Translations under genes and position numbers: made by a program | Shown here: positions 1 to 64,000 of the stretch, in pieces | Numbering within the stretch: position 1 is the first letter of the stretch | Layout of the letters: every line of letters begins with the position of its first letter | Notes under the pieces: model-generated | The model's input: the letters and a program-made list of their open reading frames with translations, nothing else | What the model was told of the DNA's origin: nothing | Databases searched by the model: none | Assembly (NCBI RefSeq): GCF_027922005.1 | Contig: NZ_BSEV01000017.1 | Location: 1-64,000, forward strand | Direction: 5' to 3' | Source: Streptosporangium carneum | Lineage (GTDB): Bacteria; Actinomycetota; Actinomycetes; Streptosporangiales; Streptosporangiaceae | DNA: 64,000 nt

Positions 1-173
1 GCACCCTCACCGACCGCGCCGGCGGCCGTACGGCGATCGTCCTCATCTCAACGGAGTCCTGGGCCGAGTTCGGGTCCGACCCGAAGATCGCCAAGGCCGC
101 CCAGGCGCTCCAGACCGCCGTGACCTGTACCATGTTCGGCAAGCCGGTGCCGACCGCGGCTCACGTCGGCTGA
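1..173 (+). CDS. C-terminal end of a probable serine hydrolase (partial)
   Basis: The gene is cut by the window edge; the reading frame runs from base 3 to a TGA at 171-173. Only about 56 residues remain. They contain a hydrophobic strand, TAIVLISTESW, and a tail ending in AAHVG. This resembles the last strand of D-Ala-D-Ala carboxypeptidase/beta-lactamase-like proteins, but no catalytic motif (SxxK, YxN, HxG) lies in the window, so the family is an inference. The end overlaps the end of the convergent SARP regulator by 13 bases. Confidence 0.5.
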   Translation, partial: TLTDRAGGRTAIVLISTESWAEFGSDPKIAKAAQALQTAVTCTMFGKPVPTAAHVG

Positions 174-3100
174 CCGGCGCGATCCGCCGCAGGCGCGGTG
201 ATGATCGCGGACACCAGGCCTTCGGCCTCGGCCCGCGACATCGCCGCACCCGCGGCGTGCGCGGCCGTGAATCCGGCGGCGCCCAAGGCGGCCGTGACCC
301 GCTGTGTGATCATCCGCACGTCGGCGTCGCCGAGGTCGTCCCAGCCCTTCAGCACGGTGGCGGCTCCGAGCAACCGTCCCGCCCCCTCAGGCCGATCGCG
401 GCACAGCTCGATCGCGGCGACCGCGATCGCGGTCGAGGCCGCGACCGGCGTGTGCCAGGTCAGCGTCAGGTGCACCGCCGGGTGGTCGAGCCTGCGTGCC
501 GCCTCGTCAGGCAGGCCCTCCGCGACGTCCACCTGGGCGAGCACGCCCAGCAGCAACGCGACCAGATGCGGGGTCGACCGGCCGGACGGCGCCTCGGCCA
601 AGCCGCCCAGGGCGTGTTCGCGGGCAGGGCCCGGCCGTCCGGCCCGCCACTCAAGTCGCGCCAAGCCCAGGCACACCCGAGCTCGCGACTCCGCAGACCC
701 GGTCGGCTCGATCTGGCCGAGCAAGTCCGTCAGCTGCCGCCGCCCGCCGTCCACGTCGCCGGCGTGAGCTCGGTGCAGCGCGGCCGCCACCTCGTTCTCC
801 ACCGTGTGCTCGGGCATGCCGAGTTCCTGGAAGTACCGGGTGGCCCGCTCGGCCAGCTCGGGCGCACCGGCCGGTTCGCCGGCCCGCTGCAACGCAGAAT
901 TCAGGGTGCTCAGCGTGATCGCCAGGCCCCACCGCTCGCCGAGTTCCTCGAAGCCGGTCAACGCGTGCGACAGCAGGTGCGTCGCCTCGGCGGCGTGCCC
1001 GGTGTTCATGGCCAGCACGCCTTGGGCCAGCAGAGCCAACGACCGGCTCCACGGATCCGTCCGCTCGTCCGGGGAGCCGGACATGTCCAGTGCGGCTCGA
1101 TCGCGTCCCGAGCCTATGGCGAGCGCCAGACGGGCCATCTCCAGAATGGGGTGGGTGCCGGGGGCGGCGCACTCCAGCGCCTTCCTGATCCGGTCGAAGA
1201 CCGCCTCCGCCTCCTCCGGCCTGCTGATGACCTCGATGCTGGCGAACGCGTGCGCGGCGACCACCAGCGCGCGTGCCTGCGGCTCGGCCGAGCCGCGGGC
1301 GTGGAGCACCCGGCCGAGCAGGTCCAGCGACTCCGGCGGGTGGTTCCGCAGGAACCAGAACCAGCACAGCGCGACGCCGAACCGGACGGCCAGGTCGGCG
1401 TCGCCGGACTCTGCCGCCCAGCGGATCGCGGCCGACAGGTTGTCCCGTTCCGCGGACAGGCGGACCAGCCAGCGCAGTTGGTCGGAGGTGCGCAGGCACG
1501 GGTCAGCGGTCTCGGCCAGCCAAAGGAAGAACCCGGCGTGCCGCCCGCGTGCGACGTCGACCTCGTCGCGCCGGGCCAGTTGCTCCAGGCCGTACTCCCG
1601 GATGGTCTCCAGCACGCGGTAGCGCGGCTCGACCGGGTCGGCGGACTCCGCCGGGTGCAGCAGGGACTTGTCGACCAGCGCCGCCAGCAGCTCCCGGACG
1701 TCGCCCAACCGGCCGATCGCCTCCGCCGCGTCCTCGGTGAAGGTGCCGGGCACGACCGACAGCCGCTCCAGCAGCGCCCGCTCGTCGGCGTCGAGCAGGT
1801 CCCAGCTCCAGGCCACCGCGGCGCTCAGGGTCCGGTGTCGCGGCAGTGCGGTGCGGCTGCCCCCGGTGAGCAGCCGGAACCGGTCGTCCAGCCGTGCCGC
1901 GACCACCTCGACCGGCAGGGCGCGCAACCGTGCCGCGGCCAGTTCGATCGCCAGCGGCAGGCCGTCCAGACGGCGGCAGATCTCGACCGCCGCCGTCAAC
2001 GCACCGCCTTCCGGCGTGAAGTCCGGCCGCACCGCGGCGGCCCGGTCGTGGAACAGCCGGACCGCCGCGCAGGCGCGGGCCCGCTCCACCGTCGCCCCCG
2101 GTTCGGGCAGCTCCAGCGGGAGCACCGGGTGCAAGGTCTCGCCGTCGATCCACAGGGGTTCCCGACTGGTGGCCAGCACCCGCAGCCTCGGGCACCGGCC
2201 GAGCAGGGCCCCGGCGAGCGTCGCGGCGGCCTCGATCACGTGCTCGCAGTTGTCCAGCACCAGCACCAGGTCGTCGTCCGCGAGTGTCTCGACCAGGTGG
2301 TCCAGAACCGCCTGCGGGGTGACAGGCCGCGGCGGCGCGCCCTCTTCGCGCACCCGCAGCACGTCGAGCACCGCGCGGGGCACGTCGGCCGCGCCGACCG
2401 GGGCCAGCGGGACGGACCACACCCCGCCGGACGGCATGAGCCGCCGGCCGACGGTGTTGGCCAGCCGGGTTTTGCCCGCTCCCCCGGGACCGACCAGGGT
2501 GACCAGCCGAACTCGGCCGAGCAGTTCGACCACGCGGCGGACGTCGTCGTCGCGGCCCACGAAACTGGTGAGCGGGACGTCCAGGTTGCCGTGCGATCGG
2601 CGGGACCGGGGAAGTTCGCCGCGCAGCACCGCCAGGTGGGCCTCCTGGAGCTGCGCTCCGGGATCACTGCCGAAGCTGTCCGCCAGCAGGCCGCGGATCC
2701 GCTGGTAGGCGGCCAGCGCCTCGGCGCCGCGGCCGTTCAGCGCCAGGGCCCGGATCAGCTGGGCGTGCAGCCGTTCGCGGAACGGGTGCGCGGCGGTCAG
2801 CGATTCGAGTTCGGCGACCAGGTCGAGGTCGGCGCCCAGCGCGAGGTCGGCCTCGACCCGGTCCTCCAGGACGGCCAGCCGGGCCCGCTCGAGCCGTTCG
2901 GCCTCGGCGGCGGCGAACGGCGCCTCGCGCACGTCCGCCAGGGCGGGGCCGCGCCACAGGCTCAGGGCCTCGCGCAAGGTGGCGGCGGCCTCGGCGGGCC
3001 GGGACTGCGCGTGCGAGCGCCGGCCCGCGCGGGCCAGCCGCTCGAACCGGACGGCGTCGACCGCGTCCGGCTCGACGGCCAGCCGGTACCCGGCCGGGCC

Positions 3101-3382
3101 CGAGGTGAGCAGCCCGGGGTCGCCCAGGACGCGCCGCGACCGGGACACCAGCGATTGCAGCGCGTGCAGGTGGTCGGCCGGCGCCGCCTCGCCCCACAGC
3201 GCCTCGACCAAGGTCGACGGCCGGACGGCACGCCCGGCGTCCAGCACCAGCCGGGCCAGCAACGCCCGCAGCCGCGCGCCCCCGACCCGCGTCGGGCCGG
3301 TGGCGGTGTCCAGCACCAGGGGACCGAGGATGCCGACGCGCACCTGTCCCCTGTCGCCGCGCGCCTCGACCACCTCTGTCAT
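161..3382 (-). CDS. SARP/AfsR-type transcriptional regulator with BTAD and NB-ARC ATPase domains
   Basis: A 1073-residue regulator. Residues about 15-100 form an OmpR-like winged helix, and residues about 107-255 form the bacterial transcriptional activator (BTAD) domain ending in an AYQRIRGLLADSFGSDPG segment. An NB-ARC/STAND ATPase follows, with P-loop GPGGAGKT at residues 298-305 and a Walker B-like LVLVLDNCEHV. A long TPR-like alpha-helical C-terminus completes it. Such AfsR-like proteins usually activate secondary metabolism or adjacent stress genes. I chose the internal ATG (MTEVVEARG) because the 23 residues before it are arginine/serine-rich and unlike the family. No biosynthetic cluster is visible beside it, so its target is unknown. 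Confidence 0.9.
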   Translation of the reverse strand: MTEVVEARGDRGQVRVGILGPLVLDTATGPTRVGGARLRALLARLVLDAGRAVRPSTLVEALWGEAAPADHLHALQSLVSRSRRVLGDPGLLTSGPAGYRLAVEPDAVDAVRFERLARAGRRSHAQSRPAEAAATLREALSLWRGPALADVREAPFAAAEAERLERARLAVLEDRVEADLALGADLDLVAELESLTAAHPFRERLHAQLIRALALNGRGAEALAAYQRIRGLLADSFGSDPGAQLQEAHLAVLRGELPRSRRSHGNLDVPLTSFVGRDDDVRRVVELLGRVRLVTLVGPGGAGKTRLANTVGRRLMPSGGVWSVPLAPVGAADVPRAVLDVLRVREEGAPPRPVTPQAVLDHLVETLADDDLVLVLDNCEHVIEAAATLAGALLGRCPRLRVLATSREPLWIDGETLHPVLPLELPEPGATVERARACAAVRLFHDRAAAVRPDFTPEGGALTAAVEICRRLDGLPLAIELAAARLRALPVEVVAARLDDRFRLLTGGSRTALPRHRTLSAAVAWSWDLLDADERALLERLSVVPGTFTEDAAEAIGRLGDVRELLAALVDKSLLHPAESADPVEPRYRVLETIREYGLEQLARRDEVDVARGRHAGFFLWLAETADPCLRTSDQLRWLVRLSAERDNLSAAIRWAAESGDADLAVRFGVALCWFWFLRNHPPESLDLLGRVLHARGSAEPQARALVVAAHAFASIEVISRPEEAEAVFDRIRKALECAAPGTHPILEMARLALAIGSGRDRAALDMSGSPDERTDPWSRSLALLAQGVLAMNTGHAAEATHLLSHALTGFEELGERWGLAITLSTLNSALQRAGEPAGAPELAERATRYFQELGMPEHTVENEVAAALHRAHAGDVDGGRRQLTDLLGQIEPTGSAESRARVCLGLARLEWRAGRPGPAREHALGGLAEAPSGRSTPHLVALLLGVLAQVDVAEGLPDEAARRLDHPAVHLTLTWHTPVAASTAIAVAAIELCRDRPEGAGRLLGAATVLKGWDDLGDADVRMITQRVTAALGAAGFTAAHAAGAAMSRAEAEGLVSAIITAPAADRAGQPT

Positions 3383-3454
3383 GGCCAGCAGTCTGGCAGA
3401 CAACGACGTGTCAACGGCCCGGTCCGAGCCCGGCCGCACCGCGACACCCACGCC

Positions 3455-4216
3455 TCACGGTGCGTGGTCGCGTCCGTCCCGCGGGGCGAAGGCTTCGAGG
3501 GCGTCCGTGTCGGTCGCGCGAGCGTGCAGGAAGTAGTCGGCCCACTCGGCGACTTCGGGGTAGGACGATTCCTGGCTGATCCGGGTGACGGCGGCCGCGA
3601 TGTCGAAGCTCGTGGTTCGCAGTTCGACACCGGGGCCCAGGAGGGCCCAGTGCGCTCCGGTTCTGCCGTAGGGCATGCCGATGCTGCCGGGGTTGACGAC
3701 GAGCCTGCCGTGGGCGAGGCGGACGAACGGCATGTGGGTGTGGCCGCAGACCACGGTGCGGATGTCGGCGTCGAGTCCGTCGAAGACCTCCTTCCAGCGG
3801 TCGAGGCGGGAGTCGACCAGGACGACCTCCTCGTCGTCCCGGGGGGTGGCGTGGCAGAACAGCACCTTCCCCAGGCCGTGCACGGACAGGGAGAGCGATC
3901 GCGGCAGCGAGCCGAGAAGCTCGAGGTGGTCGTCGCGGAGCTGTTCGGCCGCCCAGGGGGCGATCGGGTCGGGGATCGTGTCGCGCTGCCCCCGGCGGTA
4001 TTCGAGGAGTTCACGGTCGGCGTTGCCGCTGATCCAGACGACGCGGTCACCGAGACCGGTCAGCAGGTCGAGAACCTGGGTCGGTTGCGGACCCGCGGTG
4101 ATGTCGCCGGTGAGCACGATGCGATCGGCGGTGCTGATGTCTGGTTCGGCGAGCACTGCCTCCAGGGCCGGCAGGACTCCGTGAACGTCGGACAGGACGG
4201 CTACTCGGTTCAGCAT
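3455..4216 (-). CDS. Calcineurin-like metallophosphoesterase
   Basis: About 253 residues. The family motifs appear in order: LSDVHG near the N-terminus (D-x-H), LTGDIT (GD), SGNADRE (GN-D/H) and GHTHMPF near residue 190 (GHxH). These bind a dinuclear metal centre. The size and motif spacing fit YfcE/YmdB-like cytosolic phosphodiesterases of unknown substrate. The start could also be either of two GTG codons 6 or 9 bases upstream. The gene lies 72 bases from the SARP start on the same strand and is divergent from the TauE-like gene. Confidence 0.85.
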   Translation of the reverse strand: MLNRVAVLSDVHGVLPALEAVLAEPDISTADRIVLTGDITAGPQPTQVLDLLTGLGDRVVWISGNADRELLEYRRGQRDTIPDPIAPWAAEQLRDDHLELLGSLPRSLSLSVHGLGKVLFCHATPRDDEEVVLVDSRLDRWKEVFDGLDADIRTVVCGHTHMPFVRLAHGRLVVNPGSIGMPYGRTGAHWALLGPGVELRTTSFDIAAAVTRISQESSYPEVAEWADYFLHARATDTDALEAFAPRDGRDHAP

Positions 4217-4401
4217 GGTCACCACTGTGAGGCGAAGACGGCTCGTGCGCCATGTGACCTCGCCGTGCGACGCTTACCGGGTGCCGACCTGCCGCGAGAC
4301 GGCGGACGGTCGGCGCCTGAACGAGGTGCCGCGACGTCGCCCATCCGTCATGTCATCATTCTGAACGACCTCAGCGGACGGAGAGCACGAGCGGTGAGCC
4401 G

Positions 4402-5187
4402 ATGAGCTGGTGGCAGGGACTGCTCGGGTTCGTCTCGGGGTTGCTGATCGCGGTGGTGACCGCCCCCGTCGGGGTGTCAGGAGCGGTGTTCCTGCTCCCG
4501 GTCCAGCTCAGCGTGCTGAATGTGCCGAGCCCGGCTGTGACGCCCACCAACCTGCTGTTCAACGTCGTGGCCACCCCCGGTGCGCTGCTGCGCTACCGCG
4601 AGCGCGGTCACCTCGGCGGCCCGCTGACCCGTCTGCTGGTGCTCGGCACCCTGCCCGGCGTCGTCGTCGGCGCGCTCGTGCGGGTCTTCCTCCTGCCCGG
4701 CCCGCAGGTGTTCCGGCTCCTGGTCGCCCTCCTGCTCCTGCCACTGGGACTGTGGCTGTGGCTGCGCACGCTGCGCCCGCCCCGTCACCCCGGCGCGCCG
4801 GACGGCCCCTCCCCTCGTGGCGTCACCGCGCTGGCGGTGGCCGTGGGCGTCGTCGGCGGGATGTACGGCATCGGCGGCGGGTCGCTGCTCGGACCGATCC
4901 TGGCCGGACGCGGTGTTCCGGTCGCCACGGTCGCCCCCGCCGCGCTGGCCTCGACGTTCGTCACCTCGATCGCCGGAGCGCTCACCTACGCCGTCCTGGC
5001 GCTGACCGCCTCCGGCGACATCGCGCCGGACTGGGCGCTGGGCCTGCTGTGCGGCCTGGGTGGCCTGATCGGCGGCTATCTCGGCGCCCATCTGCAGCCC
5101 CGTCTGCCGGAGACCGGCCTGCGGCTGCTGCTGGGAACCCTGGCCATCGCCCTGGCCTGCCTGTACGCGCTGCAGGCGCTGAGTTGA
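4402..5187 (+). CDS. TauE/SafE-family membrane exporter
   Basis: A 261-residue, almost entirely hydrophobic protein with about eight predicted membrane segments. It has the two-half architecture of the TauE/SafE (DUF81) family. Glycine-rich segments (GVSGAVFLLP near residue 28 and GMYGIGGGSLLGP near residue 155) are the repeated family motifs. Members export sulfite, sulfoacetate or other small anions. The substrate here is unknown because no sulfur-metabolism gene is adjacent. It is divergent from the phosphoesterase and convergent with the DUF3703/ArsR pair, whose last gene ends 37 bases away. Confidence 0.88.
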   Translation: MSWWQGLLGFVSGLLIAVVTAPVGVSGAVFLLPVQLSVLNVPSPAVTPTNLLFNVVATPGALLRYRERGHLGGPLTRLLVLGTLPGVVVGALVRVFLLPGPQVFRLLVALLLLPLGLWLWLRTLRPPRHPGAPDGPSPRGVTALAVAVGVVGGMYGIGGGSLLGPILAGRGVPVATVAPAALASTFVTSIAGALTYAVLALTASGDIAPDWALGLLCGLGGLIGGYLGAHLQPRLPETGLRLLLGTLAIALACLYALQALS

Positions 5188-5224
5188 GCTCGGCCGCGTC
5201 CGGAGAGGGACTTGCCCTGCCAGG

Positions 5225-5575
5225 TCAGGCCGCCCGCAGCAGCTCGGCCAGGTCGGCGGGCATGGGCATGGGCTGGGTGAGGCCCACGGCGGCGCGGCCG
5301 GTGTTGCCTTCGGGATAGCGGCCCAGGGCGCTGCCGGGCGCGGCCACGATGATCCGGACGAACTGGCCGAACGCTTCACGACGGTCGCGCCGGCGGACGG
5401 CCAGGGCGAACATGGCGAGGTGGTTGCGGGTGTGCGGCCAGGGCCAGGGCTGGGAGATGATGTGCGCGCGCTCCAGGTGCCGCCAGCGGGTCTCGGTGTC
5501 GGCGCTGACACGGGCGGCGCGCATTTCGGTCGAATAGGCGGCCCGCACCGTCGCGGGCATCGTGCGGCGGTTCAC
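5225..5575 (-). CDS. DUF3703-family small protein
   Basis: About 116 residues of the DUF3703 type, with a conserved helix (WRHLERAHIISQPWPWPHTR) and a tail GRYPEGNTGRAAVGL. No function is established. I chose the GTG whose last two bases overlap the stop of the upstream metal-sensor gene (GTGA), implying translational coupling; an ATG 15 bases further in is the alternative. Sharing a transcript with a CmtR-like sensor suggests a metal-linked role, which is an inference. Confidence 0.75.
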   Translation of the reverse strand: MNRRTMPATVRAAYSTEMRAARVSADTETRWRHLERAHIISQPWPWPHTRNHLAMFALAVRRRDRREAFGQFVRIIVAAPGSALGRYPEGNTGRAAVGLTQPMPMPADLAELLRAA

Positions 5576-6006
5576 GGGGCGATGTCCTTTCGATCGCTCA
5601 CGCAGCTGTTGAGCGCCAGGCCGCTGTCCGCGGCCGCGCCGGTCGGCTGGATGCCGTGGGCGGGGCACAGCGCCACGGCGTGGCCGGTGGCGGCCAGCAG
5701 CTGCTCGGCCGAAGCCAGCAGGTCCATCAGCTCAGGCCGGGTCAGGAAGTAGAAGGACTGGCGGCCTTCGGCGCGGTAGTCGATCAGATCGCAGTCGCGC
5801 AGGCAGGCCAGGTGCTTGGACACCGTGGACTGGGCCAGCCCGAGCTGGGTGGTCAGGTCGACCACGCGGGCCTCGCCTCGGGCCAGCCGCTGCACGATGC
5901 GCAGCCGGGTCTCGTCGGCCAGTGAGCGGAACAGCGCCGCTGCCGGGGAGACGCCCGCGGCGATGTCGGCGCTGACACACCGGCCGCCCTCAGAATCAAT
6001 CGCCAT
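5572..6006 (-). CDS. ArsR/SmtB-family metal sensor, CmtR-like
   Basis: A 144-residue winged-helix repressor (core LFRSLADETRLRIVQRLA, recognition region LAQSTVSKHLACLRDC). Cysteines fall at residues 68 and 72 within the recognition helix (HLACLRDCDL) and at 114 (ALCPAHG). This is nearly the same spacing as the Cd/Pb ligands Cys57, Cys61 and Cys102 of mycobacterial CmtR, so a Cd(II)/Pb(II)-type sensor is likely. The chosen ATG lies 6 bases after a -10-like TATCAT, so the message may be leaderless. It is coupled to the DUF3703 gene, whose start overlaps its stop. The much longer open frame upstream has no family similarity. Confidence 0.88.
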   Translation of the reverse strand: MAIDSEGGRCVSADIAAGVSPAAALFRSLADETRLRIVQRLARGEARVVDLTTQLGLAQSTVSKHLACLRDCDLIDYRAEGRQSFYFLTRPELMDLLASAEQLLAATGHAVALCPAHGIQPTGAAADSGLALNSCVSDRKDIAP

Positions 6007-6043
6007 ATGACGATGATATCCTGATTCACTCATGCATTGGCAA
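6007..6043 (-). promoter_or_regulatory. Putative leaderless promoter of the CmtR-like gene
   Basis: On the minus strand TTGCCA (6043-6038) and TATCAT (6018-6013) are separated by 19 bases, and the ATG begins 6 bases after TATCAT. This stretch is much more A/T-rich than its surroundings and contains ATGA...TCAT half-sites, so it could also hold the autorepression operator. Confidence 0.4.
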
Positions 6044-6178
6044 GGAGGACGCGCAGAGCCGCTCCTGGGCCTGTCGCACGAACCCGGGTGGAGGCCGTTG
6101 CGTCCTGGGTGCGATTGGCGCGATCGTTCACGACACGGCTCGCCGCCGTCCGTACGCTCGCTGGCGGAGGTGATCGGA

Positions 6179-7123
6179 GTGGATGAGGGATACTCCTCGG
6201 CGGCGATGGTGACGCTGGTCACCATGTCGCTGGGTCGCCGGGGGCTTCGGCTTCCGGCCGCCGCCGCGTACGACGGGCCGCGTGTGTCACTGGCCGCCAA
6301 ACGACGACTGCTCGCGGCCGTCGCGAACGCCCATGGCGAGGGTGAGCTGCTCCTGGCCGGCCAGGCCGCGGCCGACGCGCCGTTCGACGCGTTCGGCCGC
6401 GTCCTGGCCGCCGCGCCCACCGCGCACGAGTGCCTGGCCAGGTGGGGGCGGCTTGAGAGATACGTCCATTCGCGGCACCGGACGGTCATCACCGTCGCGG
6501 GGCCCCGCGACGCCTGCGTCCATCACACGGCACCGGCGGGGCCTGCGCCCACCCGGCACGAGAGCCTCCTGGTGGCGGGCGTGCTCGCCGGCCTGCTCGC
6601 GTCTCAGGGCTGTAAGGCCGTCCGGCTGAGCCTGCCCGGCGGCGCCGTGCTGCTGGAACACGGCCGCCTCACCGGTCCCGTGCCACCGGATCCGGTCGAC
6701 CGCTTCCACCTGGCCTGGACGCCCGGGGCTCCGCCGGACCCGGAACCAGGCATCCCCCGCCTGACCGGACATGGCCAAGGGCCCGTGACGGGCACGGTCC
6801 TCGCCCGGGTCGCCGCCGACCCGGCCAGGCGCTGGACGGTCCGTGACCTGGCCGTGGCCACCGGCATGTCCGCCCGCACCCTGCAGCGGCGGCTACGCGA
6901 GGAGGGCGGCTCGTTCTCGGCCGTGGTGGCGACCGCACGCGTCGTCAGCGCCACGTTCCTGCTCGCCGACACCCGCATGCCGCTGTCCGCGGTCGGCTTC
7001 CTGGCCGGGTACGCCGACGGCCCCCATTTCTCACGTGAGTTCGCCCGGCGTACGGGCACCAGCCCCGGCCGGTACCGGACAGCGATCAACCATACGGAGA
7101 CAGACCATGACCTTCCCCTATGA
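6179..7123 (+). CDS. AraC-family transcriptional regulator
   Basis: About 314 residues. The C-terminal 100 residues carry the two AraC helix-turn-helix units: WTVRDLAVATGMSARTLQRRL, then PLSAVGFLAGYADGPHFSREFARRTGTSPGRYR. The N-terminal part resembles the effector region of OruR/ArgR-like AraC regulators (AraC_binding_2/Arabinose_bd type). The GTG start follows GGAGG with an 8-base gap; ATG codons at 6206 and 6224 are alternatives. Its last 17 bases overlap the SDR gene downstream, so the two are probably co-transcribed and the SDR is a likely target. Confidence 0.82.
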   Translation: MDEGYSSAAMVTLVTMSLGRRGLRLPAAAAYDGPRVSLAAKRRLLAAVANAHGEGELLLAGQAAADAPFDAFGRVLAAAPTAHECLARWGRLERYVHSRHRTVITVAGPRDACVHHTAPAGPAPTRHESLLVAGVLAGLLASQGCKAVRLSLPGGAVLLEHGRLTGPVPPDPVDRFHLAWTPGAPPDPEPGIPRLTGHGQGPVTGTVLARVAADPARRWTVRDLAVATGMSARTLQRRLREEGGSFSAVVATARVVSATFLLADTRMPLSAVGFLAGYADGPHFSREFARRTGTSPGRYRTAINHTETDHDLPL

Positions 7124-7859
7124 CCGTGCCCTGGTGACAGGCGGCAGCGGCGGCGTGGGACTCGCCCTCGCCGCCGAACTCCTGCGCCGCGGCTGCACCC
7201 GCGTCGCACTGTGCGGACGCGATCCCGACCGGCTGGCACGGGCCCGGCGGGTCCTCGGAACGGACGTGCTCACGGTGCGGTGCGACGTCGCGGCGCCGGA
7301 TGACCGTTCCCGCCTGGTCGCCGTACTCCAGCGGGAATGGGGCGGCCTCGATCTCCTCGTCAACAACGCGGCGATTCAACAGGAGATCGACCACCTCGCC
7401 GGTCCCACGCGGCGGGCCCTGCAGTCCGTCCCCGAGGAGATCGGGACCAACCTGACCGCCCCGGTGCTGCTCACCCTGCAGACGCTGCCGATGCTGCTGG
7501 CGGCCGACCGCGCCGCGGTGGTGAACATCGGCTCCGGTCTCGCACTGGCCCCCAAACGCGCCGCACCGGTGTACTGCGCCACCAAAGCGGCCCTGTCCAC
7601 GTACACGCGCGCCCTGCGGTACCAGCTCCAGGACGCCGGCAGTCGCGTCCGGGCCGTCGAGGTCGTGCTGCCCCTGATCGACACCGACATGACACGCGGT
7701 CGTGGCAGCCGGAAGATCAGCCCCGAGTCCGCCGCGCGGACGATCGCCGACGGGCTCGCCGGGGGCCGCTCCGAGATCTACGTGGGCAGGGCGCGCCTGT
7801 TGCCGTTCCTGATGCGAATCGCCCCGTCGGTGCCGCGCCGGATGCTCCGCGCCGGCTGA
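7107..7859 (+). CDS. Short-chain dehydrogenase/reductase
   Basis: A 250-residue classical SDR. It has the cofactor motif TGGSGGVG near residue 11, NNAA at about residue 90, a catalytic serine in NIGSGLAL, and YCATK (YxxxK) near residue 153. The arrangement resembles DltE-like oxidoreductases; the substrate cannot be read from sequence. The ATG lies inside the end of the AraC gene with GGAGA seven bases upstream, indicating an operon. The C-terminal RMLRAG tail is short, as usual for this group. Confidence 0.88.
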   Translation: MTFPYDRALVTGGSGGVGLALAAELLRRGCTRVALCGRDPDRLARARRVLGTDVLTVRCDVAAPDDRSRLVAVLQREWGGLDLLVNNAAIQQEIDHLAGPTRRALQSVPEEIGTNLTAPVLLTLQTLPMLLAADRAAVVNIGSGLALAPKRAAPVYCATKAALSTYTRALRYQLQDAGSRVRAVEVVLPLIDTDMTRGRGSRKISPESAARTIADGLAGGRSEIYVGRARLLPFLMRIAPSVPRRMLRAG

Positions 7860-7953
7860 TCCCCGCCTGCGCCGACGACCTCCGCCGGCGCGTCATGAAG
7901 ACCACCCGTGCCGCCGTTCGCCCCACGCGCCTGACCTGGCCGCCCGTCCTCTC

Positions 7954-8556
7954 TCACTCCTGCGGTTTGCGCCAGGTGATGCTGTAGCGCAGCAGCAGGT
8001 GGCGACGGTACTGGGAGCCGGGCAGGATCTCGGCGGCCAGCGCTCGCATCTGCGGATACGTCACCGGCGGCGGCCACACCGTGGGGGACGGGTGCTGCCA
8101 GTGGCCTTTCAGGGCTCGGTGGAGGGTCCCGACGGCGACACCGGCGAGGTCGCGCGGCAGGTCGCCGGGCATGGTGCTGCGGGCGAGGCCGACGACGGCC
8201 AGGACGCCGCCGGGGCGCAGCAGGTCGCGCATGCGGGCCAGCCCGGTGGCGGCGTCCATGTGGTGCAGGGTGGCCACCGACGCGACGACGTCGAACGAGG
8301 CGGGCTCGAGGGGGTGGGTGAGGAAGTCACCGAGGATGTAGTCGACGTCGTCCGGGTGCTCACGGGCTTGGCCGATGCTGGGCGCGTCAAGATCGATGGC
8401 GGTGACGTGCGGCACGGCCTGCCGGAGTTCGCGGGCGAGCATGCCCTCTCCACAGCCGACGTCGAGGGCGCGCCGAGCGCCGTCGGGGACCGCGCGAAGA
8501 ATGCGGGGGTGGTAGTGGATGTTGTGGTTCCACCGCCTGCCGTTCCTCATCGTCAT
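7954..8556 (-). CDS. Class I SAM-dependent methyltransferase
   Basis: 200 residues with motif I LDVGCGEGMLA near residue 30, an acidic end of beta-2 (TAIDLD), the SFDVVASVATLHHM post-I region and LRPGGVLAVVGLA (motif III). It fits the methyltransferase_11/25 fold. The substrate is unknown. The ATG overlaps the stop of the upstream 101-codon ORF (ATGA), and AGGATG sits upstream. It is convergent with the SDR gene. Confidence 0.85.
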   Translation of the reverse strand: MTMRNGRRWNHNIHYHPRILRAVPDGARRALDVGCGEGMLARELRQAVPHVTAIDLDAPSIGQAREHPDDVDYILGDFLTHPLEPASFDVVASVATLHHMDAATGLARMRDLLRPGGVLAVVGLARSTMPGDLPRDLAGVAVGTLHRALKGHWQHPSPTVWPPPVTYPQMRALAAEILPGSQYRRHLLLRYSITWRKPQE

Positions 8557-8858
8557 GTGATCATCCTGCCGGACGCGAGAGATCCGGCACCCGGCTTTCG
8601 TAAATCCATCGGATATCGCCGACGGACGTCGACGCCGAGCATCCGGGTGAAGTCCGCGCCGCCACCGGTGCCGCGGATCTCGGCGCCGACGTCTCCTTCG
8701 TCAACCTGGAAAGCGTCGGATCCGGCAGGCTCGCCCTTCTCGAAGGCGAAGGACCCGTAGTGATACGTGACCGTCCCCGGCCCTTCCGCGAATTCGTCGC
8801 GCAGTGCGCGTGACGTCGGCGTGCCGCTCCTGCGGGGACCGCGCTCGCGCAACAGCAC
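8553..8858 (-). CDS. Small uncharacterised ORF coupled to the methyltransferase
   Basis: 101 codons from a GTG. Third positions are mostly G/C through most of the frame, then relax near the end. The product has a segment VTYHYGSFAFEKGEP followed by an acidic stretch; I do not recognise a family. Its TGA overlaps the methyltransferase ATG. It may be a real small gene or the tail of a decayed one: the start lacks a clear ribosome site and the DNA just upstream is poor in coding signal. Confidence 0.35.
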   Translation of the reverse strand: MLLRERGPRRSGTPTSRALRDEFAEGPGTVTYHYGSFAFEKGEPAGSDAFQVDEGDVGAEIRGTGGGADFTRMLGVDVRRRYPMDLRKPGAGSLASGRMIT

Positions 8859-9152
8859 GGACAGCGAGGTCCCGCGGCACGGGGGTTTCGGTTCGACTGG
8901 TTATGTGAATCTGATTCCGGACACGGTCTTTAATGGGATTTCCCGACCTGAACGAACGCTCGACGCCCACGCTGTCCACGGCCGACGACTTGTTTCTTCT
9001 GGCGTTCAAAAACATGGCGCGTCGATTGTTTTCAATGCAGACTGTTGGGCGTGCCGATCGGCCTCCGCCCGCCCGGAGGGGCGGAGGGAGGCGCCGGGTA
9101 CGCCCCCTTCGGTCGACGATTCCGCCGCCGTTCGTGTGGGAGGCCAGGGCCG
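8859..9152 (+). other. Intergenic, relatively A/T-rich stretch
   Basis: I find no convincing gene here. The composition is visibly lower in G+C than the neighbourhood (for example around 8890-8945 and 9000-9045). It probably contains the promoter of the DUF3592 gene and of the leftward ORF. Confidence 0.4.
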
Positions 9153-9623
9153 ATGGTCGAATGGTTACGCCGGCGCTTCACGCCGTTTGGCGAGTCAGGT
9201 GGGAGACACCTTTACTTGCGCGTTGTTTCGGCATTCGTCGTTGTCTCGCTGGTCCTTTTGTGGGGTGCCGTTCATGTCATCCTGACGATGAACAGCATAA
9301 AGCTTCTCAATCTGCAGCTTCACGGCGTTCGGAGCACCGGGGTAGTGGTGTCCACCAGATCCGTGCCACAGAGAAAGAACCCTCCCGCGCATTATGCCAA
9401 GATCGCTTTTGTCGTGGGCGGGGATCGGCATGTCGAGGAGATCGAAGGGAAGTACGCCGAGGGCGACGAGGTTCCGATCATCTATGTCGCGGATGATCCG
9501 AGCGTGGTCGACAGCGAGTCGCACATCGTCCCCCTGCAGAGAGGGGCTGTCGCAGTTGTGATCATGCTCTTGGTGGAGATCGTCGGAGTTCTCATCTGGT
9601 TGCGGAAACGCCGATCCGGCTGA
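9153..9623 (+). CDS. DUF3592-type membrane protein
   Basis: 156 residues with a membrane segment near residues 21-45 (LRVVSAFVVVSLVLLWGAVHVIL), an external domain of about 80 residues, and a second membrane segment close to the C-terminus (AVAVVIMLLVEIVGVLIWL) followed by RKRRSG. The central VVVSTRSVPQRKNPPAHYAKIAFVVG and a later VPIIYVADDPSVV match the DUF3592 pattern. Function is unknown. GGGAGG precedes the ATG by 9 bases. Codon use is clearly less G/C-rich than in its neighbours, hinting at separate origin. Confidence 0.75.
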   Translation: MVEWLRRRFTPFGESGGRHLYLRVVSAFVVVSLVLLWGAVHVILTMNSIKLLNLQLHGVRSTGVVVSTRSVPQRKNPPAHYAKIAFVVGGDRHVEEIEGKYAEGDEVPIIYVADDPSVVDSESHIVPLQRGAVAVVIMLLVEIVGVLIWLRKRRSG

Positions 9624-9933
9624 CCCTTTTCGCTGTCCGGCCGATCCTGGTCTCGAGGGGGTCCGGGATTCCCGGAGCCAGGCGGGGCGGCGGCCCGGGA
9701 GCCGCGTGGTTCCCCATGACGGGCGGTCGGCCATGGCCGGGATACGGTCGTACGCCTGCGGCCGAACAGCGCAGGAACGGGATCGCGCGCAGCAGCGGGC
9801 CCGCGACGGCCAGTGGCCGCTCCAGTCGGGCACGTCATCCGGTGCATGCTCAGACCGGCCCGGCCGGACACAGGGGCGACGACCTGCGGGAGTGTGGTGA
9901 CGCCGTGTGTTTCCGGCGTATTCCGGCCGCCCC
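9624..9933. other. Intergenic region without recognised gene
   Basis: Frames here are open only by composition and show no family motif. A short stem, TCCGGG-ATT-CCCGGA at 9662-9676, lies 38 bases after the DUF3592 stop and may help end transcription. Confidence 0.35.
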
Positions 9934-10575
9934 CTACCGGCTCGACCAGCGGCCGGTGAAGAGCTCCTCGCCCGGCGGCGAACCGGGCAACGGGTCACGT
10001 CCCGGCCGCAACCCGTCGAGCGCTATCGCGATCAGCCGTCGGCGAGCCTCGGCAGCGGCGGGCAGCAGGTCGTCCCTGCCCTGCTTGCGAAGCTGGTCGA
10101 CCACCGGGGAACGGCCGAGCTGCTCGATGAGCAGCGAGATGTCGACCGCGGTCACATCCCTGCGGAGGACACCGGCCTCGTGCGCTCGCCGCGCCAGCTC
10201 ATCGAGCAGCTCATCGCCGCGGCGGGACTTGGCGCCCATCTCTTGGGTCACCTCGACGGCGCCGGCGATGGGCCCCAGTGAGCCCTGCCCGAACTCAACG
10301 CAACCGTAGACGAATGCCGCCAGGCCCGTCCACGGATCGGGATCAGTCAGGCCCTGCTCAGCCGCCTCGTTCCAATGGTCGAGGGACAGCACGCTGAGCC
10401 GCTGGAACAGCTCTTCCTTCGTCTTGTAACGGCGGTAAAGGCTGCCGATGCCGACGCCCGCCCGGGCGGCGACGGCGGCGACGGAGGCGTGGGCCCCGTC
10501 TTCGGCGAGCACGTCCCGGGCGGCCTGGAGCAATGCGCGGTCGTTGCGTTCTGCGATGTCTTTGCGCGTGGTCAT
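9934..10575 (-). CDS. TetR-family transcriptional regulator
   Basis: 213 residues. The N-terminal helix-turn-helix reads SVAAVAARAGVGIGSLYRRYKTKEELFQ at residues about 30-57, and a ligand-binding helical domain follows. I chose the ATG at MTTRKDIAER rather than an upstream in-frame ATG, because the family starts just before the first helix. The gene is divergent from the SnoaL-like/NmrA operon. The 88-base gap holds two inverted repeats, so it probably represses itself and that operon. Confidence 0.88.
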   Translation of the reverse strand: MTTRKDIAERNDRALLQAARDVLAEDGAHASVAAVAARAGVGIGSLYRRYKTKEELFQRLSVLSLDHWNEAAEQGLTDPDPWTGLAAFVYGCVEFGQGSLGPIAGAVEVTQEMGAKSRRGDELLDELARRAHEAGVLRRDVTAVDISLLIEQLGRSPVVDQLRKQGRDDLLPAAAEARRRLIAIALDGLRPGRDPLPGSPPGEELFTGRWSSR

Positions 10576-10596
10576 CGCCACACACCTTACCGGTTG

Positions 10597-10646
10597 CGGA
10601 GTGATTCGCTCCGGCATAGTCTCCAAGCGGAGCGAAACGCTCCGCT
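10597..10646. promoter_or_regulatory. Paired TetR operator candidates
   Basis: Two related dyads lie between the divergent genes: CGGAG-N7-CTCCG at 10597-10613, and AGCGGAGCG-AAA-CGCTCCGCT at 10626-10646, which has perfect 9-base arms. A -10-like CATAGT sits between them at 10615-10620. The shared CGGAG/CTCCG half-site argues for one regulator bound twice. Confidence 0.65.
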
Positions 10647-10663
10647 ACTTGAGGAGATACGAC

Positions 10664-11029
10664 ATGAACTCCGATATCGAGGCGATCGAGCAGGTCGTCC
10701 GCGACGCCGAAGAGTCGCAGAGCGACGTGGCCGGTTTCACCGGGCTGCTGACCGAGGAGGTGACCCTGGTCAACTTCACCGGGACCCGACTGCGCGGCCG
10801 CGAGCAGGTCAAGGAGGTCATGGCCAAGGCGCTGCGCACCCCGCTGAAGGACGTGCTGACCAAGAACGAGCTGCTCGACGTCACGTTCCTGCGGCCGGAC
10901 GTGGCGCTGGCCGGCCTGATCAAGCACGTCAACGACGGCCGCACGGGAGCGCTGACGTTCGTGCTGGTCAAAGACGGCGACACCTGGCGGATCGCGCTGG
11001 CCCAGACCACCCCGGTGGTGAAGCCATGA
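10664..11029 (+). CDS. SnoaL/NTF2-like fold small protein
   Basis: 121 residues with the cone-like NTF2/SnoaL_3 pattern: an N-terminal helix (IEAIEQVVRDAEESQ), a short acidic/hydrophobic turn (LLTEEVTLVNFTGTRLRGREQVKEVM), and C-terminal strands (ALTFVLVKDGDTWRIALAQTTPV). Similar proteins in TetR-linked operons are annotated as SgcJ/EcaC-family oxidoreductase-like proteins, but no reaction is established. GAGGAG precedes the ATG. The stop overlaps the start of the NmrA-type gene (ATGA). Confidence 0.8.
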   Translation: MNSDIEAIEQVVRDAEESQSDVAGFTGLLTEEVTLVNFTGTRLRGREQVKEVMAKALRTPLKDVLTKNELLDVTFLRPDVALAGLIKHVNDGRTGALTFVLVKDGDTWRIALAQTTPVVKP

Positions 11030-11841
11030 GTGTGGCTCTGGTCATCGGCGCCACCGGCCGGCAAGGCGGCGCCACCGCACGTCACCTGCTGGGCCGCGGC
11101 TGGCAGGTCCGCGCCCTGGTCCGCGACCCGGAAAGCCTCGCCGCGCGCCGCCTGGCCGGCGCCGAACTCACGGTCGGCGACCTGGGAGACCCCGCGTCCC
11201 TGGAGCGGGCCATGCGTGGCGTCGACGCCGTGTTCAGCATGCAGGCCCTGGCCTACGAGCCGGAGACCCTCAAGACCGAGGTGCGGCAGGGCATGCTCGT
11301 CGCCGACGTCGCCCTGGATGCCGGAGTCGGGCACCTGGTCTACAGCTCGGTCGGCGGTGCCGAGCGACGCACCGGAATCGAGCATTTCGAGAGCAAGGCG
11401 GCAATCGAGTCCTACATCCGGGCTCTGGGGTTGCCCGCGACCATCCTGCGGCCGGTGTTCTTCATGGACAACCTGCTGCACTACGCCGATGCCGCGGGCG
11501 AACGGGTGATGGAGCTCCCGGTGCTCCCCGACCGGCCAACGCAGCTGATCGCCACCGACGACATCGGCCGTATCGCCGCGCATGTCATCGACCACCGGGA
11601 CGACTACCTGGGCAGGGAACTCGAGATCGCCGGTGATGAGCTGACCTTCTCCCAGGTGGCCGGAATCTACGAGAAGATCACCGGAGTGCCGACGCGCCTC
11701 GTCCCCCTGCCGGTCGAGGGCAGGATGTTCGAGTGGTTCGCAGAGAGCGGCTACCAGGCCGACCTCGCCAAGCTGCGCGACCACTTCCCTGGCTTGCTCA
11801 CTTTCCAGGACTGGCTCGGCGGGCAGGTCCGCAAGGTGTGA
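11026..11841 (+). CDS. NmrA-like NAD(P)-binding protein (atypical SDR)
   Basis: 271 residues beginning with the Rossmann motif VIGATGRQGGATARHL, and containing DAVFSMQ, VYSSVGGAERRTGIEHFESKAAIE (the atypical-SDR lysine region) and LRPVFFMDN. These match the NmrA/HSCARG subgroup, which senses or uses NADP(H). It is translationally coupled to the SnoaL-like gene, and both probably answer to the divergent TetR, giving a small redox-responsive operon. Substrate unknown. Confidence 0.85.
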   Translation: MSVALVIGATGRQGGATARHLLGRGWQVRALVRDPESLAARRLAGAELTVGDLGDPASLERAMRGVDAVFSMQALAYEPETLKTEVRQGMLVADVALDAGVGHLVYSSVGGAERRTGIEHFESKAAIESYIRALGLPATILRPVFFMDNLLHYADAAGERVMELPVLPDRPTQLIATDDIGRIAAHVIDHRDDYLGRELEIAGDELTFSQVAGIYEKITGVPTRLVPLPVEGRMFEWFAESGYQADLAKLRDHFPGLLTFQDWLGGQVRKV

Positions 11842-11862
11842 TCTGGCCGGCCGGGGGTCGGA

Positions 11863-11984
11863 CGCCGACTCCGCGCCAGGTCCGCCTCGAACTCCGCCAC
11901 CGTCGCCGACACGGTGAACGACAACTCGCCCATCGGATCGGCCGGATCACAGATCGCCCCTCCCACGTCGGGCTTCACCGCGCG
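11863..11984 (-). pseudogene. Fragment of a serine recombinase (resolvase/invertase type)
   Basis: On the minus strand the frame reads ...AICDPADPMGELSFTV... then VAEFEADLARSR. This matches the conserved DPxDPxG...F-N-xL-A-x-x-AEFE-x-DL core of Tn3-type resolvases and DNA invertases. The catalytic serine region and the DNA-binding end are missing. It lies about 0.9 kb outside the left end of the Tn3-like element, so it is either debris of an older insertion or the rearranged resolvase of that family. Confidence 0.55.
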
Positions 11985-12094
11985 AGCGGTCGGCTGTGTG
12001 GCCAGGTCCTGCTCGTCACCGCTTGCCATGTCCATGTCGCCCCCGGCCAGAATGGCGGACCGGTTCTGTCCGCCAGGGGTGGCAGGGTGGCTGC

Positions 12095-12379
12095 ATGGAG
12101 GCAGGCGAACTCGACTGGAGCCGGACGCCGGGCGAGCGGTGGGAGTTTCACTGGAACCACCGGCTCCGAGCCTGGCTCGACGGCCTGACCGACGACGAGT
12201 GCTTCCGGTCACCGGCGCCGGACGCCTGGAGCGTACGGCCGCGCGGCGGCTCGACGGTGCCCGTGGCCGATCCGGTGCCGCGCATCCGGCACGAGCTGAT
12301 CCACCGTCCGTCCGAGGTCTGCCTGCTGCGCGGCCTCTACCCGCACACGAAACCCGCCACGAACGGAGCAACCCGATGA
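12095..12379 (+). pseudogene. DinB-family protein with an internal deletion
   Basis: 94 codons. The N-terminal half (FHWNHRLRAWLDGLTDDECF ending in WSVRPRGGSTVPV) matches the beginning of actinomycete DinB_2 proteins. The next residues (RHELIHRPSEVCLLRGLYPH) match their C-terminal helix. About 80-100 central residues, including two of the usual metal-ligand histidine regions, are absent with the frame kept. The stop overlaps the VOC start (ATGA). I infer a non-functional remnant kept in frame, perhaps because it couples translation of the next gene. Confidence 0.65.
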
Positions 12380-12837
12380 GCCGCCACATCCAGGTCACCT
12401 TCGACGCCCACGACCCGCGGGCGCTGTCGTCCTTCTGGCGCGACGTGCTGGGCTACGTCCACCCCGGGCCGCCCGGAGTCGATCTGCCCGAGGACGCCGA
12501 CCCGCTGGCCGCGTGGGACGACTTCCTCGCGCAGGCCGGCGTACCGCTGGAGCAGCGCAACACGAGATCGGCCATCGAGGACCCGGACGGGCACGGCCCA
12601 CGGCTGTTCTTCCAGCAGGTGCCGGAGGACAAGGCCGCCAAGAACCGCGTCCACCTCGACGTCCGCGCGGCTCCCGGACTGCGGGGAGAGGAAAGGATGG
12701 CGGCGCTGGAGGCCGAGTGCGACCGGCTCGTCGCACTGGGAGCGAAGCGGGTGCGTCGCCACGAGCCCGCTCCCCCGATGAGCGCCGGCTTCATCGTGAT
12801 GACCGACCCCGAGGGCAACGAGTTCTGCCTGGACTGA
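12376..12837 (+). CDS. VOC-fold (glyoxalase-like) protein
   Basis: 153 residues. It starts with the standard VOC opening (IQVTFDAHDPRALSSFWRDVLGY), then DPDGHGPRLFFQQVPEDK, NRVHLDV and a closing MTDPEGNEFCLD. This is the beta-alpha-beta-beta-beta repeat of glyoxalase/bleomycin-resistance proteins of the glyoxalase_6 type. Substrate unknown. It overlaps the stop of the truncated DinB gene. It ends 51 bases before the target duplication of the Tn3-like element. Confidence 0.85.
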   Translation: MSRHIQVTFDAHDPRALSSFWRDVLGYVHPGPPGVDLPEDADPLAAWDDFLAQAGVPLEQRNTRSAIEDPDGHGPRLFFQQVPEDKAAKNRVHLDVRAAPGLRGEERMAALEAECDRLVALGAKRVRRHEPAPPMSAGFIVMTDPEGNEFCLD

Positions 12838-12888
12838 CGTGGCTCAGCCGCGGGAGTCCCGGCAGTTGTCACGCCTTACGACGCTGAG

Positions 12889-12893
12889 GAATC
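12889..12893. repeat. Left target-site duplication GAATC
   Basis: The five bases directly outside the left inverted end are identical to the five directly outside the right end (18365-18369). Tn3-family insertion characteristically makes 5-bp duplications. Confidence 0.85.
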
Positions 12894-12931
12894 GGGGCCT
12901 GAGGAACATTGGAACCGGATCGTGCGCCACG
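12894..12931 (+). repeat. Left terminal inverted repeat of the Tn3-like element
   Basis: It begins GGGG, then CCTGAGGAACAT, and ends with GAACCGGATCGTGCGC. Compared with the right end read inward, 31 of the first 34 positions agree. GGGG ends and a length of about 38 bases are typical of the Tn3 family. Confidence 0.85.
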
Positions 12932-13020
12932 CGTTTGTCCTGGTGAACATCGGTTCGACCGTCCATGATCGCTACCGGAAGCCTTCGAGGGTCTTGTCGT
13001 GGACCTATGGGAGGTTCGCG

Positions 13021-13370
13021 GTGCCGGTCGAGTTCTCGTCCGACGAGCAGGCGGCGGAGTTCGCCTCGTTTCAGGGGCCGCCAACGCGGGCTCAGCTGGA
13101 GAAGTGCTTCTTCCTCGATGACGCCGACCGTGAGACGACCGAGTCCAGACGCAGAGATCACAATCGGCTTGGATTCGCTGTCCAGATCGGTGTGGCCCGG
13201 TTCCTGCGGCGGTTTCCGCCTGATACTCGCCAGGTCCCAGCCCAGGTCGGGACTACCCCGCTGAGCAGCTGAACATCACCGATCCGTCGCGCATCAAGCT
13301 GTACGGCCAGCGTGATGGGACCGCGCGTACCCACACCGGGGAGATCGAGAAGGCCGGCGGCTGGATCGAC
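13021..13370 (+). pseudogene. Tn3-family transposase, N-terminal remnant with frameshift
   Basis: From a GTG preceded by GGGAGG, the frame encodes PVEFSSDEQAAEFASFQGPP...FFLDDADRE...DHNRLGFAVQIG..RFL, the DUF4158 start of Tn3 transposases. It stops at 13272. The match continues in another frame from about 13254 (YPAEQLNITDPSRIKLYGQR), showing a frameshift, and is lost at the hairpin near 13350. About 115 of the usual roughly 1000 residues remain, so the gene cannot be active. Confidence 0.85.
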
Positions 13371-13400
13371 CTCGGCGAAGTCGATCCAGCCGCCGGCCTT
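13350..13400. repeat. Perfect 21-bp inverted repeat with 9-base loop
   Basis: Arms at 13350-13370 and 13380-13400 (inner part GGCCGGCGGCTGGATCGA and its complement) are exact over 21 bases. The hairpin lies where the transposase similarity ends and the YceI remnant region starts. It has no T-tract. It looks like a copy-back/template-switch scar or a junction structure, not a terminator. Confidence 0.7.
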
Positions 13401-13441
13401 TGGGGCCGACACGGTCCCGCCGAGCGGCAGAGGCGTGGCCA

Positions 13442-13473
13442 CCTCCAGCCCTACCTGGTCGTAGGGCTGGAGG
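13442..13473. repeat. Perfect 13-bp inverted repeat with 6-base loop
   Basis: CCTCCAGCCCTAC at 13442-13454 pairs exactly with 13461-13473. It is the second exact hairpin within 125 bases, in the decayed part of the YceI gene. Confidence 0.65.
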
Positions 13474-13482
13474 CGCTGCCAA

Positions 13483-13644
13483 ATCGGCTGCGGTGACGAT
13501 GTGCCCGCCGAATCGGGGGAAGCGTCCGGTGATCCGGCTGACCAGCATGTGCCGTACGGCGAAGCCGACACTGGAGTTGGCCGGATCGATCGTCCACTCG
13601 CCGGGTTCCGGCACCGGCGGCGAGGGCAGAGGCGGGGTGGCCAT
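13483..13644 (-). pseudogene. YceI-family protein, N-terminal remnant
   Basis: The first 54 codons encode VPEPGEWTIDPANSSVGFAV and VSRITGRFPRFGGHI, the conserved start of YceI lipid-binding/polyprenol-binding domain proteins. The similarity then stops and the frame enters the hairpin-rich stretch. A complete YceI protein has about 170-190 residues. Probably a passenger gene broken by rearrangement inside the transposon. Confidence 0.7.
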
Positions 13645-13962
13645 CAGGCGGTCGCCTCAAACCCGGCCAGGGATTCCTCGAACAGGTGGGCCAGGAGCGC
13701 CCAGGCGAGAACCAGGTCGAGCAGCCGGGCGCCCGCCATCTGCTCACGGAGCACACCAGCCGGACGCAACCGGCGAAGCTGCTGGTCGTCTTCGTCCTCA
13801 CCATGGGAGACAGGCTCAAGGTCGACGATCCGCCAAGGTGAGGCTATCGGCTGGGCGCGACAGCGCGGGTTTGATCAGCGCGTCCCCCGCATCAAGTACC
13901 ACCCCTGGCATGCGACCAAGGTCGGACATCGAAACCTGACGACCAGATGAAAAGCTGGACCG
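13645..13962. other. No intact gene; possible coding debris
   Basis: Short frames such as one ending PAKLLVVFVLTMGDRLKVDD (about 13735-13842, plus strand) look coding-like but have no start and no family I can name. The stretch just before 13963 may carry the promoter of the HD-domain gene. Confidence 0.3.
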
Positions 13963-14553
13963 ATGTTTCCGGAGACTCCCGCTGCCGCGGCGGCGCTGTC
14001 GGTGGCCACCCGTTTCTGCTCGCCCGCGCTGTTCAACCACTGCGTCCGCTCCTACCTGTGGGGAACGATGTACGGAACAGCGCACGGGATCGCCTTCGAT
14101 GACGAGCTCTACTACGTTTCGGCGCTGCTCCACGACATCGGGCTGACGGAGGCCTTCGACAGCCATAGGCTGCCGTTCGAGGAGGCGGGAGGGCAGCTGG
14201 CCTGGGTCTTCGGCATGGTGGCCGGCTGGCCGGCGGAGCGGGCCGCCAGGGTCACCGAGATCATCATCCTGCACATGCGCGACGACGTGTCCCCGGCCGC
14301 CGACCCCGAGTCCCACCTACTGCAGGTCGCCACAAGCTGGGAGGTGGTCGGACGGCGGCCGGAGGAGTTCTCACCGGACGCCAGGGCGGAGATACTCGCC
14401 CGTTATCCTCGGTGGGGATTCGGCGCGGAGTTCCTGGCGTGCTTCGAGGACCAGGCGAGGCGCAAACCGGACAGCGCCGCCGCCGCATCGGTCAGGAACG
14501 ATGTCGCGGGGCGGATCGCCGCCAACCCCCTCGAAAGCTGCCCACCCGCCTGA
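13963..14553 (+). CDS. HD-domain protein, cyanamide-hydratase/YpgQ-like
   Basis: 196 residues. An early histidine (FNHCVRSYLWG, His26) and the paired LLHDIGL (His57-Asp58) are followed by a later histidine region in VTEIIILHMRDDV. This is the HD metal-binding pattern in the layout of small single-domain HD hydrolases near cyanamide hydratase. Reaction unknown. It sits alone inside the Tn3-like element, with its own start 14 bases after a GAAAAG-like site. The last 25 residues look like an unstructured tail. Confidence 0.78.
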   Translation: MFPETPAAAAALSVATRFCSPALFNHCVRSYLWGTMYGTAHGIAFDDELYYVSALLHDIGLTEAFDSHRLPFEEAGGQLAWVFGMVAGWPAERAARVTEIIILHMRDDVSPAADPESHLLQVATSWEVVGRRPEEFSPDARAEILARYPRWGFGAEFLACFEDQARRKPDSAAAASVRNDVAGRIAANPLESCPPA

Positions 14554-14758
14554 CCTCCAAGCCTGCGGACTCCGCCGTCAGCCCTGCTTGGTGCAACAGA
14601 GTCGACGCGCAGCGCGGCTGCGCCAGGGGTCAGCCGATGTGCCAACGCGGCATTCCGCACAGGTCGTCGGCGGAGGCGACCTGCGTGGTCGGCAACTCGC
14701 GCGTCTCCGATTCGGTCAGGTGGCGCAGCAGTAGCATCACCAGGTGCGTCATCGGTAG

Positions 14759-16657
14759 TTGCCGGCCTCGGAGCGCTCGCGTTGTCGCACCGACGGGTGG
14801 CCGCCGTCCTGTTCTGACTGGGGCCCGGCTGACCGGCCCGGGCGGTCCAATAAGATCATCTGCATCGTAGCCTTACTCCGGGCCGCCGTCGCCCGCTACC
14901 GCTTCGGGCGTCCGGCCGCTGCCGCCGTCGCGCTCTACCTGACTGCCGCCGCCGTCGCCGCCGGGTACGACGGCGGGCGCTGGTTCGTCGTCGTCGCGAC
15001 GGCGGGTTTCTGGCCGTGGAACGACGGGGCGTGGCTCCTGCCCGCGGCGATCGGCGTGCTCAACGCGTGGGCGCTGTGGCAGATCCTGCGCGGCCCGGCC
15101 TCGCCGCGCGCCGGGGCGCTGCCGCGTGATGTGGTGTGGCTGCGGCGCCTGCTCTACGCGGACGTGGCCGGCGACTTGCTGCTCTGGGAACTCCTCGACG
15201 ACGTGTCCGACATCGCGGAGTACGTTGTGCGCTGGGCCGTGTGGGCCGCCACCGTATTCCTGCTGGTGCGGGCCCTGGCCGGGGTCTCGGCCCGGTTCCG
15301 GATCATCGCCCTCGGGCTCGGCCTGACCGGGGTTCTGGCCGCGGCGCTGCGGCCGTTCGCCGAGGTCCCGCTGCTGACGGCGTCACTCCTGGTGGCGATG
15401 GCGACCCTCGGCTGCAAGGCGATGATCATCGCCGGGCAGGGACGCGACGGGCGGTTCAGCGCCGTCACGGTCGCCATCGGCTGGACCGCCCTGCTGGTCC
15501 CGCAGGTCTACCCGCTGCTCCAGATCGGACGGGTGACGTTCGACGGCCTGTCGCTCGCGGTGCACGCGCTCGACGGGCTGCTCGTCGTGTGGGCGGCACG
15601 CACCGCGCATGAGCTCGCCGCGCCCGGCCCGGGCGCCGCGGCGCCCGGAACCGGGCGGACGCCGCGGCTGCTCGCCGCCGCCGTCGTGCTCGTGCTGCCG
15701 ATGGCGGTCGTCGGCGCCGAGGAGGACGCCCGGCTCACCTACACGGCCGCGGACGAGGGCTGCCACGACCGACTCCGGCCTGCGGCCGGCCTCGGGCCTG
15801 AGGAGCGGCGGCGGTCGTTCCTCTGCCTGGCCAGGAGCGAGACCTTCGCCGCGGGCACGATGTTCCCCGAACGGCTGGCCGACCAGCGCGTCCTCGCCTA
15901 CGGCGCGCGGCTGTGCGCGCTGCCCGGTGACCAGGAACGGCACGCGCTGCACAAACGGGCCGGCGGCATGGGGGACGCCATCGAGCTGACCGCGGCTCTG
16001 GAGTACCTGTGCCCCGGCATCGTCGCCCGGCAGACCGCCGACGCGCACCGCCGTCAGGCCGAACGCGACCTGCAGGAGGCCAGGTGGAAGGCCGAGGCCA
16101 ACGCCCGGTGCGCCGACCCGTGGCCCAAGGTGCGGGCCAGGCGGCAGGGCACGGCCGCGTACATGCTGTTTGAAGGGGGTGGCTACGCCGTCTTCGACGA
16201 CCGCGACGACAGCGCAGGCGATCCTGGGGACATCTACGGCGGCGACGGCGAGGCCGCCGACATCTTCGAGGCTATCGAGGACGGGTTCATCGACGCCGCA
16301 GGCAGTAGCGCCGCCATCGTGACTTCCGAGGAGAACGCGGCGATGTGCCTGACGGTCAAGGCGTTCGACAGCGCTCCGCCGCTCCGGCTCACCGGCTGGG
16401 ACCAGGTGGTCGAGGTGGGCATCGCCAGCCGCAGCGGCCGCCTGGTCGTGCCGACCTACCCCGAGGGCGGTGACAGCGGGGCGGCCGGGCCGCTGCCTGA
16501 CCTGGCCGTCGCCGGTCCAGGCCCCTACCGCCTGCGCGTCCACGCCCGCACGCTGCCATGGGACGAGAACGACCCCGATGCGCCGCTGGAGGAGCACCTG
16601 CTCGTCGTCTATCCCGGCCGCTCGACGGACAAGGTCGTCTACCGCCCGCGCGGCTGA
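14759..16657 (+). CDS. Multi-pass membrane protein with large C-terminal extracytoplasmic domain
   Basis: Up to 632 codons, all in strong actinomycete codon bias. The N-terminal half has about eight hydrophobic segments (for example WFVVVATAGFWPWNDGAWLL and VPLLTASLLVAMATLGCKAM), and another appears near residue 300 (LLAAAVVLVLPMAVVGAEED). About 310 soluble residues follow, with an acidic stretch and six or more cysteines. I recognise no family. The only possible upstream start is a TTG at 14759, as no ATG or GTG occurs in frame before about 15049, so the true start is uncertain or the 5' end is lost. It is a passenger of the transposon. Confidence 0.6.
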   Translation: MPASERSRCRTDGWPPSCSDWGPADRPGRSNKIICIVALLRAAVARYRFGRPAAAAVALYLTAAAVAAGYDGGRWFVVVATAGFWPWNDGAWLLPAAIGVLNAWALWQILRGPASPRAGALPRDVVWLRRLLYADVAGDLLLWELLDDVSDIAEYVVRWAVWAATVFLLVRALAGVSARFRIIALGLGLTGVLAAALRPFAEVPLLTASLLVAMATLGCKAMIIAGQGRDGRFSAVTVAIGWTALLVPQVYPLLQIGRVTFDGLSLAVHALDGLLVVWAARTAHELAAPGPGAAAPGTGRTPRLLAAAVVLVLPMAVVGAEEDARLTYTAADEGCHDRLRPAAGLGPEERRRSFLCLARSETFAAGTMFPERLADQRVLAYGARLCALPGDQERHALHKRAGGMGDAIELTAALEYLCPGIVARQTADAHRRQAERDLQEARWKAEANARCADPWPKVRARRQGTAAYMLFEGGGYAVFDDRDDSAGDPGDIYGGDGEAADIFEAIEDGFIDAAGSSAAIVTSEENAAMCLTVKAFDSAPPLRLTGWDQVVEVGIASRSGRLVVPTYPEGGDSGAAGPLPDLAVAGPGPYRLRVHARTLPWDENDPDAPLEEHLLVVYPGRSTDKVVYRPRG

Positions 16658-16702
16658 CCTCGCGGAGTGCGTGTCTTCAGCTCGAACGAGGCTTTTCGAT
16701 AA

Positions 16703-16722
16703 GCGCTGAGCCGCAGGTCAGC
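16703..16722 (+). repeat. 20-bp sequence repeated inverted at 18315-18334
   Basis: GCGCTGAGCCGCAGGTCAGC occurs here and, reversed, directly inside the right transposon end. The first eight bases belong to the inner part of the terminal repeat. It covers the stop codon of the MBL-fold gene. It brackets the MBL/XRE pair as an inner module and may be a truncated extra copy of the transposon end. Confidence 0.7.
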
Positions 16723-17536
16723 CGATCGGTGGTGCGAGGTATTCCAGCGCATAACCGTCGCCGGAGGGGGTTACGCGGGCGATGCCGGGTGAGTCGAGGT
16801 GGGCGCCGGCTACGAAGTGGTGTGGTTGGGTCAGTTGTTCGAGGAGGGCCGCTCGCGCGGCGCGGGCCTGGGACTGGTTGCCGTCGAGCTCCCAGGACAC
16901 GTTCGGCTGATCGAATTGGAGCGTGGGAACGTGAACGGTGTCACCCCAGGCGAGAAGGCGGCCGGTGCCGCTCCTGACCTCGTAGACGGTGTGACCGGGG
17001 GTGTGGCCCGGTGTCGGGATCGCGGTGGTCCAGTCGTTGATCGCGACCTTCTCCGACACGGGTACGACCCGGTCGCGGATCGGCTCGAGCCGCCCGGTGA
17101 ACACCGAGGTGTCGCCCGCGCCGATCCACACGCGCTCGAGTTTGGTGAACGCCTCTGAACCGTCCGGCGCGATCAGGCCGCTCACGTGGTCTTCGTGCTT
17201 GTGGGTGATGGCCACATCGGTGACATGCGCGCGGTCGATTCCCGCTTCGTCGAGCGCGTCGTAGATCAATCCCATGGTGGGGTCGTGCCAGGCGTTGGAC
17301 GCGCCGGTGTCGATGAGAACCGACCGCGTGCCGTCGGTGACGAAAAAGGCGTTGACCGACAGCCGCAAGTTGTCGCCGGCCAGCGGGACGGCGGCCGGCA
17401 GCTCATCGAGCGTGCGCCCATCCTCGTCGCGGAGCCGTGTCGGCGGCATGTCGATGTACCCGTCTCGCAACGAGACCACCTGCAGATCGCCGAATTCGAA
17501 CGTGGCATGGTGCTGGCCACTCGAGATCAAACGCAT
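16718..17536 (-). CDS. MBL-fold metallohydrolase (lactonase-like)
   Basis: 272 residues with the metallo-beta-lactamase motif THKHEDH at residues 111-117 (HxHxDH), then PTPGHTPGH, an aspartate in LAWGDTVH and a C-terminal histidine in VAGAHLDS: a full dinuclear zinc set. It resembles AidC/AHL-lactonase-like and other small hydrolases; the substrate is not determined. GGAGG precedes the chosen ATG. It is divergent from an XRE-cupin regulator across a dyad-rich gap and is probably controlled by it. Confidence 0.87.
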   Translation of the reverse strand: MRLISSGQHHATFEFGDLQVVSLRDGYIDMPPTRLRDEDGRTLDELPAAVPLAGDNLRLSVNAFFVTDGTRSVLIDTGASNAWHDPTMGLIYDALDEAGIDRAHVTDVAITHKHEDHVSGLIAPDGSEAFTKLERVWIGAGDTSVFTGRLEPIRDRVVPVSEKVAINDWTTAIPTPGHTPGHTVYEVRSGTGRLLAWGDTVHVPTLQFDQPNVSWELDGNQSQARAARAALLEQLTQPHHFVAGAHLDSPGIARVTPSGDGYALEYLAPPIG

Positions 17537-17573
17537 GGAACCTCCGTCGTGTTGGCGCACATCGCGCGTCTTC

Positions 17574-17593
17574 GATAGAAGACTCTATCTTCT
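17574..17593. promoter_or_regulatory. Overlapping dyads between the MBL and XRE-cupin genes
   Basis: GATAG-AAGACT-CTATC (17574-17589) and AGAAGA-CTCTA-TCTTCT (17577-17593) overlap in an A/T-rich spot 38 bases from the MBL start and 56 from the regulator start. They are good operator candidates for the XRE-type protein. Confidence 0.5.
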
Positions 17594-17648
17594 TTAGGAG
17601 AAACCCTACACTGTGGGCGAGCGAGGTACCCATCAATCGAGGAGCACG

Positions 17649-18257
17649 GTGGTCGAGCAAGACGGAAACGCGGCCGGACTACAGCACGGTGACGACCTGG
17701 CCGGCGCGTTCGGCGGTAACGTGCGGCGACGTCGCGAGGAGGCGGGCCTGACGCTGGAGCAGTTGTCCACACAGTCGTCGGTCAGCCGGGCGATGCTGTC
17801 CAAGGTCGAACGCGGTGAGAAGAGCCCGACGATCGGCGTCGCGTCCAGGATCGCCCACGCGCTCGACGCGTCGCTCTCGGACCTGATCGGTGCGCCGGCC
17901 GCTGCCGCGTCTGGTGTGGCCATTGTCATGCGCAAGAACGATCGCCCCGTTTTCCGTGACCCGGAAACCGGCTTCGAGCGGCACATGGTGTCAGCGGCCC
18001 CGGGCACGGGAGGAGCCGAGATGGTCGTCCACTACCTCCCCGCGCAGGTCTCCACCGGGCTGCTGCCCGCGTATCCGCCGGGTACGGAGAAACAACTCGT
18101 GGTACTCGAAGGCACCCTCACCGTCGCGATCGGCGGGATCAGCGAGACCCTGCACACAGGCGACTCCCTGTTCTTCCAGGCCGACGCGGACCACGGCTTC
18201 GCCAACCGAACGAACGCTCCCTGCGAATACATCATGGTCATCTCGCGCAGAACCTGA
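17649..18257 (+). CDS. XRE-family regulator with C-terminal cupin
   Basis: 202 residues. An XRE helix-turn-helix lies at about residues 20-75 (VRRRREEAGLTLEQLSTQSS...SRAMLSKVERGEKSPTIGVA), and a cupin_2 barrel at about 110-200 (GTEKQLVVLEGTLTVAIGG, then GDSLFFQADADHGFAN). This architecture belongs to PuuR/SutR-like repressors that sense small metabolites. The GTG at 17649 has GAGGAG upstream; another GTG 36 bases earlier is possible. It is divergent from the MBL hydrolase inside the transposon, so the two form a portable regulator-enzyme module. Confidence 0.85.
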   Translation: MVEQDGNAAGLQHGDDLAGAFGGNVRRRREEAGLTLEQLSTQSSVSRAMLSKVERGEKSPTIGVASRIAHALDASLSDLIGAPAAAASGVAIVMRKNDRPVFRDPETGFERHMVSAAPGTGGAEMVVHYLPAQVSTGLLPAYPPGTEKQLVVLEGTLTVAIGGISETLHTGDSLFFQADADHGFANRTNAPCEYIMVISRRT

Positions 18258-18314
18258 TCGGCCGCAGCTTGCGGGCCTGGACAAAGCCGGCTGGGGCATC
18301 GCCCCCAGCACTCA

Positions 18315-18334
18315 GCTGACCTGCGGCTCAGCGC
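18315..18334 (-). repeat. Inverted copy of the 16703-16722 repeat
   Basis: An exact 20-base inverted match to 16703-16722. It overlaps the innermost eight bases of the right terminal repeat. Confidence 0.7.
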
Positions 18335-18364
18335 ACGATCCGGTTCTGATGTTCCTCAGACCCC
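18327..18364 (-). repeat. Right terminal inverted repeat of the Tn3-like element
   Basis: Read inward from the outer end: GGGG, TCTGAGGAACAT, then CAGAACCGGATCGTGCGC. It differs from the left end at positions 5, 17 and 18 within the first 34. Confidence 0.85.
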
Positions 18365-18369
18365 GAATC
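18365..18369. repeat. Right target-site duplication GAATC
   Basis: Identical to the five bases outside the left end of the element. Confidence 0.85.
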
Positions 18370-18416
18370 CAGCGGAGGCGACCAAACGCCCAGGGCCGGT
18401 CGCACGACAGTGAAGT

Positions 18417-18698
18417 GTGACGCTGACTTCCCCCGAGCACGACACATGGGCGGCGCTGACCGCTCTGGCTGCGGGAGCCCTGACCTGGCAGTCGACCGCG
18501 CTGATGGCGGGCTTGATGACGGCCCGGACCGCGATGGGCCTGCTCGCCGAGTGGCAGACGCGACGCACCCTGGTCGCCCTCGCCCGCACAGCCCCCGCGG
18601 GGCTGATCACCATCCGTCGGAACGCCTCACGAGAGCAGACCTTGCGGCTGGTCTGGGGAGCCGACTCGGACCAGCGCCGACGACAGTCAAGGACATGA
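18417..18698 (+). CDS. Small hypothetical protein upstream of a sigma factor
   Basis: 93 codons from a GTG. There is a weakly hydrophobic helix-rich N-terminal half (WAALTALAAGALTWQSTALM) and a basic C-terminal end rich in arginine. No family is recognised. It ends one base before the sigma-factor start, so the two are likely co-transcribed. Coding bias is acceptable, but the short length leaves room for doubt. Confidence 0.5.
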   Translation: MTLTSPEHDTWAALTALAAGALTWQSTALMAGLMTARTAMGLLAEWQTRRTLVALARTAPAGLITIRRNASREQTLRLVWGADSDQRRRQSRT

Positions 18699-18699
18699 C

Positions 18700-19278
18700 G
18701 TGGAGCCCCCCGAGCCCAGGCAGCGACTCACCAAGGAGCAAGTCGAACAGGTGGAGGACCTCTACCGGCAGGAGGCCGAAAATCTGTACAAGCGCGCCTG
18801 CTCGATCTCACCGGGCCGTACGTCCGAGGCGCGGGATCTGGTGCACACGACCTTTCACGAGGTGATCCGCAATTGGCATGAGATCAGCCGATACGACCCT
18901 GCCAGGCGCAGAAGGTGGCTGTTCCGGGTGCTCAGTAACAAGGCGATCGACCTGGGGAGGAAGCAGAGAATGGTCGACCCGGCCGCCGACCTCCCCCACC
19001 CGTGCTCTCGGCCCGACGACACCGGCGAGCGTGCCGAGCTCGCGATCGCCCTGGCGAGCTGTTGGAGGGTGATCGAAGCGATGCCGCCGACACGGCGAAG
19101 GGTCGCGGCCCTGATCTGGGGCGAGTCGTGGACCACCGAGCGCGTCGCCGAGCATCTCGGGCTGGCGCCGAGCACTGTCCGCGGTCACCTACGGGAGGCA
19201 CGCAGGCAACTGAGAGCCACCGTCGGCCATCTGGTGCCGTTCATCGACGACGAAGAAGGACAGGAGCCTGCCCCATGA
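18700..19278 (+). CDS. ECF-type RNA polymerase sigma factor
   Basis: 192 residues. Region 2 is seen in LYRQEAENLYKRACSI and ARDLVHTTFHEVIRNW with RRRRWLFRVLSNKAIDLGRK. Region 4 is RRRVAALIWGESWTTERVAE followed by HLGLAPSTVRGHLREARRQL. Spacing is that of sigma-70 family ECF factors. AAGGAC lies before the GTG. No anti-sigma factor follows: the next gene, overlapping by ATGA, is a STAND ATPase, suggesting control by that large protein or co-regulated output. That link is an inference. Confidence 0.88.
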   Translation: MEPPEPRQRLTKEQVEQVEDLYRQEAENLYKRACSISPGRTSEARDLVHTTFHEVIRNWHEISRYDPARRRRWLFRVLSNKAIDLGRKQRMVDPAADLPHPCSRPDDTGERAELAIALASCWRVIEAMPPTRRRVAALIWGESWTTERVAEHLGLAPSTVRGHLREARRQLRATVGHLVPFIDDEEGQEPAP

Positions 19279-21389
19279 ACCACGAGGAGGAGCCGATTCC
19301 GCTCACGTTCGCCGAGGTCTACCGGCGCGCCCGCGCCGCCGGAGCGCTTCCGCCCTTCGATCTCCAGCGCGGCCTGGACGACCTGAGGGCGTGGATCGAC
19401 CGGGAGGTCGACATCGTGGAGACGGGGGATCTCGCCCCTGCCGCAGTGCGAGGCCCACAGGTGGAGCTCCGAGGACGCCGCGACCTGCTGGAGGAGCTGA
19501 TGACGCTGGCGCGCCGTCCCGGAGACGGCCCCGCCGTGCTCGTCGGGGTGGGCGGCGCGGGCAAGTCCGCACTGGCCGAGGCCCTGACCGCGCGGGCGCG
19601 GAGCCGGGAGCGGCAGACGTGGTGGGTCCCCGCCGCCGACCTGGCCGGGTTCTCCGCGGGCTTGGCCGAGGTGGCGCGGGAACTAGGCGGGTCCCCCACC
19701 GACGTCGAATCGATCGCCAAGGGGGCGGCCGGCTCTCCGGACCGGCTCTGGCGCCTGCTGGAAAACGCGCCCCAGGAGTGGCTGCTCGTCCTCGACAACG
19801 CCGACAACCCCTGGGTGCTCGCCGCGACGGACTCGCCGGCGGGGGTGCAGGACGGCCTAGGCTGGGCGCGCGCGTCGCGGCGCGGCCTGGTCGTGGTGAC
19901 CAGCCGGGAGACCGACCCGCGCATGTGGGGAGCGGCGCGGCTCTTCACGGTCGACCGCCTGAGCATGACCGACGCCGCCCAGGTCCTGCGCGATCTCGCA
20001 CCGGAGGCGGGGGACGAGGCCGAGGCCCGGGCTCTGGCACGCCGTCTCGACGGGCTCCCGCTCACCCTCCACCTGGCCGGGACCTACCTGGGCTCCGAGG
20101 CCGCGCAGTGGCCGACCTTCGCCGAATACGCCCACGCGCTCGGCAGCGCCGAGGGGACCGTGGTGTCCCGCACCGCGGAGATCTCCCTGGACGGACTGGC
20201 CCGCCACGGCATCCCCCAGGCCCGGAAGCTGCTGCGGCTGGCCAGCTGCTACGCCCCCACGTCGATTCCGACGCGCATCCTCTCCATGACCGGCATGGAG
20301 GAGGCTCTGGACGGGCTGAGAGGCGTAGGACTGATCCAGAAGAGTCCCGCCGAGATCACACTCCACCCCGTCGTCACCGACACCAACCGTGCCCACCTCG
20401 AGGGACCGGAGGTCCGGCACATCGCGGTCGAGCGACTGGTCGGCGCGTTGCGGGAGCTCCGCTTCGACCTGCCAGACCACTGGCCCCGGTACCGGATGCT
20501 CAGCCAGCACCTGCTGGCCCTGCTCGACAACGCCGCCGAACACGTGGACCGGGAGCACCTCGCCCTGCTCGTGGACGCCGCGGGCGTCACGGCCAGAGCC
20601 TTCATCGGCAGCGGCGCCGGGAGGGCCGCCGGCATCCTGTGCGAGGCCGCCCTGACACACCGTGCGGCGCTGGGCGAGGAGCATCCCGCGGCGCTGCGCG
20701 CGTGGCACTACCTCGCCTGGACGGTCGCCGACGGAGGGGATCCGGCCAGGGCAGAGGCCATCTACCGAAACATCCTCGACGTCCGGCTGCGCACGCTCGG
20801 AGAGTTTCACCCCGACACCATCTCCAGCCGCCACGAGTTCGCGTGGATCGCCACCTGCCTGGGCAGGTGGGCGGAGGCCGAGCGACGCTACCGGGACACC
20901 CTCCGCGACAGCCTGCGCTATCTGGGCCCCGACGAGCCCGCCACCCTCACCACGCATCACGAGCTGGCCTGGGCGATCGCCCGGCAGGGCCATCTCGCCG
21001 AGGCCCTGTCCGCCTTCCGGAACGTCCTGCGGGACCGGCGGCGCGTCCTCGGCAATGATCATCCCCAAACCCTGCAGACCGAGCATGACCTCGCCTGGAT
21101 CACCGCCAAGCAGGGCAAGTGGGCTGAAGCCGAGGCGATGTACCGCGACCTTCTCCGTCTGCGCCAGGTGCTCGAGACCGACCATCCCCACGTCCTGCTC
21201 GCCCGGCACGAGCTCGCGTGGACGATCGCCCGCCAAGGCCGCTGGTCCGAGGCGGAATCCGGCTACCGGAACGTCCTGGAGCTTCGCGGCCGGACCATGG
21301 GCGACGACCACCCCGAAACCGAGGCGACCCGGTGGGCACTGAGCGAGCTCCTGCAGGGCCGCGTCGTCGACGCCGACCATCTTGCCTGA
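19275..21389 (+). CDS. STAND/NB-ARC ATPase with C-terminal TPR repeats
   Basis: 704 residues. The NB-ARC P-loop GVGGAGKS is at residues 91-98, with Walker B in EWLLVLDNADNPW and the LARRLDGLPLTLHLAGTYLG (GLPL) motif. At least five TPR_10/12 units of about 42 residues follow, each with an LAW-x-x-A-x-x-G-x-x-x-E-A-E core followed by a DHPxT turn. This is the layout of signal-transduction STAND proteins. It has no DNA-binding or effector domain of its own, and its coupling to a sigma factor (ATGA overlap) suggests the output is transcriptional. Confidence 0.88.
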   Translation: MNHEEEPIPLTFAEVYRRARAAGALPPFDLQRGLDDLRAWIDREVDIVETGDLAPAAVRGPQVELRGRRDLLEELMTLARRPGDGPAVLVGVGGAGKSALAEALTARARSRERQTWWVPAADLAGFSAGLAEVARELGGSPTDVESIAKGAAGSPDRLWRLLENAPQEWLLVLDNADNPWVLAATDSPAGVQDGLGWARASRRGLVVVTSRETDPRMWGAARLFTVDRLSMTDAAQVLRDLAPEAGDEAEARALARRLDGLPLTLHLAGTYLGSEAAQWPTFAEYAHALGSAEGTVVSRTAEISLDGLARHGIPQARKLLRLASCYAPTSIPTRILSMTGMEEALDGLRGVGLIQKSPAEITLHPVVTDTNRAHLEGPEVRHIAVERLVGALRELRFDLPDHWPRYRMLSQHLLALLDNAAEHVDREHLALLVDAAGVTARAFIGSGAGRAAGILCEAALTHRAALGEEHPAALRAWHYLAWTVADGGDPARAEAIYRNILDVRLRTLGEFHPDTISSRHEFAWIATCLGRWAEAERRYRDTLRDSLRYLGPDEPATLTTHHELAWAIARQGHLAEALSAFRNVLRDRRRVLGNDHPQTLQTEHDLAWITAKQGKWAEAEAMYRDLLRLRQVLETDHPHVLLARHELAWTIARQGRWSEAESGYRNVLELRGRTMGDDHPETEATRWALSELLQGRVVDADHLA

Positions 21390-21405
21390 CCACCTGGAGG
21401 TCCAC

Positions 21406-22230
21406 ATGCTCCTCGCCGAACACCTCATCGCCGCCGTTGACGACCTGCGCCTGGCGGACCGCCCGGTCATGCTGCACACCTCGTTGCGGTCCTTCGGGAC
21501 GACCCTCGACGGCGGCGCCGACACCCTGCTGGACGCACTGCTGAAGCGCAGATGCACCGTGATGGCGCCCGCCTTCACCGAGCCCCAGTTCGGCCTGCCC
21601 GCCCCCGTCGACATGCGGCCGGCGCGCAACGGCCTCGACCACGCCGCCCCGCCCTCCGAGACCGCCCTTTCGGAGGGGGCCGCCTACAGTGTCGACTGCG
21701 GACTGATCAACCCGCATCTGGGCGTGCTTCCCGCAGTGCTCATCGGACGCGTCGGCGCCGTACGCGGCAGGCATCCGCTCAACTCCTTCGCCGCCGTCGG
21801 ACCGCAGGCGGCCGAGCTCGTCGGCGCTCAAAGCCCCGACGACGTGTACGGGCCCGTCCGCGAGCTGGCCGACCGCGACGGCGCGATCCTGCTTGTCGGC
21901 GTGGGCCTCAACCGCATGACGGCGCTGCACCTGGCCGAACAGCGGTCAGGCCGCCGCCTGTTCCGCAGGTGGGCGCGCGACGAGGACGGCGAGGTCCGCA
22001 TGGTCGAGGTCGGCTCCTGCTCCGAAGGGTTCCCGCAGCTGGAACCGGTCCTCAGGCCCCTCGCCCGGACCGCCGTCGTGGGCGCCTCGCGCTGGCGCGC
22101 CTACCCGGTGCGGCGGGTCCTCTCCGCCGCGACAGCCGCCATCGCCGCCGACCAGGACATCACCCGCTGCCCTGACGCCGGGTGCCTGCTCTGCCGCGAC
22201 GCGATCGCCGGAGGCCCGGTGGCTCCCTGA
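21406..22230 (+). CDS. AAC(3)-family aminoglycoside N-acetyltransferase-like protein
   Basis: 274 residues with HTSLRSFGTTLDGGADTLLD, RHPLNSFAAVGPQAAELV and ILLVGVGLNRMTALHLAE, the three signature regions of the antibiotic N-acetyltransferase (AAC(3)) fold. The family uses acetyl-CoA, but many chromosomal members have no proven drug substrate. A C-terminal ITRCPDAGCLLCRDAI has three closely spaced cysteines, which could bind a metal. GGAGG precedes the ATG by 7 bases. It follows the STAND gene by 16 bases and is probably the last gene of the sigma-factor operon. Confidence 0.82.
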   Translation: MLLAEHLIAAVDDLRLADRPVMLHTSLRSFGTTLDGGADTLLDALLKRRCTVMAPAFTEPQFGLPAPVDMRPARNGLDHAAPPSETALSEGAAYSVDCGLINPHLGVLPAVLIGRVGAVRGRHPLNSFAAVGPQAAELVGAQSPDDVYGPVRELADRDGAILLVGVGLNRMTALHLAEQRSGRRLFRRWARDEDGEVRMVEVGSCSEGFPQLEPVLRPLARTAVVGASRWRAYPVRRVLSAATAAIAADQDITRCPDAGCLLCRDAIAGGPVAP

Positions 22231-22243
22231 CGCGCCCAAGCCC

Positions 22244-22275
22244 AGCCGGCGCTGTGAGTGGGGACAGCGCCGGCT
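22244..22275 (+). terminator. Stem-loop after the AAC(3)-like gene
   Basis: AGCCGGCGCTGT and its exact complement flank an 8-base loop, 13 bases after the stop. There is no T-tract, as is common in actinomycetes. Confidence 0.6.
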
Positions 22276-22367
22276 CGGTGCGCCACCGGCGCGCGATGAC
22301 ACTTTCCCAGACGGCTCGGCGTCGGGAGCGGTCGGGTGTCCGGGCAGGGGCGGTGTCTGTCGACCGG

Positions 22368-22530
22368 TCAGTGCCGGGGCGGGCCGAGTTCTGCGACCTC
22401 ACCGCTGTCGTGTCGCTCGAGGAAGGCCTCGGCGCCGTTCTCGAGGATCCGGGCCGCGTCCGTCGCACGGGGGAGCATGGTCTCTTCGTAGGCGCCGACG
22501 GCTTCGCCGACCGTGGCAGAGGCTCGTTTT
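22368..22530 (-). pseudogene. C-terminal remnant of an FAD-dependent monooxygenase
   Basis: The minus-strand frame reads ATVGEAVGAYEETMLPRATD, then AARILENGAEAFLE and a stop. This matches the end of TetX-like FAD oxidoreductases (x-YE-x-x-M-x-PR-A-x-x-AA). A stop codon lies immediately upstream in frame and there is no FAD-binding part, so this is the tail of a deleted gene. Confidence 0.45.
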
Positions 22531-22635
22531 CATCGCCGCGTCCCAACTTCGCGCACCGATGTTGGCCGACAGGACAAGTTCGCTCGCGGTGCGGCTCACG
22601 ATGCTTGAGCGGTGTGCCGATTGGAGGTGTCCACT

Positions 22636-23871
22636 GTGACAGAACGCCGCGCCGTGGCGAACCGGGATCCGCGACGGGCCGGCGCGCCGCCCGCGAACCA
22701 CGGACGAGCGCGCGAAGCTGCGATGATCGCCGACATCGAACGGCTCGTGTGCTGCGAGTCCCCGTCCGACGATCTGGCCGCGGTCGCCCGCAGCGCGGAG
22801 ACGGTCGCCGAGGTCGGCGGCCGGCGCCTGGGAGCCGAGGCGGAGCGCGTCGTCATCGACGGGTGCACCCATGTCCGTTGGCGCTTCGGCCGCGAACCAC
22901 GGGTGCTGCTGATCGGTCACCACGACACGGTGTGGCCGATCGGCTCGCTGGACAGGCGCCCGTTCGAGATCCGCGACGGGGTGCTGCGCGGACCGGGATG
23001 CTTCGACATGAAGGCGGGGCTGGTGATGGCGTTCCACGCTTTGGCGGCGCTGGACGACCTGGACGGCGTGACCCTCCTCATCACCGGTGACGAGGAGCCG
23101 GGGTCACCCTCGTCGCGGGAGCTCATCGAGAACGAGGCGCGACAGTGCGCGGCCGCGCTGGTCCTGGAGGCCGCCGGGCCTGGCGGGGCCTTGAAGACCG
23201 AACGCAAGGGCGTGTCGCGCTACGAGGTGCTGGTGCGGGGGCGGGCCGCGCACGCCGGCCTGGAGCCGGAGCGCGGCGTGAACGCAACGGTCGAGGCGGC
23301 CCGCCAGGTCATGGCCGTGGCAGAGCTGGGAGACCCCGCGCTGGGCACGACCGTCACGCCGACCCGCCTGGAAGCGGGCACCACGGTGAACACCGTTCCC
23401 GGATCGGCACGCTTCGAGGTCGACGTCCGGGTGTGGGAAGCCGCCGAGCAGCACCGCGTCCACGCGGCGATGCGGGGTCTGCGGCCGAAGCTGCCCGGCG
23501 CCGGCGTGGAGGTCAGGGGCGGCCCGAATCGGCCGCCACTTCCGGCCGCGGCGTCGAAGGACCTCTTCGAACGGGCGCGCAGGCTCGCGGACGACCTCGG
23601 GGTCGGCCCGCTCGCCTCGATCGCCGTCGGCGGAGCCTCCGACGGGAACTTCACCGCGGGTGCCGGCACGCCCACCCTCGACGGACTGGGGGCGGTCGGC
23701 GGCGGTGCGCACGCCGACGACGAGCACGTGCTCACAGCGGAGCTGCCGAAGCGGACGCGGCTGCTCACCGCGCTGGTCGCCGAACTGCTGGCGGCGGAGG
23801 GTTGTCCGTCCGAACGAAACGGGCCTCGTCGTCCCGTGCCCTCGGACCAGCTACGGGACGGGACTGGCTGA
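22636..23871 (+). CDS. M20-family metallopeptidase/deacylase (candidate N-succinyl-amino acid desuccinylase)
   Basis: 411 residues. Metal ligands of the M20/carboxypeptidase G2 type are all present: HHDTVWP (His95, Asp97), the bridging Asp in CFDMKAG (124) and the GDEEPGS pair (Glu153-Glu154). A dimerisation (lid) domain begins near residue 190, with HAGLEPERGVNATVEAARQV. A final histidine is in GAHADDEHV. GGAGG precedes the GTG. It is the first gene of a row with a GNAT and an NSAR-like enolase. In the Geobacillus D-amino acid pathway an M20 enzyme removes succinate from N-succinyl-L-amino acids, so that role is proposed here. Confidence 0.85.
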   Translation: MTERRAVANRDPRRAGAPPANHGRAREAAMIADIERLVCCESPSDDLAAVARSAETVAEVGGRRLGAEAERVVIDGCTHVRWRFGREPRVLLIGHHDTVWPIGSLDRRPFEIRDGVLRGPGCFDMKAGLVMAFHALAALDDLDGVTLLITGDEEPGSPSSRELIENEARQCAAALVLEAAGPGGALKTERKGVSRYEVLVRGRAAHAGLEPERGVNATVEAARQVMAVAELGDPALGTTVTPTRLEAGTTVNTVPGSARFEVDVRVWEAAEQHRVHAAMRGLRPKLPGAGVEVRGGPNRPPLPAAASKDLFERARRLADDLGVGPLASIAVGGASDGNFTAGAGTPTLDGLGAVGGGAHADDEHVLTAELPKRTRLLTALVAELLAAEGCPSERNGPRRPVPSDQLRDGTG

Positions 23872-23875
23872 AACC

Positions 23876-24772
23876 ATGACTGACGTGACCGATCTCATCC
23901 GCGACCGTCGCGGGCCCCAGCCCGTCGACGCGGCGTGCGCCGTGGCCGAGGCCGCCGCGCACACCGCGGGCATCGACATCCGCCTCCTGGACAGCGTCAG
24001 CGAGCTCGAGGCCGTCCGCCGCCTGTACGAGCACATCTGGCGCACCGGCGAGAACAACCCTCCGGTGACGGCCGACCTGCTGCGCGCGATGACGAAGGCG
24101 GGCAGCTACGTGAGCGGCGCCTTCGACGAGGGCGAGCTGGTGGGCGCCTGCTTCGGCTTCTTCTCCCCGCCGGCGCGCGAGACCCTGTTCAGTCACATCG
24201 CCGGGGTGCTGGCGCGCATGCAGGGACGCAACGTCGGTTTCGCGCTGAAGCTGCACCAACGTGCCTGGGCGATGCCGCGCGGCATCAGCGAGATCTGCTG
24301 GACGTACGACCCCTTGATACGTCGCAACGCGTACTTCAACATCGCCAAGCTGGCCGCCGATCCGGCCGAGTACCTGCCGAACTTCTACGGTCCGATGGAC
24401 GACGACATCAACCGCAGCGACGACACCGACCGGGTTCTGGTCCGGTGGCGACTGGAGTCGCCCGACGTCGAGGCGGCCTGCGACGGCCGGCCCAGGCTGA
24501 CCGACGCGGAGGCTGCTCGTGCGAGGGGCGCGGCCGTGGCGTTGAGCGTCTCCGCCGTGGGCGGGCCGGTCGCCGGACGCGCCGGCTCAAGCACCGTGCT
24601 CGTCGGCGTCCCCGCCGACATCGAGGCCATGCGGGAGAGCGACCCGGCCTGCGCCGCGGAGTGGCGCAAGGCGGTACGGGAGGTTCTCGGCGAGCTGCTC
24701 ACAGGGGGCGCGCGGGTACGCGGCTTCGACCGCGCGGGCTGGTACATCGTGGACAGGCAGGAGACAGAGTGA
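23876..24772 (+). CDS. GNAT-superfamily N-acyltransferase, COG3375-type (candidate D-amino acid N-succinyltransferase)
   Basis: 298 residues. An IRLLDSVSELEAVRRLYEHIW start, VSGAFDEGELVGACFGFF, LFSHIAGVLARMQGRNVGFA and ISEICWTYDPLIRRNAYFNI match the predicted GNAT acetyltransferases of the COG3375 type, in which GRNVG is the acyl-CoA loop. Relatives next to NSAR genes transfer succinyl groups to D-amino acids. It starts 4 bases after the M20 stop and its stop overlaps the NSAR-like start (GTGA), so the three are one transcription and translation unit. Confidence 0.82.
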   Translation: MTDVTDLIRDRRGPQPVDAACAVAEAAAHTAGIDIRLLDSVSELEAVRRLYEHIWRTGENNPPVTADLLRAMTKAGSYVSGAFDEGELVGACFGFFSPPARETLFSHIAGVLARMQGRNVGFALKLHQRAWAMPRGISEICWTYDPLIRRNAYFNIAKLAADPAEYLPNFYGPMDDDINRSDDTDRVLVRWRLESPDVEAACDGRPRLTDAEAARARGAAVALSVSAVGGPVAGRAGSSTVLVGVPADIEAMRESDPACAAEWRKAVREVLGELLTGGARVRGFDRAGWYIVDRQETE

Positions 24773-25881
24773 AGATCACCGGAGTCGAGATCCGCATCAT
24801 CGAGATGCCGCTCGTGTCGCCCTTCCGGACGTCGTTCGGCACGGAGACCGTGCGAGAGGCGCTGCTGCTGCGCGTCGTCACCGACGAGGCCGAGGGATGG
24901 GGCGAATGCGGCGCGGGAACGGCGCCCCTGTACTCCTCGGAGTACACCCACGCCTCCGCCGACGTCCTGAGCCGTTTCCTGATCCCGGCGTTGGCCGGGG
25001 TGACGGACCTGAACGCGCACAAGGTCGCCCCGGCCCTGGCTCCGTTCAAGGGCCACCGCACGGCCAAGGCCGCGCTGGAGATGGCGGTTCTGGACGCGGA
25101 TCTTCGCGCCCGCGGCGTCGCCCTCGGTCACGCCCTCGGCGCCGTTCGCGACACCGTGCCGTGCGGGGTGTCCGTAGGGATCACGGAGTCGATCCCCGCG
25201 CTGCTCGACGCGGTCGCCGCGTATCTGGAGGCGGGCTACCTGCGGATCAAGCTGAAGATCGAGCCCGGCTGGGACGTCGAGCCGGTCCGCGCCGTGCGCG
25301 AACGGTTCGGCGACATCCTGCTGCAGGTCGACGCCAACACCGCCTACCGGCGTGGCGACGCCCGGCACCTGGCCCGGCTCGACCCGTTCGACCTCCTGCT
25401 GATGGAACAGCCGCTGGCGGAGGACGACCTCGTCGGACACGCGGAGCTCGCCACGCGGATCACCACACCGATCTGTCTCGACGAATCGATCCTCTCCGCT
25501 CGCGCCGCCGCCGACGCGATCGCGCTCGGGGCCTGCCAGGTGGTGAACATCAAGCCCGGTCGCGTGGGCGGTTACCTCGAAGCCAGGCGGATCCACGACG
25601 TCTGCGCGGCGCACGATGTCCCGGTCTGGTGCGGCGGCATGCTCGAGACGGGACTGGGGCGCGCCGCCAACGTCGCGCTCGCCGCGCTGCCCGGGTTCCT
25701 CCTGCCCGGCGACACCTCGGCGTCCGACCGTTACTACCGGACCGACATCACGCCGCCGTTCCGCCTCGAGAACGGCCACCTCGCCGTGCCGACCGGGCCG
25801 GGGCTCGGCGTCACCCCGATCCCGGACGTCCTGGACGCCGTCACGGTCATGACGAAATGGGTACCCGTTCTTTCCCGGTGA
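24769..25881 (+). CDS. Enolase-superfamily N-succinylamino acid racemase / o-succinylbenzoate synthase-like
   Basis: 370 residues of the MLE subgroup. Catalytic positions agree with Amycolatopsis NSAR/OSBS to within two residues: the KxK pair at 161 and 163 (LRIKLKI), metal ligands Asp188 (QVDANTAY), Glu213 (LMEQPL) and Asp238 (CLDES), and Lys262 (NIKPGRVGG). Known members racemise N-acylamino acids, make o-succinylbenzoate for menaquinone, or do both. With no other men gene nearby but a GNAT and an M20 gene directly upstream, N-succinylamino acid racemase is the better guess. Confidence 0.87.
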   Translation: MKITGVEIRIIEMPLVSPFRTSFGTETVREALLLRVVTDEAEGWGECGAGTAPLYSSEYTHASADVLSRFLIPALAGVTDLNAHKVAPALAPFKGHRTAKAALEMAVLDADLRARGVALGHALGAVRDTVPCGVSVGITESIPALLDAVAAYLEAGYLRIKLKIEPGWDVEPVRAVRERFGDILLQVDANTAYRRGDARHLARLDPFDLLLMEQPLAEDDLVGHAELATRITTPICLDESILSARAAADAIALGACQVVNIKPGRVGGYLEARRIHDVCAAHDVPVWCGGMLETGLGRAANVALAALPGFLLPGDTSASDRYYRTDITPPFRLENGHLAVPTGPGLGVTPIPDVLDAVTVMTKWVPVLSR

Positions 25882-25968
25882 GGGATGTCCCGTCCGACGA
25901 ACGGGGCGGCATCATTTCGTCATGCAGAACGAAGGGCGACGCACCCGCGCTGCGCTAACTTCAGGGGC

Positions 25969-27633
25969 GTGCTTGACCCTGTGACCAGTCTTCCGCGAGC
26001 CAGCCTCGGGCGCGTCCTGGAGGAACTCGGCACCACGCTGCTCGACGTGGTCTGCGGCGACGTCGAGCGTGCCCGCGACATCGGCGGCGTGGTCATCTAC
26101 GACCCGCTCGACGAGCCGGAGCTGCCGAGCGACGCGCTGGTGATGGGCGTCGGCCTGCACGACCCCGCCGACATCGCGCGGGTCGTGACCCAGCTCGGAC
26201 GGCACGACGCCGCCGGGCTGGTGGTCCGCGCGCCTGTCGTGCCCGACGAACAGCTCGTCGCAGCGGCACGCGACTCGGGTGTGGCGGTCCTCGCGTTCGC
26301 CCGCGGCGCGTCGTGGACGCACCTGGCGGGGATGCTCAGGGCGTTGACCGCCGAGAACGGCCTGTACGACACCGATGCCCCCATGTTCGGCCGGATCCGG
26401 TCCGGTGATCTCTTCGCGGTCGCCAACGCCATCGCCGCACTGCTCGACGCCCCCGTCACCATCGAGGACCGCAACTCGCGTCTGCTGGCCTTCTCCAGCC
26501 GGCAGGAGGAGGTGGACCCGTCGCGGGTCCAGACGATCCTCGGCCGGCAGGTCCCGGAGCACTACACCCGCATCCTGGAGGAGCGCGGGGTGTTCCAGGC
26601 GATCTATCGCAGCGACAGACCCGTTTTCGTGGCGCCTCTGCCCGAGACGGACGACACGTTGCAGCCACCCGAGCTGCCCCGCGCGGCGATCGCGGTGCGC
26701 GCCGGGGACGAGATCCTCGGCACGATCTGGGTGGTCGTTCCCGAGCCCCTGAACGAGGAACGCAGCCAGGCGCTCTACGAGGCGTCCAAGCTCGTCGCGA
26801 TGCACATGGTGTGGCAGCGTGCCGACACGGACATGGAGCGACGGCTGCGGGCGGAGCTGCTGAGCACCGCCCTCGAAAGCGGACCGGGATCGCTCGAGGC
26901 GGTTCGCCGCCTCGGTCTGAAGGACGAGCCCGCGGTCGTCCTCGCGCTCACCGTCGTCGGTTCGACGACCCACCATCCCCTGCCGGCGCAGCTCGCCACC
27001 GAGCGGAAGCGGCTCGCCGACGCGTTCGCCATGCACCTGTCCGCCGTGCACCCGCGCGCCGCCGCGGCGCTGATCGGCGACGTCGCCTACGGCATCCTCC
27101 CCCTTCCGCAGAACCGGCAGGACGCCGAGGAACGCGCGGTCTGGATCGCCACCGAGTTCCTGGCTCGCGTCGGTTCCCGCCTGCGTCCCCTGGTCGGGGT
27201 GGGACAGCTCGCCATGGACAGCTCGGCACTCGCTCGATCACGCTCGGGAGCCGAACGAGCGCTGCGCACCCTGCGGTCCGGGGCCGCCGGGCAGCAGGTG
27301 GCCCTCCTGGACGACGTCCACGTCGAGGCCCTGTTGCTCGAGCTCGCCGATCTCGTTCCGCGCGGAGACATCCCCAGCGGCTCCATCGCGCGCATCGTCG
27401 CCTACGACAGGGAGAACCAGAGCAGTCTGATCGAGACGCTGCGCGCCTGGCTCGACGCCTTCGGCGACGTCGCGGTGGCCTCCGCCGCGATGTACGTGCA
27501 CCCCAACACGTTCCGCTACCGGCTGCGCCGCGCGGCCGAGGTCGGCCGCATCGACCTCAAGGACCCGAACGCGCGCCTGTCGGCCATGCTGCAGCTGCGC
27601 CTGATGTCCATCAGGTCGGCCCCGGACGACTGA
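25969..27633 (+). CDS. PucR-family transcriptional regulator
   Basis: 554 residues. The N-terminal half is PucR-like (VVIYDPLDEPELPSDALVMG), then a GGDEF-like middle, then the PucR C-terminal helix-turn-helix (AAMYVHPNTFRYRLRRAAEV, ending LSAMLQLRLM). The GTG is preceded by AGGGG. PucR/CdaR relatives activate catabolic genes in response to their substrates. Its place between the NSAR-type operon and the convergent peptide-uptake operon makes it the likely regulator of both. Its end overlaps the end of the prolyl oligopeptidase gene by 23 bases. Confidence 0.87.
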   Translation: MLDPVTSLPRASLGRVLEELGTTLLDVVCGDVERARDIGGVVIYDPLDEPELPSDALVMGVGLHDPADIARVVTQLGRHDAAGLVVRAPVVPDEQLVAAARDSGVAVLAFARGASWTHLAGMLRALTAENGLYDTDAPMFGRIRSGDLFAVANAIAALLDAPVTIEDRNSRLLAFSSRQEEVDPSRVQTILGRQVPEHYTRILEERGVFQAIYRSDRPVFVAPLPETDDTLQPPELPRAAIAVRAGDEILGTIWVVVPEPLNEERSQALYEASKLVAMHMVWQRADTDMERRLRAELLSTALESGPGSLEAVRRLGLKDEPAVVLALTVVGSTTHHPLPAQLATERKRLADAFAMHLSAVHPRAAAALIGDVAYGILPLPQNRQDAEERAVWIATEFLARVGSRLRPLVGVGQLAMDSSALARSRSGAERALRTLRSGAAGQQVALLDDVHVEALLLELADLVPRGDIPSGSIARIVAYDRENQSSLIETLRAWLDAFGDVAVASAAMYVHPNTFRYRLRRAAEVGRIDLKDPNARLSAMLQLRLMSIRSAPDD

Positions 27634-29695
27634 GACAGCCCCGCAGGCCGAGTGTCCTGATCAGGAACGCCAGCCATTCGGTGTCCTGCGCGACCGCGAC
27701 GTCATGGGGGGTCGCCGCGCCGTGGCCCGCGTTGTCGAAGACATGCAGCAGGATCGGCTCCTCTCCCTCCTGGGCGGCCTGCATCCGTGCGGCGAACTTG
27801 CGCGCGTGCCAGGGCCGGCAGCGTGGGTCGGTCGCCCCGGCCTGGATGTAGACCGCCGGAAAGACGCCGGGGCTGACCAGCTGGTACGGCGACAGCCGGA
27901 GGAGCCGGCGGACCTCCGCCGGATCGTCCGGGTCCGCCCAGGCCTTGCGGATGACGAAGTCGAGGTAGGGGTCCCGGATGCCGCCGATGAGATCCAGCAG
28001 CGGCTCCCGCGGCAGCACGGCACGCCACAGGTCGGGCCGTGTGGTGACGGCGACTCCGCACATGAGGCCTCCGTCGGACCCGCCGGTCAGCGCGAGCCGG
28101 TCGGCGGTCGTGAGGCCCTTGGCGATGAGGTGCTCGGCGACCGCGACGAGGTCGGCGTCGCGAACGTGCCGCCTCTCCCGATGCGCGGCCTGGTACCAGT
28201 CCCGCCCGAACTCACCGCCTCCGCGCAGGTACGCCTGGACGAGGACGCCGCCGGCGGCGACGAAGGCGGCCATGTCCGGCTGGTACTGGGGCAGGAGGGG
28301 CACGTTCGCCGCGCCGTACGCGGAGATCAGTGTCGGCGCCGCACGCGTCGGGTCGCCGCAGGACGGGCGCACCACATGGTAGGGAACCGCGACGCCGTCA
28401 GGCGCGACGGCCCACCCCGCTTCCAACTCGGCGTCGAGGGTGACCGTCGGGGCCGACAGCGTCTCGAGCTGCGTCTCGCCGGGGCGGTGCCGGTAGACGC
28501 CCCAGGAGCTGGTCAGTGTGGAGAAGGCGAAGACGAAGTCGTCCGCGGGAGCGCCGACGGCCAGGGCGGTCAGCGCGAAGAAGGGGGCGGCGAGCGCCCC
28601 GCGCCCTGGGAGGGGGACCTCGCCGGTGACGGCGCCCGCGCGATCGATGATCCGGACTCTGGCGAACGTCTGGTCGAACTCGCCGAGGTACAGGTGTTCA
28701 CCGACCGGGCAGAGGGATCGCAGCACCGTGTCGCCTTCCGGGACGAGCTCGGTCCACCCCGCTGGGTCGTTGGGGTTCGCCGCGTCGAGCGGGATGGCCA
28801 CCACTCGCCCGCGAGGGGCTGCGACGTCGGTCACGGCGATGTAGCGGTCGCCGACGATGTGGCCTGCGATCGTTCCGGGGCAGTCGGTGACGAAGGGACG
28901 CCACGCCGTCCCGGGCTCGGACAGGTCGCGAACCGCGACAGGGATCGGACTGCCCACCCGATGGCTGGCGACGGCCCACCGGCCGTCCGGCGAGATCTGG
29001 ACGAGCGTGTACTCCCGGGAGCCTTCTCCGACCGGGATCGGTTCCACGGTGGTGTCCCCGGGCGACGTGCCGAGCCGGTGCAGGAACACCTCCTGCCGGA
29101 ACTCCTGCGGTGAGCCGGTGAGGGCGAAGAAGTAGAAACCGCTGCTGTCGGGCAGCCACGAGACACCGCCGGCCCACGCGCTGTGCAGGACCTGCGTCGG
29201 CGCGCCGTCGAGCACCCGCCCCGAGGCCACCTCGACGAGCCGGACGGTGTTGTGCTCGCTGCCGTCGACGCAGACGCCCACGGCCAGGACGCGGCCGTCC
29301 GGCGCCGGCGCCAACCAGGACAGGAACGCCGGGCTCTCCTCGCTGCCGAACTCGGCCAGGTCGATCACCGGCCGTCCGTCGCCGAACGGCTGGTCGGCGA
29401 CGACCACCATGGGCGCCACGCCGTCCGGCGGGGTCACGGCGCGGAACCAGCGGCCGGCTGCGAATCTCGGCAGAGCGGGACGGGACCCGCTGTCGTAGGC
29501 CCGGATCAGGTCCCGAACGGCCCCCGGGTCCTGTCCGTCGTGGATGACGGCGGTGGCGAGCTCGGCCTGTCGCCGCTGCCATCGCCGCACCTCATGGGTT
29601 TCCTGCTCCAGCCAGCGGTACGGATCCGGCACACGGACGCCCGCGACGTCCTCGAAGACCTCGACGGTGCGGGTGGGCGGGTAGGGAAAGGTCAC
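27611..29695 (-). CDS. Prolyl oligopeptidase family serine peptidase (S9A)
   Basis: 694 residues. An N-terminal PYPPTRTVEVFEDVAGVRVPDPYRWLE is diagnostic of S9A enzymes. A seven-bladed propeller occupies the middle, and the alpha/beta hydrolase domain ends the protein with Ser540 (GGSDGG), Asp623 (GATDPR) and His658 (DNAGHG). It would cut short proline-containing peptides after proline. There is no signal peptide, so it probably acts inside the cell on imported peptides. The GTG start overlaps the stop of the upstream esterase-like gene. Confidence 0.9.
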   Translation of the reverse strand: MTFPYPPTRTVEVFEDVAGVRVPDPYRWLEQETHEVRRWQRRQAELATAVIHDGQDPGAVRDLIRAYDSGSRPALPRFAAGRWFRAVTPPDGVAPMVVVADQPFGDGRPVIDLAEFGSEESPAFLSWLAPAPDGRVLAVGVCVDGSEHNTVRLVEVASGRVLDGAPTQVLHSAWAGGVSWLPDSSGFYFFALTGSPQEFRQEVFLHRLGTSPGDTTVEPIPVGEGSREYTLVQISPDGRWAVASHRVGSPIPVAVRDLSEPGTAWRPFVTDCPGTIAGHIVGDRYIAVTDVAAPRGRVVAIPLDAANPNDPAGWTELVPEGDTVLRSLCPVGEHLYLGEFDQTFARVRIIDRAGAVTGEVPLPGRGALAAPFFALTALAVGAPADDFVFAFSTLTSSWGVYRHRPGETQLETLSAPTVTLDAELEAGWAVAPDGVAVPYHVVRPSCGDPTRAAPTLISAYGAANVPLLPQYQPDMAAFVAAGGVLVQAYLRGGGEFGRDWYQAAHRERRHVRDADLVAVAEHLIAKGLTTADRLALTGGSDGGLMCGVAVTTRPDLWRAVLPREPLLDLIGGIRDPYLDFVIRKAWADPDDPAEVRRLLRLSPYQLVSPGVFPAVYIQAGATDPRCRPWHARKFAARMQAAQEGEEPILLHVFDNAGHGAATPHDVAVAQDTEWLAFLIRTLGLRGCLSRPGPT

Positions 29696-30930
29696 GGTGA
29701 CTCCGGCTCCTCAAGCTGTGCGGACTGCTTCACGTCTGGCCCCGCGGCCGCCTCGAACTCCGCGCGGAGCCGCTCGAACGCGCCGGGGACCCGGGTGACC
29801 TGGCGAAGGTGGACGAGCGCGTCGTAGGCCGCCGGGAAGTCCTCGACGGGGTCGAGACCGCCGTTGGCGAGCGTGCCGGCGACGCCGTCGAGGAGCTCGC
29901 TCGGCGCACGGTGGAGGTCGACGACGGCCGCGGGCGGACCGATGCGGTCCAGCCGCGACTCGATGCAGTTCGACGGCAGGGTCCGCGTTCCGAGGGAGAC
30001 GTCACAGTCGAACGGGCGCGGGGAGCGCTGCGTGAACCGGACCTCCGGACCGGAGCCGTAGGTCATCCCGACGACGACGAGGTCGGCTCCCAGTGAGGGG
30101 GCGAGCAGGCCGCCCATCGTCGGCCGGTCCAGGAACGGCGAACGTCGGACGTGCGCGTTGTGGGCGCTCACGACGACGCGCTGTTCTCGCTCGAGGATCC
30201 AGCTCACGGTCTCCGCCATGAACGCCTCCCGCGGGTACGGCCCCGCCGGGGGTGCGTCCAGCTCCTCGACGAACGCATGGAGCGAGGCCGCGCACCGGCG
30301 CACGACCTCGTCGCCGAACAGGAGCGCGCGCTCCCCCAGCTCGCGGAGCCCCTCGAGCAGCCGGGCACGATCGGCGACGGGCATGGCCCCGTAGCGGACC
30401 GCCGCCTCCGTCCGGCCTCCCAGGTCGCTCAGGCGAAGAAGCTCCTCGTCGCCCGGGAGCCTCGGCATCCGGGCGAGGCAGGCGCGTACCGCAGGGCCGG
30501 GTGACGTGGACGAGCCGGGCAGGTCCATCCCGTAGAAGTTGACCTTCGTCGGGCTCTCGGAGTTCCAGCGGCGCATCCAGCGCAGCTGCCGCCGCATCGG
30601 CTCGCACTCGCCGAACCGGTAGGTGATGCCGTCGCGGGCGACCGCCTCGACCTGCCCCGCTCCCCCATGGATCCACTCGTTGACGGCCAGTCCCTCGGCG
30701 AAACCGGACTCCATCACGAAGCCTGTGAACCCGAGCTCCCTGACGAGGATCCGGAACAGCCGGTCCTTGAGCCCGTAGAACTCGGTGATGTTGTGCGCCC
30801 CCTCGCCGAGGGCCACCACCCGCGCGTCGCCGACCAGGTCACGCACCGTCTCGAGATCGTCGAGGTCGGCGGCCTCCGGGTCGATTCGGCGGAGCGGCCG
30901 GGCGAACGTGTTCACGCCGGGGATGGGCAT
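29692..30930 (-). CDS. Erythromycin esterase-family protein
   Basis: 412 residues with ALGEGAHNITEFYGLKDRLF near residue 40 (Glu43, His46), FVMESGFAEGLAVNEWI, and later VVVSAHNAHVRRS and GADLVVVGMTYGSG. These are the conserved blocks of the Ere/succinoglycan-biosynthesis-like hydrolase family. Most members are not macrolide esterases, and in this operon context (peptide transporter plus peptidase) hydrolysis of an imported ester or amide is equally plausible. Start MPIPGVNTF; the gene is 63 bases after the binding-protein gene. Confidence 0.85.
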   Translation of the reverse strand: MPIPGVNTFARPLRRIDPEAADLDDLETVRDLVGDARVVALGEGAHNITEFYGLKDRLFRILVRELGFTGFVMESGFAEGLAVNEWIHGGAGQVEAVARDGITYRFGECEPMRRQLRWMRRWNSESPTKVNFYGMDLPGSSTSPGPAVRACLARMPRLPGDEELLRLSDLGGRTEAAVRYGAMPVADRARLLEGLRELGERALLFGDEVVRRCAASLHAFVEELDAPPAGPYPREAFMAETVSWILEREQRVVVSAHNAHVRRSPFLDRPTMGGLLAPSLGADLVVVGMTYGSGPEVRFTQRSPRPFDCDVSLGTRTLPSNCIESRLDRIGPPAAVVDLHRAPSELLDGVAGTLANGGLDPVEDFPAAYDALVHLRQVTRVPGAFERLRAEFEAAAGPDVKQSAQLEEPESP

Positions 30931-30993
30931 GTGTCCTCCTGGATGCCGGTCGGCTCGATGGCCGTGCGGGCCACGAGCCGGCCGGCAGCCGAA

Positions 30994-32856
30994 CTAGTTG
31001 TGGAAGTACCACAGCTCCGGGGTGTACAGGAAGCTGAGCAGGGCGTTGAACGACGACTGCGGACCGGACAGGGTGTTCTTCCACACGACCAGGGTGTGGG
31101 GGGTCGGGAAGAAGAGCACGGGCAGGTCCTCGGCGAGGCGGGTCACCTCGGTCGAGAGGACCTTCTCGTCCGCTCCGAACGTCGAGGCGTTGATCAGCTT
31201 GTCCACCTCGGCGTTCTGGTAGCTGCCCAGGTTGAAGCTGCCCTCCGTGTTGAACACCGTGTTGCTGCTCGGGTACCCGGCCGCCAGATACAGGGGCCCG
31301 AAGTCCTGCATCGCCCACTCGTTCTTGGTGGCGGGCGCGAAGGTGTTTCCGTAGTTGGCGTACATGTAGTTGAGCGCCTTGCTCACGATCTTGACCTCGA
31401 CGCCGAGCTTCTTGGCCGCCGACGCGAACGCGATGTCGCGGGCGCCGACGTACGCCGGGGTGTTCGCGGAGGCCAGGGTGAAGCTGATCTTCTGCCCCTG
31501 CGGAATGCCGGCGCCGCACTCGCCGGGCCCGGTGCCGGGGCGCACGCAGGTGGTGGAGCCGTCCGGCACCACCTTCCAGCCGTTGTCGGTGAGCAGCTTC
31601 TCGGCGGCGGCGGGGTCGTGCGGGTAGGGCGGCCTGTCGCCGAACCCGGGCGGGTAGGGGGAGCCGCTGCCCGCCGTGCTGTAGTTCAGGGAGCCTGCGC
31701 CGTTGTAGATGCCCCTGCTGTCGATGTACCCCTGCTGGTCGATCAGGCGCTGCAGGGCCTGCCGGACGTACGGCTGCGAGACGACCTTGTCGAAGTTGTC
31801 GACGGTGTTCTTGAAGTTGATGGTCAGCGCGTCGAACCGGGCAGGCGCGGGGGCGCCGTAGACGTTGTATCCCTTGGCCTTCAGCGCGTCGATCTGGGTG
31901 ATGAAGCTGGAGTCCAGCGTGCCGACGGTCAGGGTGCCGGCCTTGAACTGGTTGAGCACCGCGGCGGCGGAGGTGAAGGCCTTGAAGTCGATCTGGTCGA
32001 GCCGCGAATCACCCGGTCCGCTGTAGGACTCGTTGGGGGCCAGCGAGAACGAACCGGTCGTCGAGTCGAAGCTCTTGAGGCGGTACGGGCCGTTGACCAC
32101 CTGCCAGAGCGGGTTGCTGGCGAACGTGGACTGGGACTCGGACTCCTTCGTGAGGTACTTGTAGATCGCCGTCGCGTTCTTCGGCTTCGCGTAGTCCAGG
32201 TGCGGCCCCCCAGAGCGGGCGATGTTCCACTCCGTGGAGGGCATCACGTACAGCAGCGTCAGCATGGACAGCAGGTACGACGGGTTGTACGCGGTCTCCA
32301 GCTTGAGGGTGAGCGTGTCCGGCGCGGCGGCTTCCGCCGTGACTCCGTCGGGGAACTGCCCCGGGGTGTAGAAGCTCCAGTTTGCCGGGCTCTCCGCGAG
32401 TGCGGCCTTGAGCAGGGCGAGGGAGAAGACGACATCGCCGGCCGTGACCGGAGTGCCGTTGGACCACTTGTAGTCCTTCATCTTGATGGTCACGGTCTTG
32501 CGGTCGGGGCTGTAGGCGGGGGCCTGGGCCAGGCTCAGCTCGGCGTCCACGATCTGGTCGCCCTCTCCGCTGGGCCGGTAGAGGGAACGCCACATCAGCC
32601 CACGGGCGATGACGGTCCCGTTGGCGGACGCCGGCGGATAGGGATAGATGTAGTTGGGGCTGAGTCCCGGGGTCAACGCGACTGTGGCCGTCCCGCCGTC
32701 CTTGGGGTTGCCCGACTGTTTCGGCTGGGCCTTGTAGCTGTCGGCGACGTCCTTCGTCGCGCCTCCGCCGCCGGTGCACGCGGTGGCGAGCACCGCGACC
32801 ACGGCGGCGAGCGCCACGGAGAGGCGTCCTCGCCGCTTACCGGACACGTGCGTCAT
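30994..32856 (-). CDS. ABC transporter substrate-binding lipoprotein (SBP family 5, peptide type)
   Basis: 620 residues. A signal peptide with RRGR and a hydrophobic core ends in LATAC, predicting lipidation of Cys27. The mature part has the SBP_bac_5 pattern: GGTATVALTPGLSPNYIYPYP, YSPDRKTVTIKMKDYKWSNG, NGPYRLKSFD and KAFTSAAAVLNQFKAG. It binds the ligand outside the membrane for the adjacent permeases. AGGGAG precedes the ATG. I rejected the longer frame beginning 62 codons upstream because it would hide the signal peptide. Confidence 0.9.
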   Translation of the reverse strand: MTHVSGKRRGRLSVALAAVVAVLATACTGGGGATKDVADSYKAQPKQSGNPKDGGTATVALTPGLSPNYIYPYPPASANGTVIARGLMWRSLYRPSGEGDQIVDAELSLAQAPAYSPDRKTVTIKMKDYKWSNGTPVTAGDVVFSLALLKAALAESPANWSFYTPGQFPDGVTAEAAAPDTLTLKLETAYNPSYLLSMLTLLYVMPSTEWNIARSGGPHLDYAKPKNATAIYKYLTKESESQSTFASNPLWQVVNGPYRLKSFDSTTGSFSLAPNESYSGPGDSRLDQIDFKAFTSAAAVLNQFKAGTLTVGTLDSSFITQIDALKAKGYNVYGAPAPARFDALTINFKNTVDNFDKVVSQPYVRQALQRLIDQQGYIDSRGIYNGAGSLNYSTAGSGSPYPPGFGDRPPYPHDPAAAEKLLTDNGWKVVPDGSTTCVRPGTGPGECGAGIPQGQKISFTLASANTPAYVGARDIAFASAAKKLGVEVKIVSKALNYMYANYGNTFAPATKNEWAMQDFGPLYLAAGYPSSNTVFNTEGSFNLGSYQNAEVDKLINASTFGADEKVLSTEVTRLAEDLPVLFFPTPHTLVVWKNTLSGPQSSFNALLSFLYTPELWYFHN

Positions 32857-33048
32857 TGATGGCTCCCTACATGTGGGGTGAAGATGCGCGGAGGGGTGAG
32901 GACGCGAGAACGGTGCGTGGTCGAGGCCTCCGCGACGTGGGTCGAAGATGCCCCACCGGCATTCGCCCGTGTTGGGCGGACCCGACAATTCCTCGCACCC
33001 GTGTCCGTCGCGGCGCACAGATCGGGCTCCACTGACGTTCACCGTTCC

Positions 33049-33996
33049 TCAGTCGGCCCGTCGCCCGACCGCGTCCCGGAGCGCGTCCGCGAGCAGGTTG
33101 AGCGCCAGCACCGTGAGGATGATGCAGCCACCGACGGGGTAGATCAGCCACCAGTAGTCGGCGGAGATGTAGGTGACGCCGCTGGCGAGCTGACTGCCCC
33201 AGTCCGCGGTGGGGTACGTCAGGCCGAAGCCCAGGAATCCCAGGGCGGCGACGACGAGGACCGCGTCGGCGACCTGGAAGGTGATGTTGACGATGATCAC
33301 GCCGAGCGCGTTCGGGATCAGGTGGGTGAGGATGAGCCGCCGGCGGGACGCGCCCATCACCCGTGCGGCCAGCACGAACTCCCGTACCCGCAGCGTCAGG
33401 ACCTCACCGCGGACCAGCCGGGCGGAGACGAGCCAGGAGAACCCGCCGATGACGAGACTCAGCGACAGGGCGTTCGCGTGGAAGCGCGCCGACAGGATCA
33501 GGACGAAGAACAGGAAGGGCACCGACAGCATGATGTCGACCAGTCGCATCAGGAACCCGTCGACCACTCCCCCGGCGAGTCCGGCGACGGCGCCGTAGAC
33601 GGTGCCGATCGTGGTCGCGAAGAGCGCGGCGAGGAGCCCGATCTGCAGGGACACCTGACCGCCTTCCATCAGCCGGCCCAGCACGTCGAACCCGTTGGTG
33701 TCCGTCCCGAGCGGATATCCGGGGCCGGGGGGCAGGGCCGCGTTGACCAGGTCCACCTCGGTCTGGTTGGTGTGGTACAGCAGCGGGCCGAGGAAGCAGA
33801 ACCCGGCGATGAGCACCAGGAGCAGCCCGCCGGTGAGGCCGAGCGGGTTCCGCCGCAGCCAGCGCAGCGCCGACCGCGCCGAGACCGGGTTCCTCGCCGT
33901 CGTGATCTCGGCCTCGGCCCGGGCTGCCGCATCCGTCGCGGTGTCCGCTGCGGCATCCGTCGCGGTGGTCATGGCGTCCATGTCTCGTGAGGTCAT
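33049..33996 (-). CDS. ABC transporter permease, DppC/OppC type
   Basis: 315 residues. An N-terminal cytoplasmic stretch rich in Ala/Asp/Thr precedes the OppC-like core (LRRNPLGLTGGLLLVLIAGF). Six membrane segments follow, with the EAA-like loop REFVLAARVMGASRRRLILT before HLIPNALGVIIV. GTDTNGFDVLGRLMEGG is the usual OppC segment. Its ATG overlaps the stop of the DppB-type gene (ATGA). It pairs with that permease to form the channel. Confidence 0.9.
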   Translation of the reverse strand: MTSRDMDAMTTATDAAADTATDAAARAEAEITTARNPVSARSALRWLRRNPLGLTGGLLLVLIAGFCFLGPLLYHTNQTEVDLVNAALPPGPGYPLGTDTNGFDVLGRLMEGGQVSLQIGLLAALFATTIGTVYGAVAGLAGGVVDGFLMRLVDIMLSVPFLFFVLILSARFHANALSLSLVIGGFSWLVSARLVRGEVLTLRVREFVLAARVMGASRRRLILTHLIPNALGVIIVNITFQVADAVLVVAALGFLGFGLTYPTADWGSQLASGVTYISADYWWLIYPVGGCIILTVLALNLLADALRDAVGRRAD

Positions 33997-34943
33997 TTGC
34001 TCAGCTCGATTCGGCGGTCGGCGACCGCGACCACGAGGTCGGCGACGAAGTTGCCGGCCACGGTCAGGACGCCGCCGATGAGGGTGTAGGCGAGAAGCAC
34101 CGGATAGTCCTCGCGTTGCAGGCTGTTGAGGAACAACAGGCCCAGGCCGGGGTAGTTGAAGAGCGACTCGACGATCAGGTTGCCCGCCAGGAGCGTGGGG
34201 ACGAGCGTGCCGACCAGCGTGATCAGCGGCAGACAGGCGTTGCGCAACAGGTGGCGTGTCAAGATCAGCCGCTCCGGGAGTCCCTTGGCCCGCGCGACCC
34301 TGATGTAGTCCTGACCGAGCTGGTCCAGGGCGGAGGAGCGCTGATACTGGGAGAAGATCGCGACGCTGGTGACGGCGAGCGTGATGACGGGCAGTGCCAT
34401 GGCCCGCGGATCGGTGAAGACCACCCACGGGGAGTGCGACTGGGACGCCTCGGCCGGGAAGATGGGCAGGGCCTGGCTGAAGACGGCGATCAGTATCAGC
34501 CCGAGCAGGAACGACGGTGTCGCGTAGAGCACGTACGACGCCGCGGTGGCGGCCCGGTCGACGAACCTGTTGCGTCTGACAGCCTGCAGGATGCCGAGCG
34601 GGACGGCGATCAGCAGCGCCAGGACCAGGCCTGCCGCCGAGAGCATCGCGCTGCGACCGGCGTTCTGCCACAGCAGGGTCCCCACGTCCTCGTTCAGTTT
34701 GTAGGACCTGCCCAGGTCTCCGTGCGCGAGCTGGTCGAGGTAGCCGACGTACTGCGCGACGACCGGCCGGTCGAAGCCGTGTTCCTGGTTGAAGGCCGCC
34801 ACCGCCTCGGGCGAGGCGCGCTGTCCCAGGACGACGCGCCCCGGGCTGTCCGAGACGAGGTGCAGGAGGAAGAACACGACCGCGGAGATCCCGAGCAGAA
34901 CGAGGAAGGAGATCGCCAGGCGTCGGGCCACGTACCAGGTCAT
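33993..34943 (-). CDS. ABC transporter permease, DppB/OppB type
   Basis: 316 residues from MTWYVARRLAISFLVLLGIS. It has six membrane segments, the OppB periplasmic loop (LGQRASPEAVAAFNQEHGFD) and the EAA loop DYIRVARAKGLPERLILTRH. An in-frame ATG 7 codons upstream is an alternative start. The chosen one has AAGGGG about 10 bases before it. It lies between the fused ATPase gene and the DppC-type gene. Confidence 0.9.
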   Translation of the reverse strand: MTWYVARRLAISFLVLLGISAVVFFLLHLVSDSPGRVVLGQRASPEAVAAFNQEHGFDRPVVAQYVGYLDQLAHGDLGRSYKLNEDVGTLLWQNAGRSAMLSAAGLVLALLIAVPLGILQAVRRNRFVDRAATAASYVLYATPSFLLGLILIAVFSQALPIFPAEASQSHSPWVVFTDPRAMALPVITLAVTSVAIFSQYQRSSALDQLGQDYIRVARAKGLPERLILTRHLLRNACLPLITLVGTLVPTLLAGNLIVESLFNYPGLGLLFLNSLQREDYPVLLAYTLIGGVLTVAGNFVADLVVAVADRRIELSK

Positions 34944-35007
34944 CTGTGCGAATCCCCTTTCCATGAGATCTGCGAGCGTGTCCCCGCTGGGGTGTGCCGG
35001 AGATGTG

Positions 35008-37155
35008 TCATCGCGTCGTCAGCTCCGCCGACCGCTTCTGCTGCAACGGGTGGTGGCAGGCGACCCGGTGTGTGCCGGCGAGCGGTTCCAAGGGGGGCTC
35101 CGTCTCGGCGCACAGTGCGGTTGCCAGCGCGCACCGGGTGCGGAACCGGCAGCCGCTGGGCGGGTCGATGGGACTCGGCAACTCGCCGCGCACCCTCGCG
35201 CTCAGCCGCGGACGCCGCGTCCGCGGGTCCGCCTCGGGGACCGCCGCGAGCAGCCCCGCCGTGTAGGGGTGCGCGGCGGCGCCGTACACCTCCTCGGTGG
35301 TGCCGGTCTCGACCAGCTTGCCCAGGTACATGACACCGACCCTGTCGGCCAGGTACCGCACGACCGCGAGGTCATGTGAGATCACCACACTGCTGAGCCC
35401 GCGCTCGAGCTGGATGCGGCGCATCAGGTTGAGGACCTGGGAGCGGATGGAGACGTCCAGCGCGCTGACCGGCTCGTCGGCGACCAGCACCTTCGGGTCC
35501 AGGGCGAGCGCGCGGGCCAGGCCCACCCGCTGCCGCTGCCCCCCGGAGAGCTCGTGGGGGTAGCGCTCCATGACGCCGGCGGGCAGGCCCACGTCCTGCA
35601 GCAGCTCGCGGGCACGAGCGGTCCTCTGGGCGCGCGTGCCGACGCCCTGGATCGCCAGGGGTTCGCGCAGGATCGTGCCGATGCGCATCCGGGGGTCGAG
35701 GGAGGCGTTCGAGTCCTGGAACATCATCTGCAGCTGAGTACGGCGCGCCCCGAGAGCACGTGCGCTCATCCGGGTGACCGGCTCGCCGTCGAAGATCACC
35801 TCACCGGAGGTGGGCCGGTCCAGGGCCACGAGCATCCTGCCCAGGGAGGACTTGCCGCAGCCCGACTCTCCGACGAGCCCGAACGTCTCGCCCGCCGCCA
35901 CCTCGAAACTCACGCCGGAGACCGCCTTCACGGTACGGCGCCGGCCGAAGAGACCCGCACTGCCCGCCGGATACTCGCGCCTCAGGTCGACGACGCGCAG
36001 TCGCGGCGCCGCTTCTCGCTCGGGGAGGATCGCCGTCGAGGCGGCGAACCGCGCACGGACCCTGGCCGTCGGGCCGGAGGCCGGATGCCAGCACGCGTGG
36101 GCGTGCCCGTCCTCCTCCGTCGAGAGGGCCGGCTGCTCCTCACGGCACCGATCCGTCGCGGCGTCGCAGCGCGGCGCGAAGGGGCAGCCGACGTGAGCCA
36201 CGGTCAGGTCCGGCGGGGCGCCCGGGATGCTGAAGAGCTCCTCGCTCCGGTCATGGGTGAGCGAGGGGATCGAGGACAGCAGCGCGTGCGTGTAGCGATG
36301 CCGCGTCCGGCTGAAGAGCACGGGCGTCGGGCCGGTCTCGGCGACGCGCCCGCCGTACATCACTCCGACGCGGTCGGCGTGCCGGGCGATCACCCCCATG
36401 TCGTGCGTGATGAGGATCATCGACATGCCCAGCCGGGACTTGAGGTCGTCGAGGAGCTCGAGGATCTCCGCCTGGATCGTGACGTCGAGCGCCGTGGTCG
36501 GCTCGTCGGCGATGACGACCCGTGGCTCGCACACCAGCGCCATCGCGATCATCACGCGTTGCCGCATGCCGCCCGAGAGCTGGTGCGGATAGTCGTCCAG
36601 CCGCTCGGCCGGTCGCGGCAGCCCGACCAGGGCGAGCATCTCCTCGGCGCGCCCGCGCGCGGCTCGCTTCGACGCGCCCTGGTGCAGGCGCACCGGTTCG
36701 GCGACCTGCTCCCCGATCCGCCGGGTCGGGTTCAACGCCGTCATCGAGTCCTGGAACACCATCGCGACGTCGTTGCCGCGGATGGCCCGGTACTGCGCCG
36801 CGGGAAGCCCGACGAGTTCCTTGCCGCCCAGGTCGATCGATCCGCCGGTCACCCGGCCCCCGGCGGGCAGCATGCCCATGATCGCGAAACCGGTCATGGA
36901 CTTGCCGGACCCGGTCTCACCGACGATTCCCAGGGTCTCACCGCGGTTCAGCGCCAGGTTGACGCCCGAGACGGGACGGACGACCCTTTCGCCGCGCCGG
37001 ATCTCGACCGACAGGTCGCGAATCGTCAGCACGCGATCGCCGTTCGCAGGCCCGCGCGTGTCCTCGGAACCATCGGCCGTGCTTACGGCAGTGCTCTCCA
37101 CATCCACTCGACGATAGTGGGACGCAATCCCCCTGGCGGTGTTTGTTTCGTTCAT
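35008..37155 (-). CDS. Fused double ABC ATPase (OppD-OppF type)
   Basis: 715 residues with two complete ATPase halves: P-loops GETGSGKS (79-86) and GESGCGKS (429-436), signatures LSGGMRQR (193-200) and LSGGQRQR, and Walker B ADEPTTALD and ADEPVSALD. Each half ends with the OppD/OppF cysteine cluster (CPFAPRCDAATDRC...ACWHP and CRFRTRCALATALC...ACHHP), known in this family as an iron-sulfur-type site. The fusion replaces the usual two separate genes. First gene of the leftward operon; the upstream 457 bases should hold its promoter. Confidence 0.92.
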   Translation of the reverse strand: MNETNTARGIASHYRRVDVESTAVSTADGSEDTRGPANGDRVLTIRDLSVEIRRGERVVRPVSGVNLALNRGETLGIVGETGSGKSMTGFAIMGMLPAGGRVTGGSIDLGGKELVGLPAAQYRAIRGNDVAMVFQDSMTALNPTRRIGEQVAEPVRLHQGASKRAARGRAEEMLALVGLPRPAERLDDYPHQLSGGMRQRVMIAMALVCEPRVVIADEPTTALDVTIQAEILELLDDLKSRLGMSMILITHDMGVIARHADRVGVMYGGRVAETGPTPVLFSRTRHRYTHALLSSIPSLTHDRSEELFSIPGAPPDLTVAHVGCPFAPRCDAATDRCREEQPALSTEEDGHAHACWHPASGPTARVRARFAASTAILPEREAAPRLRVVDLRREYPAGSAGLFGRRRTVKAVSGVSFEVAAGETFGLVGESGCGKSSLGRMLVALDRPTSGEVIFDGEPVTRMSARALGARRTQLQMMFQDSNASLDPRMRIGTILREPLAIQGVGTRAQRTARARELLQDVGLPAGVMERYPHELSGGQRQRVGLARALALDPKVLVADEPVSALDVSIRSQVLNLMRRIQLERGLSSVVISHDLAVVRYLADRVGVMYLGKLVETGTTEEVYGAAAHPYTAGLLAAVPEADPRTRRPRLSARVRGELPSPIDPPSGCRFRTRCALATALCAETEPPLEPLAGTHRVACHHPLQQKRSAELTTR

Positions 37156-37612
37156 CGAATCTTCAGGCCCGCGTTCGTCCGCGTGCACGAACTGATCGTC
37201 ATGGTGAGGGCGGCGGGACGCGCACGGAACCAACTGAACCGGGCATGTTCATGTGTGCGCTCCAAGCACAGGGGGGCTCAGGCGACGCCGTGGTGAACGG
37301 CCGTCCCGGCCGAGCCCTTCGATCCGGGCGGGTACGCGTCGGAGGGTACCCGCTCGACGAAGGTGCGTTCGCGGCGCGGAGAAGAGGCACGGAGAGAAAG
37401 CGCGGAGAAAAAACGCAAAGAGAGGCGTGCAGAAGAGGAGCGTCCGCGCGCAGGAGCACGTCAGGATCACCGGCCGCGTCGACGGCGCCGGGGCGGCCGG
37501 CGCTCTCCGGGGAACTCCGGGGAACTCCGCCCGGCGCTCACCCCGGCCGGGCGGCCGGTGGGCGCGGCGGGTCACCGCGCATGTCAGCGGTGAAGGCGCC
37601 GGTCCGGGTCGT
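37156..37612. other. Intergenic region with a purine-rich tract
   Basis: No gene recognised. It probably carries the promoter of the leftward transporter operon. A strongly purine-biased tract runs at about 37376-37440 on the plus strand, and a short direct repeat CCGGGGAACT occurs twice near 37505-37525. Confidence 0.4.
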
Positions 37613-38998
37613 TCATGACGACACACGCCTGTCGGCTCGGCCGGTGTGCAGATACAGCGCGTGTCCCTCTCCGTCGTCACCGAGGAACGCGAGCGGCGCG
37701 TGGGCGCCGCGCTCGGGTTCGACCGGGAGCAGCGTGTCACCGCGCCAGGCGACCAGCTCCGTCCGATACGGCACTTCGTCCAGCTCGGCGGTGATTCCGA
37801 TGGGAGTGCGCTCCAGCCACAGCCGCCCCTCCTCGTCCTGGCTCACCGCGGTCTCACATGTGCTCGAGACGTAGGTGCCGACGTACCGGGACGCGTCCGG
37901 CGAGGGCGCGGCCGGATCGGGCGTCGGCTGCCGGGGCGGCTCGACGCCGCCGAGCTCGTGGAGCACGCGGCCCGCGATCTCGGTGTGCACCGGCCGCGGC
38001 AGGCCGCCGTTGGTGAGGATCGCCAGCGCCACGTCACGTCCCGGCACCGCGCGCAGGAACGCCGACTGGCCGATGGTGTTGCCGTCGTGGCCGAAGACCG
38101 TCCCGCCGGGGAGATCGAAGAGTTCCCATCCCAGGCCCCAGGCCGTGCCCTGGTTGATGTCGGGCAGCGTGACCTGTGGCCGCTGCATGGCCCTGACGCT
38201 CGCCGGGCTCAGCACGGAGCCGCCGTCCGGGCCAAGCCCGCCGGCAAGGTGCATGCGGGCGAAGACCAGCAGATCGCGAGGGCGCATCGCCAGCATCGAC
38301 CCGGCCGGCGCGTTCGAGCGTGCCAACGCCCAGACGCGGGTCGGCTCGAGCGGGGCGCCCGGCGCCGGCTCGATGTGTCCCACCGCCGTGCGGTGGATGA
38401 TCGCCTCGTACGGATCGTTCGCGGCATGGGTCAGGCCCAGGGGGGTGAACAGGTGCGTCCTCATGCAGACGTCGAACGGCTTCCCCCGTACGACCTCGAC
38501 GATCCGGCCCAGTACGCAGAAGCCGGCGTTGTTGTACGAGAACATCTCGCCGGGCTCGAACAGCTGCGGCACCTGGTGCAGGACGCCCACGTACTTCTCG
38601 AGGCAGTCGTCGCCCTTGCCCGTGTCGGTGAAGATGTCGCCCTCGAAACCTCCGACGTGACACATCAGCTGCCGCACGGTGACCCGCTCGGCTGCCCGCT
38701 CGTCGGCGATCCGGAACTCGGGGAGATAGGTCCGCACCGGAGCGTCGAGATCCAGCATCCCCTCGTCGACCAGCTGCATGGCCAGCGTCGCGGTCAGCAC
38801 CTTGGTGACCGAGCCGATCTGGAAGAGGGAGTCGACCGTGGCCTCGACGCCCGTGGCCGTGTTCAGCGTCCCGGCCGCGACGTCGATCGTCTCGTCGCCG
38901 GCGCAGACCGCCACCGCCGCCCCGGGCACCCGGTTCTCGGCGAGCAGGTCCGGCAGCCGGCGCCGCAGCCACGTACGGATCTCATCCAGCTTCGACAC
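37613..38998 (-). CDS. Serine hydrolase of the beta-lactamase/DD-peptidase fold
   Basis: 461 residues. The nucleophile motif is SVTK (Ser63, Lys66), the YxN motif is YNN (155-157), and a HDGNTIG segment serves as the third motif. A C-terminal lipocalin-like extension starts near residue 360 (SRYVGTYVSS). There is no signal peptide, so it acts in the cytoplasm. Family members include D-aminopeptidases and esterases. Next to a D-amino acid and peptide-uptake locus, a D-amino-peptide hydrolase is an attractive but unproven guess. The GTG has AGGAGG upstream. Confidence 0.85.
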   Translation of the reverse strand: MSKLDEIRTWLRRRLPDLLAENRVPGAAVAVCAGDETIDVAAGTLNTATGVEATVDSLFQIGSVTKVLTATLAMQLVDEGMLDLDAPVRTYLPEFRIADERAAERVTVRQLMCHVGGFEGDIFTDTGKGDDCLEKYVGVLHQVPQLFEPGEMFSYNNAGFCVLGRIVEVVRGKPFDVCMRTHLFTPLGLTHAANDPYEAIIHRTAVGHIEPAPGAPLEPTRVWALARSNAPAGSMLAMRPRDLLVFARMHLAGGLGPDGGSVLSPASVRAMQRPQVTLPDINQGTAWGLGWELFDLPGGTVFGHDGNTIGQSAFLRAVPGRDVALAILTNGGLPRPVHTEIAGRVLHELGGVEPPRQPTPDPAAPSPDASRYVGTYVSSTCETAVSQDEEGRLWLERTPIGITAELDEVPYRTELVAWRGDTLLPVEPERGAHAPLAFLGDDGEGHALYLHTGRADRRVSS

Positions 38999-39131
38999 CG
39001 GCACCCCTCCTGGCTTCACTCCGGACGAGCATAGGGGCGGCGGGAACGGCGGCGTTCGTCCGCTCCCACCGCGAGCGGCACGTCGGTTCGTAGGGTCGGC
39101 CAAGCCTCGGAGTCCCGGAACAGAACGATCT

Positions 39132-40730
39132 TCAGCTCGGACGCGCCGCCCGGCTGTGAGACGACCGATTCGGCCGGAGCCGCGGGCCGGGGCCGAACCA
39201 CCGCAGCGTGGCCGCCCTGAGTGCCTCCAGCTCCGCGGAATCCGGTCGGGGTGACGCGGACGCCCAGGCCACGTAGCAGTCCGGTCGTAGGAGGACTGCG
39301 GTGGGTGCGGAGATCCGGGGGCGTGCGGTGACGATGTCGACGCGGTCGTGCCACTCGGACAGCGTCTTCGCCGGCGATGCGTCCTCGGTCAGGTCCAGCA
39401 GCAGAGGGCGGGCGGTCGTGGTCAGTTCGGCCAGCCGGACCGTCCCGTTCGGGGTGTGCAGTTCCATGTCCGGGGCGAACCTGCCGACCAGCGGATGCGT
39501 CTCGGGTGCGCCCATGTCGTAGCGGACGTCGGCGCCCGCGGCGAGTTCGGCGAGGCGCCGCACGGTGTCCGGGTCGCCGAGCAGTTCGGTGAACAGTTCG
39601 CGCAGTCCGGTGACGTCGTCGCCCGGCGCGATCAGCGCCGACTGTGCCTGCGCGTTCACCACCATGCGGCGGGCCGCCAGCCGCCGCTCCGTCTCGTAGC
39701 TGTCCAACAGGCCGGAGGGGGCGCCGCCGCGGATCTCGGCGGCGAGTTTCCAGCCGAGGTTGATCGCGTCCTGCAGGCCGAGATTGAGCCCGGGGCCGCC
39801 CCCCGTGGCGGCGTACACGTGGGCGGCGTCGCCGATCAGGAACACCCTGCCGTCGGAGAAGCGTTCGGCGACTCGCGTGTTACCGCCGGTCAACCGGCGC
39901 AGCACATGCGGCCCCTCACCGTCGGGCGGACCGAGTGGCACCTCGACGCCGAGCACCCGGCGGACGCTCGCCCGCAGCTCCTCCAGGCTCATCGCGGCGT
40001 CGGTGTCGGGCTGATCCCACTCCGTGGTGCTGACCAGCGGCGGGTGGCCGGGCATCGGCGCGTAGGAGAAGCCTCCATGCTCGACGCGGTGGGGCAGGAA
40101 CGGCAGGACGGCGCCGTAGCCGGGCACGTTCAGCGCGCCGGTGGCGGGATCCACCCACTCTTTCGGGACCGTGGCATGCGCCGTGCGGACAGTCATCCGG
40201 TCGTAGGTGAGGCCGGGAAAGCCGATGCCCAGCAGCTTGCGCGTGAGGCTGTGGGATCCGTCCGCGCCGACGAGGTACCGGGCCCGCAGCCGGTAGGCCC
40301 CGCCCGGGCCCGCGACGTCGGCGGTGACCGCGTCGTCGTCCTGCGACAGGCCGACGACCTCGTGTCCTCGCCGGATCTCCACGCCGAGTTCGAGGGCGCG
40401 CTCCTGCAGGACCTGCACGATGCGGCGCTGCGGCACCGGCAGGGAGTAGACCGGGCTGTCCTCCAGCAGGCTCAGGTTCAGGCCCATCGCGGCGAACATG
40501 AAGTACGCGGAGTTCGGCCGCGGCGGCTCAGGGCTGCCGCTGAGACGTTCGTGCAGTCCGCGGCGGTCGACCATTCTCACGACCTGGCCGAGCAGCCCGT
40601 TCGCCTTCGGCTCTTCGCTCGGCTCCGCCGACCGCTCCAGCACGACCGGCCGGACCCCGGCCAGGCCCAGTTCGCAGGCCAGCATCAGCCCGTTCGGGCC
40701 GCCTCCGACGATGACGACATCTGTGATCAC
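39132..40730 (-). CDS. FAD-dependent aromatic monooxygenase (PgaE/RdmE-like)
   Basis: 532 residues. The dinucleotide motif VVIVGGGPNGLMLACELG opens the protein. The DG motif (ARYLVGADGSHSLTRKLLG) and the FLIGDAAHVYAATGGGPGLN motif with LGLQDAINLGWKLAA follow. A thioredoxin-like C-terminal domain (PLLLDLTEDAS) completes the class A flavoprotein hydroxylase layout of antibiotic-tailoring or drug-inactivating enzymes. AGGAGA lies 9 bases before the GTG. A TetR gene lies immediately upstream on the same strand. Confidence 0.9.
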   Translation of the reverse strand: MITDVVIVGGGPNGLMLACELGLAGVRPVVLERSAEPSEEPKANGLLGQVVRMVDRRGLHERLSGSPEPPRPNSAYFMFAAMGLNLSLLEDSPVYSLPVPQRRIVQVLQERALELGVEIRRGHEVVGLSQDDDAVTADVAGPGGAYRLRARYLVGADGSHSLTRKLLGIGFPGLTYDRMTVRTAHATVPKEWVDPATGALNVPGYGAVLPFLPHRVEHGGFSYAPMPGHPPLVSTTEWDQPDTDAAMSLEELRASVRRVLGVEVPLGPPDGEGPHVLRRLTGGNTRVAERFSDGRVFLIGDAAHVYAATGGGPGLNLGLQDAINLGWKLAAEIRGGAPSGLLDSYETERRLAARRMVVNAQAQSALIAPGDDVTGLRELFTELLGDPDTVRRLAELAAGADVRYDMGAPETHPLVGRFAPDMELHTPNGTVRLAELTTTARPLLLDLTEDASPAKTLSEWHDRVDIVTARPRISAPTAVLLRPDCYVAWASASPRPDSAELEALRAATLRWFGPGPRLRPNRSSHSRAARPS

Positions 40731-40831
40731 CGAGGTGTTCTCCTGTTCGCGCAGAAAACCAGAAAAAGGGCATGACGAATCGACCCGGCACCGGCAGGGC
40801 AAGGTAGAGCGAGGTCGGTGCGCCCGGGTCC

Positions 40832-41461
40832 TTACGGAACCGGAAGGCCCGCGGCGAGTTGGGCGAACACCTCTCGCAGCAGTGGGGCGAGCGGGATGGG
40901 CGGATCGGCGCGCAGGCAGTGCTCCAAGGCCACGGCGCTGCCCGCCCCGACCACGGCGGCGACCAGTCTGGGGTAGAGGTCATGCGCCACGTCGGTGCCG
41001 GTGCGCTCGGCGACGGCCTTGGCCAGCTCATCCTGCGCGGCCGCGTTCGCCTTGAGGACCTCGCCCTGCAGCGCAGGCTCGGCCAGCAGGAGCCGGAGCG
41101 CGTCCCGCCAACGCCGGGCGCCGGGAGACTCGGCACCCGTTTCGCCTCCTGGGGCGAACTGGGCCTGCACCGCGTTCACGATCGAGTCCCACAGAGGCTC
41201 GGAGCCCGGCCTCGCCCGCAGTTCCTCGGCGATCCGCAACGCCCGCTCCAGGTGGCCGGCGGCGATCGCCTCGGCCTTGCTGGAGAAATAGTTGCGGAAG
41301 GTGCGCACGGACACGTTCGCCGCCGCGGCGATGTCCTCCACGGTCACGTTGTCCCACCCGCGTTCGATGCACAGGCGGATCGTGGCCTGGTTCAGCGCGA
41401 GGCGGGTCTCCCGCTTCTTGCGCTCACGCAGACCGATACCGACATCCCCTTCAGCCGTCAT
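40832..41461 (-). CDS. TetR-family regulator
   Basis: 209 residues with the helix-turn-helix DNVTVEDIAAAANVSVRTFRNYFSSKAEAI near residues 35-65, preceded by the RERKKRETRLALNQATIRL helix. A TetR_C domain with LRLLLAEPALQGE follows, as in MftR-like regulators (TetR_C_7/17). A GTG three codons upstream is an alternative start. The gene precedes the FAD monooxygenase and is probably co-transcribed with it. An A/T-rich dyad lies 20 bases upstream. Confidence 0.87.
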   Translation of the reverse strand: MTAEGDVGIGLRERKKRETRLALNQATIRLCIERGWDNVTVEDIAAAANVSVRTFRNYFSSKAEAIAAGHLERALRIAEELRARPGSEPLWDSIVNAVQAQFAPGGETGAESPGARRWRDALRLLLAEPALQGEVLKANAAAQDELAKAVAERTGTDVAHDLYPRLVAAVVGAGSAVALEHCLRADPPIPLAPLLREVFAQLAAGLPVP

Positions 41462-41481
41462 GTCCGCCACCGTAGCAAATC

Positions 41482-41496
41482 TTGCAAAAAATGCAA
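41482..41496. promoter_or_regulatory. TTGCA-N5-TGCAA operator candidate for the TetR gene
   Basis: A perfect dyad around AAAAA, 21 bases upstream of the chosen TetR start. The flanking ATCTT/AAGAT extends the symmetry with one slipped base. Confidence 0.5.
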
Positions 41497-41706
41497 AGAT
41501 GCCGTTTCGGCAAGATTACTGGAGTGGTGCGCGACCTGTCCGGCGGCGGAAACCGGCGGCTCGGCCCGGGATGAGCACGAGCCGCGTTCACCGACGCCGA
41601 CCCGCGAACTCCCGCGGCCCCGCCGGGCGCAGTCGGACACGGAACCGTTGCGGCGCGCGGACGAGGCGAGAACCTCTGAGATGCTAGCGACGGGAAAACG
41701 TGCCCC

Positions 41707-41720
41707 TATATAGCTATATA
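41707..41720. promoter_or_regulatory. Perfect 14-bp A/T palindrome upstream of a hypothetical gene
   Basis: TATATAGCTATATA stands out in very GC-rich DNA, 46 bases before the next start codon. It could be an operator or combine with a -10 element on either strand. Confidence 0.5.
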
Positions 41721-41766
41721 CGCTGGGATAAATGTTCGAATATGCCCGGCAGAGAGGACGCTCCTC

Positions 41767-42219
41767 GTGCCCATCGCCTTCAAGTACGCCGACGACGCCG
41801 AACGACAGCACGCCGAGAAGCTCGCCGCGGCACGCCAGCAGCTCGCCCACGAAAAAGGGCTCCTGCCGACGTGGGAGGAGCTGACCGACGAGGAACGCGA
41901 GCAGTCCACGGTGGAGGCGGCCGGGTGGCTGCGGGCCGGACGCCGGGCCGGACTGTACGACTTCGACGGGGCCCCGCCGGTCACCGCCGTGGTGCGCGAC
42001 ACCAGCGGGAAGCCGATCCCCAGGGAGCACTACGAGGCCTTCCTGCGCGACTGGATCGAGAAGAACGGCACCGGGGAACGGCTCGCCATGCTGGACAGGG
42101 CGGAACTGTCCGTCGTGACCGCGCTGCTGAACGAGTTGTGCGGTGTCTACCCCAAGGAACGGCTCGGCCAGATCGTCCGGGAGATGGCCGTGGAGCTGAA
42201 CGACCGGGGTGGTGTCTGA
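41767..42219 (+). CDS. Hypothetical soluble protein
   Basis: 150 residues. The first third is a charged helix (YADDAERQHAEKLAAARQQL, then WEELTDEEREQSTVEAAGWL). A middle AVVRDTSGKPIPREHYEAFL and a C-terminal helical segment (LAMLDRAELSVVTALLNELC) follow. There is no signal peptide or membrane segment, and I recognise no family. GAGAGGA sits upstream of the GTG. Codon bias is strong, so it is real; the palindromic promoter region suggests it is individually regulated. Confidence 0.7.
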   Translation: MPIAFKYADDAERQHAEKLAAARQQLAHEKGLLPTWEELTDEEREQSTVEAAGWLRAGRRAGLYDFDGAPPVTAVVRDTSGKPIPREHYEAFLRDWIEKNGTGERLAMLDRAELSVVTALLNELCGVYPKERLGQIVREMAVELNDRGGV

Positions 42220-42366
42220 CCGATTCCCGCGCCCGCCCCTTGGACTCGGCCGTCTGGTCGGTGACAGGCGTGTTCGGGATCGGATGAACCCGCCCGAGCG
42301 ATCTCCTCGGCGGGGACGCCGTGCCGAGGCGCGCCTCGGTTCGGATGCGTCCCCGGACACCGTGGG

Positions 42367-42555
42367 TCAGCTCCAGTGCTCACGCAGCCAGCGGATCCGC
42401 CGGACGTCCTGGCTCATCCCGTGTACCGCGACCCGGCCGGGATCCACCGCGGGGTGGCCGCGGGCGACCCCGACGGCGCGCACCGCGTCGGTGAACACCC
42501 GGCGGTAGTAGTGGCCGCCGGGGTCGAGCACGCCGCGGGCCAGGAAGCCGGGGGC
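42367..42555 (-). pseudogene. Acetyl xylan esterase (AXE1/cephalosporin-C deacetylase) remnant
   Basis: The minus-strand frame reads FLARGVLDPGGHYYRRVF, TDAVRAVGVARGHPAVD, PGRVAVHGMSQD, then jumps to RRIRWLREHWS and a stop. The first part is the AXE1 region just before the nucleophile (xx-DAVRAV...VDPxRVAVxGxSQGG). The last few residues look like the protein's C-terminus. N-terminus and core are missing. Confidence 0.55.
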
Positions 42556-42580
42556 CTTCGAACAAGGGGGGTTACGCGGT

Positions 42581-42952
42581 TCAGGCGGCGAACAGCAGAG
42601 CGGCGCTGACGAGGACGATGACGGCGGTGGCGAAGTGGATGCCGAAAGCCGCGGCCTTGGTGCCGCCGTGGCGCAGGACGATGAAGGTGTCCCCGAGGGG
42701 GGTGAGGGCGACCGCCAGCATGAACCAGGCTGCGGCGTCGGTGTCGGCGAAGGCGAGCAGGGCCAGGCCGATGACGCCGGAGGTGAGGTCGCGCAGGCCT
42801 TTGACGGTCAGGTAGGCGGCGTCGCCGTCGGGCTTGGCGGGCACGCCGTAGCCGGCGGCCGCGGCACGGGGCTGCAGCAGGAATCGGGCGCCGATGAAGA
42901 CGACGAAGAGGCTGAGAACGACGGCCAAACCGTAGGCGAGGGGGGCAAGCAT
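42581..42952 (-). CDS. DUF4267-family membrane protein
   Basis: 123 residues with four hydrophobic segments (LAYGLAVVLSLFVVFIGARF; GLRDLTSGVIGLALLAF; AAAWFMLAVALTPLGDTFIV; FATAVIVLVSAALLFA). The second starts with the KGLRD motif typical of DUF4267. Function is unknown; such genes are usually found beside TetR regulators. GGAG precedes the ATG by 6 bases. Two CTAGC-type palindromes sit immediately upstream. Confidence 0.82.
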   Translation of the reverse strand: MLAPLAYGLAVVLSLFVVFIGARFLLQPRAAAAGYGVPAKPDGDAAYLTVKGLRDLTSGVIGLALLAFADTDAAAWFMLAVALTPLGDTFIVLRHGGTKAAAFGIHFATAVIVLVSAALLFAA

Positions 42953-42967
42953 GGTCCACTCCGACTT

Positions 42968-43030
42968 CTAGCGTTGCTAGCAATTGGGCCGACACTAGCA
43001 GATCGTCGACAATGATCCTAGCGGCGCTAG
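42968..43030. promoter_or_regulatory. Twin CTAGC-N3-GCTAG operators upstream of the DUF4267 gene
   Basis: CTAGC-GTT-GCTAG (42968-42980) and CTAGC-GGC-GCTAG (43018-43030) are two exact copies of one dyad. A further CTAGC half-site lies between them at 42995-42999. No regulator gene is next to them. Confidence 0.7.
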
Positions 43031-43201
43031 AAAACGCAGGTGTGTCGATTCAGGTGCGCCGGGAGCGCGAGCGCGGCGAGCTGCGCGAGGCCGTCCGGCG
43101 CTGCCGATCAGCCGTTTCACCTGCGGATCCGCCTGAACAGCGCAGCTCCCCGGGGTGGGGAAGGCCCCGGGCTCTCCGGGGTCCGCGTGTTCCGGGCCTG
43201 G

Positions 43202-44191
43202 TCAGGGGTGCAGCACGAGCCGGCCGTTGACGCGGCCGTCCTCCAGCCTGCGATGCGCCTGGGCGGCCTGCGACAGCGGGAGACGGTCGGCGATGCGGGG
43301 GTGCCACCGGGTGGTGCGCAGCAGGCGGGCGACGCCGTCGGCCGCGTCGGCGAGGTCGGCGGTAGAGGCGTTGCTGATCGCGAACCCCACGACGCCGGCG
43401 TCGCGGGTGTAGAGCCGGCCGACCGGCAGCACCGGCGCGGCGCGCAGGCCGACCATTGCCACCAGGCGCCCGCCGTGGGCGAGGAGGTCGACTCCGGTGG
43501 CCAGTTCGCCGTGTCCGGAGGTGTCCACGTGGAGGTGGTAGCCGCCGGGCGCGGCCGCCCGCAGGCCGTCGGCCAGGCCCGGGTCGTGGTAGTCGAGGAC
43601 CTCGGCGACGCCCAGTGCGCGGACGCGGGCGAAGTCGCCGGGACGCGCGGTGGCGACCACGTGCGCCCCGGCCGCCGCGGCCAGGGCCACGGCCGCGGAG
43701 CCGACGTTGCCGGCCCCGCCGCCGACGTACACGCTCTGCCCGGCTCGCAGCCGCCCGTGCCGGAACAGGGCGAGCCAGGCGGTGGCGGCGGGGTGGGCGG
43801 CCGCCACCAGGTCAACCGGGTCGACCCCCGGCGGGACCGGGTACAGCCGGTCGGCGGCGACCGCGGCGTACTCGGCGAAGGAGCCCTGTCGCCCGGCGTG
43901 CCCAAGGCTGTTGCACCACACCGGCTGCCCCGGCGCGAACCCGACCGCGCCGGGGCCCGCGGCGGCGACCTCGCCGACCAGATCCCGGCCGATCACGAAC
44001 GGCGACGGCATGGGGGTGGGGTAGGCGCCCGACCGCACGAAGACGTCCACCGGATCGACGGCCACCGCCCGCACCCGCACCAGGACGTCGGTGGGGCCGA
44101 TGACCGGCACCGGTATCTGCCCGTACCGGATGCTCTCGGCCGGACCGGGCTCCGTGACATAGGCGGCATGCATGTGGGCGGGCAGGGACAT
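43202..44191 (-). CDS. Zinc-type alcohol dehydrogenase-like / quinone oxidoreductase
   Basis: 329 residues of the MDR superfamily. A GroES-like half (TDVLVRVRAVAVDPVDVFVR, PFVIGRDLVGEVAAAGPG) is followed by a Rossmann half with QSVYVGGGAGNVGSAAVALA. The structural and catalytic zinc cysteines are absent, so it resembles NADPH:quinone oxidoreductases. The substrate is unknown. It ends 172 bases from the DUF4267 promoter and may be a separate unit. Confidence 0.87.
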   Translation of the reverse strand: MSLPAHMHAAYVTEPGPAESIRYGQIPVPVIGPTDVLVRVRAVAVDPVDVFVRSGAYPTPMPSPFVIGRDLVGEVAAAGPGAVGFAPGQPVWCNSLGHAGRQGSFAEYAAVAADRLYPVPPGVDPVDLVAAAHPAATAWLALFRHGRLRAGQSVYVGGGAGNVGSAAVALAAAAGAHVVATARPGDFARVRALGVAEVLDYHDPGLADGLRAAAPGGYHLHVDTSGHGELATGVDLLAHGGRLVAMVGLRAAPVLPVGRLYTRDAGVVGFAISNASTADLADAADGVARLLRTTRWHPRIADRLPLSQAAQAHRRLEDGRVNGRLVLHP

Positions 44192-44432
44192 CGGCGCACT
44201 CCCTCGTGTTCGCGGTTGTCGACGTGTTCACCTACGTTCCCCGAGCGGTGCGGCGAAGAAGCGGAGGACACGGCGCCCGACTCCTCCGACGTCCTGCCCG
44301 GTCCCGGGCGACCGTCCCGGGGCCGGCCTCGAGCGCGATCAGCCCCCGGCCGTGTGCGACCCTGGCACCGGTCGTCGGGGTGACGAAAAACCGTTCGCCC
44401 GGTGAAACGGCCACGGCCTACCGTGTGGACGC

Positions 44433-45284
44433 GTGAGCAGACGTTTGCGCGGGTTCGCCGCTGTCAACGCCCAGATCATCGCCGACGGCGAGTACACGAC
44501 CGACGACGGAGCCGTCGTCGTCGTGGGCCCGGCGCTGAAGGCGGCGATCTCCGGCACCGTGAGCCATCCACCCGACGGACCCCTCGATGCGCCCGCGGCG
44601 ACCGGTCACCGGACGTCTTTCGAGGTGACGGCTGAAAGCAGCCTTCAGGCAGCGCGACGGCTGCACCTCGCCGGAGCCGAACGGATCGCCGTTTTGAACT
44701 TCGCCTCGGCCCGTAACCCCGGAGGGGGCTACCTCGGCGGCGCCAAGGCGCAGGAGGAGGATCTCTGCCGCAACGCTCTGCTGCATCCCTGTCTCCTCCA
44801 GGCTCCCGACTACTACGCCGCCCACCGCGATTCCCCTGACCTGCTCTACAGTCACCGCGTCATCTGGTCCCCCGGCGTTCCCGTGCACCGCGACGACGAC
44901 GGCCGATTGCTGGCCGACCCGTATCCGGTCTCGTTCCTGACCTGCCCCGCCCCCAACGCCGGACAAGCGCTGCGTCGTGACCCGAGCGTGGGGAGCCGAA
45001 TCCGGCGTGTGCTCCACCAGCGTGCGGAACGAGTCCTGGCCGTGGCCGCTCACCACGGCGCGAGCCGGCTGGTCCTCGGCGCCTGGGGATGCGGAGTGTT
45101 CCGCAACGACCCGCGCCAGGTCGCCGAGGCGTTCCAGGTTCATCTCACCGCGGGTGGCGCGTTCTCGACCGCGTTCGAACGGGTCGTCTTCGCGGTCTGG
45201 GACCGCTCACCTGACTCCGCCAACAGGGCCGCGTTCACCGAACGTTTCGCCTCCGCGGAGGAGCCGGCCTCCGAAAGGCCGTGA
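44433..45284 (+). CDS. Bacterial-type poly(ADP-ribose) glycohydrolase (TIGR02452 family)
   Basis: 283 residues. The macrodomain-related core carries the PARG signature GGG-X7-QEE: GGG at residues 97-99 and QEE at 107-109, preceded by VLNFASARNP and followed by DLCRNALLHPCL. Later VIWSPGVPVHRDDDG and LVLGAWGCGVFRNDP complete the fold. Enzymes of this type remove ADP-ribose chains; Thermomonospora curvata has a well-studied example. The GTG follows TACCGT by 8 bases, so a leaderless message is possible. No ADP-ribosyltransferase is visible nearby. Confidence 0.88.
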   Translation: MSRRLRGFAAVNAQIIADGEYTTDDGAVVVVGPALKAAISGTVSHPPDGPLDAPAATGHRTSFEVTAESSLQAARRLHLAGAERIAVLNFASARNPGGGYLGGAKAQEEDLCRNALLHPCLLQAPDYYAAHRDSPDLLYSHRVIWSPGVPVHRDDDGRLLADPYPVSFLTCPAPNAGQALRRDPSVGSRIRRVLHQRAERVLAVAAHHGASRLVLGAWGCGVFRNDPRQVAEAFQVHLTAGGAFSTAFERVVFAVWDRSPDSANRAAFTERFASAEEPASERP

Positions 45285-45426
45285 CACGAGGCCGATGTGG
45301 CTCCAAGGGTGAGTGCCGACCTCGCCCTCCGGCGCGTTTCCGCTCCGCTTCGCGGTGCTCCCGCCGGTCCTGGTCTCCGGGTCGTCCCGGTCCCGCTCGT
45401 CAGCGGTCAGGGGTGCTGAGCGCGGG

Positions 45427-45765
45427 TCAGGCCCGGAGTCCGCGCGAGCCGTAGGCCGGGCCGAACACGACCAGCAGCGCCAGGTCCTCGGCGACGTCCA
45501 CGAAGCGGTGCTCCTCGCCTGCCGGGACGAAGATCACCGCGCCGGGGCCGACCTCGGCCTCGCCGTCCGGTGTCACGATCCGGGCCCGGCCGGCGGTCAC
45601 CACATAGATCTCGTCCTCGGTGTGGGGACTCTGGGTGTCGGCTCCGCCCGCCGGGATGCAGTACGTCCCAACGGACAGGTCGGGCCTCCTGAGGTGCTCA
45701 ACCCAGTCGTTGGCGGTCCCGGCAACCGGCTGCGCCCACTCCCCTGCGCCCTTGATGATCCGCAT
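45427..45765 (-). CDS. Small cupin-domain protein
   Basis: 112 residues forming a single cupin_2 barrel. Motif 1 is PHTEDEIYVVTAGRARIVTP and motif 2 is GDGAVIF-like (VGPGAVIFVPAGEEHRFVDV), giving probable metal ligands in His, Glu and His. The C-terminus is LLVVFGPAYGSRG. The function cannot be assigned. It is divergent from a gene for a small secreted protein. Confidence 0.82.
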   Translation of the reverse strand: MRIIKGAGEWAQPVAGTANDWVEHLRRPDLSVGTYCIPAGGADTQSPHTEDEIYVVTAGRARIVTPDGEAEVGPGAVIFVPAGEEHRFVDVAEDLALLVVFGPAYGSRGLRA

Positions 45766-45856
45766 GCTGGAGACCCTACCGTCAGGCCGCTCCCGGGTTC
45801 ACCGCGCCCGTGCCCGTGAGCCGATGCCCGCACCGGACGGCCCGCCGCCGGAGGCT

Positions 45857-45901
45857 TTGTTCGGAGTTGTTTTTTCACTTCGCGCCGCCGAAGCCGAACA
45901 A
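45857..45901. repeat. Inverted repeat TTGTTCGG...CCGAACAA in a divergent promoter region
   Basis: Exact 8-base arms (45857-45864 and 45894-45901) enclose a T-rich run, upstream of the secreted-protein gene. It may be a regulatory site or a 5' UTR stem. Confidence 0.35.
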
Positions 45902-45957
45902 CGTTTCCCTGGTAGACACCGGCTAGAACCGAACGGCGATCCCCGACAAGGAGTGAG

Positions 45958-46299
45958 ATGCGAACGCATCGAATCAGACACGCCGTCGCCACCGTGGCGA
46001 TGGTGGGCCTCGCGACCTTGGCGACGTCGGCTCTGCCGGCGGCCGCGGCCGCAGCATCGAACACGTCTGAATGGCTGAAGAACTGCAGTTACGTCTGGTC
46101 CGCATGGGATCCCGACGAAGGGGCGGCCGCAGGCTACTCGTACTGCAAGACGCCGTACCAGGTCTACCAGCATCGAGTGGTCCTCGGATGCTATTACGGC
46201 GGATGGGCCTACGGCCCCTGGGTGAGGGCCTGGGAAACGTCGGACACCACCTGCGTGGACGGCAGCGGCGCCTCTTCGGGCGCTGTGGAAGTACGGTAA
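45958..46299 (+). CDS. Small secreted cysteine-containing protein
   Basis: 113 residues. A clear signal peptide (MRTHRIRH, then VATVAMVGLATLATSALPAAAAA) leaves a mature domain of about 80 residues with four cysteines in spaced YC/NC/GC/TC contexts, enough for two disulfides, and many Tyr and Trp. No family recognised. AAGGAG precedes the ATG. Small size and position beside an I36-type inhibitor suggest an extracellular inhibitor or structural protein, an inference only. Confidence 0.75.
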   Translation: MRTHRIRHAVATVAMVGLATLATSALPAAAAAASNTSEWLKNCSYVWSAWDPDEGAAAGYSYCKTPYQVYQHRVVLGCYYGGWAYGPWVRAWETSDTTCVDGSGASSGAVEVR

Positions 46300-46314
46300 C
46301 GGGTTCTGTTCGGG

Positions 46315-46373
46315 GGTGGCCGGAATACGGCGGAAGCTAACGCCTGCGGCCCTTTCTCCGCATTCCGGCCACC
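46315..46373 (+). terminator. Stem-loop between the two secreted-protein genes
   Basis: GGTGGCCGGAAT (46315-46326) pairs exactly with 46362-46373 around a 35-base loop that can pair further. It starts 15 bases after the stop codon. Confidence 0.5.
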
Positions 46374-46431
46374 TTCTATGGGCCGACGACGCGGTCCTTT
46401 CCTGGAACGGAACGAGAATTCAAGGGGCATC

Positions 46432-46800
46432 ATGAGAAAGTTCCGTATGTTTCGCAGACTGACCGTCAGTGGCACAGCGGCCATCGCCGCCGCCTCCGCG
46501 CTGCTGGCGACCAGCGGTCCGGTGAGTGCGGCGGCGCCGTGGGAGTGCGGATCCAGCTGGGGGTGTGTGTACGAGCACGCCGGCGGCGAGGGCGAGCGTT
46601 ACGCGCTGCTCTACAACAACTGCGCCAACACGTACCTGCCGCCCGCCTGGTTGGACCGGGTCAGCTCGATCCGGACCTACAGCCGCGGCGTCTGGCTGGA
46701 CAACGGCAAGGGCCAGTTCAAATGGTATGAGCCGTACAGCAAGTCCAACATCTCCTGGGACTACAACGACCGGGCCACCAATTACCGGGTGGACTGCTAG
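46432..46800 (+). CDS. Secreted peptidase inhibitor, family I36-like
   Basis: 122 residues. The signal peptide ends around GPVSAAAP. The mature part CGSSWGCVYEHAGGEGERYA, then NNCANTYLPPAWLDRVSSIR and a C-terminal NDRATNYRVDC match the beta/gamma-crystallin-like I36 inhibitors (SMPI type) of actinomycetes, which block metallopeptidases. Four cysteines can form two disulfides. AAGGGG lies before the ATG. Target peptidase unknown. Confidence 0.8.
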   Translation: MRKFRMFRRLTVSGTAAIAAASALLATSGPVSAAAPWECGSSWGCVYEHAGGEGERYALLYNNCANTYLPPAWLDRVSSIRTYSRGVWLDNGKGQFKWYEPYSKSNISWDYNDRATNYRVDC

Positions 46801-46805
46801 CGGTC

Positions 46806-46832
46806 CCCGCCGGCCGCTCGGCGGCCGGTGGG
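46806..46832. terminator. Bidirectional hairpin between convergent genes
   Basis: CCGGCCGC-TCG-GCGGCCGG (46810-46828) extends outward by further pairs including one G-U, giving a stem of about 12 bp with a 3-base loop between the I36 and GlxA-type genes. Confidence 0.65.
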
Positions 46833-46859
46833 CAGTCGCTCCGGGGCGAGCCGGCGCGA

Positions 46860-47861
46860 TCACTTCGGAGGCCCGGCACACGATCCCGCGTCGGCGTTCC
46901 CCGCCTCCGGGACCGAGCCGACTCGGCGGAACGTACGCCGGTACGCGTGGGGGCTGACGCCCGTGACGCGCTTGAAGCGGTCGCGAAAAGCGGTGGAGGA
47001 GGCGAAGCCGACCTGGGCGCCGACGCGTTCGACGGTGTGGTCGGTGGTTTCCAGCAGGTGCTGGGCTTGGCGGACGCGGGCGCGGTGCAGCCATTGAAGC
47101 GGGGTCGTGCCGGTCTGCTCGCGGAAGCGGCGCATCAGCGTGCGGGGGCTCAGGCCGGCCTGGGCGGCGATGTCGGCCACGGTCAGATCGCGGACCAGGG
47201 AGGCCTGCAGCCAGGTGAGCAGGGGCTCGAACGCGGACCCTCGGGTCACCGACGGCAACGGCTGGACGACGAACTGGGCCTGCCCGCCCTCCCTCTCCAG
47301 CGGCATGACCGACAGCCGGGCGGCGTCGGCCGCCACGGCTGAGCCGTAGTCACGGCGGATCAGGTGCAGGCACAGGTCCAGCCCGGCCGCGGCGCCCGCG
47401 GAGGTGAGGATCTGCCCGTTGTCGACGTAGAGCACGTCGGGGTCCACCTCGATGTCCGGGTATGCGGCGGCCAGCCGGTCGGCCGCGGCCCAGTGGGTGG
47501 TGGCACGCAGGCCGCCGAGCAGTCCGGCGGCGGCCAGAGGGAAGGCGCCCGAGCAGATGGAGGCGATACGGACGCCGCCGTCGGCGGCGGTCCTGAGGGC
47601 GTGGCGGACGGCCGGTGACAGCGGGGCCATCGGGGTCGCGGTGCCGGGGACGATGATCGTGCCGGCGTCCTCCAGCCCGTCCAGCCCCCAGGGGGCGCGC
47701 AGGGTGAACGCGCCCGCGTCCACCTCCGGACGCTCGGCGCAGACGCGCACCCGGTAGCCGGGACGGCCGTCGGGCGATCTCGTGCGGGTGAAGACCTCGA
47801 TCGGGGTGGACAGATCGAAGGGGATCACCTGGTCGAGGGCGAGGACGGCGACGGTGTGCAT
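46860..47861 (-). CDS. GlxA-type AraC regulator with DJ-1/PfpI-like domain
   Basis: 333 residues. An N-terminal DJ-1/PfpI-like domain (VAVLALDQVIPFDLSTPIEV; RIASICSGAFPLAAAGLLGG) with a cysteine in the ICSGAF elbow precedes an AraC double helix-turn-helix (VADIAAQAGLSPRTLMRRFR; VERVGAQVGFASSTAFRDRF). This is the layout of the GlxA/FtrA group, which respond to small metabolites or stress. It is divergent from the DUF6010 gene, a possible target. Confidence 0.9.
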   Translation of the reverse strand: MHTVAVLALDQVIPFDLSTPIEVFTRTRSPDGRPGYRVRVCAERPEVDAGAFTLRAPWGLDGLEDAGTIIVPGTATPMAPLSPAVRHALRTAADGGVRIASICSGAFPLAAAGLLGGLRATTHWAAADRLAAAYPDIEVDPDVLYVDNGQILTSAGAAAGLDLCLHLIRRDYGSAVAADAARLSVMPLEREGGQAQFVVQPLPSVTRGSAFEPLLTWLQASLVRDLTVADIAAQAGLSPRTLMRRFREQTGTTPLQWLHRARVRQAQHLLETTDHTVERVGAQVGFASSTAFRDRFKRVTGVSPHAYRRTFRRVGSVPEAGNADAGSCAGPPK

Positions 47862-48047
47862 GCCCGCAAGCTATCCGTCCGCACGTGTTCCGCCGCCGCC
47901 GTCGGCAGCCGGACCGCCGCCATGCGGGGGCTGCTCCTCAGCCGTTTGGCGGTATCCCGTTGACAGGTGTCGCGAATGCCACTGGGAGGCGGATCGGCGG
48001 TCCGGCTAGCGTCGGTGGCGATCTTCACCGTCGACGGGAGAGGGAAC

Positions 48048-48125
48048 ATGCATCCGTCCGTTCACCCTGGCAGCGGCCCGGGCCGTGTCCGCGTCGGCTC
48101 GTGGCGCACGGGGGCAATCAAATGA
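48048..48125 (+). CDS. 25-codon leader ORF coupled to the DUF6010 gene
   Basis: It starts at an ATG after a strong GGGAGAGGG site and ends in a TGA that overlaps the next ATG (ATGA). The peptide (MHPSVHPGSGPGRVRV...) has no known family. It could be a leader peptide that sets expression of the following gene, or simply chance. Confidence 0.4.
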   Translation: MHPSVHPGSGPGRVRVGSWRTGAIK

Positions 48126-48550
48126 TCATGAGCGTCGTCCCGCCGGTGCTGATCGGCCTGTCCTACGCCGTGGTGACGTCACTGATCCGCGAACCGCACC
48201 GGCGCCGTTTCAACGCCATCATGGTGGCCGGAGCGGGAGCCGCCTACCTCAGCGGCGGCGGCCTGGGCGGCTGGGAGTTCGTCTTCACCGCCGCCGTCAC
48301 CTATTGCGCGTACCGCGGGCTGGAGTCGTGGACGTTCATCGGCGTCGGCTGGCTGCTGCACACCGCCTGGGACGTCCTGCACCATCTCAAGGGCAGTCCG
48401 ATCATCCCTTTCGCCCACAACTCGTCCCTCGGGTGCGCCATTTGCGACCCGGTCATCGCCCTGTGGTGCCTGCGCGGCGGCCCCTCGCTCGTGGACCTCG
48501 CCCGTTCCCGGTGGAGACTGCTCAACCGGTTCCGGAGCGGCGCGGCCTGA
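48122..48550 (+). CDS. DUF6010-family membrane protein
   Basis: 142 residues with four hydrophobic segments (VPPVLIGLSYAVVTSLI; VAGAGAAYLSGGGLGGW; EFVFTAAVTYCAYRGL; FIGVGWLLHTAWDVLHHLKG). The histidines and HTAWDVLHH motif, then ICDPVIALWCLRGG, agree with DUF6010 proteins of unknown role. A second ATG two codons later is possible. It lies divergent to the GlxA-type regulator. Confidence 0.75.
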   Translation: MIMSVVPPVLIGLSYAVVTSLIREPHRRRFNAIMVAGAGAAYLSGGGLGGWEFVFTAAVTYCAYRGLESWTFIGVGWLLHTAWDVLHHLKGSPIIPFAHNSSLGCAICDPVIALWCLRGGPSLVDLARSRWRLLNRFRSGAA

Positions 48551-48717
48551 GCCCGGCCGTGCCCACGGGTACGTCAGGAAGAGCACCGGCCCGCACAACC
48601 GGGACGACGTCGGCGAAGAAGCGCTCCAGGTGCCCGCGGGTCGTCGCGGCGTCGGTGAAGAGGAAGCCTTCGAAGCCGACGCCGAACAGGTCGTTGCCGA
48701 ATCCGCGAGGCCCGTCA
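48522..48717 (-). pseudogene. Possible C-terminal remnant of a luciferase-like monooxygenase
   Basis: The minus-strand frame GFGNDLFGVGFEGFLFTDAA...HLERFFADVVPVVR resembles the end of flavin-dependent LLM enzymes, where a GF-x-F segment precedes the last helix. It has no start and overlaps the end of the DUF6010 gene. Weak evidence. Confidence 0.3.
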
Positions 48718-48724
48718 CACGGGT

Positions 48725-49567
48725 TCAGCGGAAGGCGGCCGCGTTGCGTCGCGCCCAGGCGGCGTAGGTGCGGGGCGCCCGGCCGAGGACGTGCTCGACG
48801 TCAGGACTGAGGCGCTGTTCGGCGGGGCTGGGATCGCCGAGGATGGCGAGGGTGGTCTCGACCACCGGCTCGGGCATGAACCGCAGCATGTGCGCGCGGG
48901 CCTGCTCGCGGGTCTGCTCGACGAACCGGACGGGCTCGCCGAGGGCGTCGCCGATCGCCTCGGCCTGCCGCCTGGGCGTGACGAGGGCGGGGCCGGTCAG
49001 TTCGTAGACCCGCCCGGCGTGGCCGTCCTCGCGCAGCGCCGCCGCGGCGACCTCGGCGATGTCGGCCGGATCGACGACCGGCAGGCCGACGTCCCCGAAC
49101 GGCGCGGCGACGGCACGCGCCGTTCGCACCGACTCGGCCCAGGCGTAGGTGTTGGAGTTGAAGCCGCCGGGCCGCAGGATCGTCCACTCCATGCCCGACT
49201 GCCGGGCCGCGTCCTCGACGGAGCGCATGAGGATCCCGTGAGAGGGCGACTCCGCCCGGGTCGCCACACCCTGGGAGGACAGCACCACCACCCGCTCGAC
49301 GCCGCCGGCCCTGGCGACGTCGAGGATGTCCCGCGGGCTGAGCAGGTGCGCGTCGGCGCCGCTCTGCAGGAAAAGCGCCCGCGCGCCGTCGAGCACGGGC
49401 CGCAGGCTCTCCGCGTCGGCCAGGTCCGCCCGCCGGTGCCCGACCCCCCGCGGCACGTCCGCCGGCGAGATCCCCCTGGAGGTCGCCGTCACCTGCCCGC
49501 CGGTCGCCGCGAGCGTCCGCACCAGCGATCGGCCGACGTTGCCGGTCGCTCCGGTCACCACGATCAT
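48725..49567 (-). CDS. NmrA-like NAD(P)-binding protein (SDR-a)
   Basis: 280 residues. It has the glycine motif VTGATGNVGRSLVRTL, then VVVLSSQGVATRAESPSHG, EWTILRPGGFNSNTY and DPADIAEVAAAALREDGHAG, as in NAD(P)H-binding NmrA-type proteins and SDR_a5 members. Reaction unknown. AGGGGAC precedes the ATG. Its promoter region contains an AGTCA-AC-TGACT dyad related to one at a TetR gene 1.8 kb to the right. Confidence 0.87.
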   Translation of the reverse strand: MIVVTGATGNVGRSLVRTLAATGGQVTATSRGISPADVPRGVGHRRADLADAESLRPVLDGARALFLQSGADAHLLSPRDILDVARAGGVERVVVLSSQGVATRAESPSHGILMRSVEDAARQSGMEWTILRPGGFNSNTYAWAESVRTARAVAAPFGDVGLPVVDPADIAEVAAAALREDGHAGRVYELTGPALVTPRRQAEAIGDALGEPVRFVEQTREQARAHMLRFMPEPVVETTLAILGDPSPAEQRLSPDVEHVLGRAPRTYAAWARRNAAAFR

Positions 49568-49588
49568 GTCGTCCCCTGAATATTAGTT

Positions 49589-49600
49589 AGTCAACTGACT
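49589..49600. promoter_or_regulatory. AGTCA-AC-TGACT dyad upstream of the NmrA-like gene
   Basis: Exact 5-base arms in an A/T-rich promoter-like stretch 21 bases before the start. The half-site equals that at 51366-51385. Confidence 0.45.
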
Positions 49601-49825
49601 TAATCGCACGATAGCACGGCCCGGGGCCGACGGACATCGGGACGAAGTTCCGCCATGCGGCTCGCCGGGCGCGTCCTGGCGCTGTTTTCCGCGCCGCCCC
49701 AGGGCGGCGCCCGCGAGCCGCGCGAAGAGCCCCGCACGGCCGTCCGCTTCACCGGCCACGACCGAGGGCGCGCCGATCGGGCCGCCGCGGCGCCCGATCG
49801 GCGCGCCCTCGCAGCGGTGGACGAC

Positions 49826-50647
49826 TCAGGCCTTCAGCGACGCGGTGATCGCCATCGTGGTGTAGGCCATGGTGAAGCCGCCTCCGATCGCGTCGACGGC
49901 GGCCCCGACGCCCTCCAGCACCTCGGCCAGCCTGTCCGGCGGGAGCCGGGTGAGCGCACCGGTGGTGGGCAGCAGGTCGAGCCAGTCGTCGCGGCCGTAG
50001 TACCGCTCCCAGTCGAATCGCCACTGCTCCGGCTCGCCGAACCCGGCCGCCTCCCGGATCCCGTCGGCGAACGTCGCGAACATCTCCTGGTAGACGTCCT
50101 GGGCGGACCTCGGCGCTCCGGCGCCGAACGGCGAGCCGGGCGCCGCCTTCCGGAGCCCGTCGGCGAGGGCCTCCGCGACGGAGGGCGGCGGGTCGTACAC
50201 GTGCGCGAACACCGCCAGCAGGCCGCCGGGACGCAGCACCCGCGCCGCCTTGGCCACGCCCGCGACGGGGTCCACCCAGTGCCAGGACTGCCCGGCGACG
50301 ACCGCGTCGAAGGCGCGACCGGCGGCGTCCCAGTCCTCGAACCTCGCCACCTCGACCTCGACCCCGGTACGACGGGCGAACTCGGCCATCCGGACATCCG
50401 GCTCGACGCCCAGCACGTTGCACCCGGCCGCCAGGAACTGGCGGGCCTCTATGCCGGTACCGCAGCCGACGTCGACGATGTCGGGGCCGGGGCTGGCTGC
50501 GATGACCCGCCGTACCAGGGCGTCGGGATACTCGGGCCTGGCCCGGTCGTAGCGTTCGGCGTCGACCCCGAACGACTCCGCCGTCCGCCTGGCCTTGTGG
50601 GGCTCGTTCCGCGGAGGCCACGGTTGCTCCTGCGATATAGTGGGCAT
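49826..50647 (-). CDS. Class I SAM-dependent methyltransferase
   Basis: 273 residues. After a conserved RRTAESFGVDAERYDRARPE leader come motif I (DIVDVGCGTGIEARQF), an acidic VLGVEPD, AFDAVVAGQSWHWVDP and VLRPGGLLAVFAHVYDPP. These match the Methyltransf_11 group common beside TetR genes. Substrate unknown. The ATG lies 6 bases after TATGGT, so the message is probably leaderless, and the start codon itself is inside an operator-like dyad. Confidence 0.88.
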   Translation of the reverse strand: MPTISQEQPWPPRNEPHKARRTAESFGVDAERYDRARPEYPDALVRRVIAASPGPDIVDVGCGTGIEARQFLAAGCNVLGVEPDVRMAEFARRTGVEVEVARFEDWDAAGRAFDAVVAGQSWHWVDPVAGVAKAARVLRPGGLLAVFAHVYDPPPSVAEALADGLRKAAPGSPFGAGAPRSAQDVYQEMFATFADGIREAAGFGEPEQWRFDWERYYGRDDWLDLLPTTGALTRLPPDRLAEVLEGVGAAVDAIGGGFTMAYTTMAITASLKA

Positions 50648-50682
50648 GCGCCCACCATAGTGGGCAGGTGCCCACTCTGCAA
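50640..50682 (-). promoter_or_regulatory. Leaderless promoter with operator filling the -35/-10 spacer
   Basis: On the minus strand TTGCAG (50682-50677), a 17-base spacer and TATGGT (50659-50654) form a promoter. The spacer is the palindrome AGTGGGCACCTGCCCACT (shared last base). A second dyad, GTGGGC-N4-GCCCAC (50640-50655), covers the end of the -10 and the ATG. The divergent TetR gene starts 61 bases away. Confidence 0.7.
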
Positions 50683-50742
50683 TCGGGCAGCGGTTCGCGA
50701 TGAGCGAAGGGCGGGCGAGGGCACGAGAAGGAGGAACGGGCG

Positions 50743-51345
50743 ATGCCGACTGGAGTGGCCTTGCGGGACGTGCGGCAGCAGTTGTTCGAGGCCGCCGAGC
50801 GCGTCCTGCTCCGGGACGGGGCGAACGGCCTGACCAGCCGGGCGGTCACGGCGGAGGCGGGCGTCGCCAAGGGGGTCCTGCACCGGCACTTCGAGGACTT
50901 CGACGCCTTCCTCGCCGAGCTCGCGCAGGAGCGCGTCGCCCGGCTCGAGGGCCAGGCCGCCGCCCTTCGCGGCTCCGCCGGGACCGGCAGCGTCGACGGC
51001 AACCTGACCGAGGCGCTGATCGTCCTGTTCGACCCGGTCGCCGTGGCGATGGTTGGCCTCGTCATCTTCCGGGATGAGTTGCGTGCCCGGCTGCGGCAGT
51101 CCCGGCCGGCTCCCGGCATCCCGGTCCTGACGGACGCGGCGGCCATGATCGCCGCCTACCTGAACGAGGAGTGCGAGCTGGGCCGCATCGCGGCGGACGC
51201 CGACGTGGACGCGCTGGCGCTCTCCCTGATCGGGGCCGGGCACATGCTGTTCGCCGGCCGGGAGGGGGTCGCGCCGGAGCCCGAGGAAGTCGGCAAGGTC
51301 GTGAACGCCGTCATCGCCGATGTCGTGCAAAGACGACTGCTGTGA
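50743..51345 (+). CDS. TetR-family regulator
   Basis: 200 residues with the helix-turn-helix LTSRAVTAEAGVAKGVLHRHFEDFDAFLAE at residues about 31-60 and an all-helical ligand domain (AVAMVGLVIFRDELRARL). AAGGAGG precedes the ATG. It is divergent from the methyltransferase and is the obvious ligand for the paired GTGGGC/GCCCAC dyads in between. Confidence 0.88.
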   Translation: MPTGVALRDVRQQLFEAAERVLLRDGANGLTSRAVTAEAGVAKGVLHRHFEDFDAFLAELAQERVARLEGQAAALRGSAGTGSVDGNLTEALIVLFDPVAVAMVGLVIFRDELRARLRQSRPAPGIPVLTDAAAMIAAYLNEECELGRIAADADVDALALSLIGAGHMLFAGREGVAPEPEEVGKVVNAVIADVVQRRLL

Positions 51346-51362
51346 GCCGGCGACCGCGCACC

Positions 51363-51385
51363 TATAGTCAGTGAGGTGGCTGACT
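51363..51385 (+). promoter_or_regulatory. TATAGT -10 and AGTCAG-N8-CTGACT dyad over a TetR start codon
   Basis: TATAGT (51363-51368) lies 7 bases before the GTG, suggesting a leaderless message. AGTCAG (51366-51371) and CTGACT (51380-51385) are exact arms that cover the -10, the start site and the first codons. Confidence 0.55.
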
Positions 51386-51987
51386 CAACAAGAGCGCGGG
51401 GTGCCGACAAGCGCCGGAGACTGACGGCCGCGGCGGCGAGGGTCCTGCACCAGCAGGGCGTGGAGCGCACCACCATCGCCGACGTCGCCGCCGCCGCCGA
51501 CGTCCCCGTCGGGAACGTCTACTACTACTTCAAGACCAAGGACGAGCTGGTCCAGGCCGCCTTGGCCGAGCACGCCGGACACCTCGCCGAACTCACCGGC
51601 GGCCTCGACGCGCTCCCCGACCCCCTCCAGCGCCTCAAGGCGCTGGTCGAGGCCTGGGTCGGCCGGCGTGACACCGCGGCGCGCTACGGCTGCCCCACCG
51701 GCACCTTGGCCGCCGAACTCGACAAGCGCGCCGAAGGAGGCCTCGACCTGGAAGCGGGCAAGGTCATCCGGCTGCTCCTGGACTGGGTCGAACGTCAGTT
51801 CCGCGAACTGGGCCTGCCCGACCCCGACGACCTCGCGCTCACCTTCGTCGGCGCCTACCAGGGCATGTCACTGCTGGCCGCCGCCCTGCGCGACCCGGAC
51901 GTCATGACCCGCCAAGGCGCCCGCCTGACCCGCTGGCTCGACTCCCTCGCCGACCACGACACCAGGGCGGCGCCCCCGGCGCCATGA
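51376..51987 (+). CDS. TetR-family regulator
   Basis: 203 residues. The DNA-binding part reads RTTIADVAAAADVPVGNVYYYFKTKDELVQAAL. The C-terminal domain has YGCPTGTLAAELDKRAEGG, a pattern seen in TetR_C_16-like regulators of NmrA-type and quinone-type oxidoreductases. The gene begins with GTG directly after a -10-like element, so it is probably leaderless and self-regulated. The NmrA-like gene at 48725-49567 has a matching half-site and may be its target. Confidence 0.87.
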   Translation: MADSTRARGADKRRRLTAAAARVLHQQGVERTTIADVAAAADVPVGNVYYYFKTKDELVQAALAEHAGHLAELTGGLDALPDPLQRLKALVEAWVGRRDTAARYGCPTGTLAAELDKRAEGGLDLEAGKVIRLLLDWVERQFRELGLPDPDDLALTFVGAYQGMSLLAAALRDPDVMTRQGARLTRWLDSLADHDTRAAPPAP

Positions 51988-52199
51988 TCTCCCGCGCGTC
52001 CCCGAACGCCCGTCCGGCCCGATCGACGCGACCCGCCTTCGACCTTCCCCAAGGCCACCGCCGCCGAGATTTCGCGGCGCACCGGCTGAACCCCTTCGCA
52101 ACCTTTGGCGCGCGGACCGCAACTCCCGGCCGTGTCGGCGAAGACGGTGCGACGCCTAGCGTGCTTGCCGTAGGCGGTGTCCGAGGATCGGAGAAAACG

Positions 52200-53801
52200 A
52201 TGGTCGACATGCGCGTGGCACTCGCCTGCGCGGCCGTGACGGTCACGGCGGTGGCAGGGTGCGCCCAAGGGGCCGAGGAGGTCGCCGGCGCCGGCCGTAC
52301 GGCACAGCCGCAGGTCAGACTGGACAGCGGCGTGATCGGCGGCGTGGACGACGGCGACGTGGTCAGGTTCCGCGGCGTCCCCTACGCCGCGCCACCCGTG
52401 GGACGGCTGCGCTGGCGTTCCCCCGAGCCTCCGGCCGCGTGGCGCGGAGTCAGGGCGGCCACCGTCTCCGGCCCCGTCTGCCCGCAGCCCGGCACGGACC
52501 CGGCGCGGGTCAGCGGACAGGAGGACTGCCTCACGCTCGACGTCACGATGCCGAAGAAGGCCGCGACCACTCCCCGGCCCGTCATGGTGTGGCTCCACGG
52601 AGGAGGCTTCACCGCGGGAACCGGCTCGGAGACCGACCCCCGGCGGCTGGCGGTCGAAGGCGACATGGTCGTCGTCACGGTCGAGTTCCGGCTGGGGGTG
52701 CTGGGCTACATGGCGCTGCCCGGCATGACCGACGCGGGCAGCTTCGGGCTGCAGGACCAGCAGGCCGCCCTGCGGTGGGTACGGCGCAACGCCGGGGCGT
52801 TCGGCGCGGACCCGCGAAACGTGACCCTGTTCGGCGAGTCCGGCGGCGGCGTCGCCGTCTGCGGCCACCTCACCTCACCCGCGGGCAGAGGCCTGTTCAG
52901 CAAGGCGATCATGCAGAGCGGCGCCTGCGGGACCGTCCTGCTGGCCAACTCGGCCGGACCTGGCTCCCCCCGCCTGCCGTTCTGGCGCCCGATGCGCGAC
53001 AGCGTCGCCGCGACACGGGCCGGGGCGAAACAGCTCGGCTGCCCCGTCGACCAGGGCGACGCCAAAACCCTCGACTGCCTGCGCGCCCAGCCGCTCGCCA
53101 GGCTGCTGACGCTCACGGGGAGGTTCGCCGCGGCGGCCTACGGCGGCCGCACCCTGCCGCGCCGGCCGGCACGCGCCCTGGAGGAGGGGCGCTTCTCCAA
53201 GGTGCCGGTGCTGTCCGGCCACACCGCCGACGAGGCGCTGATGTTCGCCGACGTGTTCGCGCTGGCGGGTAAGCCGATCACCGACGCCGACCTGCCCGGC
53301 CTCCTGGCCCAGGGGTTCGGCGACAAGGCCGACGAGATCGCCGGGCGCTACCCTCGCGAGGACCATCCGAGCGCGGCCCAGGCGTGGGCCGCCGCCTACA
53401 CCGACGCCGTCTTCGCCTGCCCGCACGCCGAGGCCGACGACGCGCTGGCCCGCCGCACCCCGGTGTACGCCTACGTGTTCGCGGACAGGACCGCGCCGCC
53501 GTACCTGCCGACGCCGCCCGGCTTCCCCGCGGGCGCCCCGCACGCCTCCGAACTGGCCTACCTGTTCGAGGTGAAGGACAAGCCGATCGACCTGGACGGC
53601 GAGCACGTGCCGCTGACCCCCGCCCAGCGGGCCGTGGCCGACGACATGGTGGCGGCCTGGACGACCTTCGCGCGCACGGGCGCCCCCGGCGGGAAGGGGT
53701 GGCCGCGCTGGGAGCGGGGCCGCCGCCTGGCGCACGTGATCACCGAGAAGGCCGGCAGCACCGCCGTGACCGGCCCGCCGAGGTGCGGCGGAGAACGATG
53801 A
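52200..53801 (+). CDS. Type-B carboxylesterase, predicted lipoprotein
   Basis: 533 residues. The N-terminus VALACAAVTVTAVAGC has a lipobox (VAGC), so Cys21 is probably lipidated and the enzyme displayed outside the membrane. The alpha/beta hydrolase shows QEDCLTLDV (the EDCLxLxV signature), the oxyanion loop LHGGGFTAGTG, nucleophile FGESGGGVAV and a catalytic His in PHASELAYLFE. GGAG lies 10 bases from the ATG. The stop overlaps the histidine-kinase start (ATGA), linking an extracellular esterase to a signalling pair. Confidence 0.9.
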   Translation: MVDMRVALACAAVTVTAVAGCAQGAEEVAGAGRTAQPQVRLDSGVIGGVDDGDVVRFRGVPYAAPPVGRLRWRSPEPPAAWRGVRAATVSGPVCPQPGTDPARVSGQEDCLTLDVTMPKKAATTPRPVMVWLHGGGFTAGTGSETDPRRLAVEGDMVVVTVEFRLGVLGYMALPGMTDAGSFGLQDQQAALRWVRRNAGAFGADPRNVTLFGESGGGVAVCGHLTSPAGRGLFSKAIMQSGACGTVLLANSAGPGSPRLPFWRPMRDSVAATRAGAKQLGCPVDQGDAKTLDCLRAQPLARLLTLTGRFAAAAYGGRTLPRRPARALEEGRFSKVPVLSGHTADEALMFADVFALAGKPITDADLPGLLAQGFGDKADEIAGRYPREDHPSAAQAWAAAYTDAVFACPHAEADDALARRTPVYAYVFADRTAPPYLPTPPGFPAGAPHASELAYLFEVKDKPIDLDGEHVPLTPAQRAVADDMVAAWTTFARTGAPGGKGWPRWERGRRLAHVITEKAGSTAVTGPPRCGGER

Positions 53802-54994
53802 CGGCCACCCCGCCCCACCGCGTCTCGGCCAGGGTGACGGTGACCCTCCTGGTCGTGGCCGCGGCCGTGTTCGCCGCTCTCGACCTCGCGCTGTACCGGG
53901 CCGGGCAGCGCACCTCGGGAGCGTACGGCCCGGCGGCGGGGCTGGCCGCGGCCCTGCTCGTCGACCTCTGCCTGCCGTTCGCGCACCGCTTCCCCCGGGC
54001 GGTCGCCGCGGTGACGATCGCGGTCTCGGCCGCCGTCGCCCTCGCCAGAGCCGTGGCGCCCGGCCTTCTCAGCCCGCAGGGCCCGCCGCTGCCCGGCGCC
54101 GTGCCGATGTGCACGCCGGTCGTCGTGTGGTTCCTCGCCCACCGGCTGAGCCGCCGCGACGCGCTCGCCGGCACGGCCGCGCTCGCCGTGCTGGCCGCCC
54201 ATCCGTGGACGCCCGGCTGGCAGGCGGTCGGCTCCGGCCTGTCGGCCACCGTGCTCCCCGCGGTGCTCGGCCTCTACGTACGGGCCAGGGCCGACCTGGT
54301 CGCCTCGCTGCGCGAGCGGGCCGAGACCGCCGAGCGCGAGCGCCACCTGCTGGCCGAGCACGCCAAGGCCGCCGAGCGCGAACGGCTGGCCGCCGAGATG
54401 CACGACGTCGTCACCCACCACGTCACCGAGATCGTCCTCGCCGCCGGGGCGCTGAAGATCTCGGCGCCGGACACCGCCGTGCGGTCCGCCGCCGAGCAGA
54501 TCCGTGAGGCGGGCGCCAGGACCCTCACCGAACTGCGTGACCTCATCGGCGTCCTGAGCCGGGGCGACCAGGCTCCCCCGCGCCAGACGGCGGAACCCGC
54601 CGACCTGGCCGACGCCGTGCGATCCACGGGCGAGCCGGTCGCGCTCCACGTCAGCGGGGACCCCGCCGGGATCTCACCCGCGGTCGCGCGCGCCGCGCGC
54701 CGCGTGCTGCAGGAGTCGCTCACCAACGCCAGGAAGCACGCCCCGGGGGCACGGGTCGAGGTGGACATAGGGTACGGCCGTGACAGCGTGTCCGTCGCCG
54801 TGCGCAACGACCGGCCTGCGCGGCCCGCCGACCCCTCCCTGGCCGCCAGCGGTTCCGGCCTCGGACTCGACGGGCTGCGCCGCCGGGTCACCCTCCTCGG
54901 CGGCTCCTTCACCGCCGGCCCGCACCCCGGCGGCGGTTTCGCGGTGTCGGCGACCCTGCCCGCGGCCGTGCCCACAGAACGGGACTCCGAATGA
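53798..54994 (+). CDS. NarL-type sensor histidine kinase
   Basis: 398 residues. Four or more membrane segments occupy residues 1-165. The HisKA_3 domain has the phospho-acceptor His202 in EMHDVVTHHV, and the HATPase_c domain has LQESLTNARKHAPG (N-box) and SGSGLGLDGLRRRV (G-box). There is no large sensor domain outside the membrane, as in the intramembrane-sensing DesK-like group. Overlaps with both neighbours (ATGA) imply one unit of esterase, kinase and regulator. Confidence 0.9.
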   Translation: MTATPPHRVSARVTVTLLVVAAAVFAALDLALYRAGQRTSGAYGPAAGLAAALLVDLCLPFAHRFPRAVAAVTIAVSAAVALARAVAPGLLSPQGPPLPGAVPMCTPVVVWFLAHRLSRRDALAGTAALAVLAAHPWTPGWQAVGSGLSATVLPAVLGLYVRARADLVASLRERAETAERERHLLAEHAKAAERERLAAEMHDVVTHHVTEIVLAAGALKISAPDTAVRSAAEQIREAGARTLTELRDLIGVLSRGDQAPPRQTAEPADLADAVRSTGEPVALHVSGDPAGISPAVARAARRVLQESLTNARKHAPGARVEVDIGYGRDSVSVAVRNDRPARPADPSLAASGSGLGLDGLRRRVTLLGGSFTAGPHPGGGFAVSATLPAAVPTERDSE

Positions 54995-55665
54995 TCAAGG
55001 TGCTGGTGGCCGACGACGACCCGATGGTCCGCCGTCATCTGCGCACGATCCTCACGGCCGACGACCGGGTCCAGGTGGTCGCCGAGGCCGAGGACGGCGC
55101 GGAGGCCGTGGAGGCCGTCGTGCGGACCGCACCCGACGTCGTCCTCATGGATCTGCGGATGCCCGGCGTCGACGGGATCACCGCCACCGCCGAGATCGCC
55201 CGGATGGCCGACCCGCCGGTGGTCGTCGCGCTGACCACGTTCGACTCCGACGCCCACGTGCTGCGGGCGCTGCAGGCGGGCGCGGGCGGCTTCCTGGTCA
55301 AGTCGACGTCGCCGGAGGACCTGGTCAGGCTCATCGAGGTGGCGGCGGGCGGCCACACGGTGCTGTCCCCCGTGGCGGCCCGGCGGCTGGTCACGCGCTC
55401 GGCCGAGACCGCGAGCCGCCGCCAAGCCGTACGGGCCAGGGTGGAGGCCCTGAGCGACCGCGAGCGTGACGTGCTGCGCTGCCTCGGCGAGGGCCTGACC
55501 AACGGCGAGATCGCCGGCAGCCTGTTTTTGTCGGAGGCCACCGTCAAGAGCTACATCTCCCGCCTGCTGACCAGGCTCGACCTGGCCAACCGCACCCAGG
55601 CCGGCCTCCTGGCCCACGAGGCGGGCCTGACGGGGGAACCGGGACCGGGAGACGGCCGCCCGTGA
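54991..55665 (+). CDS. NarL/LuxR-type response regulator
   Basis: 224 residues. The receiver domain has acidic residues Asp8-Asp10, phospho-acceptor Asp54 (VVLMDLRMPGVDG) and the lysine in GGFLVKSTSPEDL. A LuxR helix-turn-helix follows (LSDRERDVLRCLGEGLTNGE, then EATVKSYISRLLTRLDL). It is coupled to the histidine kinase and is its obvious partner. Targets are unknown; the esterase gene in the same unit is one candidate. Confidence 0.92.
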   Translation: MIKVLVADDDPMVRRHLRTILTADDRVQVVAEAEDGAEAVEAVVRTAPDVVLMDLRMPGVDGITATAEIARMADPPVVVALTTFDSDAHVLRALQAGAGGFLVKSTSPEDLVRLIEVAAGGHTVLSPVAARRLVTRSAETASRRQAVRARVEALSDRERDVLRCLGEGLTNGEIAGSLFLSEATVKSYISRLLTRLDLANRTQAGLLAHEAGLTGEPGPGDGRP

Positions 55666-55870
55666 CGCCGCCGCCGGCGGCCGGCTGGCCGGCCACATTT
55701 GGCTACTTTCGGAATCCGACCGGCGACGGCGAGTAGCATTGATTCGGGTCGGAGCCCCGCCAGGCCTTCCCCGCGGCGTGCGCCCACGGCGGGTGCCGCC
55801 CCTCACCCTCGGCGGCGCGGCCCCGGCCGTGGCCGGCCGCCCGCACCCCGACGCGGAGGATGTGACAGCT

Positions 55871-57433
55871 GTGAGGCCAGACCGGCGATCCGGCATCAAG
55901 ATCGGGCCCGACGACCCCCGTTACGAGCCGCTCTGCCGGGGCTTCAACCCCAGATGGCGCGCCGAGCCCGACCACATCCGGCTGCCCAGGACCGCCGAAG
56001 AGGTCAAGAACGCCCTGCAGGAGGCCCTCCACGAGCCGTCGACGCCGCAGAGGTCACGCATCACGGTGCGATCCGGCGGCCACTGCTACGAGGACTTCGT
56101 GTGCTCCGCGGACGTGCGGGTCATCATCGACCTGTCGCTCATGGACGGCGTCCAGATCGACGAGGCCACCGACACCGTCTGCGTCGAGGCGGGCGTCACC
56201 AACGGGCACCTCTACAAGAAGCTGTGCCTTCCGACCGGCAGGGCGCTGCCCGGCGGCTCGTGCCCCTCGGTCGGGATCGGCGGGCACGTGGTGGCCGGAG
56301 GGTTCGGGCCGCTGTCGCGCCAGCACGGCCTCACCGTCGACTACCTGCACGCCGTCGAGGTCGCCGTCGTGACGGAGAACGGCGAGGTCGAGCTGGTCAC
56401 CGCCACCGCCGACGACACCGACACCGACCTTGCGGACCTGTGGTGGGCGCACACCGGGGGCGGTGGCGGCAACTTCGGCGTCATCACCCGGCTGTGGTTC
56501 CGTGGCCTGCCCCCGGCCCCCAGGAGCGTCTTTCTGGCCACCGGCGGCTGGGAGTGGAAGCACATCGACGAGGGCCGCTTCCGACGGATCGTGGAGAACT
56601 TCGGCGCCTTCTTCGAGCAGCACCAGGGCGGTGCGGACGACGAGTACGCCGACCTGTTCGGGATCCTGCTGCTGAGCCACGCCAGCCGCACCGAGATCGG
56701 CCTGATCGCCCAGATCGACTCCGGGGTCCGCGACGCCCGCAGGCTGATCACCGACTTCCAGCACGAGATCAACTCGGGCGTGAAGCGGGCCCTGGGCCCG
56801 CTGACCGAGGCCCACGGGGAGTTCGCCGGCCTGGCCGTGCTGGGCGACCTCTTCACCGGCTCACGCCGGCCCGCCGCCGTGCCCTGGACGGTGGTCGAGA
56901 AGGTCACCGGCGCGCCGCACAACGACCGGTGCGGCAAGCACAAGTCGGCCTACATGCGCACCCGGCTGCCCGAGGACCAGGCGGGCGCCCTGTGGCAGGC
57001 TCTGACCGCGGACAGAGAGGTCTCCCGCGACGCGGTGGTGCAGATCGACTCCTACGGCTCCGCGATCAACCGGCGACGGCCCGGCGACACCGCGACGGCG
57101 CAACGCGACTCCGTCCTGAAACTCCAGCACCAGGCCTACTGGCCGGTCGGGCAGAGCGGCGACGACCAGCTGCGGTGGATCCGCACGCTGTACCGGGACA
57201 TGTACCCGCACGGCGTGCCCTCGCGCGGCGAGCACACCGACGGCTGCTACATCGGCTACCCGGACGTCGACCTCGGCGACCCGGAGTGGAACACCTCCGG
57301 CATCCCCTGGCCGACCCTGTACTACGGCGTCAACTACCCCCGGCTGCGGCGGGCCAAGGGGCGTTGGGACCCGAACAACGTCTTCCGGCACGCGCAGTCC
57401 ATCGAACCGCCGGACGGCGCCGGCCCGCCCTGA
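55871..57433 (+). CDS. FAD-linked oxidase with BBE domain and bicovalent flavin motifs
   Basis: About 520 residues. The PCMH/FAD_binding_4 domain carries RSGGHCYEDF (His71) and PGGSCPSVGIGGHVVAGGFG (Cys131). These are the two flavin attachment residues of berberine-bridge-enzyme/glucooligosaccharide-oxidase-type proteins, at the usual 60-residue spacing. The C-terminal BBE segment ends YYGVNYPRLRRAKGRWDPNN, then VFRHAQSI. Such enzymes oxidise sugars, alcohols or alkaloids with oxygen. The GTG at 55871 fits GGAGGA better than the GTG 9 bases earlier. No secretion signal seen. Confidence 0.88.
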   Translation: MRPDRRSGIKIGPDDPRYEPLCRGFNPRWRAEPDHIRLPRTAEEVKNALQEALHEPSTPQRSRITVRSGGHCYEDFVCSADVRVIIDLSLMDGVQIDEATDTVCVEAGVTNGHLYKKLCLPTGRALPGGSCPSVGIGGHVVAGGFGPLSRQHGLTVDYLHAVEVAVVTENGEVELVTATADDTDTDLADLWWAHTGGGGGNFGVITRLWFRGLPPAPRSVFLATGGWEWKHIDEGRFRRIVENFGAFFEQHQGGADDEYADLFGILLLSHASRTEIGLIAQIDSGVRDARRLITDFQHEINSGVKRALGPLTEAHGEFAGLAVLGDLFTGSRRPAAVPWTVVEKVTGAPHNDRCGKHKSAYMRTRLPEDQAGALWQALTADREVSRDAVVQIDSYGSAINRRRPGDTATAQRDSVLKLQHQAYWPVGQSGDDQLRWIRTLYRDMYPHGVPSRGEHTDGCYIGYPDVDLGDPEWNTSGIPWPTLYYGVNYPRLRRAKGRWDPNNVFRHAQSIEPPDGAGPP

Positions 57434-57566
57434 CCGGTCCGCTGCTCCTTCGGGAAGGCGAAGAGGACACAGGCCGGAAACCGGCTGACGCCCCTGCGAG
57501 GATCCACGCGATATGTGCGATTCCCGGCACTCGCGCGGACCGGCCGCCGGCCGCGACGATGGACCG

Positions 57567-57962
57567 ATGACCAGCGAACCCATCGACCTGACCGCCGCGC
57601 TGAGCTCCTTCGAGGCCCTCTGGAGCCCGCGGATCGTCACCCGTGTCAACGACTACGACGTCCGCATCGCCAAGGTGGCGGGCGAGCACGTCTGGCACGC
57701 CCACGACGACACCGACGAGTTCTTCCTCGTCCTGGACGGCGAGCTGAACATCGCCCTGCGCGGGGCGGAGGCCGGGGAGCGGGTCGTGACCCTGCCCGCG
57801 GGGGCGGTGTTCGTGGTGCCGCGCGGCGTCGAGCACAAGCCCTCCTCACCGGCCGGGGCCTCGATCCTGATGTTCGAACCGACCGGCACCATGTCCGTCG
57901 GCGACAGGCACGACCCCGTGCCCGGCCACGTCGACGCCACCACAGGCCACGAGCTGAACTGA
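57567..57962 (+). CDS. Cupin-domain protein
   Basis: 131 residues. The cupin motif 1 WHAHDDTDEFFLVLDGELNI and motif 2 LPAGAVFVVPRGVEHKP give a His-His-Glu-His metal set. This sequence type is common in bacteria as a mannose-6-phosphate-isomerase-like cupin of unknown activity. The ATG is the internal one matching the family start. It follows the oxidase by 133 bases and may be a partner, which is only inferred from position. Confidence 0.82.
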   Translation: MTSEPIDLTAALSSFEALWSPRIVTRVNDYDVRIAKVAGEHVWHAHDDTDEFFLVLDGELNIALRGAEAGERVVTLPAGAVFVVPRGVEHKPSSPAGASILMFEPTGTMSVGDRHDPVPGHVDATTGHELN

Positions 57963-58126
57963 CGGAAAGGGCCTCCGCGGCGTCGAGAGCCGCATGTCCG
58001 CCGGCCCGCGAGACGAGCCCCTCCCAGAAGCCCTCCCCCCGGAGCCCCCCGGGGGAAGCCGGCCGTGACGTCGCCGCCGACGGCGTGCGATCCTGACCAC
58101 CGGCGAAACGAGGATCGGGGGCTTGG

Positions 58127-59326
58127 ATGATCGACAGCGCCGGGCGGCTGGCGGGGGGCTCCGGGCCGCAGTCCAGGCGTCGCCGGGCCCTGACCTGGCA
58201 GTCGATGGGGGTCGTGCTGATCTGTGTGCTGGCCGACGTGGGCATGTTCGTGCTGACCAGGCCGGTGAGCGGCCCCGGGTACGCGATCGTGCTGGCCGGC
58301 ACGGTCGCCGCCGACCTGCTGCTGGCCGCGCCCGTGAGGTGGACGCGGGAGATCGCGATCGTGCACGCCGCGGTGGCCGCGATCACGCCGATGCTGCTGC
58401 CGTCCGGCCCCGAACCGGCCCAGGCGAACAACGCGGGCCTGATCGTGGCGGCGTTCCTGGCGGGGGCGTGGCTGCGGTCCTGGCCCGCGGTCGAGGCCCT
58501 GGGGGCCCTGGTGATCGGGCTGATGGTCAACCAGATGGTCACCGCGGTGGGGGCCTGGCCGGAGCGTGCCGTGGTGACGCTCACCAGTTGCATGCTGCCG
58601 TGGCTGGTCGGGCGCGTCACGATGGCCCGCCGCGCGTACGTCGCCGATCTCGAACGGCACGCCGACCACCTGCGCCGCGACCGGCAGGCGGCCGTACGGC
58701 GGGCCGTGGCGCGCGAGCGCGGCACGATCGCCAGGGACCTGCACGACGTGATCTCCCACCACGTCAGCACGATCGGCATCCACGCGGGCGCCGCCCGGCG
58801 GGAGCTGGCCGGCCGGGACGAGGCGGCCACGCGATCGCTGGCGGCCGTCGAGTCGGCCAGCCGGTCGGCGATGCTCGACCTGCGCAGGCTGCTGGACGTG
58901 CTGCACGGCGAAACGCCCGCCTCCGGCGACCGGCAGCCCGGCATCGCCTCCGTGGACGAGCTGCTCGACGGCGTCCGGTCGGCGGGGATCCCCGTACGGC
59001 TGGCGACGGACGGCCGGGGCGGGGAGCTGCCGGGTTCGGTGGACGTGGCCGTGTACCGGACCCTGCAGGAGGCGCTCACCAACGCCGTACGGCACGGCGA
59101 CGGGACGGGAGTGGATGTGGAGCTGCGCTATCGGCCGCAGGAGTTCACCGTGACCGTGACCAACGGGACCCCGGCCCGCGTGGAGCGCCCGGACGAGGGG
59201 CGCGCCCGCCGCGGCCTGGCCGGGGTCAGGCAGCGGGTGATCCTGCTCGGCGGCACGGTCCGCTACGGCCAGGCCGACGGACGGTCATGGCGGCTGGAGG
59301 CGGGCTTCCCGCTGGAGGAAACATGA
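58127..59326 (+). CDS. NarL-type sensor histidine kinase
   Basis: 399 residues. Several membrane segments fill residues 25-165. His206 lies in RDLHDVISHHVSTIGIHAGA, which is the HisKA_3 motif. The ATP-binding part contains LQEALTNAVRHGDGTGVDVE and RARRGLAGVRQRVILLGGTV. It resembles the first kinase in plan but differs in sequence, so it is a separate system. Its stop overlaps the response-regulator start (ATGA). Confidence 0.9.
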   Translation: MIDSAGRLAGGSGPQSRRRRALTWQSMGVVLICVLADVGMFVLTRPVSGPGYAIVLAGTVAADLLLAAPVRWTREIAIVHAAVAAITPMLLPSGPEPAQANNAGLIVAAFLAGAWLRSWPAVEALGALVIGLMVNQMVTAVGAWPERAVVTLTSCMLPWLVGRVTMARRAYVADLERHADHLRRDRQAAVRRAVARERGTIARDLHDVISHHVSTIGIHAGAARRELAGRDEAATRSLAAVESASRSAMLDLRRLLDVLHGETPASGDRQPGIASVDELLDGVRSAGIPVRLATDGRGGELPGSVDVAVYRTLQEALTNAVRHGDGTGVDVELRYRPQEFTVTVTNGTPARVERPDEGRARRGLAGVRQRVILLGGTVRYGQADGRSWRLEAGFPLEET

Positions 59327-59976
59327 CGATCCGGGTGCTGTTGGCCGACGACCACTCGATGTTCCGCGCCGGGATGCGGGCCGTCCTGGCGACCGAGCCC
59401 GGCCTGGAGTGCGTGGCCGACGTGGGCGACGGCAGGGCCGCGGTCAGCGAGATCCACCGGCTGCGCCCGGAGGTGGCGGTCCTCGACGTGCGGATGCCGA
59501 GGCTCGACGGGCTCGCCGCGACCGAGGCGATCATGGCGGCCCCGGGCAACGTCACCCGGGTGCTGGTGCTGACGACGTACGACTCCGACGCCTACGTCTA
59601 CCAGGCGATCCGCGCGGGGGCGAGCGGGTTCCTGCTGAAGAGCCTCCCGCCGGAGGAGATGGTCACGGCGATCCGGGTGGCGGCCCGCGGCGACGCGCTG
59701 ATCGACCCGTCGGTGACGCGGCGGCTCATCGAGAGGTTCGCCTCCCATCTGGAGCCGCCGGAGCCCGCCCCGGGGCTCGACCGGCTCACCGCCCGCGAGC
59801 GCGAGGTGCTGCTGCTGATCGCCGATGCCCGCAGCAACGCCGAGATCGCGGACCTGCTCCGCGTCGGCGACGAGACGGTGAAGACGCACGTGTCGCGGGT
59901 GCTGGCCAAGCTCGGCCTGCGCGACCGGGTGCACGCCGTCGCCTACGCGCACCGCCACGGCCTCGTCGAACGCTGA
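59323..59976 (+). CDS. NarL/LuxR-type response regulator
   Basis: 217 residues with receiver Asp55 (VAVLDVRMPRLDG), lysine in GFLLKSLPPEEM and a LuxR helix-turn-helix (LTAREREVLLLIADARSNAE, then DETVKTHVSRVLAKLGLRDR). It is coupled to the upstream kinase. The stop codon is inside a long perfect palindrome that lies before the copper-type gene set, which it probably controls. Confidence 0.92.
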   Translation: MTIRVLLADDHSMFRAGMRAVLATEPGLECVADVGDGRAAVSEIHRLRPEVAVLDVRMPRLDGLAATEAIMAAPGNVTRVLVLTTYDSDAYVYQAIRAGASGFLLKSLPPEEMVTAIRVAARGDALIDPSVTRRLIERFASHLEPPEPAPGLDRLTAREREVLLLIADARSNAEIADLLRVGDETVKTHVSRVLAKLGLRDRVHAVAYAHRHGLVER

Positions 59977-60011
59977 TCCCCCGTACGGGGGATCAGAGGT
60001 CCCCCGTACCC
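59974..60011. promoter_or_regulatory. 22-bp perfect palindrome plus half-site upstream of the metal-type operon
   Basis: TGATCCCCCGT and its exact complement meet at 59984/59985 (59974-59995). TCCCCCGTAC recurs at 60000-60009. It could act as a response-regulator operator, and its hairpin form could also end the preceding transcript. Confidence 0.6.
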
Positions 60012-60051
60012 GTGACGATTCGCCTCCGCGCGCTGCATAGCGTCTGCCGCG

Positions 60052-61494
60052 ATGAACATCAAAGCCCTTCTCAGCGCGCTGATCGTCCTGCTCGCCGTGC
60101 CGGTGGTCTTCCCGTCCGCCGCGCACGCCGACGGCGGGCCGGTCGGCGCGGACATCCTGGTCGCGCAGACGCTCGGCAGCCGGGAGATCACCGTCGTGAT
60201 CAGGCGCGTGGCGGAGGTTCCGGGGCCGGTGCGGGTCGAGGTCGTCACGCACCGCGGCTCGCCGCCCGGCACGCTGGACCTGAGCCTGTCGCCCTCCGGC
60301 ACGGGCACGGTGACCAGCGGCGCGCGGCTGGCGCTCGGCGCCGATCCCGGCCTGTACGGCAGCACGCTGGCCGTGGACAGGCCGGGCCCGTGGGAGATCG
60401 CGGTCGGCGACGGCGAGCGGACCGCCCGGATCCCGTTCGTGGTCCCGGCCCGGGTGTTCTCCGCGTGGGAGCGGGCCTCCTACGGCGGGTTCGCGGCGGC
60501 GGGGGTCTGCCTGCTCGGCGCGCTGACGCTCGCCGTGCGGTCGCGCCGCGCCTGGCCGTCGCTGGTGTCGTTCGCGGGCATGATCGCCGCTCTGGCCGTG
60601 GCGGTCACCGCGGCCCTGCTGTCGGCCGCCGTCCCGCCGCCCGCGCCGCCGGGCACCCGGCTCGACCCGACCGTCGAGAACGTGTCCAACCCCTTCGAGA
60701 GCGCGACCTTTCCCAAGGCGGACTACTCGCGCCCGCCGGTCAACGTCGCCGTCCACGCGCCGGACGCCGTCGCGAAACGGCCCGCCGAGCTGCGCCTGTC
60801 GCTGACCGACACCTCCACGGGCCTGCCCGCCGACGACTTCCTGGTCCACCACGACGCGCTCATGCACCTGATCGTCGTCGGCCCGTCCGGCGAGCTGTGG
60901 CACCTGCACCCTATCCGCGTCGCCCCCGGCGACTACCGGGTCTCGTTCGTCCCGCCGCAGGGCGGCGCCTACGCGGTGTCGGCCGAGGTGGCACGGCGCG
61001 GCGGCGGCGTCCAGCTCGCCCGCTCCCCCGTCCCCGTCCAGGTCGCCGGCCTCCCCGCCGCGACCGCCGCGGGCGAGCCCGCCGGCCTCGGGTCCCGCGT
61101 GGTGGACGGCGTCCCGGTACGGCTGGCCGCGACCTCGTCCGGCTCCGCCACCACGATCACGGCCAGGATCGGCGACCGCGCCGAACTCCAGCCGTGGCTG
61201 GGCATGATCGGCCACCTGATCGTCATCGGCCCCTTCGACGGTTCCCGCGAGGTCGGCCTGGCCTCGATGAGGGCGCCGACCTGGGCCCACGCGCACGCCA
61301 TGCCGCTCATGAGCAACGCCGCGCAGAGCCCGCCCGACGAGACCGTCGCGGCGTTCGGGCCCGACCTCGATTTCACCCACACCTTCACCGCCCCCGGCCG
61401 CTACCGGCTCTGGCTCCAGGCCGAACGCGACTACACGCTGCTGACGATCCCGTTCACGCTGGACGTCCCGGCCAAGGAGAACGAGCGACGATGA
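60052..61494 (+). CDS. Exported/membrane protein with paired His-rich domains, probable copper handling
   Basis: 480 residues. A signal peptide (ending AAHADG), a first domain of about 120 residues, two membrane segments near 145-205, then two related external domains. The second and third contain HHDALMHLIVVGPSGELWHL (then HP) and GMIGHLIVIGP with WAHAHAMPLM and FTHTFTAPGRYRLWLQ. The LMHLxVV...HLHP pattern is typical of copper-linked periplasmic proteins in actinomycetes. First of four genes with tight spacing; substrate not proven. Confidence 0.7.
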   Translation: MNIKALLSALIVLLAVPVVFPSAAHADGGPVGADILVAQTLGSREITVVIRRVAEVPGPVRVEVVTHRGSPPGTLDLSLSPSGTGTVTSGARLALGADPGLYGSTLAVDRPGPWEIAVGDGERTARIPFVVPARVFSAWERASYGGFAAAGVCLLGALTLAVRSRRAWPSLVSFAGMIAALAVAVTAALLSAAVPPPAPPGTRLDPTVENVSNPFESATFPKADYSRPPVNVAVHAPDAVAKRPAELRLSLTDTSTGLPADDFLVHHDALMHLIVVGPSGELWHLHPIRVAPGDYRVSFVPPQGGAYAVSAEVARRGGGVQLARSPVPVQVAGLPAATAAGEPAGLGSRVVDGVPVRLAATSSGSATTITARIGDRAELQPWLGMIGHLIVIGPFDGSREVGLASMRAPTWAHAHAMPLMSNAAQSPPDETVAAFGPDLDFTHTFTAPGRYRLWLQAERDYTLLTIPFTLDVPAKENERR

Positions 61495-61913
61495 CGACCC
61501 GCACCTCACGGCTGATCATCGTGTCCTCAGGCGTGATGCTGATCGTGGCCGGCCTGATCCTGCTGATGCGGCCGTTCACGCCCGTCGGCGCGGCGACGTT
61601 CGACGCGGCCGGCGCGCGGCACGCCGTACACCTCACGATGACCCCCGCCAGGGCGGCGACCCCCGGTTCCTGGCTCATCCGGGTCAACGGCTCGGACGGC
61701 CGTCCCGCGCACGCGAAGGCCGTCCGCGTCGAGCCGGTGATGCCGCAGATGGGGCACGCGATCGCGCCGCTGACCGCGACCGAGTCGGGCACGGGAAGGT
61801 TCCCGCTGGCCGGCGTCGTGCTGCCGATGCCCGGACAGTGGCAGATCACCGTCACGATCGACCCCGCCGGAGCCGCGGACCGGGTCGTCATCCCCGTGTT
61901 GATCACCGGCTGA
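61491..61913 (+). CDS. Small membrane-anchored FixH/YtkA-like protein
   Basis: 140 residues. One N-terminal membrane anchor (SRLIIVSSGVMLIVAGLILL) is followed by an immunoglobulin-like domain with RVEPVMPQMGHAIAPL and VVLPMPGQWQITVTID. The Met/His content (MPQMGH) and GQW-x-ITV motif match YtkA/FixH-like domains that bind or deliver copper. ATGA overlap with the preceding gene shows translational coupling. Confidence 0.72.
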   Translation: MTTRTSRLIIVSSGVMLIVAGLILLMRPFTPVGAATFDAAGARHAVHLTMTPARAATPGSWLIRVNGSDGRPAHAKAVRVEPVMPQMGHAIAPLTATESGTGRFPLAGVVLPMPGQWQITVTIDPAGAADRVVIPVLITG

Positions 61914-61940
61914 GGCCGGAACCCACCAGGAAGGAAAGTC

Positions 61941-63077
61941 ATGGATGTCTCCGTAAGAGCGGCACGGCCCGTCACGCGCGTGACGGGCGGGAAGGCTCTC
62001 ACCAAGGGCCTGCCCGCCGCCGCCGGCGTGCTCGCGGGCGCCGCGATCTCGCTGACCGGCCTGGCCTTCGACGCGCAGTGGCACAGCGACGTCGGGCCGG
62101 ACACGTTTTTCACGCTGCCGCACCTGGTCCTGTACTCGGGCACCGCGATCAGCGGGCTGATCAGCCTGTTCGTGGTCCTGGCGACGACCTTCGCCGCGCG
62201 CGGCGGCCAGATCGCCGACCCGGCCGTGGGCGGCAGGCCCGTCGGAGTGCTCGGCCGGCGGTTCACCGCGCCGCTCGGCTACCTGACCACCGGGCTGGGC
62301 GCCGCGGCCTTCCTGCTGTACGGCCTGTGGGATCTGTGGTGGCACAGCCTCTACGGGTTCGACGCGGTTCTGGAGTCGCCGCCGCACATCGGGCTGCTGC
62401 TGTCGATCAGCGTGTCGATGATGGGCGCCCTCATGGTCTGCGCGGCCGCGGGACGGCGGCGGTGGGCAGTGATCGGGCAGTTCGTCGGCGGGGCGCTGCT
62501 GGTGGCGTTCAACGCGGTGATCACGCTCGGCCTCGCGCCGCTGAACGGCCTCGTCAACGCGGTCAGCGTGGGCGTGGCGTTCCTCGCGTCGCTGGTCCTG
62601 CTCACGGTCGCCTCCTCCACCGGCCGCGCCGGGGCGGTGCTGTCGACCAGCGTGGTGATGACCGTGCTGCAGCTGGCGCTGTGGTTCTTCGCACCCTGGG
62701 CGGCGCGCGTCTACGCGGGCTCGATCGGACTGCCCATGCGCGACAACCTGTACGGCGCGCCGACTCTTCCCGGGCTCATGCCGATGGGCATCGTGGTGAC
62801 CGGCCTGGCGGTGGAGGGCCTGCTGCTGCTCGCCCGGCGGCACGCCTGGCCGGCGAGCCGGGCCGCCGCCGGAGCCGGCGGCCTGGGAGCCGTGCTGGTC
62901 GTCCTGCTGATCCCGGTGCAGGAGGCCGTCACCGGCGGCGCGGCGACGCCCGGCGCGGCGCAGCTCGCGGTGACGGGCGCGGTCGCGGCCGTGGTGGGCG
63001 GACTCGGCGGCGCCCTCGGGCACCGGCTCGGCCTGCTGCTGGCGAACATCTCCCGGGGCTCGGAGGTGACGCGATGA
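61941..63077 (+). CDS. Polytopic membrane protein with conserved His/Trp in membrane segments
   Basis: 378 residues, about nine hydrophobic segments. Conspicuous polar positions inside the membrane are FDAQWHSDVGPDTFFTLPHL near residue 44 and LWDLWWHSLYGFDAVLESPP (then HIGLLL) near 130. These repeated W-H-x and PPH elements suggest metal ligands. No family name recognised. AGGAAGG lies upstream, 27 bases after the previous gene. It shares the operon with the putative copper-binding proteins, so transport or metal insertion is likely. Confidence 0.7.
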   Translation: MDVSVRAARPVTRVTGGKALTKGLPAAAGVLAGAAISLTGLAFDAQWHSDVGPDTFFTLPHLVLYSGTAISGLISLFVVLATTFAARGGQIADPAVGGRPVGVLGRRFTAPLGYLTTGLGAAAFLLYGLWDLWWHSLYGFDAVLESPPHIGLLLSISVSMMGALMVCAAAGRRRWAVIGQFVGGALLVAFNAVITLGLAPLNGLVNAVSVGVAFLASLVLLTVASSTGRAGAVLSTSVVMTVLQLALWFFAPWAARVYAGSIGLPMRDNLYGAPTLPGLMPMGIVVTGLAVEGLLLLARRHAWPASRAAAGAGGLGAVLVVLLIPVQEAVTGGAATPGAAQLAVTGAVAAVVGGLGGALGHRLGLLLANISRGSEVTR

Positions 63078-63610
63078 CCCGCGTGCGAACGGCCGTGGCG
63101 GCGCTGGCCGCCGCCCTCGTGCTGACCCTCCCGGCCGCGGCGCCCGCCTCGGCCGACCAGTACCAGCCGGTGGAGACCGTCCACACCGAACGCGTCCGGG
63201 TCGGGCCGTACGACCTGACCGTCGGTTTCAGCACCTGGCCGCTGCACGCCATGCGCTCGCTCGACTTCACCTTCGTCCCCGACGGCGGTATCACCGGCAA
63301 GAGCGGTACCCTCACGCTGGTCGGACCGCCCGGCGCCAGGAACGAGTCATCCCGCCTGTCCCGTCACCCACGCAAACGCGACGTCTGGGGCCTGGACATC
63401 CAGGCTCTGAACACCGAGGGCCCGTGGACCCTGCGTTTCGAGCTCGACGGCGCGTCCGGACGCGGCGTCGGCGAGCTGCGCGGCCTGACGGTCCTCGAAC
63501 AGCCGGGCCCGCCCCTGCTGCTGAGCTGGGCGATCAGCGTCCTGCCCCTGATCGGGGTCGTCGTCTTCCTCGGCGTCGCCCTCCACCGGACCCGCCTGTC
63601 GCCTGCGTAG
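63074..63610 (+). CDS. Secreted, C-terminally anchored protein of the same metal-type operon
   Basis: 178 residues. The signal peptide is cleaved near APASAD. The mature domain has ERVRVGPYDLTVGFSTWPLH, then AMRSLDFTFVPDGGITGKSG, and a membrane segment follows at LLLSWAISVLPLIGVVVFLG near the end. The VGPYxxTVGFSxWP opening recurs in actinomycete copper-locus proteins. Its start overlaps the previous stop (ATGA). Last gene of the operon, followed by hairpins. Confidence 0.7.
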   Translation: MTRVRTAVAALAAALVLTLPAAAPASADQYQPVETVHTERVRVGPYDLTVGFSTWPLHAMRSLDFTFVPDGGITGKSGTLTLVGPPGARNESSRLSRHPRKRDVWGLDIQALNTEGPWTLRFELDGASGRGVGELRGLTVLEQPGPPLLLSWAISVLPLIGVVVFLGVALHRTRLSPA

Positions 63611-63656
63611 CCGCAGGCGCCTCCGGCGGAACCGTCCGCCCTCACGCGGCAGCCAC

Positions 63657-63706
63657 CCGGTCTCGCCCGAACCCGGCCTCGCGCGCCGGGGCCCGGGCGA
63701 GACCGG
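63657..63706. terminator. Large hairpin between convergent genes
   Basis: CCGGTCTCGCCCG (63657-63669) pairs exactly with 63694-63706; the 24-base loop contains a further GC-rich stem. A smaller stem, GCCTGC-N6-GCAGGC, covers the stop codon at 63601-63618. Likely a bidirectional terminator. Confidence 0.65.
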
Positions 63707-63752
63707 ACGCGCGGGCCTGGACCACCGGGGACGAGCCGAAGGCGCCGGCGGC

Positions 63753-64000
63753 TCAGGCCGTCGGGCTCCGGCCCGGCGGCGGGCCCAGCGGCTGCGCGTG
63801 GCAGTACAGGGCGACCCGCCTGCGGTCGGGTGAGTCGTCCGCGGCGTTCTCGCCATGGGCCTGCCAGCGTTCCACCAGTTCGTTGAGCTCTTTGCCGAAG
63901 CGGCGGAGCTCCTCCGAGGTCAGTCGCATCTGCCCGAGGCGGCTGAGCAGCGCGGCGTCCTGCCACTCCCGGGGCCAGGCGTGCATGTCCTCCACCCAGC
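63753..64000 (-). CDS. C-terminal part of an ArsR/HTH_20-type regulator (partial)
   Basis: The frame is open to the window edge. Visible residues are EDMHAWPREWQDAALLSRLG, then MRLTSEELRRFGKELNELVE and a VALYCHAQPLGPPPG end. This matches the C-terminal helices of ArsR-type HTH_20 regulators (an LxLTxxEL segment before the last helix and a VxLxxHAxP strand). The DNA-binding part lies outside the window. Confidence 0.55.
   Translation of the reverse strand, partial: WVEDMHAWPREWQDAALLSRLGQMRLTSEELRRFGKELNELVERWQAHGENAADDSPDRRRVALYCHAQPLGPPPGRSPTA

Follow-up and report, generated by a model that had tools for sequence, protein, structure and literature searches.

A Tn3-family insertion with passenger genes, probably remodelled and unable to move by itself, in Streptosporangium carneum

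The window analysed here, i.e. the whole stretch of 64,000 nucleotides from the soil bacterium Streptosporangium carneum, harbours a genuine insertion belonging to a type already described, which is probably unable to move by itself. The unit is 5,471 bp long and is bounded by 38-bp Tn3-type ends (12894-12931 and 18327-18364). With moderate confidence, we interpret it as a stranded Tn3 shell that has been remodelled and contains working passenger genes, rather than as an active transposon. The view of the first-pass annotation that this region represents a Tn3-family insertion with a target duplication and no working transposase was supported by the evidence given below.

Over their full length, the left terminal inverted repeat (12894..12931, plus strand), which lies on the tnpA side, and the right one (18327..18364, minus strand), which is directly abutted by the cargo, are identical at 32 of 38 positions; the outer parts, GGGGCCTGAGGAACATTGGAACCGGATCGTGCGC at 12894-12927(+) and GGGGTCTGAGGAACATCAGAACCGGATCGTGCGC at 18364-18331(-), agree at 31 of 34. 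Both ends are still near the lineage consensus (GGGGTCTGAGGAACATCGGAACCGGATCGTGCGCTAAG), and both have the length of about 38 bp and the GGGG start that characterise the Tn3 family. The outer flanks consist of GAATC on either side, a target duplication of the 5-bp size typical of the family, with the left copy (12889..12893) read directly from the sequence and the right one (18365..18369) having a native counterpart in four genomes that share the right flank but lack the element (GAATT, GAATT, AAATC and AAATT). In Markov-shuffled versions of 13 kb (n = 8), the best inverted 34-mer reached 25-28/34 matches, and the end pattern with ≤3 mismatches, present at two sites in the window, was absent from 100 shuffles; in the assembly of the organism itself (9.84 Mb, 184 contigs), it occurs at these two places only. 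Direct comparison, shuffles and assembly scan thus confirmed the paired ends and GAATC flanks initially described, and the shuffle controls together with GAATC on both flanks rule out a chance pairing of the ends. It could still be argued that the ends are unrelated leftovers of two separate decayed insertions facing each other by chance, since 34 of the 43 listed ends have no matching-flank partner within the stretch examined. In the first-pass annotation, ends that are common and unpaired had been named as evidence against a single element, and this was partly borne out, since in only 9/43 listed ends does the element have both a partner end and identical 5-bp flanks. Such an origin is nevertheless extremely improbable, because the 9.84 Mb of the assembly contain no other such ends and these two, 5.5 kb apart and oriented towards each other, have an identical 5 bp outside, while the right GAATC corresponds to native sequence in relatives.

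Next to the left end lies the remnant of a tnpA gene (13021..13384, plus strand), comprising approximately the first 120 codons with a single frame break near 13250. It shares 76% and 66% amino acid identity with the TnpA of L045, a relative from the same genus in which a nearly whole tnpA adjoins a 38/38 end. The presence of a decayed transposase N-terminus, claimed earlier, was confirmed by this frame break, by a match to Pfam DUF4158 (E=3e-17) and by one to the NCBIfam Tn3 transposase model (E=8e-12), the latter lying far under the model cut-off, as a fragment would. Since no more than about 120 of the 1019 residues of a family-typical (~1000-aa) TnpA are matched, and in a broken frame, the element is to be regarded as a Tn3 derivative and not as a complete member of the family. 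The DNA similarity to most relatives ends at or before 13384 and continues for a few bases further in L045. At the break point, a near-perfect palindrome (13350..13400; 25-nt arms, 96%) forms a hairpin with a 21-bp stem (z -8.2), a feature absent from the first-pass annotation.

The ancestry of the element can be judged from its relatives. In complete elements (L139, L141 and L274), tnpA occupies one end and a tnpI-like gene, coding for a tyrosine recombinase, the opposite one. The two genes lie at opposite ends and converge in L139, L140, L141, L142, L143, L161 and L274; L274 (genome G182), one of the complete elements, comes from the family of the window as this family is delimited by the search tool. 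Relatives with tnpA of full length, for which the first-pass annotation had proposed a search, were found, but their ends differ from those of the window element, matching the lineage consensus at 28-34 of 38 positions. The near-complete element L140 of Nocardiopsis sp. CC223A (5,729 bp, duplication GTGTC, ends matching the lineage consensus at 34 and 33 of 38 positions) possesses both tnpA and tnpI, whereas the cargo of the window was not found there; its tnpA has a frame break near codon 710, its TnpA is 69% identical to that of L045 and its tyrosine recombinase 72% identical to the L041 counterpart. Relatives of the L041 recombinase are present in 136 plasmid records, all with actinomycete names and 135 of them <60% identical, a count based on recombinase similarity. 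Among the remaining pairs, L169 shows 29/38 identity between its own ends, and L142, L143 and L145, which are paired without identical 5-bp flanks, were not counted as duplications. One must bear in mind that complete relatives were located via tnpA searches and gutted ones via end searches, and that a contrast of complete elements outside and gutted ones inside the genus is therefore no rate.

The solved structures matched are represented by two sequences, both Tn4430 TnpA, with E=1e-98 for L141 TnpA against 7qd8. Tn4430 and other TnpI-type Tn3 elements (PMC7157771) share with the actinomycete relatives the TnpA family, a tyrosine recombinase as candidate resolvase and an adjoining palindromic site. 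In Tn4430, however, tnpI and tnpA are colinear, whereas in the actinomycete relatives they occupy opposite ends and converge, and the window element keeps neither gene. In a 2020 survey of 190 Tn3 members, only three are named as encoding TnpI (PMC7157771).

The palindrome CGCAGATA-N9-TATCTGCG is conserved in the relatives, lying inwards of the tnpI end by ~100 nt; its position and the example of Tn4430 suggest a role in resolution. Allowing ≤2 mismatches, it was detected close to the tnpI end of L139, L140, L141, L142, L143, L161 and L274, but not of L145, and thus in 7 of the 8 paired elements with tnpI that were examined (L142, L143 and L145 are counted here as paired and L169, L275 and L277 left out), the pattern having been derived from some of the same sequences that were later scored. 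It is also present in 8/12 unpaired ends examined. In the window element, no such site was found with ≤2 mismatches, tnpI is matched at 0/324 and 0/327 residues, and Pfam detected no serine resolvase in the main ORFs, i.e. neither the resolvase gene nor the resolution site usual for the family was recovered by searches for tnpI, the palindrome and main-ORF domains. With the site of tnpI missing, the resolution of a cointegrate would need homologous recombination.

The interior of the element begins with a patchwork of short gene fragments (13417..13834) having separate short matches elsewhere. A YceI-domain fragment, detected by Pfam in the minus-strand ORF 13294-13644, is likewise absent from the first-pass annotation. 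Three modules follow, the content of which was described correctly in the first-pass annotation according to Pfam, apart from the 632-aa ORF, for which a Pfam match was looked for and none obtained. Module 1 encodes an HD-domain hydrolase (13963..14553, plus strand, within a DNA similarity block at 13698-14607), which is cyanamide-hydratase-like, yet under the cut-off of that model. The 632-aa ORF, coding for a putative membrane protein (14759..16657, plus strand), represents module 2; the similarity block spans ~14835-16659, so the true start may be downstream of 14759. Module 3 consists of an MBL-fold hydrolase gene (16718..17560, minus strand), the product of which resembles AidB-lactonase and organophosphorus hydrolases, and a divergent XRE-cupin regulator gene (17613..18257, plus strand). 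The dN/dS values amount to 0.26-0.39 for the HD-domain gene (5 comparisons), 0.59-0.77 for the membrane-protein gene (4 comparisons), 0.17-0.36 for the MBL-fold gene and 0.22-0.46 for the XRE-cupin gene (9 comparisons each); judged from these sequence comparisons, the passenger genes look constrained, with dN/dS reflecting mostly the time before capture.

In other genomes, the three modules occupy separate loci, which indicates that they do not form a cargo of fixed composition. The MBL-XRE pair is 88-98% identical over almost full length in at least 16 of 249 other genomes (two candidates scored per genome; G104 and G219 contain parts). Its surroundings vary among the six loci compared, and no separate mobile element could be defined around the pair because the borders are graded, not sharp. 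The XRE-side flank enters the right end at GCGC, where L118 and L119 continue differently. A stretch at 16686..16722 (minus strand), belonging to the inverted repeat 16703-16732 / 18305-18334, is an inverted copy of sequence that, in G004 and G152, lies 3' of the XRE gene; a genomic repeat was ruled out, as its 33-nt flank stretch has one occurrence in the assembly (≤3 mismatches). The draft state of the assembly (184 contigs) and the presence of an inverted repeat and a hairpin within the element might suggest that separate loci were joined by mis-assembly, but this is very improbable given the exact target duplication across 5.5 kb, the coherent open reading frames and the single copy of the repeated flank stretch.

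The main competing explanation is a mobile insertion cassette, i.e. a cargo transposon that was mobilised by a cognate TnpA in trans and inserted here with its present cargo. The window element does show the corresponding features, namely Tn3-type ends and a duplication around passengers, without transposition enzymes. Xanthomonas cassettes with Tn3-family ends have been described (PMC6304161) and likewise have long Tn3-type inverted repeats and passenger genes but no transposition enzymes, so that the transposase must come from elsewhere; they belong to another Tn3 lineage and another host, and a tnpA remnant is kept in the window element. Tn3 derivatives devoid of a transposase gene were caught transposing in Pseudomonas (PMC4133298). 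TIMEs and TIME derivatives share with the window element the 38-bp Tn3 ends, 5-bp duplications, mosaic content and lack of a transposase gene, whereas the window element measures 5.5 kb and is single copy. In TIME-COMPs, a complete miniature element of ~250 bp marks each boundary (PMC4133298, PMC13367494); such a composite was ruled out here, the window having two ends in all, a single inverted repeat per side. Apart from these precedents, the perfect GAATC duplication, the near-consensus state of both ends and four other elements without full tnpA (L040, L123, L128 and L215; genomes G001, G023, G078 and G009), which have matching 5-bp duplications and differing contents, speak for mobility. 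Since three of these four shells (L040, L123 and L128, not L215) retain the palindrome, such shells may move. The intact duplication and few end mutations count against a stranded shell, fitting equally well an insertion mobilised in trans with the cargo aboard.

Several observations render this explanation possible yet doubtful. Among the matches listed, none in 341 genomes of the family spans the tnpA/cargo junction, and of 37 plasmid records that match part of 12850-18400 none covers 80%; the L045 tnpA end is matched in six plasmid records, all from Streptomyces (70-71%). The palindromic site beside tnpI is lost, and a gene-fragment patchwork adjoins the cargo. Although the genome itself yields 12 Tn3 transposase matches, no TnpA cognate to the window ends was found in the assembly, from which, with 184 contigs, it could be missing: the longest match, 45-46% identical to L045 TnpA, has one internal stop and belongs to an element with ends 25 and 23 of 38 to consensus, and the shorter pieces are 54-59% identical over 121-219 residues. 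On these grounds, a transposable cargo unit is no more than a possibility. Neither a second copy nor an empty site was detected in 341 family species genomes, and the anticipated joining of the VOC gene to the sigma operon occurs in none of them. The end pattern was found class-wide in 4/394 genomes, all four from the window's own family, and a slightly looser pattern gave no exact match in viral contigs.

Because no cognate TnpA was found and the tnpI site is lost, a stranded shell is the most likely state of the element. An actinomycete Tn3 transposon, with tnpA at one end and a tyrosine recombinase gene and palindromic site at the other, inserted just upstream of a sigma-factor operon, duplicating GAATC, as its ends, duplication and relatives show. 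The interior was presumably remodelled later, the observed losses being the reduction of tnpA to ~120 codons and the disappearance of tnpI and the palindrome, while the three modules, observed apart in other family members, would have come to lie between the ends via short-homology or fold-back junctions; this mode of joining is inferred, as is the sequence of events. As the outer ends are near the lineage consensus, a cognate TnpA arriving from outside might still act on them.

A broader and, on the whole, unlikely extension is that Streptosporangiaceae maintain a standing population of tnpA-less, TnpI-lineage Tn3 shells acting as gene-capture cassettes with the help of rare complete elements in trans, in which the ends (and in most cases the palindrome) are kept and tnpA is swapped for changing chromosomal modules. 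For a little-studied actinomycete family, the present element documents how a cargo shell arises from a Tn3 transposon. It also draws attention to an actinomycete branch in which tnpA and the tyrosine recombinase are located at opposite ends. If such shells move in trans, they would provide a route for mobilising ordinary chromosomal genes.

The element at 12894-18364 (5,471 bp) represents a genuine Tn3-family insertion. Its GGGG ends, which start at 12894 on the left and, on the opposite strand, at 18364 on the right, are identical at 31 of the first 34 positions and have GAATC outside both. The best inverted 34-mer in eight Markov shuffles of 13 kb reached 25-28 matches, and the end pattern (≤3 mismatches) occurs at two places in the window versus none in 100 shuffles. 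The inverted ends and GAATC flanks claimed in the first-pass annotation are real. Across the organism's own assembly (9,844,867 bases, 184 contigs), the same pattern was found at these two sites only. The assembly also harbours another Tn3-family element with different ends (L055, contig C4, 3683-10153; 6,471 bp, GATTT duplication), the tnpA of which is broken by a single TGA; eight of the genome's 12 Tn3 transposase matches fall on contig C4.

An empty site, with the VOC gene joined to the sigma operon, was sought with a joined-flank query in 341 genomes, and among those listed both sides came together only as the two halves of S. carneum itself. The right flank alone is present in G112, G172, G096 and G141, where the junction position reads GAATT, GAATT, AAATC and AAATT, respectively (the pairwise match covers the junction in G112, G096 and G141 and begins 10 nt past it in G172); judging from these readings, GAATC is plausibly native to the right flank. 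The VOC gene to the left (12376-12837) is found at 90-95% identity and near full length in 49 of 340 other family genomes of many genera, the match stopping near the gene's own border; it seems to be a single gene spreading widely. The module at 18417-21389 consists of a small ORF, a sigma-70-type factor and a long ORF (putatively NB-ARC-TPR by eye). At least four family genomes carry it, 73-82% identical and adjoining unrelated sequence; within the genus, its matches are short and weak only.

The decayed Tn3 transposase N-terminus noted previously was confirmed. The ORF at 12922-13272 carries a Pfam DUF4158 domain, which the relative L141 has in its full TnpA alongside DDE_Tnp_Tn3. The remnant matches TnpA of L045, a locus of the same genus, with 76% identity over codons 1-85 and, past a change of frame, 66% over codons 88-137. 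With the junction region as query, DNA similarity to L123, L128 and L045 ends at ~13384, where a 51-nt palindrome (21 bp stem, z -8.2) replaces the rest of tnpA. No match spanning the tnpA/cargo junction was listed in the search of 341 family genomes.

Ends of this type (≤3 mismatches) were found 27 times in 11 of 16 genomes of the genus and, in the class, in four of 394 genomes, each from the family of S. carneum; at ≤2 mismatches they occur in 20 of 250 family genomes, with at least 16 ends outside the genus. The "family" set is wider than the NCBI family, as it appears to include the Nocardiopsis record of L140. Fuller tnpA relatives do exist. In L045 (G014) an end matching at 38/38 directly precedes an almost complete tnpA, whose frame is broken near codon 760. 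Among the matches listed for 338 family genomes (three candidates scored per genome), pieces ≥75% identical to residues 1-777 of this protein come from L045 itself and from incomplete copies in G023 (three pieces), G078, G102 and G149, the last being a copy with an internal deletion and a differing end (30/38). Open full-length TnpAs of lower similarity are also present, e.g. in G182 (69%, 1021 aa open frame), and a scan of named genomes with L045 TnpA gave 46 loci.

Paired ends with identical 5-bp flanks delimit L139, L140, L141, L161 and L274 (G182, TTCCA), and paired ends with non-identical flanks L142, L143 and L145. In the paired relatives tnpA, full or near-full, occupies one end and converges with a tyrosine-recombinase gene at the other, the latter assigned by a Pfam Phage_integrase match in L141; frame changes in tnpA were seen by tblastn in L140, L145 and L161. 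This layout differs from that of Tn4430, in which, according to a published survey, tnpI and tnpA are colinear and the irs site adjoins tnpI (PMC7157771). The same survey, covering 190 Tn3 members, names three as TnpI-encoding. No title concerning the present lineage was found, judging by titles, in the literature on TnpI-type Tn3 elements of Streptomyces, Streptosporangium Tn3 transposons and non-autonomous actinobacterial Tn3 elements.

Alignment of right ends revealed a palindrome, CGCAGATA-N9-TATCTGCG, ~100 nt inside them, which by analogy with the core of Tn4430 irs is a candidate recombinase site. With ≤2 mismatches, and with a pattern derived from some of the sequences scored, it lies near the tnpI end of seven of eight tnpI-bearing paired elements examined (the exception being L145), in the tnpA-less shells L040, L123 and L128 though not in L215, and in eight of 12 unpaired ends; at this threshold it is absent from L055 and L278, both without a tnpI match, and from the window element, where one 3-mismatch match falls within the HD gene (chance expectation 0.1). 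A 234-bp TIME-like miniature element of G011 (L048, 5988-6221) has two inward-facing ends, unequal 5-bp flanks and the palindrome with one mismatch.

Shells lacking a full tnpA but bounded by matching 5-bp flanks were identified in G001 (8,171 bp, GGAAT; hemerythrin, F420-dependent reductase, glycosyltransferase, hexapeptide transferase, TetR), G023 (3,199 bp, TGGAC; NUDIX), G078 (2,175 bp, GTCTC) and G009 (2,910 bp, GGATC; MFS and MarR). The tnpA residues matched, out of 1019, number 120 in the window element and 0, 306, 314 and 0 in these shells, respectively; that of G001 retains ~148 bp of the left end, reaching approximately codon 5 of tnpA. These four and the window element account for nine of the 43 ends listed in the genus and family scans, while the other 34 had no matching-flank partner (threshold 22-25 or more matches of 38) in the stretch fetched, some stretches ending at contig ends. 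Domain matches in the G001 shell (L040, 9305-11955) indicate a UDP-glycosyltransferase-like gene, a hexapeptide transferase and a TetR regulator, a set which, we presume, could be antibiotic-modifying. The window element is of the same kind as the Tn3-type mobile insertion cassettes already in print (PMC6304161) and is related to TIMEs (PMC4133298).

The cargo (query 13400-18320) matched 106 of 250 family genomes (two candidates scored per genome), in three blocks located at separate places: HD (13698-14607), membrane protein (~14835-16659) and MBL-XRE (from 16716/16718 to 18257-18334). The HD and MBL-XRE blocks are both present in G008, G152 and G207, on different contigs. The MBL protein scored 151.6 bits against AidB-type lactonases, under the cut-off of 360, and matched organophosphorus hydrolases (4o98, E=8e-40). 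Comparison with relatives gave dN/dS of 0.17-0.46 for the MBL, XRE and HD genes and 0.59-0.77 for the membrane protein. Of 249 other family genomes, at least 16 carry the MBL-XRE pair (16718-18257) at 88-98% identity, and its surroundings differ across six loci compared. A copy 94% identical lies on a 5.7-Mb Embleya replicon.

Downstream of the XRE gene, L118 and L119 (G004 and G152) have a stretch including GCTGACCTGCGGCTCAGCGC and then a divergent continuation; in the window this stretch runs into the right end at GCGC. An inverted copy of a longer post-XRE stretch (16686-16725) adjoins the MBL stop codon and has TCAGC in common with the native MBL border, and the post-XRE stretch is also similar to native right-end sequence, GCAGGTCAGC. 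The passage at GCGC, the inverted copy, the shared TCAGC and the resemblance to the right end suggest that the cargo may have been joined at short or imperfect homology, with a fold-back on the tnpA side. The Tn3-family element at 12894-18364 has been gutted and refilled, and at present it is most likely stranded.
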